A stretch of 42,728 bases of DNA, taken from assembly GCF_015207035.1 (NCBI RefSeq), contig NZ_JADEXQ010000054.1:1-42728 (forward strand), read 5' to 3'. This DNA comes from Romeriopsis navalis LEGE 11480. GTDB lineage: Bacteria; Cyanobacteriota; Cyanobacteriia; Leptolyngbyales; Leptolyngbyaceae. The notes beneath the pieces are model-generated. The model made no database searches. It saw only the letters and a program-made list of their open reading frames with translations, and was not told the origin of the DNA. This document shows positions 1 to 42,728 of this stretch, piece by piece (within the stretch, counting starts at the first letter, position 1; every line of letters starts with the position of its first letter). The translations under genes and the position numbers were made by a program.

Positions 1-1
1 G

Positions 2-262
2 GGAAAAATTCGTTATGAACCGATCGGGTTTGAACTGTTACCGCAGAAATTTACCCTGTCTCAACTCCAGCAGCTTTACGAGCTAATTCTGGCCACTTCC
101 CTCGATAAACGGAACTTCCGTAAGAAAATTCTCAAAATGGGTTTGCTCATCGAACTTGACGAATACCAGACGAATGTTTCGCACCGGGCCGCCCGGTTTT
201 ATCAGTTTGACGAAAGTGCTTATCGATCGCTCAAAGCCCAAGGCTTCAATTTTGAACTTTAG
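2..262 (+). CDS. 3' end of Nudix hydrolase/NrtR-like protein (C-terminal winged helix)
   Basis: An open frame enters from the left edge and stops with TAG at 260-262. The 86 visible residues contain [14 protein letters not shown], then [11 protein letters not shown] and MGLL. This is the pattern of the winged-helix domain at the C-terminus of NrtR-type regulators and of Nudix hydrolases that carry the same domain. The Nudix box itself would lie outside the window, so I cannot tell an active ADP-ribose/ADP-sugar pyrophosphatase from an NAD-metabolism repressor. The gene converges on the cellulose operon. Confidence 0.7.
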
Positions 263-310
263 CCATTGAGGCGCAACTGTTGCCGCTCATGCCACTGCCG
301 GTGTCGCCGC

Positions 311-345
311 CAAACAAAAAACGCCCGAGCACATGGGCTAGGGCG
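311..345 (-). terminator. Intrinsic terminator of the cellulose operon
   Basis: Arms CGCCCGAG (322-329) and CTAGGGCG (338-345) form an 8-bp stem with one mismatch and an 8-nt loop. On the minus strand the stem is followed by TTTTTTGTTTG (311-321). It lies about 55 bp past the bcsA stop, which fits the end of a minus-strand operon. Confidence 0.6.
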
Positions 346-360
346 GTTGCACAAAGTAAA

Positions 361-398
361 TTGAAACTTAGTTTGGGAATTGAAACTTAGTTTGGGAA
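361..398. repeat. Perfect 19-bp tandem duplication
   Basis: TTGAAACTTAGTTTGGGAA occurs at 361-379 and again, without a gap, at 380-398. The second copy ends directly against the bcsA stop codon (399-401 on the minus strand). It lies between the stop and the terminator hairpin. Function unknown; replication slippage is the simplest origin. Confidence 0.9.
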
Positions 399-2963
399 TT
401 ACGCGAGACCTTTGACCAACTGACGAATCTTGCCTTGTTGACGCGGCATAATTTGGTCAGGGAATTCTAGCTCGAGGGCAACGCGATTGCCGAATTCATC
501 CGCGATGTGATGGACATCATCCACCTGCACCAACAATCGCTTGGGCTGTGGATCGTCAGCTTCTTGGCTAATTAAAATGCCCACGAGTGGCTGGACATCA
601 CGCAGCATATCAACATCCGGAATCTTATTCGCCGGTACTTCAATCCGCAAACTGCGGTTCCCGATTTCCGTAATGCGACCGCCATAGAAACTGCCCTTCC
701 AGTAAACCTGAGCATGGGCCTTAATCTGTTTGCGGATGCGGACATTGTTGGATGCGGGCGTCCGTTCCTGGAAAGAGCGTACAACGCTGCTCGCGAGGAA
801 CTTAAACGATTGCATGGGATCGTCCATCGCCTCTCGACGCTGGGAGTACCACTCCTCCACATCGGAATAAATCACGAGATTCAGGGCGTCGAACTGCGCT
901 TGCGTCGGACTAACGAAGTCCAAAGACAGCAATAACTCTGTTTCATTCATGGGGGTGGCTCGGATCACCTGGGCTTTCAAGAAGGCTCGGGCGCCAAAGT
1001 CACCAATGAGCTCTAGATCAACTTCATCGAGTAAGTCAGCCCAGGAATCAATCACCACCTGACACCCGGTTTCACTCACGTTAATCGTGCGACCCTTGAT
1101 CGTTTTCTCTTCGCTATAAAGCAAGACATCAAGTTTTCGATCTAAGCGGTGTGACCGGCGAAGCTGTGGTTGCTCAAAGGCCACCATCAAGGCTGAAATA
1201 ATCAACAGTAGGTTAAAGATGCTCCAGAAGACGTTAACCAAAACGGCCTCGGTTGATTCCGGTCGTAGAATCAACCAGAATGGCACGGCCATAATCGATG
1301 CCGCCACGAGCGCCCCGGCGAATACCAAACCCTTGGAAGAAGTCCAGTCAAAGCTGCGCTTTGTGACTTGTTGGCCTTTGTCCGTCACATTAAACGAACC
1401 GAGTTTCGGGTTGACCAAGGCTAAGAACGTCACAATCCCGGCTTGGAAGGACATCGCAAATTCGTAAATCTCGTTCCAGAACGAGAAACGCACATGCTTG
1501 TAAGTGATGTAGTTGGCGTAGGTTGAGATAAAAAAGTGCGGCAAGGCATAGGCTAAGGTTTCTAAACCTAAACCCCGAATCGGGTTAATCCCGAAGACCA
1601 AAAATAGCGCAGGGGCGATCGCATACATCAAACGCGGAAAGCCAAAGAAGAAGTGCGATGTTGCACTGAAGTAGCAAATCCGTTGGGGTACCGATAGCCT
1701 TAGGCGGGGGTTAAACAGCGGGTTTTCTAGCCGCAAAATCTGGGCCATGCCCCGCGCCCAACGCACCTGTTGGCCGACATAGGCCGAGAATTTCTCCGGC
1801 GCCAGTCCCGCGACCATGATTTTGTCGTAGTAGACGGACTCATAGCCCTTCGAATGCAGGCGCAAAGAGGTGTGACAGTCCTCGGTCACAGTCTCAACCG
1901 CAATTCCCCCAATTTCTAGCAAGTGTGACTTCCGTACGATTGCCGCCGAACCGCAAAAGAAAGCGGCATTCCAGAAATCGTTACCCTTCTGAATCACCTT
2001 GTAGAACAGTTCGTTGCCAACCGGGACTTCGCCATCGGTTTGCAAATTTCGTTCAAACGGGTCGGGGTTATAAAACCAGTGTGGGGTTTGCACCAGAGAA
2101 ACCACTGGCTTTGAGAAGAAGCCCACCGTCTCTTGCAGCATATTGCGGGACGGAATATGGTCACAGTCCAGAATCAAGACCAACTCACCGGGAGTTTTGC
2201 GCAGTGCCGTGTTGATGTTGCCGGCCTTGGCATGATCATTGTTGTCCCGAGTTAAATGCTCACAACCCAGCTCTTGACACATTTGAATGAGTTCGGCCCG
2301 CCGAGCTTTGAACTTCTCGGCCCGGCCATCATCGAGTACATAAACCCGTTTCTTTTCCGCTGGATAGTCGATCGCGAGGGCGCCGAGTACCGTTTTACGG
2401 ACGATTTCCACATCCTCACTGTAAGTCGGAATATAGATATCGACGGAATACAGTTCATCGGTGGGAATGCCACTGATATCGATTGGCTTACGATCCTTGA
2501 GCTTGAGGGTCTGAAAAAACGACAGCCCCAAGGTCATAATCGCGTACAGCTCGGCCACGTACAGCACAATACTAAATGTGGCATCGACCCAGCCTGAAGT
2601 CAGATTCAGGGTGTAGTTGGTGCGGTAGAACAGATATCGAAAGGTGGTGACCAAACTCAACCAGACTAAAAACAGATGGAGATATTCGGTATTTTTATTG
2701 CTGCTCTGTTTGCGCTCAACGGTCGTGACCAACCAGGCAAAGGCTGTGAGTGATACCCCAATAATCCCTTGTTCCACCGGCGTCACCGGCGTCACGATAA
2801 ATGGAATCGAGAGCAAAATCACGATAAACATCAGCAGAAATAGCTGCCATTTACCCGCTTTGGCGAGAACTTTATCGAAAATATTGGGGATTAGATCAAC
2901 CAACCAAGCGGCAAAAGTGCCGCTTTTGCCGCGATTCGGCAGTTCTGATTTATTAGGGGTCAT
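399..2963 (-). CDS. bcsA: Cellulose synthase catalytic subunit BcsA (GT2 plus PilZ)
   Basis: 854 aa inner-membrane glycosyltransferase that polymerises UDP-glucose into beta-1,4-glucan and threads the chain through its own membrane pore. Visible motifs in order: N-terminal membrane helices (about 40-150), DDG (211-213), DCD (266-268), TED (360-362), QQVRW (398-402), the gating-loop motif FNVTDKG (524-530), further membrane helices, and a PilZ domain from about 602 with RRSHR and NVSETG, the c-di-GMP ligands. Synthesis should therefore be switched on by c-di-GMP. A further C-terminal stretch (about 740-850) looks like a second, degenerate PilZ fold. A GGAGG ribosome site lies 8-9 bases before the ATG, and the start directly abuts the bcsB stop. 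It is the last gene of the operon. Confidence 0.95.
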   Translation of the reverse strand: MTPNKSELPNRGKSGTFAAWLVDLIPNIFDKVLAKAGKWQLFLLMFIVILLSIPFIVTPVTPVEQGIIGVSLTAFAWLVTTVERKQSSNKNTEYLHLFLVWLSLVTTFRYLFYRTNYTLNLTSGWVDATFSIVLYVAELYAIMTLGLSFFQTLKLKDRKPIDISGIPTDELYSVDIYIPTYSEDVEIVRKTVLGALAIDYPAEKKRVYVLDDGRAEKFKARRAELIQMCQELGCEHLTRDNNDHAKAGNINTALRKTPGELVLILDCDHIPSRNMLQETVGFFSKPVVSLVQTPHWFYNPDPFERNLQTDGEVPVGNELFYKVIQKGNDFWNAAFFCGSAAIVRKSHLLEIGGIAVETVTEDCHTSLRLHSKGYESVYYDKIMVAGLAPEKFSAYVGQQVRWARGMAQILRLENPLFNPRLRLSVPQRICYFSATSHFFFGFPRLMYAIAPALFLVFGINPIRGLGLETLAYALPHFFISTYANYITYKHVRFSFWNEIYEFAMSFQAGIVTFLALVNPKLGSFNVTDKGQQVTKRSFDWTSSKGLVFAGALVAASIMAVPFWLILRPESTEAVLVNVFWSIFNLLLIISALMVAFEQPQLRRSHRLDRKLDVLLYSEEKTIKGRTINVSETGCQVVIDSWADLLDEVDLELIGDFGARAFLKAQVIRATPMNETELLLSLDFVSPTQAQFDALNLVIYSDVEEWYSQRREAMDDPMQSFKFLASSVVRSFQERTPASNNVRIRKQIKAHAQVYWKGSFYGGRITEIGNRSLRIEVPANKIPDVDMLRDVQPLVGILISQEADDPQPKRLLVQVDDVHHIADEFGNRVALELEFPDQIMPRQQGKIRQLVKGLA

Positions 2964-5378
2964 TTATTTGCCCTCCGAAACACGCTTGAGATAGCGTTGC
3001 GCAATGCCATACATCAACAGTGCGACACCGACGACACCGATCGAGATTAAGTAATAGCGCTGCTCGAGGAACCGCCGCACTTTATTCAACGGATTGAGTT
3101 TCTCCAGGGTACGTGGGGTGGCTTCCTGCAAGAACTGGAACTGATACCCATTCGGGTCGTAGGGACTGGGATTAGCACTGGTGGGTGTCATCAAGGCGGT
3201 ATCACCTTGCAACTGATAAAACCAAGGATCAGCGCTCAGTACGTCCTGAACTTGCTTGAGACCTTTATCGGTTTGCGCGGTTAAGGCGAGGATGACGCGC
3301 TCTTTGCCCCAAGGGGAGTTGACCATCTTAATCACGCCATCCGCATTCGGCAGTGAACGGGTCTGTGTTTTCTTAAACTGCCGGTTGAAGTTATCCAACA
3401 GACCGAGGCCCTGCTTGAATACCTCATCGGGTAATGGCAGACGATTGCTCGTACCAATGGCGACGATATGTTTGTCGCTTTTCACCGTCTCATCCAGCTC
3501 ACTATCGCCTAGGTAAACTTGATGCTCAATTGATTCAGCGCGGGTCAGGCGGCCCATGCGTTCGCTGAACTTGATCAAGGTCATAATGTCCGCGGGATTG
3601 GGCGATTCGGGCAGGACGATCGCCATCCGGGATAAACTTTGCCACTCTGCGAAGGGATAGCCGGTGGTGAGTAACTTCAGGTTGGGTAAGTCAGCCCCAA
3701 TTTCCCGCTTGACCGAGAAGCTCGTATCGCCGAGCACTGTGCCCCAAAGCTGCTGATCGGTTAACCGACCGCAGGCGCGCACACTATCCTCACCTTGGGG
3801 GATGAGCTTGAAATTGACCCGAATTGTGGAATTGGGCTTAATCAAGTTGGCAGGCAGGTCAACGTTGAAGGATTCGTTGGAGCCACCTTGATCGGAATCC
3901 AACTTCTTACTGCCGACATTGACGCCATCGATCGCTACCGAAACGGTGGATTTTGTAGGGTCAGTCTGGGCACTGTAGCTGTACTTCAAGTTCATTGTGC
4001 TACCGCGCAAGAACCGATCGTCGGGCATTGCCCAGAAATTAATTTCAACCGGCGGGGCATCAGAGCCGCGCACCGTCACATCGCTGTAGGTTTTGCCATC
4101 GGCGCGCTGCATTTGGCTCAGCTTGAAGTTGGCCTCCGGTGGTAAGAATCGTGGCCAAGCCCTTTGCGCTGCTGGGGTTGGCGCATTGAGTTCACCCTTG
4201 ACCTGAATCAGTGCGCTGGTGCCGAGCTTGGTGCTTTGGTCTTGGACTAAGAATTGTGCGGCTTTTTGAACTGCTTCAGGGGAGTTGCCGGAGATGACTA
4301 AGACGGGCACTTTGCCGTCTTCAATATTGGTGAGCATCAACAACCCTTCATCGGCCGGAATGCTCACGGCGTCGTTGCCGATAAACTCATTACCCTTAAC
4401 CTTGAGCGGTAGTTTGAGGGTTTTGAGTAATGGTTGTTGTGCGGGAGTGCCAACGATGACTAAACGATCGTTCCAGCTGAGATTCTTTGGTGCCTTGATT
4501 AACTGTGTTTCCAGATTACGGAAATCGGCGAGGCGACCGAGCTGTGATTGGAACCGGCTGGTTGCAGTGAGCCAGGCTTTGTCGGTTTGTGTGGGTTGTA
4601 AATAATTAATCCGAGTGGTGTCGAGGGTCAGCTCATCGAAGAAGGGATAGGGAAAGCGTCCAAAGTCGAGGGGGACAATTTTCGATTGATAGTCAAATAC
4701 CAATTTCGAATCGGGTAGCACCTCAGTCCAGAGTTTTTCATCGCCCGGTTCGGAGCAAGTGGCGGAATTTTCCTGCTGGGCCACTAAGGTCAGTTCGTTA
4801 TAGTCCTGAATTAGATTGGCGGGAATGGTCACGATCGCTTCGCCGATTTGGGCCTCTTTAAGATTCAGCGGAATCGCCCCAATGCTGGTGTCGTTAACCC
4901 GTACGATTAAGTTTGAGCGGCTGGCCACGAGGTCGGGGGAATGTTGGAATCGGACGATTGCTTTGACGCCCTTAACTTGCCAATTCCGGGGGCGGGTAAA
5001 GCCGAGACGGGATTCGCCATAGACGCCGTTCATCCGGTAGCGGTTGCCGATTGCCGGACTCCGGTTAAATTCCAAAATATATTTATTGGTCGGGCCGAGG
5101 TCAGGCTTTTCCGCCCCCACGTCGGTGGTATCCGTCGCCTCATCCCGCGGTGGAATGCCCAAAGCTTCAGTTTCGGGTGCTTGGGCAAACAATTGGACGG
5201 GTTGTGCCACAGTCTTAGTGGGCTGGGGCATTTGGGCCACACTCGTGCCTGATAGCACGACTGTTAAACTGGTCAGTACACCCATGCCACAGAGTATCAG
5301 CAATCGCATTGAACGCCATGACCAACCGTTGCGATTGCCCGTGGTGACTTGTTTTACAGGAAAAAACCGGTTTTTCAT
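2964..5378 (-). CDS. bcsB: Cellulose synthase regulatory/periplasmic subunit BcsB
   Basis: 804 aa, the usual BcsB length. An N-terminal hydrophobic segment (about 25-49, ending SVAQ) serves as signal, a large periplasmic part follows, and one C-terminal membrane helix (about 777-796) precedes a short basic tail. In the family this tail anchor docks on BcsA and completes the active synthase, while the carbohydrate-binding and flavodoxin-like domains guide the emerging glucan through the periplasm. The segment YRMNGVYGESRLGFTRP near residue 110 is the typical start of the first carbohydrate-binding domain. The stop codon abuts the bcsA start and the gene starts 18 bp after the GH8 stop, so cotranscription is expected. 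Confidence 0.92.
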   Translation of the reverse strand: MKNRFFPVKQVTTGNRNGWSWRSMRLLILCGMGVLTSLTVVLSGTSVAQMPQPTKTVAQPVQLFAQAPETEALGIPPRDEATDTTDVGAEKPDLGPTNKYILEFNRSPAIGNRYRMNGVYGESRLGFTRPRNWQVKGVKAIVRFQHSPDLVASRSNLIVRVNDTSIGAIPLNLKEAQIGEAIVTIPANLIQDYNELTLVAQQENSATCSEPGDEKLWTEVLPDSKLVFDYQSKIVPLDFGRFPYPFFDELTLDTTRINYLQPTQTDKAWLTATSRFQSQLGRLADFRNLETQLIKAPKNLSWNDRLVIVGTPAQQPLLKTLKLPLKVKGNEFIGNDAVSIPADEGLLMLTNIEDGKVPVLVISGNSPEAVQKAAQFLVQDQSTKLGTSALIQVKGELNAPTPAAQRAWPRFLPPEANFKLSQMQRADGKTYSDVTVRGSDAPPVEINFWAMPDDRFLRGSTMNLKYSYSAQTDPTKSTVSVAIDGVNVGSKKLDSDQGGSNESFNVDLPANLIKPNSTIRVNFKLIPQGEDSVRACGRLTDQQLWGTVLGDTSFSVKREIGADLPNLKLLTTGYPFAEWQSLSRMAIVLPESPNPADIMTLIKFSERMGRLTRAESIEHQVYLGDSELDETVKSDKHIVAIGTSNRLPLPDEVFKQGLGLLDNFNRQFKKTQTRSLPNADGVIKMVNSPWGKERVILALTAQTDKGLKQVQDVLSADPWFYQLQGDTALMTPTSANPSPYDPNGYQFQFLQEATPRTLEKLNPLNKVRRFLEQRYYLISIGVVGVALLMYGIAQRYLKRVSEGK

Positions 5379-5396
5379 GGGGGTAGAGTTATCAAT

Positions 5397-6746
5397 TTAC
5401 TTAGCAGCATTATGCCCAAGTCGGGCCGACAAATTAAATTGTCCGTTAATCGCTTGTGCAACGGTGCGGGGGGGCAATAACCCAAACCACACGAGATTCT
5501 GGGTGTAGTAGGCGTTATTGTCATCCCAAAAACCGTCTTTGTAGCGAGTTTTGAGCTTTTTCTCGTAGATTTCCTGCGCGATATCCGGTGCCGCATACCG
5601 AAATGCTAAATACAGCATGCCGTACTGAGACGTCGCATCGTAGTCCACTAAGGCATTGCCCTGAAGATCGATTAAAGCCGGAATCTGTCCATCTTTTTGC
5701 CACAGCGTCCGCATCTGTGACAACTGGCGTTCTAGGTATACTTTGGCACGGGGTTCATTGTATATCTCCGCGTCCCAAGTAACACGCCACCAAACGCGGC
5801 TGGCGTCAAACCCATACTGACTTAAGACTGGTGCCACAATTGGCACGTAGCGTCCAGTTTTGACGTCGAGCCCCACCCAATCGCTGGGTAATCCGACTTC
5901 CGATAGATCGGCGGAACCTTCGAGTAACTGATAACTACTCGAAATTAGTGCCGTCCAATCGTTTTTGGGATCCACTTGTGCGAATAAACGGAAGGCATAA
6001 GGCGCCAAATAGGATGGATTGAAGGTGACCACATCATCGCGTTTGAAGGCGATTGCGGGTCCCGGCAGTAGATAACGTGTGCCCTGAATTCTGATTGTGG
6101 AGTGTTGCCACAAATCTTGGAGCTTCTTACGCGCCAGTTCCAAGTATTCGGGACGATTCCACCGTTTTGCCGCCAATATTAATGCATAGCAGGCATCAAT
6201 ATCCGCATCACTGGCAAAGTTTGCATCGATTGCCCCCCAATCCCCATCGGATTTACGGCCCCATTTCCAAATCCAGAGCCGATCGATGAGTTTTTTGTCG
6301 GTGCCGGGTTGCTTGCGTGCCAAGTTGGCTTCGGTCCAGTCCAACACCCGCTCAAAACTCGTCACATCATCCGCAAATACGGCACGTAAGAGCGCATAGG
6401 CTTGACCTTCCGAGGTCGTTCGCTGATCACTTTCCCAATCAATCACCCGGCCATCCTGTTGGATAAACCGATCGCGGTAGGCCTTCCAACTCGCGTTCAT
6501 CACCGTTTGGTGTTCTGTGTTGATCGGGCTCGTAGATTGCGGGACCGGGGCGGTGATCGTTGGCGTTGGGGCCGGCGGCGGACTCACTCCCTGGCAAGCC
6601 CAGAGACTAAAGCTCAAAGGCCCGACCAGTAAAAGCTGTCGGAAAACCGCTGGACCTTGGACTTGGCCGAGTAGACGAGACCGTGTGGCCATACCCCATT
6701 GATGTGGTGATCGGTTGATCAGACTCAATCGTGCGATAAGACTCAT
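5397..6746 (-). CDS. bcsZ: Glycoside hydrolase family 8 endoglucanase (BcsZ-like)
   Basis: 449 aa. GH8 is an inverting beta-1,4-glucanase family; BcsZ in other bacteria trims or unlinks nascent cellulose in the periplasm. The proposed acid is E113 in TSEGQAYAL, the conserved Asp motif is DADID (180-184), and D314 in YGFDASRVWW is the likely base. The N-terminus carries a hydrophobic stretch ending FSLWAC (Cys51), followed by a Pro/Thr-rich linker, so the mature enzyme may be a lipoprotein; Trp at -2 is unusual for a lipobox. The ATG at 6746 is weakly supported by its upstream sequence, and Met19 is an alternative. It sits between the TPR gene (24-bp gap) and bcsB (18-bp gap). Confidence 0.88.
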   Translation of the reverse strand: MSLIARLSLINRSPHQWGMATRSRLLGQVQGPAVFRQLLLVGPLSFSLWACQGVSPPPAPTPTITAPVPQSTSPINTEHQTVMNASWKAYRDRFIQQDGRVIDWESDQRTTSEGQAYALLRAVFADDVTSFERVLDWTEANLARKQPGTDKKLIDRLWIWKWGRKSDGDWGAIDANFASDADIDACYALILAAKRWNRPEYLELARKKLQDLWQHSTIRIQGTRYLLPGPAIAFKRDDVVTFNPSYLAPYAFRLFAQVDPKNDWTALISSSYQLLEGSADLSEVGLPSDWVGLDVKTGRYVPIVAPVLSQYGFDASRVWWRVTWDAEIYNEPRAKVYLERQLSQMRTLWQKDGQIPALIDLQGNALVDYDATSQYGMLYLAFRYAAPDIAQEIYEKKLKTRYKDGFWDDNNAYYTQNLVWFGLLPPRTVAQAINGQFNLSARLGHNAAK

Positions 6747-6770
6747 AGGTTTAATCCGCCGATACCCGGC

Positions 6771-9089
6771 TTAGAAGCGCTCCCAAGATGGATTGAATCC
6801 ACGCCGCTGCAAGAAGCTTTCCTGCAGTTGCCGAATTCGCTGCTGATTCTCGGGTCCACCACCTTGCTGTGATTGGATAAAGTTAAACCGATCCAAGGCT
6901 TCGATCGCATTTCCTTGGGCGGCGGCTAATTCGGCCAAAGACCGTTGCGCCGTTGTGTTATCTGGCTGAAAGGCCAACACGTAGGAATATAGCTGTGATG
7001 CGGCGGCAAAGTCACGTTGCTGGAACCGGATGCCGCCGAGGGCGGACACTGCTTCCAGGTTGTTGGCTTGCCAGCTCAAGATCGCTTGATAGGCATCCCC
7101 AGCTTGTTTTAGGTTGCCCAAAGCCGCCGCTAATCGACCACGCAAAAATAACGTCTGTAGGGTGCTATTGGGGTTAGCCGTGACCATGCGTTGGGCCTGC
7201 ACCAGTAATCGGTTGGCCATGGCTTGGGCTTCTAGAGGATTGCGCTGTGACAGCACTTGAATTAAGCGCACCTGCACATCAAGATTGCTGGGGTCAGCCT
7301 GAAGTAAAGCCCGATATAGTGGCTCCCGTTGCGGGCTAGGCGGCAATAAGGTCGCCAGTGTGTAGAATTCCTGTGGGGTTTCACCCGGATTGAACTGGAG
7401 AAACTGCACCAATACCGCATCGGCGGCGGCGGCGGAAATCAATTTGGCTTGATAGGCGATCGCGGTGCGACCCAAACGCAGTTGCCAGTCACCCGGATTG
7501 CGTTGCAGCAATTGATCATAAAGTGCCAGCGCTTCGACGGCCCGGTTTTGGACCACGCGGATGCCGGCTAAGCCGCGTAAGGCGGAGTAAGCGACATCCG
7601 GATCGAGATTGGGTACGGCGAGCAGACGCAGATAACGCTGGGCCGAGGCCTCATAGTTTCCCTGGCGGCGATCAATGTCCGCCAGCAAAATATCAGGCGC
7701 CAAGTCTTTCGTGCCCTGTGGGGAGGCTTTGTATGTCGCGATCGCCGCTTGAGCGGCGGCCAAATTGCCCTGCTCAATCAGTAATTGGGCCATCCGGAAG
7801 TGTAAGAATGGCTCATTCACCCCGGCTTGCAGCAATGCCTGATAAACCGGCAATAGTGCGACATTCGGTTCGAGGGGAATGAGGGCCTGTGCCACCGCCT
7901 GCTGTTGTGCCGGATCGGCGGGGAACGGTTGTAAGAGGGCTTGTACTTGTTGGATCACTTGGGCTTGGGGCAGACTGCCCAAGCGGCTTTCCAAGGCTAA
8001 TCGCCGAATTGCGAGGATGCGATCGTTGGGATTTTGCTGGACAAGTTGGCGATAAAGATTCAAGGCAACTTGTTGCTGTCCGGGAATGCCGCCTAAGACA
8101 TCGGCCACTTCCCGGACTAAGGTAGTATCTGTGGTGCCGGTGGCTTGCAATTCGGCGAGATAGAGCTGGGCCGCTTCACCGCGCAGTGCCGTTTGACTGG
8201 TCTGCTTGCCAATTTCGTTCAGGGCACGGGCCAAGGGGAGGCGGGCATCGGCGCGATCACGCAGCGGATCTAAAACGCCGAGGGCTAAGGCCGACTGATT
8301 ATTGGCCAAATATGATTGAGCCAATTCCCCCCGGACTTGCAACGCAAAATCGTCGAGCTGGCTGGGCAAGACTGCTTCTAAAACGCCGATCGACTTGCTG
8401 GGATTACCGGTTTCGCGCAGGGCCCGGGCGTAAGCAATGGCCGCATTTTTGCCAATGGGATCACGGCTCTCGGCTTGATAACGTTCGAATAGCGTTAAAC
8501 CTTGAGTCGGATTGCCACTGTAAGTGTAGGCTTGAGCGGCTCCGAGCAACACATCGGCAGTCGGATTCGGAGACTGGAGGACGATTTGGTAATCGCTTAA
8601 GGATTCGGTAAAACGGCTCTGATAGCTATAGAGCAAGGCTCGCTGGGCGCGGGCTTCCAGATCATCTGGGGTGATGTCTAGCAATGTGGTGAGGGCGGCA
8701 ATGCCTTGCGGCTGCCATTCGGGTCGGAACCCACCGAGTTTGCCCACAGCTTGGAGCGCTAAGCGATTGCGGCTGTCTTGCTCCAAGACTCGTTGATAGG
8801 CATTCCAGGCATCCTCATCCCGGCCGGCCCGAGCATAGCCGATCGCCAGGCCGAGCTTGGCTTCGAGGGAATTCGGCGATTGGTTTAAGACGCTTTTGAA
8901 GGTAGCGATCGCTTGATCGACTAAACCTTGACTGAGTTGGGTATAGCCCCGGCGAACGTTGCTATTTGCGGATTGAGCTTGGGCCGGCTGGGCAAACGCG
9001 GTTGCGATCAACGGCGTGCCAGCACTCAGGAGAAATAAACAGGCGGCGCCAAATTGGCTCCCCACCTGTTGCAAACGATATTGTGTCAA
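6771..9089 (-). CDS. TPR-repeat protein, periplasmic scaffold part of a split BcsC
   Basis: 772 aa. A signal peptide (cleavage near AQA-QS, residue 39) is followed almost to the end by tetratricopeptide repeats; motifs such as ALGNLKQAGDAYQAIL and ALYDQLLQRNPGDW recur. In proteobacterial BcsC such repeats span the periplasm and are fused to a C-terminal outer-membrane barrel. Here the protein stops after the repeats without any barrel, and the barrel is supplied by the gene just upstream in the operon. The start codon is TTG at 9087-9089, supported by AGGAG seven bases upstream. The role in cellulose export is inferred from position and architecture; repeat content alone would not assign it. 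Confidence 0.8.
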   Translation of the reverse strand: MTQYRLQQVGSQFGAACLFLLSAGTPLIATAFAQPAQAQSANSNVRRGYTQLSQGLVDQAIATFKSVLNQSPNSLEAKLGLAIGYARAGRDEDAWNAYQRVLEQDSRNRLALQAVGKLGGFRPEWQPQGIAALTTLLDITPDDLEARAQRALLYSYQSRFTESLSDYQIVLQSPNPTADVLLGAAQAYTYSGNPTQGLTLFERYQAESRDPIGKNAAIAYARALRETGNPSKSIGVLEAVLPSQLDDFALQVRGELAQSYLANNQSALALGVLDPLRDRADARLPLARALNEIGKQTSQTALRGEAAQLYLAELQATGTTDTTLVREVADVLGGIPGQQQVALNLYRQLVQQNPNDRILAIRRLALESRLGSLPQAQVIQQVQALLQPFPADPAQQQAVAQALIPLEPNVALLPVYQALLQAGVNEPFLHFRMAQLLIEQGNLAAAQAAIATYKASPQGTKDLAPDILLADIDRRQGNYEASAQRYLRLLAVPNLDPDVAYSALRGLAGIRVVQNRAVEALALYDQLLQRNPGDWQLRLGRTAIAYQAKLISAAAADAVLVQFLQFNPGETPQEFYTLATLLPPSPQREPLYRALLQADPSNLDVQVRLIQVLSQRNPLEAQAMANRLLVQAQRMVTANPNSTLQTLFLRGRLAAALGNLKQAGDAYQAILSWQANNLEAVSALGGIRFQQRDFAAASQLYSYVLAFQPDNTTAQRSLAELAAAQGNAIEALDRFNFIQSQQGGGPENQQRIRQLQESFLQRRGFNPSWERF

Positions 9090-9103
9090 GTCTAATCTCC
9101 TCC

Positions 9104-11656
9104 CTACTGCAACAGTCGGCCTTTCGGCGTGATATCAAATTCAGTTTTCACCCGCACCCCGGCCACAATTTCTGAAAAATCATTACGCTGTTGCAACGAC
9201 AGACCAAAGCGCAGATTCGGCAGAAAGCGGAAGTCGTAAAATAGTTCCAGCGCATCGGCCTTGGCGCGTCCGGATTGACGCCGCAAGGTTTCGTTGGTGA
9301 GCGCACTACCGTAGGCTAGCCCCAAGCGATCGTCGGTGGAGAAAACATCCAAGAAGCTAATCCCAGCGCCGTAGGTGTCGCCACTCTCACCGGCGTCCAG
9401 GTTGTTGTAGCGGCCATAGCGGGCAAACACACCCATCTTCAACTTGGGAATAAAGAATTCACCGTTGATGCCAAACGCCGATTCGCGATCGTCTTCGAGT
9501 AACCCGAACTGACCGTTGCCGCGATCAACCAAGAAGGCTTCGCGGAATGAATCCCGGTTGCCACTGTCGCGCCCGGTCACGTAAGTACCACGGATAATCG
9601 CATTCCCATAGCGCAGTCCGAGTTCGCCGGCGAAGGCATTCAGCGAAAAATCACTTAATCCACGGGAGGATGAGAATGCCGCCGCTTTTGCTTCGAGGTT
9701 ATCGGACAAGCTCCAGTTGGCTAACAAACCGGGGCGTGAACCCAGCCCGGCCACAGCTAAAGCGGCATTAGTTTGGAACGTCGGGTTGAAGAAATGGGTG
9801 GCACCATCTTTGGCGAAACTATTGCGATCGAAATACGAAGTCAAATCGAGTTGGCCAACGGCAAATCGCAGATTCGGGATTTCGGGCAACGAAGTCGCAA
9901 AGTAGAGTTCGTTGATGTTGAATCCATCGTTGGGAGTATCGGTAAAGCCGCTGCCTGTGGAGACGTCAACTGTCGCACCGAATAGGGCATTAGGACTCAG
10001 GGGATAAATCCCGCTAATCCGGGCCCGGGCCGAATTTTCATCAGCTTGGTACTGATAAACCCCTTGGAGCGTCAAGGATGGCTCCGTTGTCGCAGTGCTG
10101 CGAATTAGCGGTGATTTAGGGCGTGTGCCTTTCAGCGCTGTGGCTTCAGTGCTAGGCGTTGCAATGCCAGCGCCATTGACGGGAACCGCGAGCGGCGCGT
10201 TTAAGGGATTGGCGACGGCGGGTTGCTGATAGCCGCCACGGGGATAGGCACCCAACTGCGGAATGATTTGCGGCTGTAGCGGTTGTGCCGCTGGTTGCGG
10301 TACGGGCACAAACTGCTGCGGTTGCGGCTGTGGTTGCGCGTAGTACTGCTGCTGCGGCACGGGCACAAACTGCTGCGGTTGCGGCACGTAGTATGTTTGT
10401 GGCGGCGGTGCGTAGTACTGCGGCCGCTGCACGTAGTACTGCGGTGGCATGTACTGGTATTGCGGCACTTGGGCGTAGGGTACGGCGACAGCGTAGGGTT
10501 GGGGTGCATACTGTTGCGCTGTCGGCTGTGGCTGATAGTATGACGTGCCCTGGGGGAGGACTGAAGGGGCCGGGGCTTGGGTCGTGGCCGCATAACGCGG
10601 GTTGGGTGGAACCAACTGTTGAGCAACGACTGATGGTGTGTTGTTGCTCGTTCGTAAACGTGCGACCGGCGGTGTTAAGCGCGGCATTGCATTACCGTAA
10701 GGGTTTTGCAATGAGGCATAGAGCGATGGCAATGCCGGCATTGGGGGCAATGTATTGCGCTGCTGCACATTGCCGTAATTTGATGCGGGACGTGCGTAGT
10801 TGTAGGCCGGTGTCGGTGTCGCTGTGCCATAACCGGGGTTTGCGGCGATTGCGGGATAACCAGCGGCCGGATAACCGGCAATTTGATAGGGGCTGGGAAC
10901 CGGATATGCGCCCTGTGGGATGTAAACCGGGTTTGTTGGCTGGCTCGCTTGTTGCGTTCCGGCGAGATTGGACTGCATCCAAGGTTGAGCGGGAATCGCC
11001 TGTGCGTAGGGTTGTTGTGGCGCTGCGTAGTAGCTGGGCGCCGCCGGCCGCATTGGCGCAACGCGATAGTTTGACTGTGGCGCTTGAAATACCCGTTCCG
11101 TGACGGACTTTGCCTCAGGTTGCGGCTTGACGGCAACGGTGCGACGAGGCGGTAATGGTGTTTGTGGCGCTTGCGCAATAATGCGTTTGGCGTTTACGGC
11201 TGGCTGCTGCTTTGTCGCTGGGGTTGATTTTGCTTCTAGGGGCTGTTTGATCAACGCGACCACCGATGGCGGCGGCGTTGTCAAGTTGGATACGGGGCGA
11301 CGGACTGCTGATTTAGCGATCGGCTTTAAGGCTAAGGCGCTGGCTTGGCGATATTTTGGCAACGATTGCGTGGTTGCTCGGCCAATGAGACTTGTGCGCT
11401 TTACGGCCCGACCCGCCATTTGCTGGATCAAAGCATCTTCACTGCCGACGTTGGAAAGTGTGGAATCGTTTGCTTGTGGCGCGTGATTGGCATCAGCTTG
11501 ATTCGGCCGCAGGGCGGTTTGATTGCTCTGGGCGGCGGCGGGAGCGATGTGTCCGAGGCTGAGCAGCACCAGGGCAATGGGTCCTGCTTTTGTCGCTGAC
11601 GTGGCTGAGAGCAGCAGCTTCAGCGTGAAATGTAGTGATTGGGACGTGGTTATCAT
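9104..11656 (-). CDS. Outer-membrane beta-barrel protein with long Pro/Gln/Tyr-rich N-terminal region
   Basis: 850 aa, first gene of the cellulose operon. Residues 1-43 are a signal peptide ending APAAAQ. Residues about 50-520 are disordered and rich in Pro, Gln, Ala and Tyr, with motif copies such as QQFVPVPQ. From about 525 to the end (326 aa) alternating hydrophobic strands resemble the OprB-like carbohydrate porins of cyanobacteria; GQLDLTSYFDRNSFA followed by THFFNP is the clearest part. There is no SLH domain, which most large cyanobacterial porins carry for anchoring to peptidoglycan. I infer it is the outer-membrane exit for cellulose, replacing the BcsC barrel. A general sugar porin is the alternative. 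It starts 14 bp upstream of the TPR gene. Confidence 0.65.
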   Translation of the reverse strand: MITTSQSLHFTLKLLLSATSATKAGPIALVLLSLGHIAPAAAQSNQTALRPNQADANHAPQANDSTLSNVGSEDALIQQMAGRAVKRTSLIGRATTQSLPKYRQASALALKPIAKSAVRRPVSNLTTPPPSVVALIKQPLEAKSTPATKQQPAVNAKRIIAQAPQTPLPPRRTVAVKPQPEAKSVTERVFQAPQSNYRVAPMRPAAPSYYAAPQQPYAQAIPAQPWMQSNLAGTQQASQPTNPVYIPQGAYPVPSPYQIAGYPAAGYPAIAANPGYGTATPTPAYNYARPASNYGNVQQRNTLPPMPALPSLYASLQNPYGNAMPRLTPPVARLRTSNNTPSVVAQQLVPPNPRYAATTQAPAPSVLPQGTSYYQPQPTAQQYAPQPYAVAVPYAQVPQYQYMPPQYYVQRPQYYAPPPQTYYVPQPQQFVPVPQQQYYAQPQPQPQQFVPVPQPAAQPLQPQIIPQLGAYPRGGYQQPAVANPLNAPLAVPVNGAGIATPSTEATALKGTRPKSPLIRSTATTEPSLTLQGVYQYQADENSARARISGIYPLSPNALFGATVDVSTGSGFTDTPNDGFNINELYFATSLPEIPNLRFAVGQLDLTSYFDRNSFAKDGATHFFNPTFQTNAALAVAGLGSRPGLLANWSLSDNLEAKAAAFSSSRGLSDFSLNAFAGELGLRYGNAIIRGTYVTGRDSGNRDSFREAFLVDRGNGQFGLLEDDRESAFGINGEFFIPKLKMGVFARYGRYNNLDAGESGDTYGAGISFLDVFSTDDRLGLAYGSALTNETLRRQSGRAKADALELFYDFRFLPNLRFGLSLQQRNDFSEIVAGVRVKTEFDITPKGRLLQ
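10302..10385. repeat. 27-bp direct repeat within the Pro/Gln/Tyr-rich coding region
   Basis: A 27-bp segment starting ACGGGCACAAACTGCTGCGG occurs at 10302-10328 and again, identically, at 10359-10385, a period of 57 bp (19 codons). It encodes the repeated peptide around QQFVPVP. Shorter copies of GTAGTACTGCGG follow at about 10414 and 10434. The reading frame is preserved, so the repeat can expand or contract in units of whole codons. Confidence 0.8.
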
Positions 11657-12042
11657 TATTTATATAGACCTACTTCACACCAACGAACTGTAACAACCGA
11701 AAAAATATTGCCCCCTGCCGGCTATCTAGTCAGTGACTTGCATCAATAATTGCTGGATGCCCTGTTGTCTAGATATAAATTCGCCATATTGCAAAATCCT
11801 TCTACGTTGTACCCTAAAAACCGGAAATTAAGGCATAGTTTTTTAATGAAGGATCGGTAGATTGGTAAAGAACCCAGTAAATTGAGGGTACCCTAGCAGT
11901 AATGCGAAAGCAGCATTGCCAATTCGATAAATTCAATTTATTCAAGTCAGATTGCTTGCAATGATTCATTGCCGGGCTTGCAGGGTGAGATTTCGCGCGG
12001 CTTACATATATTTCATCTCAAAATTCTGTCAATTCTTTTGCT
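11657..12042. other. Divergent intergenic region upstream of the cellulose operon
   Basis: 386 bp between the barrel gene (minus) and the lipoprotein gene (plus). It is AT-rich compared with its neighbours and must hold the promoter of the cellulose operon. TATATAAATA lies just before the minus-strand start. I found no convincing -35/-10 pair, no HLR1-type box and no c-di-GMP riboswitch core. Confidence 0.5.
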
Positions 12043-12738
12043 ATGCGTCCTATTGTTCTTTTGACTGTTAGCTTAATTGCTGGCACAGCGACTGCCTGTG
12101 TTCAGACCCGTTCACTGCGTCCAGAGATGACCATTCAGGTGAAGCCGACTGGGTCAAGTAGTTATGTGGCTCAAGGCCGCACTAATTTGCCCGGTCAGAC
12201 TGATATCTTGGTTCAGGCGGTGCGCCAGCTGCAGCCGCTGCATAAGTCGTTGGATGCCACTGGTAAGCCGCAACCGGTCTATGCGATCGTCGCCCGCGCG
12301 CAGGTGAAAACCAGTGAAGATGGTAAGTGGAAAACGACGTTGAAGGTGTTGCAGCCCCAAGGGCAAGGTGCGCCGCTAGAGAGTTGGCAGCAAAATTTTC
12401 TGACGAAGCAACTCCCGATGCAAGCTGATCCAAATTTGCGCTTTATTGCGACAACTTCACCGCTGCCGGGTAATTTGCAGTTTGAGGGGGATGTGGCCGA
12501 GGGTGGCAATCCCACCCGTCCTAATCCCGCATTACAAGTGAATGTCGATGGGAGTCGTTACTTGAGAGCGACTCAAGTCATTGCCGCCCAAGCGCCGGAA
12601 ATGCCAAATAAGCCGACGGTTGAGCAGGTGCGTCGGGTCGTCTCAGTGACCGTTAAACCGATTCCCGAATCGGCGGATGGGGGAACACCCGCAGCGAAAT
12701 CGGATGCGCCGCTATCGCCGCAGGCATTTGTCCGGTAG
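12043..12738 (+). CDS. Predicted lipoprotein of unknown function
   Basis: 231 aa, family not recognised. The first 19 residues form a hydrophobic signal ending ATAC, an acceptable lipobox with Cys19 as lipidated residue. The rest is soluble, without membrane segments, and rich in Gln, Pro and Thr. The middle contains KWKTTLKVLQPQGQG and QFEGDVAEGGNPTRPNP. It is divergent from the cellulose operon and is followed by a strong terminator, so it is probably monocistronic. Location next to the barrel gene makes an accessory role in the envelope possible, but nothing in the protein itself shows this. Confidence 0.7.
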   Translation: MRPIVLLTVSLIAGTATACVQTRSLRPEMTIQVKPTGSSSYVAQGRTNLPGQTDILVQAVRQLQPLHKSLDATGKPQPVYAIVARAQVKTSEDGKWKTTLKVLQPQGQGAPLESWQQNFLTKQLPMQADPNLRFIATTSPLPGNLQFEGDVAEGGNPTRPNPALQVNVDGSRYLRATQVIAAQAPEMPNKPTVEQVRRVVSVTVKPIPESADGGTPAAKSDAPLSPQAFVR

Positions 12739-12783
12739 GCCGTTTAATCCAGACGGGTTGTTGCGCGTTGTTAATCATGAAGT

Positions 12784-12820
12784 AATGCCCCACCCAATCA
12801 CGGATTGGGTGGGGCATTTG
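12784..12820. terminator. Strong bidirectional terminator-like hairpin
   Basis: A perfect 16-bp stem: the left arm 12784-12799 (AATGCCCCACCCAATC) pairs with the right arm 12803-12818, with a 3-nt loop. It lies between the convergent ends of the lipoprotein gene (plus) and the 351-aa membrane protein gene (minus). The T-tract is short on both sides (TTT on plus, TTACTTCAT on minus). Confidence 0.75.
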
Positions 12821-12851
12821 GCTTATGTCTAATTGAGGTTTGATGACTTGC

Positions 12852-13907
12852 TTATGAAGCAACGCGGCGAATTTGCTGTCTGGAGACGGGTTCGCTATGG
12901 CCCACTTCAGTGGTCACCTGAAATGCCTGTTGGACCAGCCCGCTTTGGTTCGACGGTACTTCTTCCACAACTTGAATGGTCGCGGGCGCTGCCGTTTCAG
13001 GTAAATTCGCCTGTAGCGATTCAATTTGCGTCACGATCGCCTGCAATTGATCTTGCAAGGATTGAATCCGATCGATGGTCACAGTATCTTGACGCGCCGC
13101 TTTGCTCGTGGCTTCACTACTGCGGGCAAAGCCGTAGATTTTCTGGGCTGCGACTAATGGTGCCGCAGTTGGCTGGTGCGATGGTTGGATGATCGCTGGG
13201 GCCTTCACGACTGGGCGGTCGATCGGCTGGGCGATCAGCACTGGCTGAATACTGGGAGGCTTTCTGGCAATGGGTGCGGTAATCGGCATCGCAACCTTGG
13301 GTTCGGTGGTCGATACCGGTGCTGGATCGACGCCATCGAGCCAAGCGAGCTGAGCCGCCATATCCAAATCTTCTAGCGCCGGTTGCTGTAATTTTGCAGT
13401 TGGCGCGAGTTCAACTGTGGGCGTTGCAATGGTGGGTTCAGCGGCAGGCGGCTCAGCGACAGCGGCGATCGGCATACTTTGAGCGATCGGCAGCGACTGT
13501 GGTTCAAAGGGTGCGAATCCATCACCATCTTCGAGAAAAAAGCTGAGGCCAGTTTTCTCTAAATAATTTTCGGAGGTGAGAGCGGCTTTGAGGTGTGATT
13601 CACGCTCTGCCCGACGCTGTTCTTGGTCATTCACGCGGTCATTCAACGCGGCGGCTTGCTTCGCCGACTTGCGCCAACCGGCGACGGCGACGCCAGAAAT
13701 TCCTAATCCGACGCTGGTAATACCGGCAAGCATTAGATAAGGCATTGCGGCATCGCGGACAGGGCCATTATAAATTTGTTTGTTACCTTGACTAAGCTGT
13801 ACCGGTGTATCGGCGAGCATTACGACAGGGGCTGATAGTGCGGTGAAGACTGCTCCAGTTGTGAGCAGGGCCGGCACAATCATTTGTTTAAGGGATAAAT
13901 CAGACAT
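12852..13907 (-). CDS. Two-helix membrane protein of unknown function
   Basis: 351 aa, family not recognised. Two hydrophobic segments (about 9-32 and 57-77) form a hairpin with a short loop between them. A charged, probably coiled-coil stretch follows (about 80-105), then a long Pro/Ala/Thr-rich region, and a second heptad-like stretch with IQSLQDQLQAIVTQIESLQANL (about 277-300). This looks like an inner-membrane protein with a long flexible arm. It is transcribed toward the lipoprotein gene and stands alone. Adjacent position is the only hint of a link to cellulose. Confidence 0.7.
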   Translation of the reverse strand: MSDLSLKQMIVPALLTTGAVFTALSAPVVMLADTPVQLSQGNKQIYNGPVRDAAMPYLMLAGITSVGLGISGVAVAGWRKSAKQAAALNDRVNDQEQRRAERESHLKAALTSENYLEKTGLSFFLEDGDGFAPFEPQSLPIAQSMPIAAVAEPPAAEPTIATPTVELAPTAKLQQPALEDLDMAAQLAWLDGVDPAPVSTTEPKVAMPITAPIARKPPSIQPVLIAQPIDRPVVKAPAIIQPSHQPTAAPLVAAQKIYGFARSSEATSKAARQDTVTIDRIQSLQDQLQAIVTQIESLQANLPETAAPATIQVVEEVPSNQSGLVQQAFQVTTEVGHSEPVSRQQIRRVAS

Positions 13908-14658
13908 AAGTCAAGAACTCTGAGTATCAGTCGAGAATATTGCTAGAGACAGTCCTATACGTTCAGAATCATACGGATGCGAAGAAATAAATTGTCAAGG
14001 CGAACAATTAACAAAGCATGTACCGCAGTCAACAGATTCCAAAACCAGCGATCAACTTTTAGCGATGCCATCCACAGCTTCGAGCTACATGAGCTCTTAC
14101 ATAACAGATTAATCGCTATCTTGGAAGTGCAGGGTGTGAATCCGATGAAGAAGCAAGAGTCGATAAAGAAGTTTATGTAAACCCTCTGCAGATTTGCGGA
14201 TTTTAAGTCGAATTTCGGCGGATTTGCGACAGTTCATGCTGGATGAACGTCAGGTTTTTAGCGTCGAGCAAGCGTGGGTTTTGACCTTGGGCTCACGATG
14301 CCATAACCGGCCTGAAAACACGCACTTGTACGGTCGGTAAATCGCAGTTTATTGGCTTACAGTGGGGGGGATTGAGCTGAAGTAATCGGCGGAATGCGTG
14401 GTTTGTCTGGCTGCACCGATCGCCGGCTAGTCGTTCTGTGTGTTGGTGTTGGTGCAACTAATTTCGCTCGTATGGTGGATGGGAACTCGTCCTGACAACT
14501 GCTAGTCTTGGCGATTAGATTGGGTGATTCGGACTGGATAATAATTGGCCAAACCATCTGGATTGTACGGAAAGCTATCGTGTTTGATTGAATACATAAT
14601 TGTTCCGTATAGATTGTCAACTGCTATTGTTTCTGCCGCTCAGCGGTGATTGCCAGTC
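13908..14658. other. Long intergenic region without a convincing gene
   Basis: 751 bp between the divergent membrane-protein gene and the GH5 gene. Small open frames at 13977-14180 (plus) and 14357-14620 (minus) show no recognisable composition or motif. A short hairpin GTTCAT/ATGAAC occurs near 14234-14250, and GATTTGCG is repeated nearby. The promoters of both flanking genes must lie here, but I cannot place them. Confidence 0.5.
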
Positions 14659-16539
14659 ATGTCAAATTTCGTCAAAACTTGGTTGCGACGCGGTTATCGC
14701 GCGATTGGCCAGTCCGTTAGTCGAGGTCAATCGATCGGGGCAAAACCGGTTGCGCTCCGGCCCCAACGTCGCTCTCGGCGGATGCCTTGGGATGGCATTA
14801 TGATTCTAATGAGCTGTGTGATTTTAATCCTGCGGCTCATGGGCCAGTTTTCGGATGAGGGGACGATCGCGGTGGCTGATTCGACAAGCCCGCCACCACC
14901 AGTGGTAGAGCTGCCGCTTTCTACCCGCGGTGCGACGATTATTGATCGCGAGGGTAAGCCGGTACAGCTCCGGGGGGTGAATTGGTTTGGCCTAGAAACG
15001 GCCAATCATGCGCCCCATGGTTTGTGGGCGCGGGACTATAAGGCCATGTTGGGCCAGATCCATGAATTGGGTTACAACACGATTCGGTTACCTTATTCGA
15101 TCGAAGGACTGCGCGATGGGAAGGTCGTCGGAATTGACTTTCGCATTGGTGATAACCAGGAGCTCTTTAATAAAAGTCCGATCGAAGTGATGGATGCGAT
15201 CATCACGGAAGCGGGCAAGCAAGGACTGATGATTCTGCTCGATAGTCACCAGTTAAGTACCAAGCGCATTCCGCCACTGTGGTATGGCGATGGGTTTACG
15301 GAATGGGATTGGATTCGCACTTGGGCGATGCTGGCTGAGCGGTATAAAAATCAGCCGAATGTCATTGGGGCGGACTTAAAGAATGAACCCCACGGCGTGG
15401 CAACTTGGGGCACGAACGATCGGCGAACGGATTGGCGATTAGCTGCAGAGCGTGCGGGTAATGCAATTTTGAATATCAATCCGAATTGGTTGATCGTGGT
15501 CGAGGGCGTGGAAGAAAATGTGCCGGGCCAGAAATTGCCGAAGCATTGGATGGGTGGGAATTTGGAAGGTGTCAAACGGTTTCCAGTGCGGCTCAAGCAA
15601 CCGCGGCAGTTAGTCTATTCGCCCCATGAATATGGTCCGGGGGTGTTTCCGCACAAGTGGTTTGATGCACCGGAGTTCCCGGAAAACCTGCTCGCCCGAT
15701 GGCAAACGGGTTTCTTTTATATTGTGCAGGAGCAGATTGCGCCGATCTATATTGGCGAGTTTGGTGGTAAGCAAGTTGACCAAACCTCGAAAGAGGGGAT
15801 TTGGCAAAATCAATTGGTGGATTTTATCAAGCAGCATCAGCTGAGCTATACCTACTGGAGTTGGAACCCGAATAGTGGTGATACCGGTGGTTTGCTCAGT
15901 GATGATTGGATGACGGTGATTCCAGAAAAGCAGATGATGCTGAAGCGAATTTTGCCCCAGTTAATGATTGCTGCGCAGTCCGGCAAGATTGATGCACAAC
16001 CAGTTAACCAATGGTTGCGACCACGCTTTCATTCATCCAAAAAAACGGCTGCCAAAGCGCCGCGCCCCCAGCAATCGGCTCAGCAGCCCGCCAAAGCGCC
16101 AGTGAATTCGCAGTCAGTCAGCTCGAAGCCAGCGACAAAACCCCAGCAAACGGGACCGGCGATCGACGCATTATCTCCGTCGGCGTCAAAGTCTCCCGCC
16201 CCAGTCAAGTCTCCAGTGGCAACGGTGTCAGATTTGGTGGTCAAGACTAGTTTGCAGTCGGATTGGGATACGGGATTTTGTACCGCGATTCAAGTGGTGA
16301 ATCCAACGGATCAAGTCATCGCGAACTGGAAATTACGCTTTGATATGCCCGGTGCGTCGATCGACCAAAGCTGGAATGGTCAGCATCGCCAGGGTAAAAA
16401 TGGTCAGCATGAAATTCAGCCGCCCGATTGGGGCAAATCGGTTCAGGCAAAACAGGCGATCGATATGGGTTTCTGCGCCAAGAAAACTGGCAAGCGTCCA
16501 TTGCCTCGCAACTTTCAAGTGATTGCGCGGAAGGGATAG
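14659..16539 (+). CDS. Membrane-anchored GH5 endoglucanase with C-terminal CBM2
   Basis: 626 aa from ATG at 14659; an in-frame TTG lies nine bases earlier. A basic N-terminal tail (about 40 aa) precedes one hydrophobic helix (about 45-62) with no clear cleavage site, so a signal anchor is likely. The GH5 domain (about 85-440) has VQLRGVNWFG, acid/base E243 in DLKNEPHG and nucleophile E367 in YIGEFGGK. A Pro/Ala/Ser/Lys linker of about 85 aa leads to a family 2 cellulose-binding module with the Cys pair of GFC and GFC, WKLRF, and WNGQH. The enzyme should cut beta-1,4-glucan outside the inner membrane and hold on to cellulose. It is a second cellulase beside the GH8 gene. An own promoter is required. 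Confidence 0.88.
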   Translation: MSNFVKTWLRRGYRAIGQSVSRGQSIGAKPVALRPQRRSRRMPWDGIMILMSCVILILRLMGQFSDEGTIAVADSTSPPPPVVELPLSTRGATIIDREGKPVQLRGVNWFGLETANHAPHGLWARDYKAMLGQIHELGYNTIRLPYSIEGLRDGKVVGIDFRIGDNQELFNKSPIEVMDAIITEAGKQGLMILLDSHQLSTKRIPPLWYGDGFTEWDWIRTWAMLAERYKNQPNVIGADLKNEPHGVATWGTNDRRTDWRLAAERAGNAILNINPNWLIVVEGVEENVPGQKLPKHWMGGNLEGVKRFPVRLKQPRQLVYSPHEYGPGVFPHKWFDAPEFPENLLARWQTGFFYIVQEQIAPIYIGEFGGKQVDQTSKEGIWQNQLVDFIKQHQLSYTYWSWNPNSGDTGGLLSDDWMTVIPEKQMMLKRILPQLMIAAQSGKIDAQPVNQWLRPRFHSSKKTAAKAPRPQQSAQQPAKAPVNSQSVSSKPATKPQQTGPAIDALSPSASKSPAPVKSPVATVSDLVVKTSLQSDWDTGFCTAIQVVNPTDQVIANWKLRFDMPGASIDQSWNGQHRQGKNGQHEIQPPDWGKSVQAKQAIDMGFCAKKTGKRPLPRNFQVIARKG

Positions 16540-16583
16540 AATCATCTGCCCACCGGCATATTGCTGAATATAGACACAACAAA

Positions 16584-16626
16584 ATTCCAAGATGCTTGAA
16601 CGCTGTGGTTCTCGACATCTTGGAAT
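16584..16626 (-). terminator. Terminator-like hairpin downstream of rpaB
   Basis: Perfect 11-bp arms ATTCCAAGATG (16584-16594) and CATCTTGGAAT (16616-16626), with a nested GAAC/GTTC stem inside the loop. On the minus strand the stem runs into TTTTGTTGTG. It lies between the convergent ends of the GH5 gene and rpaB and could serve both. Confidence 0.6.
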
Positions 16627-16669
16627 GAGTATTTAGAGCGTGAGCTACCAAGCTGTAGCAATGTCCGCT

Positions 16670-17401
16670 TTATTCAGTTTCGCCCGGTTCGAGAATACGC
16701 TGAAACAGATATCCGGTGCCGCGAGCGGTCAAGATCAGCTCGGGGTTGCTGGGGTCATCTTCGAGCTTGGCCCGCAGGCGGGAAATGTGTACGTCCACAA
16801 CGCGAGTATCCACATGGCGCTCGGGCGTATAGCCCCAAACTTCTTGAAGGATTTCGGCGCGGGAGAATGGTTCGCCGGATTTGCTGACAAGCAGCTCAAG
16901 TAGGCTAAATTCCATCCCAGTCAACCGAATTCGCTCATCGCCTTTATAAACTTGGCGCTTGTTGGTATCAATCCGGATGCTGTTGATCTGGATGACGCCG
17001 GAGCTCGGGATGCCGGAGTTAATATTTTTCTCAACGCGGCGTAGCACTGAACGAATGCGCGCTTCGAGTTCTTTGGGGGAGAAAGGCTTCACGACATAAT
17101 CGTCGGCGCCTAATTCCAACCCAGTAATCCGATCGGCCACGTCACCCAAAGCGGTGAGCATGATGATCGGCACATCCGATTCTTTTCTTAATTCTTGACA
17201 GACCCCGTAGCCATCGAGCTTCGGCATCATGACGTCGAGCACAACCAAGTCCGGCTCAGCGTCTCGAAAAGTATCGAGGGCTTCTTCACCGTCGGCGGCT
17301 GTGACTACATCGTAGCCAATCATGGAAAGACGTGTTTCTAAAATGCGTCGGATGCTGGCTTCATCATCAACGACGAGGATTTTTTCTTTATGAGTTTCCA
17401 A
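16670..17401 (-). CDS. rpaB: OmpR-family response regulator RpaB
   Basis: 243 aa. The receiver domain has the acidic pair DDE (12-14), phosphoacceptor D56 in VVLDVMMP and the conserved Lys in VVKPFSP. The C-terminal OmpR winged helix shows VWGYTPERHVDTRVVDVHISRLRAKLEDDP. The close match to the strongly conserved Ycf27/RpaB type is clear by eye. RpaB binds HLR1 boxes (paired GTTACA half-sites), activating photosystem I genes and repressing high-light genes under low light, with the kinase NblS (Hik33). The kinase is not in this window. The gene is divergent from radA and ends in a hairpin shared with the GH5 gene. psaE, a typical RpaB target, lies 4.5 kb away. Confidence 0.95.
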   Translation of the reverse strand: METHKEKILVVDDEASIRRILETRLSMIGYDVVTAADGEEALDTFRDAEPDLVVLDVMMPKLDGYGVCQELRKESDVPIIMLTALGDVADRITGLELGADDYVVKPFSPKELEARIRSVLRRVEKNINSGIPSSGVIQINSIRIDTNKRQVYKGDERIRLTGMEFSLLELLVSKSGEPFSRAEILQEVWGYTPERHVDTRVVDVHISRLRAKLEDDPSNPELILTARGTGYLFQRILEPGETE

Positions 17402-17625
17402 CTTGGTAACGCTCCTTAAAGTGAAATCCCTAATTGGTTAACTTTTAGGTGATTTATTATTAATAATCATAGATCATTTAGTCGTTTTGAATACCGCAAA
17501 AGCTGATTATTTCGAAGTTTCAGACTTTCTTAACAGTCTTTAAACCGTTACAATTTGTAATGCTTATGATCTACTTTTCTCGATGATCCTGGCATTAAAC
17601 CTTTTTGAGGATTTTGTGCAGCGCT

Positions 17626-19137
17626 ATGGCTAAGACCCGATCGCTTTTTGTTTGCCGGGAATGTGCGGCGGAATTTTCCCAATATTTTGGTAAATGTCCC
17701 AATTGCAAAACCTGGAGTTCGCTGGAAGAGGAAATTATTGCGGCGACGAAGAAGGGTGGCGGGACCACGGCGACCCAAATTCGGAGTAGTGGACCGCGGC
17801 GGCGATTATCGTCGGATTCTGAGCCGCAGGCTGTGGCTTCGGTGACGTTAGAAGAAATTGTGGATAATCCGTTGTCGCGATTGCCGTCGGGTTATGGCGA
17901 ATTTGATCGGGTTTTGGGTGGTGGGATTGTGCCGGGATCGTTGGTGCTGATCGGGGGTGATCCGGGGATTGGTAAGTCAACTTTGCTGCTGCAAACCGCG
18001 AATCGATTGTCGGAGTATTTTCGGACTTTGTATGTTTGTGCGGAGGAGTCAGGACAGCAGGTGAAGCTGCGGGCACAGCGATTGGGGATCGGTGTCCAGT
18101 CAACGGATGAGACCGCCGATAAAGCGGTGAAGCCGGTGCCGGAGGAGGATGCCGATCTCTACTTGATGCCCGAGATTGATCTGGAAATGATTTTGACGGA
18201 GTTGGAGTCGCTGCGGCCGCAAGTGGCGGTGATCGATAGTATTCAGGCGCTGTATTACAGCACATTGACCTCGGCGCCGGGATCGGTGTCCCAAGTGCGG
18301 GAATGTACGTCGCTGTTGATGCAATTGGCGAAGCGGCTGAATATTACGCTGTTTATTGTGGGGCATGTGACGAAGGAGGGGGCGATCGCCGGTCCCAAGG
18401 TGCTAGAGCATTTAGTCGATACGGTGTTGTATTTCGAGGGCGATCGATTTGCGAGTCATCGGTTGCTGCGATCGGTGAAGAACCGCTTTGGCGCCACCCA
18501 TGAAGTGGGTGTATTTGAAATGGTTGATCAAGGTTTGAAGGAGATTACCAATCCTTCGGCGCTGTTTTTGGGTAATCGGGAGGAGGCGTCTTCGGGGACA
18601 GCGACGATCGTCGCCTGTGAAGGAACCCGGCCGATCGTGGTGGAGTTGCAGTCTTTGGTGGCCCCGACGAGCTACAGTTCGCCGCGCCGATCAACGACTG
18701 GCATTGAGTACAATCGTCTGTTGCAAATTTTGGCGGTGTTAGAAAAGCGGGTGGGGATTCCCCTCTCGAAGTTGGATGCCTATGTGTCTTCTTCCGGTGG
18801 CTTGAGTGTGGGGGAGCCAGCGGCGGATTTGGGGGTGGCGATCGCCGTGGCCGCGAGTTTCCGCGATCGGATGGTTGACCCGCAGACGGTGTTGATTGGT
18901 GAGGTGGGGTTGGGGGGGCAGGTGCGTCCGGTGTCGCAGATGGAGCTGCGATTGAAGGAGGCGTCGAAGTTGGGTTTTAAGAAGGCGATTATTCCCCGAT
19001 CGGGCAGTGCGACCTATGAGAAGTTGGGGATGGAGATTGCGCCGGTGAGTCGGGTGGTTGATGCGATCGCGATCGCCCTGGCGGGGAGTAAGGCGTCACC
19101 GAATCAGGAGATTGTGCGGGAGGATATTGTGGAGTAA
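17626..19137 (+). CDS. radA: DNA repair protein RadA
   Basis: 503 aa from ATG at 17626; an in-frame TTG 21 bases upstream would only add a poorly conserved leader, and MAKTRS is the normal start. The zinc finger is C10-x2-C13-x10-C24-x2-C27. The RecA-like ATPase core has Walker A GGDPGIGKST and the RadA signature KNRFG, and a Lon-protease-like C-terminal domain contains SSSGGLSVGEPAADLG. RadA is a hexameric helicase that drives branch migration in recombination repair. HIP1 octamers are frequent in the gene. It is divergent from rpaB with a 224-bp spacer. Confidence 0.95.
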   Translation: MAKTRSLFVCRECAAEFSQYFGKCPNCKTWSSLEEEIIAATKKGGGTTATQIRSSGPRRRLSSDSEPQAVASVTLEEIVDNPLSRLPSGYGEFDRVLGGGIVPGSLVLIGGDPGIGKSTLLLQTANRLSEYFRTLYVCAEESGQQVKLRAQRLGIGVQSTDETADKAVKPVPEEDADLYLMPEIDLEMILTELESLRPQVAVIDSIQALYYSTLTSAPGSVSQVRECTSLLMQLAKRLNITLFIVGHVTKEGAIAGPKVLEHLVDTVLYFEGDRFASHRLLRSVKNRFGATHEVGVFEMVDQGLKEITNPSALFLGNREEASSGTATIVACEGTRPIVVELQSLVAPTSYSSPRRSTTGIEYNRLLQILAVLEKRVGIPLSKLDAYVSSSGGLSVGEPAADLGVAIAVAASFRDRMVDPQTVLIGEVGLGGQVRPVSQMELRLKEASKLGFKKAIIPRSGSATYEKLGMEIAPVSRVVDAIAIALAGSKASPNQEIVREDIVE

Positions 19138-19211
19138 GAAGATCGGCGCATTCTGAACTTGTGCTTGTATTTGATTGCTCAATACTGCATCAAACTAATC
19201 TGAATACTTCT

Positions 19212-19535
19212 GACTTTCATTTGCCTTACCGCTCCCACATCGTGTTTTGAGCGAAGGCGATGCGGAAATAATCTAACGCCTGTGGAGAATGAAGTTACGG
19301 CGCGATTATTTGGGGCATGTGCCTGTGCAGTTCCTTCGTCAACGCCCGATTGAACATTTCATTGTGGATTTTTATTTTCAGCGTTGCGGTTAGTGATGGA
19401 GGTCGATTGCAACAGTCATTGCACCGACTAGGGCAGGTTTACGCCGCAGAATGATCGGCCATTTTGAAAGTTTATGGCTTGAAGATTATGCGGTTTACTA
19501 AGCAGCAAGTTTTGGATCAGTTCTCGGAGATGAGT
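19212..19535 (+). pseudogene. Decayed DUF559 (Vsr/restriction-endonuclease-like) gene
   Basis: Reading across frames recovers the family in its normal order. DFHLPYRSHIVF and AKAMRK (from 19212, with two stops) are the N-terminal part. LWRMKLRRDYLG and FLRQRPIEHFIVDFYF (frame from 19277, stop at 19391) are the core. LVMEVDCNSHCTD (from 19390) gives the EVD-x3-H region, and YGLKIMRFTKQQVLDQF (from about 19473) is the C-terminus. At least three frameshifts and several stops mean no product. DUF559 proteins are small endonuclease-fold proteins common in cyanobacterial genomes and often duplicated or decayed. No intact copy is in the window. Confidence 0.75.
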
Positions 19536-19914
19536 CTTGAATCTCAATGTGTCCGGTCTTGCCTGACTACGTTTTGGGTTTTGCTCCCCCCTCACCCTCC
19601 TTCAAATGGGTGACGGACAAGATGCTATGAGGCAAAAATGGGGAAATCGACGCTAAATAAGAAATTTCTCCGCGATTAGAACTAGATGGCACTGGATAAC
19701 CGCTTAAGTATGAAAGAAAGGCAATGTATTATGATAACGAAATCTAATGTATTGCCTGCGCTCATCGCATTTTGCGATTTTGCTAAACGCGATGAGCGCA
19801 GGCAATGTTGTATGAAAGCGAACGTTGGAGGGGCCTCACCCGTTCCCTCTGCCTGATCATAGTTACGTCGCTATTTTCAATTCCCCAAGTGCCTGTTCCC
19901 TCCCCCTGTTCTCC
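19536..19914. other. Intergenic region with a long palindrome, upstream of the BASS gene
   Basis: About 380 bp of mixed composition after the DUF559 remnant. The notable content is the palindrome at 19751-19806, listed separately. No intact gene was found. The promoter of the BASS transporter gene is presumably between 19810 and 19914. The region looks like a scar of past rearrangement. Confidence 0.5.
19751..19806. repeat. 18-bp perfect inverted repeat with 20-nt loop
   Basis: ATTGCCTGCGCTCATCGC (19751-19768) pairs exactly with GCGATGAGCGCAGGCAAT (19789-19806). The direct repeat GTATGAAAG stands on both sides, at 19708-19716 and 19810-19818. GGCAATGT occurs at 19720 and again at 19801. There is no T-tract on the plus strand, so it is not a typical terminator. 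A small non-autonomous element or its remnant is possible. Confidence 0.85.
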
Positions 19915-20799
19915 ATGCAATCCAACTTTCTCACCGCCGTTCTACTACCCCTAGCCCTATTCGTCATCATGCTTGGCATGGGCCTAGGACTCACCCTCAA
20001 AGACTTCAAGCGCATCGTCACCGACCCGAAGCCCGTCCTGCTCGGTCTGTTCGCGCAGTTGGTCATGCTGCCATTAGTCGGTTTCTTATTCGCCTCCACC
20101 TTTCCGCTCACCCCAGAACTCGCTGTGGGCCTGATGGTTCTAGCCGCCTGCCCCGGTGGCCCCACCTCCAATATGGTGACTTATTTAGCCAAAGGCAACG
20201 TCGCTCTATCTATTACCCTCACCGCGATTAGCAGCCTCATCACCATATTCACCATCCCCCTCGTCGTGAATTTTTCGATGCAAAGCTTCCTTGGGGAAAA
20301 CGTCTCACTCCAGCTCCCGTTTCTCCAAACTGTAATTCAAATTGCGGTGATTACCTTGATTCCGGTCACGTTAGGCATGGTGTTACACCACTACGCTCCG
20401 GCCTTTGCCGCCAGAGTTGAAAAATGGGTCAAGTGGCTTTCTCTGTTCTTTTTGGGCCTAATCATCTTCGGCCTTTTGTTAAAAGAACGGGCCAATGTCC
20501 TGCCCTTTTTCTTACAGGTCGGATGGGTGACGTTAGCCCTGAATATTGCCACGATGGTCTTGGGCTATGGGTTAGCCCGCCTCGCGAAAATTGATCACAA
20601 GAGCACCGTTGCCATCACCAGTGAAGTCGGCATCCAAAACGGCACATTAGCGATCGCCGTTGCCAGTGCCCCCACATTACTCAACAACCCCACAATGGCT
20701 ATTCCAGCCGCCATTTATTCTTTGCTGATGTTTCTCACCGGTGCCGCCTTAGCGAGCTGGGCCAGCCGTAAACCCGTTGATTCCGTTGCCGACATGTAG
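19915..20799 (+). CDS. BASS-family (bile acid:Na+ symporter) transporter
   Basis: 295 aa from ATG at 19915. A TTG 90 bases upstream in the same frame would add a hydrophilic leader unlike the family, so I chose the ATG. About nine or ten membrane helices cover the whole length. The family motifs CPGGPTSNMVTYLAKGNVALS and EVGIQNGTLAIAVA are present. Members carry organic anions with sodium; in cyanobacteria and plastids substrates include bicarbonate (SbtA is a different family), pyruvate and other 2-oxo acids. The substrate here cannot be read from sequence. The gene converges on mutM with only two bases between the stops. Confidence 0.85.
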   Translation: MQSNFLTAVLLPLALFVIMLGMGLGLTLKDFKRIVTDPKPVLLGLFAQLVMLPLVGFLFASTFPLTPELAVGLMVLAACPGGPTSNMVTYLAKGNVALSITLTAISSLITIFTIPLVVNFSMQSFLGENVSLQLPFLQTVIQIAVITLIPVTLGMVLHHYAPAFAARVEKWVKWLSLFFLGLIIFGLLLKERANVLPFFLQVGWVTLALNIATMVLGYGLARLAKIDHKSTVAITSEVGIQNGTLAIAVASAPTLLNNPTMAIPAAIYSLLMFLTGAALASWASRKPVDSVADM

Positions 20800-20801
20800 C
20801 A

Positions 20802-21671
20802 CTAACGCTTCGGCTTTTTCCCCCGCTGCTTCGGCTGACACTTCGGACAAAAATGGGCCGATCGACCCGCCATTTTTAAGCGTTCGATCGTCGTCCCACA
20901 AACCTTACAAGCATCGCCATCTTGGCCATACACCCACGCCTGCCCGCCATAGTTGCCATTGATCCCCTCCACCGTGCGGAAGTCGCTAAACGTCGTTCCC
21001 TGGGCATCAATACTATCTTGCAACACCTGAATCACATTCTGGCGCAACAGAGCAATCTGCTTCGGCTTTAGATCAGAACACAGCGTCGTCGGATGAATTC
21101 CACTCAAAAACAACGACTCATCCGCATAGATATTCCCCACCCCCGCAACCAGTAGCTGATCAAGCAGCATATTCTTAATCGGCCGGACGCGATGCCGTAG
21201 CTTCTCCCGCAGATACGCTTCCGAAAATTCCGCTGCAAATGGCTCCGGCCCCAGCCGCGTCAACCCCGTCATAATCTCCGGTGGCTCCTTCTCCGGCGGC
21301 ACCCACCACATCTGCCCAAAGGTCCGCTGATCGATATAACGCAGCTCCTTTCCCCCCGGCATAAAGCACCGCACTCGCGTATGCTTCGTCACCGGCTCTG
21401 GCGCCTCCAGCCAGCGAAACTGGCCCGTCATCCGCAAATGCGTGCCCCAATATCCCGCAAACTTACCGCCACGGCTCAACTCGCCCAACATATACTTGCC
21501 GCGTCGCCGCCATTCCACCAGCTCACAGCCCACCAGAATTTCACTAAATTCCTCCGGCAACGGGTGGGCGATCGTGCGGTCGAGAATCACTTCAATGGAT
21601 GCGATCGGCTGTTTCAAACAAACCTTATTAAGACCACGGCAAACCGTTTCGACTTCTGGTAATTCAGGCAC
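20802..21671 (-). CDS. mutM: Formamidopyrimidine-DNA glycosylase
   Basis: 289 aa. The protein starts with MPELPEVETV, which supplies the catalytic Pro2 and Glu3. The H2TH region has NIYADESLF, and a C-terminal zinc finger has CKVC and CPKC, followed by a short basic tail. It removes 8-oxoguanine and other oxidised purines and then nicks the strand, useful in a cell that makes oxygen. It is convergent with the BASS gene, so transcripts would overlap unless stopped by a downstream signal that I do not see. Confidence 0.95.
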   Translation of the reverse strand: MPELPEVETVCRGLNKVCLKQPIASIEVILDRTIAHPLPEEFSEILVGCELVEWRRRGKYMLGELSRGGKFAGYWGTHLRMTGQFRWLEAPEPVTKHTRVRCFMPGGKELRYIDQRTFGQMWWVPPEKEPPEIMTGLTRLGPEPFAAEFSEAYLREKLRHRVRPIKNMLLDQLLVAGVGNIYADESLFLSGIHPTTLCSDLKPKQIALLRQNVIQVLQDSIDAQGTTFSDFRTVEGINGNYGGQAWVYGQDGDACKVCGTTIERLKMAGRSAHFCPKCQPKQRGKKPKR

Positions 21672-21726
21672 GAGATTACGTAGCGCACGACAGGACTGCT
21701 TAACAGAACCATTTTAAACACAATAA

Positions 21727-21751
21727 AGGGGACGCTGGATGACCGTCCCCT
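21727..21751 (-). terminator. Terminator hairpin downstream of psaE
   Basis: AGGGGACG (21727-21734) pairs with CGTCCCCT (21744-21751) across a 9-nt loop. On the minus strand the stem continues into TTATTGTG. It lies 83 bp past the psaE stop and about 55 bp upstream of mutM. Confidence 0.6.
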
Positions 21752-21834
21752 CAAAAATTGATCTATGGAAAGCAATTAAAAAAGCAAACCCGCAAAACTT
21801 TGGTCGAGTAAAACCAGAGACTTTGGTATCAGGC

Positions 21835-22062
21835 TTATTTTTTAGCTGGTGCAGCCTCGACCACAGTAACCTCTTTCTCCGAGAAGTTATTTGTGTTGAC
21901 GCCCGATGCACTACCGCTGAAACCGCTGTAGTTCACCTTGTCAAAACGTACGACCACGTTGTACTTGATGCCACTCTTGTCAACCGTAGCAACAGTGCCA
22001 AAGTCGTTATACCAGTAGGACTCTTTGCGCAGGATGCGAACTTTGTCTCCGCGTTTAACCAT
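21835..22062 (-). CDS. psaE: Photosystem I reaction centre subunit IV
   Basis: 75 aa, full length for PsaE. The small SH3-like stromal subunit of photosystem I helps ferredoxin dock and supports cyclic electron flow. [17 protein letters not shown] is the typical start, and [15 protein letters not shown] and GVNTNNF are the conserved core. A short Ala/Pro/Lys tail (EAAPAKK) follows. AAGGAA lies nine bases before the ATG. It is monocistronic, with a hairpin downstream and a possible HLR1-like RpaB box 88-105 bp upstream. Confidence 0.97.
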
Positions 22063-22149
22063 GAGTATGAATTCCTTTGTTATCGAGACTTTACCTCATT
22101 TGTCTCAATTTACTATGGGATCGTAAGAAAGCCGCTCAACCAGCAGCGG

Positions 22150-22167
22150 GTTGCAACAAACTGCAAC
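22150..22167 (-). promoter_or_regulatory. Candidate HLR1-like RpaB box upstream of psaE
   Basis: On the minus strand the sequence is GTTGCAGTTTGTTGCAAC, two GTTGCA half-sites ten bases apart. HLR1 is two (G/T)TTACA(A/T)(A/T) half-sites with the same spacing, so each half differs by G for A. The start codon of psaE is 87 bp away, which fits an activator site upstream of a promoter. Only a candidate. Confidence 0.35.
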
Positions 22168-22209
22168 ATAACCGAATGCGCATATCCTGACATTGCCCCC
22201 AAAGCTCGC

Positions 22210-23427
22210 TTAAGTCGGATCAGGCAGGTTGATTTTTGATGCGCTGGTATAGGTTCGTCCCCGCCATTCGGTCGGTGTGCGATTTGCCGATAGCCAGATC
22301 CGTGCCACGGCCAGGGGGTCGGCCAAGGGAGACAACCAAAACAGCCATTTCCCTGTGGCCGCAGATAAATCATAGGACGGTAAAATTGCGAAGTTTAAGG
22401 CAAAGCGGATGATCGCCAGCAGGAGATTCAGACTGCCTAATATCACCACTGGTAATTGGCCATCGCCCTGCCTCAATAGGATGTGACTCCAAATCAGGAG
22501 GCCGATCGGGAACCCCTGGGTCATCGTCAGTACCCATAGATCCGTCATGATTGGCGCCCGCTCACTAGCATCCTTCAAATCCAGCGATCGGCCCCATTCT
22601 CGCCAAGTCTCTTGCAATCCTTCATACATCCGCACCTTAATCACCTTGGCCCCATCGAGAAAGCCAACTTTTGCGCCAGTTTTGGCAATGGCGCGGGCCA
22701 GCGTCACATCATCACAAAACGAACTTGCCGCGATCGTATAGCCGTTAATCGCCTTGAGCACGGACTGCTTACAGAAAAAGCATTGGCCATTGGCCATCAC
22801 CCGCTCCGGCGCATTCGTCAAATCCCCCGCTGCGCCAAATCGATACACCAACGTCATTAATAACGCTGGTTGCAGCCAAATCTCCCCCGGATATTGCAGA
22901 ATAAACTGCGGTGAGAGTGTGATCAGATCAAAGTCTTGAGCGGCAGCCGTTTGCAACAAACTCGGGATTAACCCCGGTTGGGGCTGGGTATCGGCATCAA
23001 TGCCTAATATCCACCGGGCTTGTGGATCACTCGCGAGCCAGCCAGAATGGAGTGCCCAAGGCCGTCCCACCCAGCCCTCCGGCAGTGGGTCATCCTCCAT
23101 CAGTTGCAGGCGGGGATGATCTTGTTGCGCGGCTTTGACTAAGGCCTGGGTGCCATCGGTCGATCGACTATCGACTATCGTCACTTCCCGCAGTTCCGCC
23201 GTTTGCTGGGCCAACCCCTGCAGACAGGGTGTGAGTCGTTCGACTTCGTTCAGAGTCGGGACGACGGCACTCACTTGACCTGCCATTTCGGGCGTTGCTG
23301 ACTGCGGTTGGAGGGGGGGCTGGCGCCACGGTCCTCGGAGCAATCGACTAAGTAAGATCGCGACCGCTGGGATTTGCACTGTGAGCAGCCCCAAGGCGAT
23401 GGCGTCAGGTAGAACGGAATGCGTCAT
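22210..23427 (-). CDS. cruG: Carotenoid 2'-O-glycosyltransferase CruG (GT2)
   Basis: 405 aa. An N-terminal membrane helix is followed by a GT2 domain with VVPTLNE, the DxD motif IDADTQPQPG, FCDDVTLARAIAK and, further on, the RxxEWGRS segment. C-terminal membrane helices end the protein. In cyanobacteria CruG adds the sugar to the 2'-hydroxyl of myxol and related carotenoids, and it is often encoded beside CruF. That pairing (CruF 30 bp upstream) carries much of the assignment; generic cyanobacterial GT2 enzymes look similar. The start overlaps no other gene, and the pair is probably cotranscribed. Confidence 0.82.
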   Translation of the reverse strand: MTHSVLPDAIALGLLTVQIPAVAILLSRLLRGPWRQPPLQPQSATPEMAGQVSAVVPTLNEVERLTPCLQGLAQQTAELREVTIVDSRSTDGTQALVKAAQQDHPRLQLMEDDPLPEGWVGRPWALHSGWLASDPQARWILGIDADTQPQPGLIPSLLQTAAAQDFDLITLSPQFILQYPGEIWLQPALLMTLVYRFGAAGDLTNAPERVMANGQCFFCKQSVLKAINGYTIAASSFCDDVTLARAIAKTGAKVGFLDGAKVIKVRMYEGLQETWREWGRSLDLKDASERAPIMTDLWVLTMTQGFPIGLLIWSHILLRQGDGQLPVVILGSLNLLLAIIRFALNFAILPSYDLSAATGKWLFWLSPLADPLAVARIWLSANRTPTEWRGRTYTSASKINLPDPT

Positions 23428-23457
23428 ACAAACGACCGATGCGGGAATAGAGGCAAG

Positions 23458-24360
23458 TTATGGCGTGCCGATCGATTCGGCCATGGTTGGTGTGTAGTCC
23501 GCCAGATCATTGAGTTCTACCGGCACGGACTTCCAGAGCAACAGCGCGGGCATCACCCCAAAACTAATCCCCAACAGCATCATCACCCAAAAGCTGGTAT
23601 CTAACTGGGTTAATGTAATCACGGCCCCGAAGGCAAAGTTGATCAGATAGATCGCTAGGGGGGTGTTGAGTTGCGCCCGTCGCAATCGCAGGGGTGGTTT
23701 GCCCCAAATCAAGGTAGCAACGCCCATAAACAGCATGCCCGTACCAACCCAACCGGTGATATTGCGGTAGGGCATACCAAAGAAGCTGCCTGGTTCATTG
23801 AATTCCCAAAAGGGAAATGGCGTTTGGCTCATCGCGGGGTCCAGCACAAAGTCCCAGGCTGTGAGCAGGATGGCCCCGATGCCGATCGCTGCCGTTTGCT
23901 GGACCCAGAGCGGTAGTTTTGTTTGCTCGCAGCCAGCACGGGCTAAAACATAGCAGCCAAGCCCCATGTAAAACCACGATAACGGAATTGTGAATGGCAC
24001 TAGCCCCGCAATCTTGTAGCCCAAGCCCGACAGATAACCATACGCGCCGAAGGGAAATCCGGTGCTGGTGCCCAATAGCTCACTGCTGAGGGATAAGCCG
24101 ATCGCTGGCAACATAAAGCTGAGCCAGCGCTTTTGGCCCAAATGTTGCCAGGCATAGAGGCTCATGGTGATTGCCCCTAGCAGAATATAGACCACTCCCC
24201 CATTGGCCATACTGAATCCAAATGCTTGTTGCCCGATGCTGGGTAACGCCGCGATAAATTCAGGATTAGGTAAGACGAGTAATAGACCGGCTAAGCCAAA
24301 TAGCAGTGAGACTGCATGACCAATTAAGCTACCGCGCTCAGCGGTCAAAATGCGTTGCAT
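23458..24360 (-). CDS. cruF: Carotenoid 1',2'-hydratase CruF
   Basis: 300 aa integral membrane protein with about seven to eight helices, of the DUF422/CruF type. Conserved segments include ELLGTSTGFPFGAYGY, IPLSWFYMGLGCY and AWDFVLDPAMS. CruF hydrates the psi end of gamma-carotene-type precursors to give the 1'-hydroxyl of myxol, before CruG glycosylates the neighbouring position. The two genes lie 30 bp apart in the same direction, which predicts that this organism makes myxol glycosides (myxoxanthophyll type). The photoprotective pigment fits the photosynthetic context. Confidence 0.9.
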   Translation of the reverse strand: MQRILTAERGSLIGHAVSLLFGLAGLLLVLPNPEFIAALPSIGQQAFGFSMANGGVVYILLGAITMSLYAWQHLGQKRWLSFMLPAIGLSLSSELLGTSTGFPFGAYGYLSGLGYKIAGLVPFTIPLSWFYMGLGCYVLARAGCEQTKLPLWVQQTAAIGIGAILLTAWDFVLDPAMSQTPFPFWEFNEPGSFFGMPYRNITGWVGTGMLFMGVATLIWGKPPLRLRRAQLNTPLAIYLINFAFGAVITLTQLDTSFWVMMLLGISFGVMPALLLWKSVPVELNDLADYTPTMAESIGTP

Positions 24361-24705
24361 AGAAATGCCTCAGCCTCAAACAGACTGTATTATGGTTGCG
24401 GAAAATAATGGGATTTAACCCAGCTGAAACCAGCTCAGTCACTGATGTTGTCTGATCATTCGGCAAATTCAATCAAGGTCTCAACTATCGTGTGTGATGC
24501 TATCCGCGAATGGTCAATTACACCATGTTGCGACTCTATCTAGTCTATAAAACTTCGCGGCAAAATACTGCGGGTGATTGAACGAATGCGCGGATTCAGA
24601 CGTGCTTGAATAGGGCAATCATAGTTTTTCAATTAAACCTTGGCGTTGCCCGTAATTCTGTAGTTATGCTGACGGTGAGGGCGATGCGTTGGGAGATGCG
24701 GAATA
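24361..24705. other. Divergent intergenic region, cruF and HDAC-like gene
   Basis: 345 bp holding the promoters of both flanking genes. No open frame, repeat or clear hairpin was seen. Confidence 0.5.
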
Positions 24706-25623
24706 GTGGTTTTTCCAGTAATTTATTCCGAGCAGTTTTCGCAGCATGAGACTGGGGCTTTGCATCCGGAAAAGCCGGGTCGTTTAGAAGTTATTCGGAG
24801 TGCGTTACAGGCGGCTCCCTGGCAGGCGGATCTAGTCTGGCGTGAGCCGACAGCTGTTGCTCAACGATCGCCCATGCTCTGGATTGAGTCGGTTCACGCG
24901 CCCCTGTATCTCCAGCGGTTGGCACAGTTGGCAACGCAAGGTGGTGGTTGGCTGGATGCGGATACGCCGGTTTCCGCGCTGTCCTATGATGTGGCGCTAC
25001 TGGCGGTGAATGCTTGGCTCGACGGTATCCAACAAGTGATGCAATCCGGTGAACCGGCCTTTGTCCTAGCGCGGCCACCGGGCCACCATGCCACCCCGGA
25101 AACCGGCATGGGATTTTGTCTGTTGAGCAATGCGGCGATCGCCGCGACCTATGCGCTCCAGCAGGGAGCTGACCGGGTAGCAATCCTGGACTGGGATGTG
25201 CACCATGGCAATGGCACCCAGGCGATCGTTGAGCACAATCCGCAAATTTCCTATTGCTCATTGCATGAATTTCCCCATTACCCCGGTACGGGGCGGGCGA
25301 CTGAAACTGGCCCGTTGGGTAATCTGCTGAATATCCCAATGCTGGCCGGGAGCACATTTCCCGACTATCAAGTGGCATTTGAACAGCAGGTTTTGCCATT
25401 TCTAGGCAAGGTCAAACCCGATTTGCTCATTGTCAGTGCGGGCTATGATGCCAATGCCGCTGACCCGCTGTCAAATGTGTTGCTACAGCCCGTTGACTAT
25501 GGCAAATTGACGACATATTGCCTCAGCCTGACCCGATCGATTTTGTTTGGCCTCGAAGGTGGCTATGACTTTGATAGCCTGGGGCAATCGGTGGTCGCGA
25601 CGATCGGCGCCTGTATGGGCTAA
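24706..25623 (+). CDS. Histone-deacetylase-family amidohydrolase (AcuC/HdaC-like)
   Basis: 305 aa, starting with GTG (24706). Zinc and catalytic residues are visible: the tandem His in PPGHHATPE, WDVHHGNGTQ with the metal-binding Asp and His, SAGYDANAADPL with the second Asp, and the GLEGGYD motif near the end. Bacterial members remove acetyl groups from proteins such as acetyl-CoA synthetase (AcuC) or from small molecules such as polyamines. No synthetase gene is nearby, so the substrate is open. The gene converges on rsgA with a 22-bp gap and no visible terminator. Confidence 0.9.
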   Translation: MVFPVIYSEQFSQHETGALHPEKPGRLEVIRSALQAAPWQADLVWREPTAVAQRSPMLWIESVHAPLYLQRLAQLATQGGGWLDADTPVSALSYDVALLAVNAWLDGIQQVMQSGEPAFVLARPPGHHATPETGMGFCLLSNAAIAATYALQQGADRVAILDWDVHHGNGTQAIVEHNPQISYCSLHEFPHYPGTGRATETGPLGNLLNIPMLAGSTFPDYQVAFEQQVLPFLGKVKPDLLIVSAGYDANAADPLSNVLLQPVDYGKLTTYCLSLTRSILFGLEGGYDFDSLGQSVVATIGACMG

Positions 25624-25645
25624 AAAATAATTTGGTCCCTTGGGT

Positions 25646-26788
25646 TTATGCCTCTTCGTCGGGCGCTTGGTCGCTGTGATCGAGAAAATCCTCCACGCGC
25701 CCTTTCATCACTTGCACCGATTGTTTGGTCGATCGGCGCGACTCCTGGCGATATTTATGGCGGTTGAGGCGTGGTTCGTAGGTGACTTGGTCTTTGCCGC
25801 GGACTTTTCGCTTCATTATGGCGTCGGGGTCAGCTTGTTGTTGCTGCTGTTGCTGACGTTCGATCGCTTCAGTCAAAAATTGCACGTAGAGCGGGTAACG
25901 CTCCCACTCCCCCTGCACCACACAACCCGGCTCGGCATGATGGCGACAGTTATTAAATTGGCAATTGCCAGTTTGCAATCGCTGGGCAATTTCGGGAAAG
26001 TATTGAGTCAAGGCTTCGGGGCTACAGTCGAGATCGGGTTGGTTGAATCCTGGTGTATCCGCCAGCAAGCCCCCATCCGCGAGTTCAAATAATTCCACAT
26101 GGCGTGTGGTGTGGCGTCCCCGTCCGAGCTTGCCCGAAACTTCTGAAACTCGCAGATCCGCTGCGGGAATCAGTTGATTAATCAAACTTGATTTTCCAAC
26201 CCCCGATGGTCCTGAGACGATCGTCATGCCGCGGCGTAACTGCTGCTTTAGCTGTTCCAATCCGATGCCGTGATAGGTACTGATAAAAACTGGATCATAA
26301 CCCCAGGGCTTGAGGCGATCGTGCCAGGCCGCTTGGGCAGCAGCATCAATCAGATCGCACTTACTCAGGCATAAACAAATCTGCAACCCGGTCGATTCGG
26401 CTTTGACTAAGAACCGTGTTAGTTGGTGGGGGTCGAGGGTGGGTTCTTCAATAGCGAAGACCAGCAAAATCTGATTGGCATTGGCGATCGGCGGTCGGTC
26501 GAGCTGGGATGAGCGGGGCAAGACCTGGGAAATTGCCCCGCGTTTCCCTTGCCAGTCGGGTTGATCAACCACAACTTGGTCGCCAACCATAACCTTTTGG
26601 CCAATCTTTTTCAGTCGGGTCCGGCGGGTACAGAGGAGCTGCTGCGGCTGATGTAACGCCGGTGGCAAATTAGCCGAGGCCGCGCTGGTTGTGTCAAGTT
26701 GCACAAAATAATAATTGGCTTGCACGGCGACAACAGTCCCCGTCAGTTTCCCGTCGGGGGGCGTTGTGCTCGGCAAGTCAGAACTCAT
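25646..26788 (-). CDS. rsgA: Ribosome small subunit-dependent GTPase RsgA
   Basis: 380 aa. It has an N-terminal OB fold, then a circularly permuted GTPase in which G4 (SKCDLI) comes before G1 (GPSGVGKSSLIN) and G3 (DTPGF). The C-terminal zinc site shows CRHHAEPGC. RsgA helps the 30S subunit mature by checking the decoding site. A long poly-Gln/charged tail with QQQQQQQADPD and a basic stretch ends the protein. It is the last gene of a dnaJ-tusA-rsgA chain, and its ATG overlaps the tusA stop (ATGA), so translational coupling is expected. Confidence 0.95.
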   Translation of the reverse strand: MSSDLPSTTPPDGKLTGTVVAVQANYYFVQLDTTSAASANLPPALHQPQQLLCTRRTRLKKIGQKVMVGDQVVVDQPDWQGKRGAISQVLPRSSQLDRPPIANANQILLVFAIEEPTLDPHQLTRFLVKAESTGLQICLCLSKCDLIDAAAQAAWHDRLKPWGYDPVFISTYHGIGLEQLKQQLRRGMTIVSGPSGVGKSSLINQLIPAADLRVSEVSGKLGRGRHTTRHVELFELADGGLLADTPGFNQPDLDCSPEALTQYFPEIAQRLQTGNCQFNNCRHHAEPGCVVQGEWERYPLYVQFLTEAIERQQQQQQQADPDAIMKRKVRGKDQVTYEPRLNRHKYRQESRRSTKQSVQVMKGRVEDFLDHSDQAPDEEA

Positions 26789-27030
26789 ACGCTGCGCCGC
26801 ACCTGCAGTGCGAAGAAGTCAGCACGCTGATCAATTTGCTCGATCTCATACCCTTCCATACGCAGACTGTCGGGCACTTGTTCGATCGGTTCCCCCGCGT
26901 CAAGCCAGACTTCGAGGAGTTGACCCGCCGTCATCTGTTCTAACTTCAGCTTGGTCCGCACAAAGTTAATCGGGCAGGGGGTACCCCGCAAATCCAAGGA
27001 GACATCAGGAGAATTTGCTGCCGTCGTCAT
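26785..27030 (-). CDS. TusA/SirA-family sulfur carrier protein
   Basis: 81 aa, the whole TusA fold. The motif [21 protein letters not shown] contains the active-site Cys in CPxxxxxTK-like context. TusA relays persulfide sulfur for tRNA thiolation and molybdenum-cofactor or other sulfur pathways. It overlaps dnaJ and rsgA by four bases on each side (both ATGA junctions). The tight position between a chaperone and a ribosome-assembly GTPase suggests a link to translation quality, but the sulfur acceptor is unknown. Confidence 0.88.
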
Positions 27031-28172
27031 GAGCCAAATACCTTACCGAGGAAACCTTCGATCCCACCTTTGCCAATTTTGTCACCCCGAATGGCGGCGA
27101 GCTTTTCGAGCAGTTCTCTTTCCTCACTGCTGATGCTCTTGGGAATGTCAATATCGATCGTCAGCAGTTGATTCCCTCGAGCGACCGGATTCCCCAGGCG
27201 CGGTACGCCTTTGCCTTCAAGGGTTAACACAGTGCCGGGCTGAGTCCCAGCGGGAATGGACACAACTTCCTTGCCATCCACTGTCTCGACTTCAAACTTA
27301 CTGCCGAGAATTGCCTGGAGATAGCTGATTTTGACGTCGGACAGAATATTAATCCCATCGCGCTCGAACTCACTGTCGTCGTTGACGAACAGGAAGACGT
27401 AGAGATCCCCGGCTGGGCCGCTACGCTGACCGGCATCCCCTTCCCCCGAAACCCGGAGACGCGTGCCATTGTCCACACCCGCCGGAATCGTAATCTTGAG
27501 CTTTTTGTTTTCTTGGCGTTGGCCACTGCCATTACAAACTTCGCATTTGTCTTCAATCATCTGGCCATTGCCATTACAGGTGGGGCAGACCGAGACTTGT
27601 GTAAAGCTGCCAAAGGGGGTGCGCGTCGCCCGGCGGACTTGACCAGAACCGCTACAGGTGGAGCATGTCCGGGGTTTTGTTCCGGGTTTAGCCCCTGATC
27701 CATCGCACGTGCCGCAATGTTCTAAGTGGCTAATCCGAATTTCTTTTTCACCCCCAAACACCGCATCGCGAAAGTCCAGCTTGAGATCGAGCCGCAAATC
27801 ATCCCCGCGTACCGGCCCACTGCGGCGGCGGCCGCCGCCCCCACCGGCGCCGGGTTGTCCCCCAAAACCGCCAAAGAAGCTTTCAAAAATGTCAGCAAAG
27901 CCGCCCATGTCACCCATGTCGCCATAGCCCGCACCGGGGCCACCCATGCCGGCACCGCTGACACCAGCTTCACCAAAGCGATCGTAGCGCGCTCGGGTTT
28001 CCGGCTCTGATAAAACTTCGTAGGCTTTATTGATTTGCTTAAATGTGTCCTCGGCCCCGGGTTCTTTATTGACATCCGGATGATACTTACGCGCCATACG
28101 ACGGTAAGCCCGCTTGAGTTCTTCTTTATCCGCGTCTCGGGCAACGCCCAGAGTCTCGTAAAAATCAGCCAT
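27027..28172 (-). CDS. dnaJ: Chaperone DnaJ (type I)
   Basis: 381 aa. The J domain has HPD at 31-33, followed by a Gly-rich linker (about 75-115). The zinc domain has four repeats of the CxxCxGxG type: [24 protein letters not shown] and CEVCNGSG. The substrate-binding C-terminal part and IPAGTQPG are present. It delivers unfolded clients to DnaK and stimulates its ATPase. It lies 277 bp downstream of dnaK with a strong terminator between them, so it has its own promoter in that gap and is first in the dnaJ-tusA-rsgA chain. Confidence 0.96.
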
Positions 28173-28383
28173 AACTTACTGGGGGATGTCAAATGTAGAA
28201 ATAGAGGGGGAAGCAATCGCGCGCCAAGCAATGTAATCAATGCCGCCGGGTCATGAGACTGTCGAGCGCAGTATCCAAAGCAGATATAAGGTTAACGTAT
28301 CGTGCCCCACTTCTCAAAGGGGGGATCTCCGAAATATCGTATCGGCGATCGAGTTTGTTTGAACGATCGCCAGTGCCACAACA

Positions 28384-28420
28384 AAAAGCTAGATCCACCC
28401 GCCGGATAGATCTAGCTTTT
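28384..28420 (-). terminator. Intrinsic terminator downstream of dnaK
   Basis: AAAAGCTAGATC (28384-28395) pairs perfectly with GATCTAGCTTTT (28409-28420) over a 13-nt loop. On the minus strand the stem is followed by TTGTTGTGG, with the T residues of the stem forming a U-run. It lies 29 bp past the dnaK stop and separates dnaK from dnaJ. Confidence 0.85.
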
Positions 28421-28449
28421 GACTGGATGGACTAAGCGATCTTGTCCGA

Positions 28450-30585
28450 CTAATCGACGGCTTCGTAATCGGCCGTGACGGTTGCATCACTATCAAAGGG
28501 GTCCGGGTCGCCAAGATCGGCAAACGGGTCGTTACTGGGAGCAACGCTGCCATTGTTGGGAGTGGCTACCGGCGCGCTGGCAAAGGGATCGTCACCGCCC
28601 TCGGCAAAGGGATCATTCGCGGCGGCTGGGGGCACCGGCGATGGCGGTGTTGCTGCCGGTTGACTCGGTGCTGCGCCAGCATCGGGTTCATCATCATCAA
28701 AAGCAGCCGGTGCGGCGGGATTAACATCGGGTGCGACGGGCGTGTCATCGGTCGCCGCATCATGGGTTTCCGGACTACTGCCTTCGTAGACAGCCGCACC
28801 AATGCCGAACAGAATGGCCTGGAGATTTTCCAGCGCACTCGATACTTCTCCAACGGTGGAATCGCTATTATTGACGACTGCTTGGAGAATTGCATGCTTC
28901 TCCGCGGCGTCTTGCTTCATCTCCTCTGAGATCATGTCAGCGTTATCGCGCATGGTGGTCTCGTAGGTATAGAACAGGTTATCCGCCCGGTTCTTCAGTT
29001 CGACCACTTGCTTGCGTTGCTCATCTTCCTCGGCGTAGAGTTCCGACTCCTGACGCATGCGCTCGATTTCCATCTGGCTTAAACCGCCAGTGTTAGAAAT
29101 CTCAATTCCCTGGGCGCGGCCTGTGCCTTTATCGCGGGCGGAGACTTTCAAAATCCCGTTTGCGTCGATTTCGAAGGAAACTTCGATTTGGGGGACGCCG
29201 CGGGGTGCCGGTGGAATGCCGGTTAGTTGGAACTTGCCAAGACTCTTATTGTCTTTGGCCATGGCTCGCTCACCCTGGAGCACATGGACTTCGACCGAAG
29301 TTTGACCATCTGTTGCGGTGGAGAAGACCTGGGTGCGGCTACTGGGGATAGTGGTGTTGCGCTCAATGATTTTGGTGAACATTTCACCCAGGGTTTCGAT
29401 CCCGAGGGATAGCGGTGTGACATCCAGCAGCAGCAGGTCTTTTACTTCACCACCGAGAATGCCGGCTTGGACGGCGGCCCCAAGGGCTACGGCTTCGTCG
29501 GGATTGACCGATCGATCCGGCGACTTGCCCCCGAAGAACTCCTTGACGGCTTCCTGAACGGCGGGAATTCGGGTGGAACCACCGACAAGCAAAATCCGAT
29601 CGATTTCATCGGGCTGCATATCCGAATCTTTCAAGGCATTTTTGATCGGCTCCAAGGTGCCGGCCACCAGGGTGGTGACGAGCTCTTCAAACTTGGCCCG
29701 GGAAAGCTCCATTTCGAGGTGCTTAGGACCAGCATCATCAGCGGTGATGAATGGCAAGTTAATAAACGTCGACATGGTGCCGGATAGATCAATCTTGGCC
29801 CGCTCCGCGGCTTCCCGCAGTCGCTGGATCGCCATCTTGTCGGCCCCAAGGTCAATTCCTTCCTGCGCTTGGAACGTGTCAATGAGCCATTTCATGATGG
29901 CGGCATCAAAGTCATCCCCCCCCAAATGGTTGTTGCCGGAGGTGGCTTTAACTTCAAATACGCCATCACCGAGTTGCAGGATGGAGACATCAAAGGTGCC
30001 GCCGCCCAAGTCAAAGACGAGCACACATTGCTCTTGATCTTGCTTGTCAATACCGTAGGCTAAGGCGGCGGCGGTGGGCTCGTTAATGATCCGGAGAACT
30101 TCGAGGCCGGCGATCGTCCCGGAGTCTTTTGTCGCTTGGCGCTGGGCATCACTAAAGTAAGCCGGTACAGTAATTACTGCTTGGGTCACCGGTTCGCCTA
30201 AATAATCCTCTGCGTCTTGCTTCAGGCGCTGTAGCACCATCGAGGAAATTTCTTGGGGCGTATAGGATTTGCCGCGAATCTCGACATCAACGGTGTTGTC
30301 CTTGCCGGAGACGCATTTGTAGGGACAGCGGGAACGCTCTTCTTCGGTGTCTTCCCAGCGCCGTCCAATAAACCGCTTGATGCTGTAGACCGTGTTCTCG
30401 GCATTAGTGACGGCTTGACGCTTGGCCAATTGCCCAACGAGCCGATCGCCGTTCTTGCCGAAACCAACGATACTGGGCGTTGTCCGTCCCCCTTCTGAGT
30501 TCGCAATCACCACAGACTGGTCGCCTTCTAAAACCGAGACGCAGCTATTGGTGGTGCCAAGGTCAATTCCGATAACTTTTCCCAT
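28450..30585 (-). CDS. dnaK: Molecular chaperone DnaK (Hsp70)
   Basis: 711 aa from the ATG of [16 protein letters not shown]; an upstream in-frame TTG would add nine residues not typical of the family. The ATPase motifs are [12 protein letters not shown] and [13 protein letters not shown]. The linker [18 protein letters not shown] leads into the substrate-binding domain. The C-terminal tail from about 615 is long and acidic, with four DPF motifs ([28 protein letters not shown]). Cyanobacteria carry several DnaK paralogues, and the tail and the grpE neighbour do not settle which one this is. grpE is encoded 380 bp upstream on the same strand, with a hairpin in between. Confidence 0.96.
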
Positions 30586-30965
30586 AACTTCAAGCGCGAT
30601 GAATGGACGCAATAAATACTTTAGATGCGGTCAGCCGCGGCCAAAATATTGCCCACGACTCAGTTGATTGGTCTGTCTTAACCAAGCAAACAACAGACCC
30701 TGCAAGCGCATGACTGTTATCCGGCATTATGCCCGATTTCTCGAAGGGAGTAACAATTTTGCTCGGCTGGCCGTAATTTTGACAGTGCTTTTAGGGCCAT
30801 GGGCAGTGATTGTTAACGCATTTGGAATGAACGGTGACTCAACCCTGATTTAACGACAAACAAGAAATTGCCGCTAGCTTCCACTCTAACGAACAAATTC
30901 AGAAGCGCAAATGATTTATTCACCGCATCGTTCCGATTCAGCGATGCGGTGAGGCGAATTGTCGT
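30586..30965. other. Intergenic region between grpE and dnaK
   Basis: 380 bp. It contains the hairpin after grpE and must hold a dnaK promoter. I looked for a CIRCE element (TTAGCACTC-N9-GAGTGCTAA) and found none. The open frame at 30668-30853 on the plus strand shows no recognisable features. Confidence 0.5.
30921..30951 (-). terminator. Hairpin downstream of grpE
   Basis: CACCGCATCG (30921-30930) and CGATGCGGTG (30942-30951) form a perfect 10-bp stem with an 11-nt loop. It lies 14 bp past the grpE stop. The minus-strand tail AATAAATCATTT is only weakly T-rich, so the hairpin may stabilise the 3' end or attenuate rather than fully terminate. Confidence 0.55.
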
Positions 30966-31742
30966 CTATTCTTCAGCCGGAGTTTCGTCGGTATTTTCGT
31001 CGGCACCATCTTCTGGTGGTGTGGCCACTTTGACCATGGCGTGGCGCAGGACCCGCTCCCCGATCAAATAACCGCGCATTAACTCCTCAATCACTGTGCC
31101 GTCAGGATGCTCAGCGGTAGGTTCACGCATGACGGCATTGTGATAATTCGGATCAAACTGTTGACCTTCCGCCCGCATCGGGGAGACGCCAACTTTCTTG
31201 AGTCGGTCAACGAGATCCTTATAAACCCCTTGATAGCTCTTGTGTAGGTTCATTTCGCCATCATTTTGTGGTTTGATTTGGGCCCGGGCCCGTTCAAAGT
31301 TATCGACGACTGACAAAAGCTCATTGATCGTGCTGCATTTAACCTGTATTTCCAGGTCTTCCTTTTCCTTTTGGGTGCGCCGCCGGAAATTCTCAAAGTC
31401 AGCGGCTAACCGTAGATGCTGATTTTGGCGGTCTTCAACATCGGCCTTCAAGGCTTCACATTCACGCTCCTTGGCCGCATAGGTCGATCGCAACTCCATA
31501 AATGCCGCTTCAAAGTCCGTTTCTTCGTCCATCTCACCGGCTTCCGCGCTTGCGGCATCGGCTGATGCTTCAGCGCCATCTTCCAGCGCCTCTGGATCAA
31601 TTAATTCGGGAATTGTCTCAGCGGCAGCGCTAACCGCATCAGTTTCGGCGGCATCGGTCGCTGTTTCACCGGCCTCAGGTGAAGCATCCGGTCCATCGGT
31701 GGACGGCTGATTGGCCTCAACTGGTTTGTTCTCTTCCGTCAT
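30966..31742 (-). CDS. grpE: Nucleotide exchange factor GrpE
   Basis: 258 aa. The N-terminal 85 residues are acidic and Ala/Glu/Asp/Ser-rich, longer than in E. coli GrpE. The long dimerisation helix follows (about 85-140, with LRLAADFENFRRRTQKEKED). The C-terminal beta domain has FDPNYHNAVMREP and GYLIGERVLRHAMVKVA. GrpE releases ADP from DnaK and so resets the cycle. It is first in the minus-strand chaperone region and is followed by a hairpin, so transcription with dnaK may be partial. Confidence 0.95.
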   Translation of the reverse strand: MTEENKPVEANQPSTDGPDASPEAGETATDAAETDAVSAAAETIPELIDPEALEDGAEASADAASAEAGEMDEETDFEAAFMELRSTYAAKERECEALKADVEDRQNQHLRLAADFENFRRRTQKEKEDLEIQVKCSTINELLSVVDNFERARAQIKPQNDGEMNLHKSYQGVYKDLVDRLKKVGVSPMRAEGQQFDPNYHNAVMREPTAEHPDGTVIEELMRGYLIGERVLRHAMVKVATPPEDGADENTDETPAEE

Positions 31743-32267
31743 TGCGCCTTTCCTTCTAAATACTCTTAAGTCTCCACCATGCGATTCAGTCGATCAGTGT
31801 GCTGGTCATATCAGCGATGAACGCACGACTGCGCACCAACCTTGAATTAGCTATGATGCCCGGGGGCAGCTCGATCCGCTGAAGTATCGGATCATGCCTG
31901 AGAACATTATCTGAACTAGTTTACTAGGATAACTTGCTACTGCCCAATCAATTCAGTCCATTCATGGGATTCTTTCAAAAAAACGACGAGCGATTCGGCC
32001 CCGGCCGCTAAAAAAGCCACAAATTCGTGTGGTTCAAGTCAGCCAAAGTTTGATAGCTCTTGTATAACTAAGGAAATGTACTGAACGCATTCGGCGGATT
32101 TTGTCGCTATTCGTGCCTAATTTTTATGGCTTTGCTACAGAATAATTGAATTTATTCGACCTTTCTTGGTCAGTCAAACCGCAGTCTCAGAATAATTGTT
32201 TGTTGAATTCGAGCCTTCGATCATTTCGTGGGCATATTGTATAGAGCCACCCTTGCATTAAATCGCT
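31743..32267. other. Divergent intergenic region, grpE and pilB
   Basis: 525 bp containing the promoters of grpE (minus) and pilB (plus). No gene was seen. A hairpin with a run of six A at 32010-32034 is described separately. TATTGTATAG at 32236-32245, about 25 bp before pilB, could be a -10 region, but no -35 partner is clear. Confidence 0.5.
32010..32034 (-). terminator. Orphan minus-strand terminator-like hairpin upstream of pilB
   Basis: Stem AGCCACA (32015-32021) with TGTGGTT (32028-32034), one G-U pair, 6-nt loop. On the minus strand it is followed directly by TTTTTT (32010-32015). No minus-strand gene ends here. Confidence 0.4.
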
Positions 32268-34262
32268 ATGACCAACTCTTCCTCATCGCGCCGCGCGCTT
32301 GTCGTTCAGAATAATTTCTCGCCGTTTGGCAACGCGCTGATTCAATCTGGGTTTGTAAACCAGGAGCAATTGAGTCAGGCGCTCGTGCAGAGCCGCAAAA
32401 CCGGCAAACCTTTAACTGAGGCGTTGGAGCTGATTACGGGTAAGGCCCTGTCGCCGGAGCTGTTGCGGCAGTACAAGAAGCAGCAATTGTTCGAGCTTAA
32501 AATTCTCTACGGTGTTGAATCGCTCGATCCGGAAATTAATCAAGTCTCATCGAACCAGATGGGTGAGCTGATCGAAAGCCTCATTCCGATCGACCTGTGC
32601 CGGCGTTATCGGCTTTTGCCCTTGGCCAAAGGGGAGACAGAGCCGCCGTTTGTGTTGGTGGCCATGGTCGATCCCGATAATTTGGATGCGCAAGATGACT
32701 TGAATCGGGTGTTGCGGGCCAAGGGGCTGGGGCTGCAACGCTTGGTGATTACGCTGGAAGATTATAATCGGCTCATTTCCGAATATCTCGATGGCCAAGT
32801 GCAGCGTCAGCAGCAGTTGGAGCAGCAGGCGAAAGTCGACGTTAGTGCGGATCTAGAAGGTTTAGACCTCGAGGAGATCAATGAAGTTGATCCAGCCGAT
32901 GTCGATCTTGATTCCGCCGACGCGGAAGCGGCACCGATTATTGCCTTGGTGAATAAGATTTTGATTAAGGCGCTGCAAATCGGTGCGTCGGATATTCATA
33001 TCGAGCCGCAGGAAGAGTTCTTGCGCATTCGCTTCCGACGTGATGGCGTATTGCAGGAAGCCTTTGATCCCCTACCCAAGAAGATTATTCCTGCGGTCAC
33101 GGCCCGCTTCAAAATTATTTCGCAGTTGGATATTGCCGAACGTCGAGCCCCGCAGGATGGGCGAATTCGCCGGATTTATGATGGCCGTAAGATTGACTTT
33201 CGAGTCAATACCTTGCCGAGTAAGCACGGTGAAAAAGTGGTCCTCCGAATTCTCGATAACTCGGCGACGCAGTTGGGCCTCGATAAACTAATCGAAGATC
33301 CCACTTCTTTGCAGATTGTCCAGGAAATGGTGATGCGGCCCTTTGGCCTGATTCTGGTGACCGGCCCGACCGGTTCCGGTAAAACCACGACCCTATATTC
33401 CGCCCTCGCCGAACGGAATGATCCAGGTGTCAATATTAGTACCGCTGAAGACCCAATTGAGTATTCGTTGCCTGGCCTGACACAGGTACAGGTAATCCGC
33501 GAAAAAGGGATGGACTTTGCCGCGATTCTGAGGGCCTTCCTGCGCCAAGACCCAGATGTGATTCTGGTGGGTGAGACCCGTGACCGGGAAACAGCGAAAA
33601 CGGCGATTGAAGCGGCCTTGACCGGTCACTTAGTCTTAACCACATTGCATACCAACGATGCGGCGGGCGCGATCGCCCGGCTCGATGAGATGGGCGTGGA
33701 GCCGTTTATGGTGTCCGGTGCCCTTGTCGGCGTCGTGGCTCAGCGGTTGGTGCGGCGCGTCTGTGACGAGTGTCGCGTTCCCTATACGCCGACTCCCGAA
33801 GAGTTGTCTCGGTTCGGGATTACGGGCGCCGGTGATGCGCAAATTACGTTGTACCGTGCCAATAAGCTCACACCCGATCAGATCCAGATGGCTCGTAGTG
33901 GCGGGACACTATGTCCGAAGTGTAGTGGTGGTGGCTATAAAGGCCGCTGCGGTGTGTATGAGGTAATGCGCGTTTCCGAAACCCTGCAAAACTTGATCAA
34001 TGATGGTGCGCCGACCGAGCAGATCAAGGAAGTGGCGGTTGAGGAAGGAATGAAGACGCTGCTCTCCTATAGCCTCCAACTGGTCAAAGAGGGCCATACG
34101 ACGCTGGAGGAAGTGGAACGTGTGACCTTCACCGATACCGGTTTGGAATCGGAACTGCGGGCGAAACGCAAGAGCAGTCTCACTTGTCGGACTTGTGCGG
34201 CAGAGCTGCAGCAACAGTGGCTAGACTGTCCGTACTGCTTGACGCCGCGGTTCCAGGATTAA
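32268..34262 (+). CDS. pilB: Type IV pilus extension ATPase PilB
   Basis: 664 aa. The N-terminal PilZ-like/MshE-N region is followed by the GspE/PilB ATPase: Walker A GPTGSGKTTT (about 366), the Asp-box TAEDPIEY, Walker B DPDVILVGETRD (about 428) and the His-box LTTLHTNDAAGAI. A zinc loop has CDEC and CPKC. The tail from about 635 has a second Cys set (CRTC and CPYC), known in cyanobacterial PilB as the part that recruits the RNA chaperone Hfq to the pilus base. PilB polymerises pilin for twitching, aggregation and DNA uptake. pilT and pilC follow. Confidence 0.96.
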   Translation: MTNSSSSRRALVVQNNFSPFGNALIQSGFVNQEQLSQALVQSRKTGKPLTEALELITGKALSPELLRQYKKQQLFELKILYGVESLDPEINQVSSNQMGELIESLIPIDLCRRYRLLPLAKGETEPPFVLVAMVDPDNLDAQDDLNRVLRAKGLGLQRLVITLEDYNRLISEYLDGQVQRQQQLEQQAKVDVSADLEGLDLEEINEVDPADVDLDSADAEAAPIIALVNKILIKALQIGASDIHIEPQEEFLRIRFRRDGVLQEAFDPLPKKIIPAVTARFKIISQLDIAERRAPQDGRIRRIYDGRKIDFRVNTLPSKHGEKVVLRILDNSATQLGLDKLIEDPTSLQIVQEMVMRPFGLILVTGPTGSGKTTTLYSALAERNDPGVNISTAEDPIEYSLPGLTQVQVIREKGMDFAAILRAFLRQDPDVILVGETRDRETAKTAIEAALTGHLVLTTLHTNDAAGAIARLDEMGVEPFMVSGALVGVVAQRLVRRVCDECRVPYTPTPEELSRFGITGAGDAQITLYRANKLTPDQIQMARSGGTLCPKCSGGGYKGRCGVYEVMRVSETLQNLINDGAPTEQIKEVAVEEGMKTLLSYSLQLVKEGHTTLEEVERVTFTDTGLESELRAKRKSSLTCRTCAAELQQQWLDCPYCLTPRFQD

Positions 34263-34396
34263 CGCCTACAATGCAAGCATCAGCCAAGCAGTAATGCCGG
34301 GTTGAAACCGCCGGTCAGTTTCTGACTAGATGCTTGATTGACTGAGGTGCCCCCACCGAAGAACACCCCCGAAAACATTGCTACAGGAGAAGCGGC

Positions 34397-35503
34397 ATGG
34401 ACTTGATGATTGAAGATTTGATGGAACAACTCATTGAAATGGGTGGTTCTGACTTGCACTTGACGGCAGGGTTGCCGCCGTACTTCCGGATTAGCGGTCA
34501 CTTGCAGCCGATTGGCGATCGCGCGTTAAGTGCGGAGGAGTGCCAGCGCCTGATCTTCAGTATGCTCAACAATACCCAGCGCAAAAATCTGGAGCAAAAT
34601 TGGGAGCTGGACTGTTCTTATGGGGTGCGCGGGTTAGCCCGTTTCCGCGTCAATGTCTACAAGGATCGGGGGACCTATGCGGCTTGTTTGCGTGCCTTGA
34701 GTTCCAAAATTCCGAGCTTTGACAAATTGGGCTTGCCGGATGTGGTGCGAGAGATGGCCGAAAAGCCCCGCGGCTTGATTTTGGTGACTGGCCCAACGGG
34801 TTCGGGTAAGACCACGACGTTGGCGGCGATGATTGACTTGATCAATCGGACGCGTGCTGAGCATATTTTGACTGTGGAAGACCCGATCGAGTTTGTTTAC
34901 GAACCGATTAAGTCCCTAATTCACCAACGTCAGCTCGGCGAAGATACCAAGAGTTTCTCCAATGCGCTGCGGGCCGCTTTGCGGGAAGACCCCGATATTA
35001 TTCTTGTGGGTGAGATGCGTGACTTAGAGACGATTTCGTTGGCGATTACGGCAGCGGAAACCGGTCACTTGGTCATGGGGACGTTGCACACGAGTTCTGC
35101 GGCCCAAACGGTTGACCGGATTATTGATGTGTTCCCCTCGGAACGTCAAGATCAGGTGCGGGTACAGCTCTCCAACTCCCTGATTGCCGTATTCAGTCAA
35201 ACCCTAGCACCGAAGAAAAATCCCAAGCCAGGTGAGTATGGTCGCGTGATGGCCCAGGAGTTGATGGTGGTCACACCGGCGATTTCGAACTTGATTCGTG
35301 AGGGTAAGACCGCGCAGATTTACTCGGCGATTCAGACTGGCGGTAAGTTGAGTATGCAGACCCTGGAACGAGTGTTGGCCGATTTGTATAATGCTGGCAC
35401 CATCACTTTCGAAACGGCGATGTCCAAAACCTCACGCCCTGACGAACTACAGCGTTTGATCGGCGGGGCCGGTGCGGCGGCGAATCCCGCTGGACGCCGC
35501 TAA
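34397..35503 (+). CDS. pilT: Type IV pilus retraction ATPase PilT
   Basis: 368 aa. Walker A GPTGSGKTTTLAAM (about 132), Walker B EDPDIILVGEMRDLETI, the His-box TLHTSSAAQTVDRIID and the PilT C-terminal LLREGKTAQ-like segment (NLIREGKTAQIYSAIQTG) are all in place. It depolymerises the pilus during retraction. AGGAGA lies 7 bases before the ATG. It starts 134 bp downstream of pilB in the same direction, and pilC follows after 184 bp. Confidence 0.96.
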   Translation: MDLMIEDLMEQLIEMGGSDLHLTAGLPPYFRISGHLQPIGDRALSAEECQRLIFSMLNNTQRKNLEQNWELDCSYGVRGLARFRVNVYKDRGTYAACLRALSSKIPSFDKLGLPDVVREMAEKPRGLILVTGPTGSGKTTTLAAMIDLINRTRAEHILTVEDPIEFVYEPIKSLIHQRQLGEDTKSFSNALRAALREDPDIILVGEMRDLETISLAITAAETGHLVMGTLHTSSAAQTVDRIIDVFPSERQDQVRVQLSNSLIAVFSQTLAPKKNPKPGEYGRVMAQELMVVTPAISNLIREGKTAQIYSAIQTGGKLSMQTLERVLADLYNAGTITFETAMSKTSRPDELQRLIGGAGAAANPAGRR

Positions 35504-35687
35504 GCGGCTAGTGGAGTGCGTCGGGTGACTGCGCGGCAGTTCGTTGACGGCTCACGCATTGGGGCGAATGGGGGACGATTTTTATGTTCCCCCGCTGCAT
35601 ATCTTCTAAAATTAAGGCAGCAGCAGATTAAGACTTCGTACTCAACTTTGCTGACTTCCTCTGTTGTTGCATCCTGAATAAGAAACC

Positions 35688-36914
35688 ATGCCTAATTTTG
35701 TTGCTCGCGTCCGTGACGCCGAAGGAATTTCCAAGAAAGAGAAAATCACGGCGGATTCGCTCAGTGATGCGCGGACCTATCTGCGTGATCAAGGTCTGTT
35801 TGTGCAGGAACTGCGCCAGGATGAAGGGTTTAGTCTCCAAAATCTTGATTGGGAATCGATTCAGGCCAGTACAGCAGGGGTCTCAGTTAAAGATAAGGCA
35901 GTATTCTCGCGCCAATTTGCGGCGTTGGTGAATGCGGGTGTGGCGATCGTCCGTGGCCTTGGGGTCCTGGCCGAGCAATGCGAGAATCCCCGCATGAAAA
36001 AAGCGCTGATGGCGATTAGCGCCGATGTGCAGCAAGGGGTGAACTTATCCGATGCGATGCGCAAGCATCCGGTGTGTTTCGACAACCTGTACGTCAGTAT
36101 GGTGCAAGCCGGTGAAACTGGTGGTGTACTGGACGAGGTATTGAACCGGCTGTCAAAATTGCTGGAAGATACGGCGCGATTGCAGAACCAGGTGAAGTCA
36201 GCGATGGCTTATCCCACAGTGGTGGGTATCCTGGCGACCCTGATCTTTATCGGTATGACCGTCTTCTTGATTCCGATTTTCGCCGGGATTTTTGAAGAAC
36301 TCGGTACGGAATTGCCCGGCTTTACGCTGTTTATGTTGGGTGTGAGTGAATTTCTCCGCAGTCCTCGGGTGATTATTCTGATTGTGTTAGTCCCCTTGGT
36401 GATCTTTGCCTATAAGAAGTACTACAGCACGCGTGTTGGTCGTGAAACCATTGACCGTCTGAAGTTGCGCATGCCATTGTTTGGTGATTTGATCCAGAAA
36501 ACGGCCACGGCGCGTTTTTGCCGTACCTTTGGTGCGTTGACCCGTTCCGGTGTGCCGATTTTGACTTCCCTGGAAATTGTGCGCGATACCGCGGGTAACC
36601 AGGTCATTGCGAACGCGGTTGATGAAGCCCGCAAGGAAATTCAGACCGGTGGTTTGATTAGTATTGCCTTGCAAAAAGAGCAAGTCTTCCCGTCAATGGC
36701 GATTCAGATGATTAGCATCGGTGAAGAAACCGGTGAAATCGATCAGATGCTGATGAAAGTTGCTGACTTCTATGAAGATGAGGTTGAACAAGCGGTGAAA
36801 GCCCTGACCAGTATTATGGAGCCGATTATGATTCTGTTCCTGGGTGGCATGGTTGCTTGTATTTTGCTGGCGATGTACTTGCCGATGTTCAAGGTGTTTG
36901 AAGAAATCGGTTAA
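35688..36914 (+). CDS. pilC: Type IV pilus inner-membrane platform protein PilC
   Basis: 408 aa, typical of the GspF/PilC family. Two homologous cytoplasmic domains are seen. The first contains FSRQFAALVNAGVAIVRGL, and the second FCRTFGALTRSGVPILTSLE. Membrane helices lie at about 175-205, 230-250 and 375-405. PilC is the rotor that couples the PilB or PilT motor to pilin assembly. A strong terminator lies just downstream, ending the pilB-pilT-pilC unit. Confidence 0.95.
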   Translation: MPNFVARVRDAEGISKKEKITADSLSDARTYLRDQGLFVQELRQDEGFSLQNLDWESIQASTAGVSVKDKAVFSRQFAALVNAGVAIVRGLGVLAEQCENPRMKKALMAISADVQQGVNLSDAMRKHPVCFDNLYVSMVQAGETGGVLDEVLNRLSKLLEDTARLQNQVKSAMAYPTVVGILATLIFIGMTVFLIPIFAGIFEELGTELPGFTLFMLGVSEFLRSPRVIILIVLVPLVIFAYKKYYSTRVGRETIDRLKLRMPLFGDLIQKTATARFCRTFGALTRSGVPILTSLEIVRDTAGNQVIANAVDEARKEIQTGGLISIALQKEQVFPSMAIQMISIGEETGEIDQMLMKVADFYEDEVEQAVKALTSIMEPIMILFLGGMVACILLAMYLPMFKVFEEIG

Positions 36915-36961
36915 CCGACCGCGTTAGGGTTTGTCTAGACCCATCGCATCGGTGTTTTGGG

Positions 36962-37026
36962 TTGGGGGTAATTGGGAAAAACAGGCATTGATGTTGATCA
37001 ATGTTTGGCCAATGCCCCCAATTTTT
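36962..37026 (+). terminator. Terminator of the pilB-pilT-pilC unit
   Basis: TTGGGGG (36962-36968) pairs with CCCCCAA (37015-37021), followed at once by TTTTT. Inside, ATTGG/CCAAT and CATTGA/TCAATG extend the structure into a long, imperfect hairpin. Confidence 0.8.
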
Positions 37027-37095
37027 ATGATTGAGTTGCATCGACTCGGTAATGATATTTGATTTGTCCCTAACTAAACTGCGAAGCCAAGCCAT

Positions 37096-37728
37096 ATGCC
37101 TGTTCTAAAATCTCATTACGAGGAACTACTTGCGACCTATAGTCAGTCACTCGCAGTGGTTGATTTGTTTAAGGGGTATCGGGTTTATTTGGAGATGATT
37201 CCGAGTATGCGTCGGGCACAGGAAAGTGTGATCACGGTGCCATTGCCGATTGTGCGGCTCCGCCATAGTGAGCCGTCGCCCCACGGCCATGGCACGATTC
37301 GCACGATGGAATCGGTCATGTTGCCCTGTGATATCGGGGTGATTTTGAGTGATCCGGAGTGGCAGATTAAAACGGGACGGGAAATTTTTATTTTTATTCA
37401 TCGCCCAGATGAAGACTTTTCGGAGTTGCTGGCGCGCTGGCGGCAAACGCAAGTCTTGTTGGGACAGGATTACGAATGGCTGCTGCCGTCGCGCTATCAG
37501 CACTTAATGGCAGATGCGGCGGAGAAGGTTCACCCGCTGTTTGTCTTGTTTGCTGAGACGCCGGAGCGGATACGTAAAGGTTTGCAGGGAGCAGGGTTAC
37601 CCTATGTGATGGCACCGTTGCACTTAGAAGTTGATGCCGACCCGATCACGATCGAGCGGGAGACAACATTGGGCGCTTTGCTGGCGGAAGAGACGCAGCC
37701 CGCGATCGAAGATGAATTGACGGATTAG
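37096..37728 (+). CDS. Conserved-looking cytoplasmic protein of unknown function
   Basis: 210 aa, family not recognised. There is no signal peptide or membrane segment. Central residues include MRRAQESVITVPLPIVRLRHSEPSPHGHGTIRTMESVMLPCDIGVI, and a later part has IFIFIHRPDEDFSELLARWRQTQ and FVLFAETPERI. The end is acidic (ETQPAIEDELTD). It follows the pilC terminator by 70 bp, so it is a separate unit. Composition and codon use look like those of its neighbours, which argues for a real gene. Confidence 0.7.
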   Translation: MPVLKSHYEELLATYSQSLAVVDLFKGYRVYLEMIPSMRRAQESVITVPLPIVRLRHSEPSPHGHGTIRTMESVMLPCDIGVILSDPEWQIKTGREIFIFIHRPDEDFSELLARWRQTQVLLGQDYEWLLPSRYQHLMADAAEKVHPLFVLFAETPERIRKGLQGAGLPYVMAPLHLEVDADPITIERETTLGALLAEETQPAIEDELTD

Positions 37729-37808
37729 GCTGGCGTGACCATGATGGCGCCTGCTGTGGCGAAATCGTCCGGTGTTAGCCGCGCCCCTACTCACTGCATC
37801 CAACTTCG

Positions 37809-38297
37809 CTAGAGATCCCAATTTTGGGGTGGCCAAGTTTGGTCGAACCAGGTTTTCCAGGGTTCTTGCCAATCGATATCAGCTTTGTCCACGCAAGTGG
37901 TTTGATCGGCGGCGTGACCGTAGGGATACATGCCACAGACCAACAGATTACCGCCGTAACTTTCGCCATGGTAATGCTTACAGCCTGTACAAACCGGATG
38001 GTTATTGAGTGGTGGTTCGATCGTTTGACGCCAAGGTCGGCTGAGATCGGCGATCGCTTGGTCCAGCTCAACATCGATATCGAGCGGTGTATCCAGTAAC
38101 GGTTGAAGTAATTCTTCCAGCCAGGGTGTGACGGAATGATCGAGCTGATCGGCGAGTTCTGCGCCAAATTTTTCGGCGGTCTCGGCGATCGGGCCGAGAT
38201 TCGCGTCAACGGTTTCGGAGACATCAAGTAAGACGGCTTCTGCTTGATCGGCTACTTCACCCAGCCAATCGCTGATCTGCTGACTCCAATCGCTCAT
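37809..38297 (-). CDS. Small cyanobacterial protein with CxxCxHYHG metal-site-like motif
   Basis: 162 aa. The first 100 residues are acidic and helical (MSDWSQQISDWLGEVADQAE and further Leu/Asp/Glu-rich segments), predicted soluble and possibly amphipathic. The C-terminal part has CTGCKHYHGESYGGNLLVCGMYPYG with a later Cys in TTCVDKAD, a set of Cys and His that could bind zinc or iron. From memory, similar CxHYHG tails occur in cyanobacterial hypothetical proteins. The function is unknown. It is convergent with the preceding gene (80 bp gap). Confidence 0.75.
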   Translation of the reverse strand: MSDWSQQISDWLGEVADQAEAVLLDVSETVDANLGPIAETAEKFGAELADQLDHSVTPWLEELLQPLLDTPLDIDVELDQAIADLSRPWRQTIEPPLNNHPVCTGCKHYHGESYGGNLLVCGMYPYGHAADQTTCVDKADIDWQEPWKTWFDQTWPPQNWDL

Positions 38298-38510
38298 AAC
38301 GAAATTCCTAAATGCGAATCTACACCAGCGGGCGAAGGCTCACACCGGTATTGCTTCATCATAACAACTGTCAGTCTAATGATTTGATGCAGCCGCACCC
38401 AGGGTTGCATTGTTCGGTATGACGGCAATTAAATTTCTCTATTCAAACAGTGCGTTGATGCCCGCTTGAGGGGATACTAGATAAGCATATTTTCGCGTTT
38501 AAGCTGATCC

Positions 38511-39323
38511 ATGAAGTCTTATCTTGCTGCTGCCGTCCAGATGAATAGCCAACCAAATTTACAGAAGAATTTGGCGCAGGCAGAAGAGCTGATTGAGTTA
38601 GCAGTCAAGCGTGGTGCAGAATTAGTCACCTTGCCGGAAAATTTTTCCTTTTTAGGGGATGAAGTGGCCAAACAACAGCAAGCCGCGACCATCGCCCAAG
38701 AAAGTGAGAAATTTCTCAAAACCATGGCGCAGCGTTTCCAAGTGATGATCTTGGGCGGTGGATATCCCGTGCCGACCGCCAGTGGCAAGATTTATAACAC
38801 GGCTTTGCTGGTTGACCGGAACGGCCAGGAATCGTCCCGTTATGAAAAAGCGCATTTATTCGACGTCCTGATTCCCGATGGTGAGACCTATCAAGAGTCG
38901 GCGATGGTCTCGGCTGGGCAGAATCTACCGCAGCTTTGTCGTACCAATGACCTTGGCAATATGGGCCTATCAGTTTGTTATGACGTGCGATTTCCTGAGT
39001 TGTACCGGCATCTCTCCAACCAGGGAGCTGATGTCCTGTTTGTCCCCGCCGCATTTACGGCCTATACCGGGAAAGACCACTGGCAGGTGCTATTGCAAGC
39101 CCGAGCGATCGAAAATACTTGCTATGTGATTGCGCCGGCCCAAACCGGCAAACATAATCCGACCCGTCAGTCGAATGGCCATGCGATGATTGTGGACCCT
39201 TGGGGCGTCGTTCTGGCAGATGCGGGAGAAGATACTGGGGTGGCGATCGCCGAAATTAATCCCGCCCGCTTGGCCCAAGTGCGTCGTCAAATGCCATCGC
39301 TCAAACACCGCGTTTTTAGCTAG
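38511..39323 (+). CDS. Nitrilase-family amidase (deaminated glutathione amidase-like)
   Basis: 270 aa. The carbon-nitrogen hydrolase triad is visible: E43 in LPENFSF, K113 in YEKAHLF and C156 in LSVCYDVRFPELYR. The AFTAYTGKDHWQVLLQARAIEN segment is typical of the Nit1/Nit2 branch, which clears deaminated glutathione or omega-amides as metabolite repair. The GKHNPTRQSNGHAMIVDPWG segment near the C-terminus is also typical of the branch. It stands alone between two intergenic gaps. Confidence 0.88.
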   Translation: MKSYLAAAVQMNSQPNLQKNLAQAEELIELAVKRGAELVTLPENFSFLGDEVAKQQQAATIAQESEKFLKTMAQRFQVMILGGGYPVPTASGKIYNTALLVDRNGQESSRYEKAHLFDVLIPDGETYQESAMVSAGQNLPQLCRTNDLGNMGLSVCYDVRFPELYRHLSNQGADVLFVPAAFTAYTGKDHWQVLLQARAIENTCYVIAPAQTGKHNPTRQSNGHAMIVDPWGVVLADAGEDTGVAIAEINPARLAQVRRQMPSLKHRVFS

Positions 39324-39466
39324 ATGCCGATCTTGTGCCCCGAATCGGTATGCTTTGTAACGATTGATGGGAGCTTGATCAGTTACAGTCGCCCATACCC
39401 CAATTGAACCCAGGGTGATCCGGCGAGAAACCGTCGTAAAGCCTGTAACATTGGGGAAGTGAATTT

Positions 39467-40873
39467 ATGGGAGTCCGTATGGTGGCTGATTATTGCAGCT
39501 CAATCTTCCCTCACTTAACCTTCCTCGCAACCGCAGCGGAATCAGTCGCTGAGAGTGCTGAAGCAGATTCTTCCCTCGTTTTGGCAGGGGTGCTGCTCAG
39601 TTTGGTCGTTATTTACTTTGCGAGTAAGTTAGGTGGGGAAATTTGTGCCCGGATTAATTTACCAACGGTTTTAGGCGAGCTGGTTGGGGGTGTAATTATT
39701 GGCGTTTCGGCCATGCACCTGTTGATTTTCCCCGGTAGTGGAATCGACGCAAGTGCCTCGCAAATTATGCAGTTGTTGCAGGGAACAACGTCACTGTCAC
39801 CGGCGGAACTGCAAGCAACGTTTAGTGCGCAAAGCGAAGTGATCTCGACCCTGGCAGAAATCGGGGTTGTAATTTTGCTGTTTGAAATTGGGTTGGAATC
39901 TGATCTCAAAGAGCTGATTCGAGTTGGGGTTCAGGCCGGGGTCGTCGCCATTGTTGGTGTGACCGTGCCCTTTGGTTTGGGCACAGCTGGTTTGATGTGG
40001 TTATTTCATATCCCCGCGATTCCGGCAATTTTTGCCGGTGCGGCCTTGACGGCTACGAGTATTGGGATTACCGCCAAGGTGCTTGCCGAACTCCAACAGC
40101 TCTCCTCCCGCGAAGGCCAAATCATTATCGGCGCGGCCGTGCTCGATGATGTGCTGGGAATCATTGTCCTGGCGGTTGTGGGGGGATTGGTTAAAACGGG
40201 TGAGGTCGAGATTATCAATGTTGTCTATCTCGTGCTCAGTGCGGCCGCCTTCTTGATTGGGGGGATTTGGTTAGGCCGGTTACTGAGTCCTTTTGTCGTG
40301 TCGCTGATTGATAACCTCAAGACGCGGGGGAGTTTGCTGCTGGTGTCGTTGGGGATGGCGTTTGTGCTGTCCTATGTTGCTGTGGCGATTCAACTCGAAG
40401 CGATTCTCGGTTCCTTTGTAGCGGGTTTAATCCTGGCCGAGACGGCCAAACGGGGCGAATTGGATGAGCAGATTAAACCGATCGCCGATATGTTGGTGCC
40501 TGTCTTCTTTGTGGTTGTCGGAGCCCGCACTGATGTGAGTGTGCTGAATCCATTTAATCCAGCCAATCACGAAGGTCTGATTATTGCCGCCTTTTTAGTT
40601 GCGGTGGCCTTGCTCGGTAAGGTTGTGACGGGTTTTGCGGTGTTTGGTCAGCCGGGCATTAATCGCTGGGCGATCGGGATTGGCATGATTCCCCGTGGCG
40701 AAGTTGGTTTGGTCTTTGCGGCCTATGGTGCGACAACCGGGGCCTTATCGCCGGCGTTGCAAGCCGCCGTGATTGTGATGGTGATTCTGACGACCTTTGT
40801 GGCGCCGCCAATGCTGCGAGTTGCCTTTAGTAAGGGTGATGCGGTGCCGGAAGTGGCCGGTTCGGAATCTTAA
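39467..40873 (+). CDS. CPA2-family Na+/H+ antiporter (NhaS3/NapA-like)
   Basis: 468 aa with about 12-13 membrane helices. AAVLDDVLGII holds the paired Asp of the electrogenic CPA2 antiporters, and LGELVGGVIIG, EIGLESDL and MIPRGEVGLVFAA are family segments. The closest cyanobacterial type known to me is NhaS3, a thylakoid Na+(K+)/H+ antiporter; KefB-type K+ efflux is less likely because there is no TrkA-N domain. The start is ATG with GGGGAAG nine bases upstream. A strong intrinsic terminator follows. Confidence 0.82.
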   Translation: MGVRMVADYCSSIFPHLTFLATAAESVAESAEADSSLVLAGVLLSLVVIYFASKLGGEICARINLPTVLGELVGGVIIGVSAMHLLIFPGSGIDASASQIMQLLQGTTSLSPAELQATFSAQSEVISTLAEIGVVILLFEIGLESDLKELIRVGVQAGVVAIVGVTVPFGLGTAGLMWLFHIPAIPAIFAGAALTATSIGITAKVLAELQQLSSREGQIIIGAAVLDDVLGIIVLAVVGGLVKTGEVEIINVVYLVLSAAAFLIGGIWLGRLLSPFVVSLIDNLKTRGSLLLVSLGMAFVLSYVAVAIQLEAILGSFVAGLILAETAKRGELDEQIKPIADMLVPVFFVVVGARTDVSVLNPFNPANHEGLIIAAFLVAVALLGKVVTGFAVFGQPGINRWAIGIGMIPRGEVGLVFAAYGATTGALSPALQAAVIVMVILTTFVAPPMLRVAFSKGDAVPEVAGSES

Positions 40874-41486
40874 CGGTGTGATGCCTCACCGAATTATGAA
40901 ATAATTTTTGGCTCATTGGCCCCTGGTAAATTCTGCCAGGGGCTTTTTGCGGCATATCCGGATGATTTTGCAGTACGATCAGTCTTTCTTCGGCAGAAAC
41001 AAATTAAACTGTCGGCACGTCAAGTCAGTTAATTCGCTCGCTAACTTGGTGGATTGCTAATTTTGTGTATTTCCTATTTAAGGTGTGACGGGACAATCTT
41101 CCCGGCTAAATATTGTGATCATACGTATTCCGGCGGTGCTTTGCGTTAGTCATGGCACTCGGCACGATCGATTGGTACGGCTCATCATCCCGGGTAAAAC
41201 TATCCAGAAATTACGATGATGCGGGCGAATATCGGTGAAGTTTAGTCAGTATTCAGGTACCATGCCTGCCCTGCGACGGTCAGATGATTTTGTTGTGGAC
41301 GGAAAAAGTGTGGTAACTTGTAGCACGACTTTTGGACAGCCTGAGACTTGAGGCCTGGCCTTACTATTTCATTCACCGCTTGTTCCAGCTCATACATATT
41401 GCATTAGCTTTAATGCCACCTTTTGAAACATGCGTTTGAATTTTTGTCAGTTCGGCGCGGCAATCCCGGCTCGCCAGCGTCCTATT
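40874..41486. other. Intergenic region upstream of the AMIN-domain gene
   Basis: 613 bp. The first part holds the terminator at 40919-40948. The rest has no gene or clear repeat. The start of the following gene is not certain: in-frame ATGs lie at 41430, 41487 and 41499. Confidence 0.5.
40919..40948 (+). terminator. Intrinsic terminator of the antiporter gene
   Basis: GCCCCTGG (40919-40926) and CCAGGGGC (40936-40943) form a perfect 8-bp stem, followed by TTTTT (40944-40948). It is 45 bp past the stop codon. Confidence 0.92.
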
Positions 41487-42728
41487 ATGGTGCGATCGAT
41501 GAAGTTGAACCGTCCGCTTAACCCTTATCTCACAAGTTTGTGCGCAGCTAGTGTTGCGGTTTTGATGGCGTTGCCAGCCCAGGCGGCAAAGCTGCAAACT
41601 TGGGGCTACGATGTGAATCGCAACCAGCTCGAATTTACCACCGATGCCGGGGTGCAACCGAAGGCGCAGCTGATTATGAATCCGACGCGCTTGGTGATCG
41701 ATTTACCGGGGGTGGTGTTTGGTCGCCGCCAGGTGCGTCAACCGGTCAAGTCATCGGCGATTAAGTCATTGCGCGTCGGCCAATTCGAAAAAAATATTAC
41801 GCGGATTGTGGTGGAGCTGGAGCCGGGTTATACTCTCGATCCACAGAAAGTCAAATTCAAGGGCATTTCGCCGCGGCGTTGGACGGTGTCAATTCCGACC
41901 CCGCAACGGGGTCTGCTGCCAACGCCGAATCCGGTTAATCCGTCTCCCGTTAACCCCGGTGGGAATCTGCCCAACACGGCGAATACGCAAATCCAAAGTG
42001 TGCGGGTCACGGGGGATGGTTTTTTTATCCGCACGAGTGGTCAAACGCCCCAAATTCGGCTGAAGCGCAGTGGCGATAAGCGCCGGATTCAAGTTGATTT
42101 GCTGGGGGCGAGTATTTCGCCCAGCTTGACGCCCCGCGACTTTATTGTGAATCGTAAGGGCGTGCAGCGTGTGCTTGTGACGCAGGCCCAAGGTCGCCCC
42201 CCGATCGCCCGGATTACGCTATTGGTTGATCCGAGTACGCCGGACTGGGTCGCTTCCTATAGCAAAGTGGGGGGCGTGATCTTGTTGCCCTCTTTGCAGG
42301 GTGGATCAGGAAAGCCACCGGTGCCGACTAGTGGCAAATTGGCGACGATTAAAGCCGTGGATTTGGATAATGGGCGGCAGCAGCTAGCGATTGTGGCGGA
42401 TCAAGCCATGTCTTATACGGCGGGTTGGGATCGATCGGCCGGATTCTATAAAGTCACGATTCAGAATGCGAAGTTAGACAAGCAACTTAAAGGCCCCCGT
42501 TTAGGTAATAACAGTCCGCTGTTGCAGGTGCGTCTGCGCCAGGAAACGCCGCGGACAGTGGCAATCTTGATCTCACCGGCGGCGGGTGTAGTGGTCAATA
42601 GTCCGGTTAGTACAAGTCGCCAATCGATTGCTGTACCCCTCGGAACGCAGAATCGGCGGCCACCTGTGACCTTCCCGACGGATGGCACGATTATCCCCGT
42701 GCCCCCCACTGTACCGGGTGGGTTGCCC
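41487..42728 (+). CDS. AMIN-domain cell-wall protein, probably N-acetylmuramoyl-L-alanine amidase, 5' part
   Basis: 414 codons are visible, still open at the window edge. A signal peptide (LCAASVAVLMALPAQAA) is followed by three AMIN-like beta-sandwich domains: about 35-135 (LQTWGYDVNRNQLEF, RLVIDLPG), about 165-270 (QVDLLGASISP, RITLLVDP) and about 285-385. AMIN domains bind peptidoglycan or target the septum. Cyanobacterial AmiC amidases have this arrangement before an Amidase_3 domain, which splits peptidoglycan cross-bridges and in filamentous species makes the septal nanopores. The catalytic domain lies beyond the window, so its presence is inferred. The start at 41487 was chosen for the signal peptide. 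Confidence 0.8.
   Translation, partial: MVRSMKLNRPLNPYLTSLCAASVAVLMALPAQAAKLQTWGYDVNRNQLEFTTDAGVQPKAQLIMNPTRLVIDLPGVVFGRRQVRQPVKSSAIKSLRVGQFEKNITRIVVELEPGYTLDPQKVKFKGISPRRWTVSIPTPQRGLLPTPNPVNPSPVNPGGNLPNTANTQIQSVRVTGDGFFIRTSGQTPQIRLKRSGDKRRIQVDLLGASISPSLTPRDFIVNRKGVQRVLVTQAQGRPPIARITLLVDPSTPDWVASYSKVGGVILLPSLQGGSGKPPVPTSGKLATIKAVDLDNGRQQLAIVADQAMSYTAGWDRSAGFYKVTIQNAKLDKQLKGPRLGNNSPLLQVRLRQETPRTVAILISPAAGVVVNSPVSTSRQSIAVPLGTQNRRPPVTFPTDGTIIPVPPTVPGGLP

Follow-up and report, generated by a model that had tools for sequence, protein, structure and literature searches.

In the cyanobacterium Romeriopsis navalis LEGE 11480, a recruited OprB-family porin and a free-standing TPR scaffold probably carry the product of a cellulose synthase out of the cell, in a layout that resembles the AlgK/AlgE pair of the alginate system. 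This reading draws on gene order, family membership, predicted folds, co-occurrence across genomes, co-inheritance, and the conservation of one tail and one loop. The window, that is, the whole stretch of DNA that was analysed (42,728 nucleotides), contains a minus-strand operon in the order barrel, TPR protein, GH8, BcsB and BcsA-PilZ, with gaps of 14, 24, 18 and 0 bp. These coordinates agree with an earlier note on this DNA, which had described separate TPR and barrel genes, 14 bp apart, heading a GH8-bcsB-bcsA operon. The features of the operon are as follows.

399..2963, minus strand: BcsA cellulose synthase with a PilZ domain (CelA cut-off passed; Pfam)
2964..5378, minus strand: BcsB with a C-terminal membrane helix (326 bits to PF03170; helix seen by eye)
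5397..6746, minus strand: GH8 endoglucanase, BcsZ-like (159 bits to GH8 in Pfam)
6771..9089, minus strand: periplasmic TPR scaffold, 772 aa, TTG start, with a signal-like N-terminus and about 20 helical hairpins
6774..6806, minus strand: conserved C-terminal tail RRGFNPSWERF of the TPR protein (Trp769 in 36 of 36 sequences)
9104..11656, minus strand: porin-like barrel protein, 850 aa, with a signal-like N-terminus, a Pro/Gln-rich tail and a C-terminal barrel
9107..10093, minus strand: 16-stranded barrel domain of the OprB family, residues 522-850, 329 aa (model, fold matches, Pfam matches of relatives)
9740..9844, minus strand: loop joining predicted strands 5 and 6 (LTSYFDRNSFAKDGATHFFNPTFQTN...), one of the barrel's best-conserved segments
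10094..11656, minus strand: signal-like stretch and low-complexity tail, residues 1-521 (composition, length in relatives; signal judged by eye)
10293-10388: short repeat array in the tail

BcsA with its PilZ domain, BcsB and GH8, which together mark a Bcs system, all lie in this one operon. BcsA clears the curated CelA cut-off by a small margin (703.7 bits; cut-off 699.1), and its translation contains DDG, DCD, TED and QQVRW as well as, in the PilZ domain, RxxxR and an NxSxxG pattern, which we take to be the motifs of these families. BcsB and GH8 score under the NCBIfam cut-offs for BcsB and BcsZ and far over those of Pfam. In the families to which these proteins belong, BcsA is known to synthesise the glucan and pass it through the inner membrane, and BcsB sits on the periplasmic face. 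Pfam gave no HlyD match among the proteins of the operon, and a search of the whole window against Rfam, at gathering scores, turned up no RNA element.

The barrel belongs to the OprB porin family, as judged from the sequences of its relatives and its predicted fold. On its own, the window barrel matches no Pfam family at E<=1, and its membership is seen through relatives: 10 of the 19 barrel members match Pfam OprB (PF04966), with a best E of 2e-12, and the barrel and its 18 relatives align with a mean column identity of 75%. The AlphaFold2 model of the domain has 16 strands (mean pLDDT 76.7, pTM 0.74). Its best solved fold match is Pseudomonas putida OprB (Foldseek E 6e-12); OprB, as structure 4gey, also leads the second fold comparison, superposing on the model at Z 27.0 (299 residues, rmsd 2.8) against Z 22.6 for the match that follows. 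The outer-membrane attachment porin OmpM1 is also among the fold matches. Within the same genome, the barrel profile scored 28.3 and 21.1 bits against two OprB proteins and at most 3.2 bits against the other seven barrel proteins, while the best of 510 shuffled or reversed decoys (302 of them reported with a score) reached 6.5 bits. Run against the sequences of solved structures, the profile hit nothing but ferritins, with E values from 0.21 upward, which were taken as chance. The window barrel protein has no SLH match, unlike seven of the eight OprB proteins scanned from the same genome; the only SLH-less protein of the eight (L077) is also the closest to the barrel. The earlier description of an OprB-like barrel without an SLH domain was borne out, by way of relatives and fold. 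All 19 barrel relatives from genome contigs are cyanobacterial by record title, in a scan that reaches only close relatives, and barrels of the same kind are possible in other phyla.

The same note had called the arrangement a split BcsC, and this part did not survive. Against E. coli BcsC the barrel profile scored -1.9 bits, under the best decoys, and none of the 19 barrel members matched PF05420 (BCSC_C) or PF13372 (Alginate_exp) at E<=1. BcsC was also absent from the best 50 fold matches of the barrel in each of two comparisons, which alone is no proof. A split BcsC in the strict sense was rejected: the barrel resembles OprB, and the score of BcsC does not rise above that of decoys. The name is a poor one for a barrel that is of the OprB family by both sequence and fold and whose sequence has no detectable likeness to the BcsC barrel.

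The loop between predicted strands 5 and 6 stands out within the domain. Its conservation is 0.91 in 19 sequences. For nearly the same stretch it was again 0.91 when 35 barrels were compared, the domain as a whole averaging 0.75; only 3 of 315 equal-length stretches of the barrel, the loop included, reach this level. By its place in the model, it would occupy the position of a porin constriction loop. The strand faces, roughly assigned by hydropathy without coordinates, put 13 positive and 13 negative side chains in the lumen.

The N-terminal part of the barrel protein behaves differently. Of the extra disordered stretch in the earlier note, what stands is a low-complexity tail up to about residue 521, rich in Pro, Gln, Ala and Tyr, its disorder being judged by composition only. 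Across the family, Pro (15.2%), Ala, Ser and Gln (8.3%) are abundant in the tail. Tyr is common in the window tail and in that of some relatives; at 3.5% for the family as a whole, it does not exceed the 3.7% of the barrel itself, so that the Tyr-richness of the window tail is no family trait. In relatives uncut by a contig end, and with the first start codon used, the tail measures about 180 to 900 residues. This great variation in length and sequence makes a sequence-specific role unlikely. The tail presumably lies on the periplasmic side and may, as a guess, be a tether or spacer.

The model of the TPR protein consists of about 20 helical hairpins (mean pLDDT 86.1, pTM 0.59). Its matches by sequence and fold, among those listed, are generic repeat proteins, which are silent on kinship with BcsC. 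When 45 barrel reading frames (a set that includes cut and duplicate ones) were searched with the TPR profile, none matched, and no lipobox was seen by eye in 17 N-termini of the TPR protein. Close to its C-terminus lies a motif, R-G-[FYI]-x-P-x-W-E, in which Arg763, Gly764, Pro767 and Trp769 are found in 36 of 36 sequences and Glu in 35. In the cryo-EM account of E. coli BcsC, TPR 1 binds BcsB, and Trp766, located where the linker from solenoid to barrel begins, has a putative cello-oligosaccharide stacked on it (PMC11379886). Trp769 appears to be placed at the end of the solenoid in the manner of Trp766, a likeness of position only; the sequences around the two residues are unlike, so that the correspondence is one of analogy.

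The barrel and the TPR protein go with BcsB in a sample of 386 genomes of the phylum. A strong barrel (E<1e-100) was found in 16 genomes, the TPR protein at E<=1e-60 likewise in 16, and 17 have full-length BcsB (E<1e-80). All three occur together in the identical 16 genomes, from 7 families, and the 17th genome with full-length BcsB (G343), which belongs to another class, has neither a strong barrel nor the TPR protein. Weak or partial BcsB matches occur in five genomes (G085, G177, G241, G286 and G332). Barrel matches at E<=1e-3 extend to 16 further genomes, where every one is weak (E>1e-8); 13 of these further genomes measure 1.6-1.7 Mb. A few barrel matches run across a stop codon. In the 16 genomes that have all three, the strong barrels number 19, the TPR proteins 20 and the full-length BcsB likewise 20, and the barrel and BcsB copy numbers are equal in 15 of them, the exception being G011, with one barrel and two BcsB. 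Among 17 genomes chosen for holding the barrel, the two counts agree in 14 and differ in 3: G390 and G395 have one barrel and two BcsB, and G391 has two barrels, one of them cut, and one BcsB. One member of this set, Myxacorys almedinensis (G392), appears to be the same as G289 of the larger sample, with the same contig coordinates and barrel score; G289 and the window genome carry the same family label.

The genomic neighbourhood of the barrel was compared in 39 related loci, with the window uncounted and short or duplicate loci dropped (L033, L035, L036, L037, L069 and L106). The TPR gene comes next on the same strand in 38 of them, and the 39th ends at a contig end, which places the pairing beyond chance. 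bcsB lies at most 2.3 kb beyond in 31 of the 39. The conservation of the pair beside bcsA and bcsB, which the earlier note had suggested looking for in cyanobacterial genomes, was thereby found in most relatives. Five of the other eight loci end too soon (L003, L012, L015, L057 and L066), and two barrel-TPR pairs, L021 and L060, have no bcsB in the next 7.7 and 9.1 kb. In the remaining one, L009 of Calothrix parasitica, a 2084-aa reading frame on the opposite strand splits the pair from GH8, bcsB and bcsA; the idea that this pair had left bcsAB was wrong, as the three genes lie beyond the reverse frame. With the window included, the two genes of the pair overlap by 4 bases in 19 of 39 cases, and overlap or lie within 20 bases of each other in 26 of 39, these gaps being approximate since the first start codon was taken as the start.

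Five operons lack GH8 and keep barrel, TPR protein, bcsB and bcsA (L054, L055, L062, L102 and L103), so that the barrel goes with the synthase rather than with the hydrolase; the genomes of L062, L102 and L103 hold another operon with GH8. Two second operons have no barrel: L052 consists of TPR protein, bcsB and bcsA, and L104 of bcsB and bcsA behind a CheA-like gene, without the TPR gene as well.

The proteins also share much of their inheritance. In trees of the barrel, TPR protein, BcsB and BcsA, the second copies pair alike (L062 with L101, and L102 with L103). Over 34 operons, the tree distances of the barrel correlate with those of the TPR protein (r 0.86), BcsB (0.85) and BcsA (0.80), and those of the TPR protein with BcsB at 0.93; these values include shared species history, and the trees were taken without support values. 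L054 pairs with L053 in the barrel tree and is placed differently in the other three. The trees leave out the six loci already dropped as short or duplicate, five that are cut (L003, L012, L015, L018 and L021), and five without a barrel operon (L056, L064, L065, L068 and L105).

Three genes beside the operon have relatives at some of the same loci.

12043..12738, plus strand: 231-aa protein, exported or lipoprotein-like by eye, divergent from the operon (no Pfam match)
12852..13907, minus strand: 351-aa protein, family unknown (weak Pfam matches only)
14650..16539, plus strand: GH5 cellulase with CBM2 (Pfam)

In the 19 loci of the first set, relatives of the 231-aa protein were found at 11, those of the 351-aa protein at 8 (at L014 downstream of bcsA) and those of the GH5-CBM2 cellulase at 3, with more of each in further loci.

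The rest of the genome, rated 99.5% complete, contains no full-length BcsC by PF05420, in agreement with what the earlier reading presupposed. The single PF05420 match is a borderline one, a 479-aa protein on C22 that has no TPR match and scores 23.6 bits in the genome search and 23.2 in hmmscan, against a cut-off of 23.5. It was rejected as a full-length BcsC, being a barrel only; three DUF3131 proteins and a CesA-like synthase come after it in what amounts to a second synthase operon. Relatives of this barrel occur in 17 of the 386 genomes, but among the 16 that carry the BcsB operon just 5 have one, so that it is no regular partner of BcsAB, although in principle it could serve the BcsAB operon too. 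PF05420 itself matches in 9 of the 386 genomes at E<=1e-3 and passes its cut-off in 3; two of the 16 (G000 and G338) are among the matches. A third synthase lies on C50, with a PilZ domain slightly under the Pfam cut-off, and no HlyD or porin family was found in six of the 16 listed reading frames there, the synthase included.

Four known systems offer points of comparison. With the E. coli Bcs system, as described in PMC11379886, the locus has in common a TPR solenoid with a 16-stranded barrel, an operon of bcsA, bcsB and bcsZ, and a tryptophan just past the solenoid; BcsC, however, is one polypeptide with a BCSC_C barrel, whereas here there are two genes and an OprB-family barrel. The alginate system of Pseudomonas likewise has a separate TPR protein, AlgK, and a separate outer-membrane porin, AlgE, which are reported to function as a pair (PMC9734138), and the window pair repeats this layout beside its synthase. 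Neither this split precedent nor the second synthase operon with its borderline BCSC_C barrel figures in the earlier note. AlgK is described there as a lipoprotein with 9.5 repeats, whereas the window TPR protein has about 20 and no lipobox by eye; AlgE has a family of its own, whereas the window barrel is of the OprB family and stands with a cellulose-type synthase, BcsB and GH8. The third system, XcsAB-TolC of Thermosynechococcus vulcanus, also combines a cyanobacterial PilZ-type synthase with the need for an outer-membrane exit, but uses an HlyD-like adaptor and a TolC-like channel encoded by scattered genes (PMC12430437). Operons of that type are said to lack bcsB (PMC12430437); the window operon has BcsB and no HlyD match. 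The same review, from 2025, says that the XcsAB-TolC model has yet to be validated by experiment and calls cellulose secretion across the cyanobacterial outer membrane poorly defined (PMC12430437). Compared with OprB porins, including the cyanobacterial SLH-OprB proteins, the window barrel has the same family and fold, but differs in having no SLH match, a long Pro/Gln-rich tail and a fixed place in a cellulose operon.

According to a phylum-wide survey, BcsC_C was absent from all the strains analysed, which had TPR domains only, and BcsB and GH8 occurred in very few strains (PMC4594306). A survey of the same year reported BcsC-domain barrels in a few strains, including alr3754 of Anabaena (PMC4365693), and an operon survey noted losses of BcsC in alphaproteobacteria (PMC7112194). 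No title on the barrel-TPR pair came up in searches of open-licence PMC papers. Cyanobacterial operons may also be mentioned in the review by Roemling and Galperin (2015), which deals with the types of cellulose operon.

OprB-family porins are known for sugar uptake, and it could be asked whether the barrel is an ordinary sugar porin that retrieves cello-oligosaccharides from GH8 and the GH5 cellulases, with cellulose leaving elsewhere. The family assignment (10 of 19 members by Pfam), the fold, the profile matches to two porins of the same genome and the GH5-CBM2 enzyme kept near several loci would all suit such a role. We nevertheless consider it unlikely, as the barrel tracks full-length BcsB genome by genome and stays in the five operons without GH8 (in three cases with GH8 in another operon of the genome), it has no SLH domain, a domain present in seven of the eight scanned OprB proteins, and the TPR protein would be left without a known outer-membrane partner. 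That the secreted polymer is some other beta-glucan, or cellulose in a modified form, leaving by the same exit, is very improbable: BcsA-family enzymes vary in product as a matter of general knowledge, but this BcsA is over the CelA cut-off, if narrowly, and stands with BcsB and GH8.

Somewhat more deserving of attention than a different product, yet still quite doubtful, is the view that the barrel, with its long low-complexity tail and its TPR partner, acts as an accessory anchor or as a tether of the envelope and that the chain exits via TolC or the BCSC_C-like barrel of the other operon. A TolC route has been proposed for the Xcs system (PMC12430437), the borderline barrel on C22 is at hand in the genome, and OmpM1, among the fold matches, is an attachment porin. 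Against this, the C22-type barrel, with its 17 genomes of 386, reaches only 5 of the 16 that have the BcsB operon, and HlyD is missing from the Pfam matches of the operon's proteins. Furthermore, a tail that varies between about 180 and 900 residues beside a nearly invariant strand 5-6 loop fits the function of a pore.

Under the preferred reading, export through an OprB-family porin served by a TPR scaffold, the five genes would form a trans-envelope cellulose secretion machine. The separate, signal-bearing TPR solenoid of about 20 hairpins would span the periplasm, docking on BcsB through its N-terminal repeats, while its C-terminal tail with Trp769 would lie at the outer membrane and pass the chain to the barrel. 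The porin would have been recruited as a dedicated exit for a single chain, with the nearly invariant strand 5-6 loop shaping the glucan path, and its long Pro/Gln-rich tail would reach into the periplasm, where it may tie the barrel to the scaffold or the wall. Chains that end up in the wrong place would be cut back by GH8. The contacts between the proteins, the path of the glucan and its export through the barrel are what we infer from the observations above; likewise, the pair would work like BcsC, while the tests made place it in neither the BcsC nor the AlgK/AlgE family. The cyanobacterial cellulose exit of porin-like and TPR parts envisaged by the earlier note thus holds as far as the pair is kept with bcsB and bcsA, and export is the conjectural part. 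As to origin, we lean slightly toward an OprB uptake porin that became a cellulose exporter independently of BcsC, with Trp769 doing the job of Trp766 and the tail replacing the fused linker.

The locus supplies named candidate genes for the missing cyanobacterial cellulose exit and lets the question be addressed by gene deletion. If the preferred reading is true, a sugar porin would have been recruited as a polymer exporter.

Three genes near the barrel have relatives in part of the 19 cyanobacterial loci that carry relatives of the barrel; many loci end short of the distance concerned:

Window 12043-12738: protein without a clear Pfam family; relatives near the barrel in 11 of 19 loci
Window 12852-13907: protein without a clear Pfam family; relatives near the barrel in 8 of 19 loci
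Window 14650-16539, further out: GH5-CBM2 cellulase; present in 3 of 19 loci

Further cases of all three were found beyond these counts.

Genome G011 carries, besides one complete operon, a TPR-bcsB-bcsA operon that lacks both the barrel and GH8 (L052:9510-16907), and the TPR protein of this operon retains the C-terminal tail with its tryptophan. At L064:9013-13291 in genome G085, a GT2 synthase that possesses MshEN, a c-di-GMP-binding domain, and gave no PilZ match has as its neighbour a BcsB-like protein with a score of 66 bits; this is perhaps another type of c-di-GMP-controlled glucan synthase. A fused exit possibly occurs outside the class of the window, in genome G343, which belongs to a different class of the same phylum and has two BcsB genes side by side elsewhere:

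L105:7978-12243: 1421-aa TPR protein

Its BCSC_C match was very weak in the genome search, and hmmscan at E<=0.01 gave no match to this domain.

The window's own genome encodes a second synthase operon, located outside the window on another contig (C22):

L113:4789-13576: 479-aa barrel, three DUF3131 proteins and a CesA-like synthase

The BCSC_C match of this barrel is borderline, and one of the DUF3131 proteins has a weak match to GH26. Within the short stretches fetched, a DUF3131 gene lies near the C22-type barrel in 10 of the 16 other genomes having that barrel. In Anabaena PCC 7120, alr3754 is described as a BcsC-domain barrel (PMC4365693) and alr3757 as a CesA with a PCR domain (PMC12430437). 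Because these gene numbers are close together, a C22-type cluster may account for the alr3754 barrel, one that has been proposed to serve heterocyst formation.
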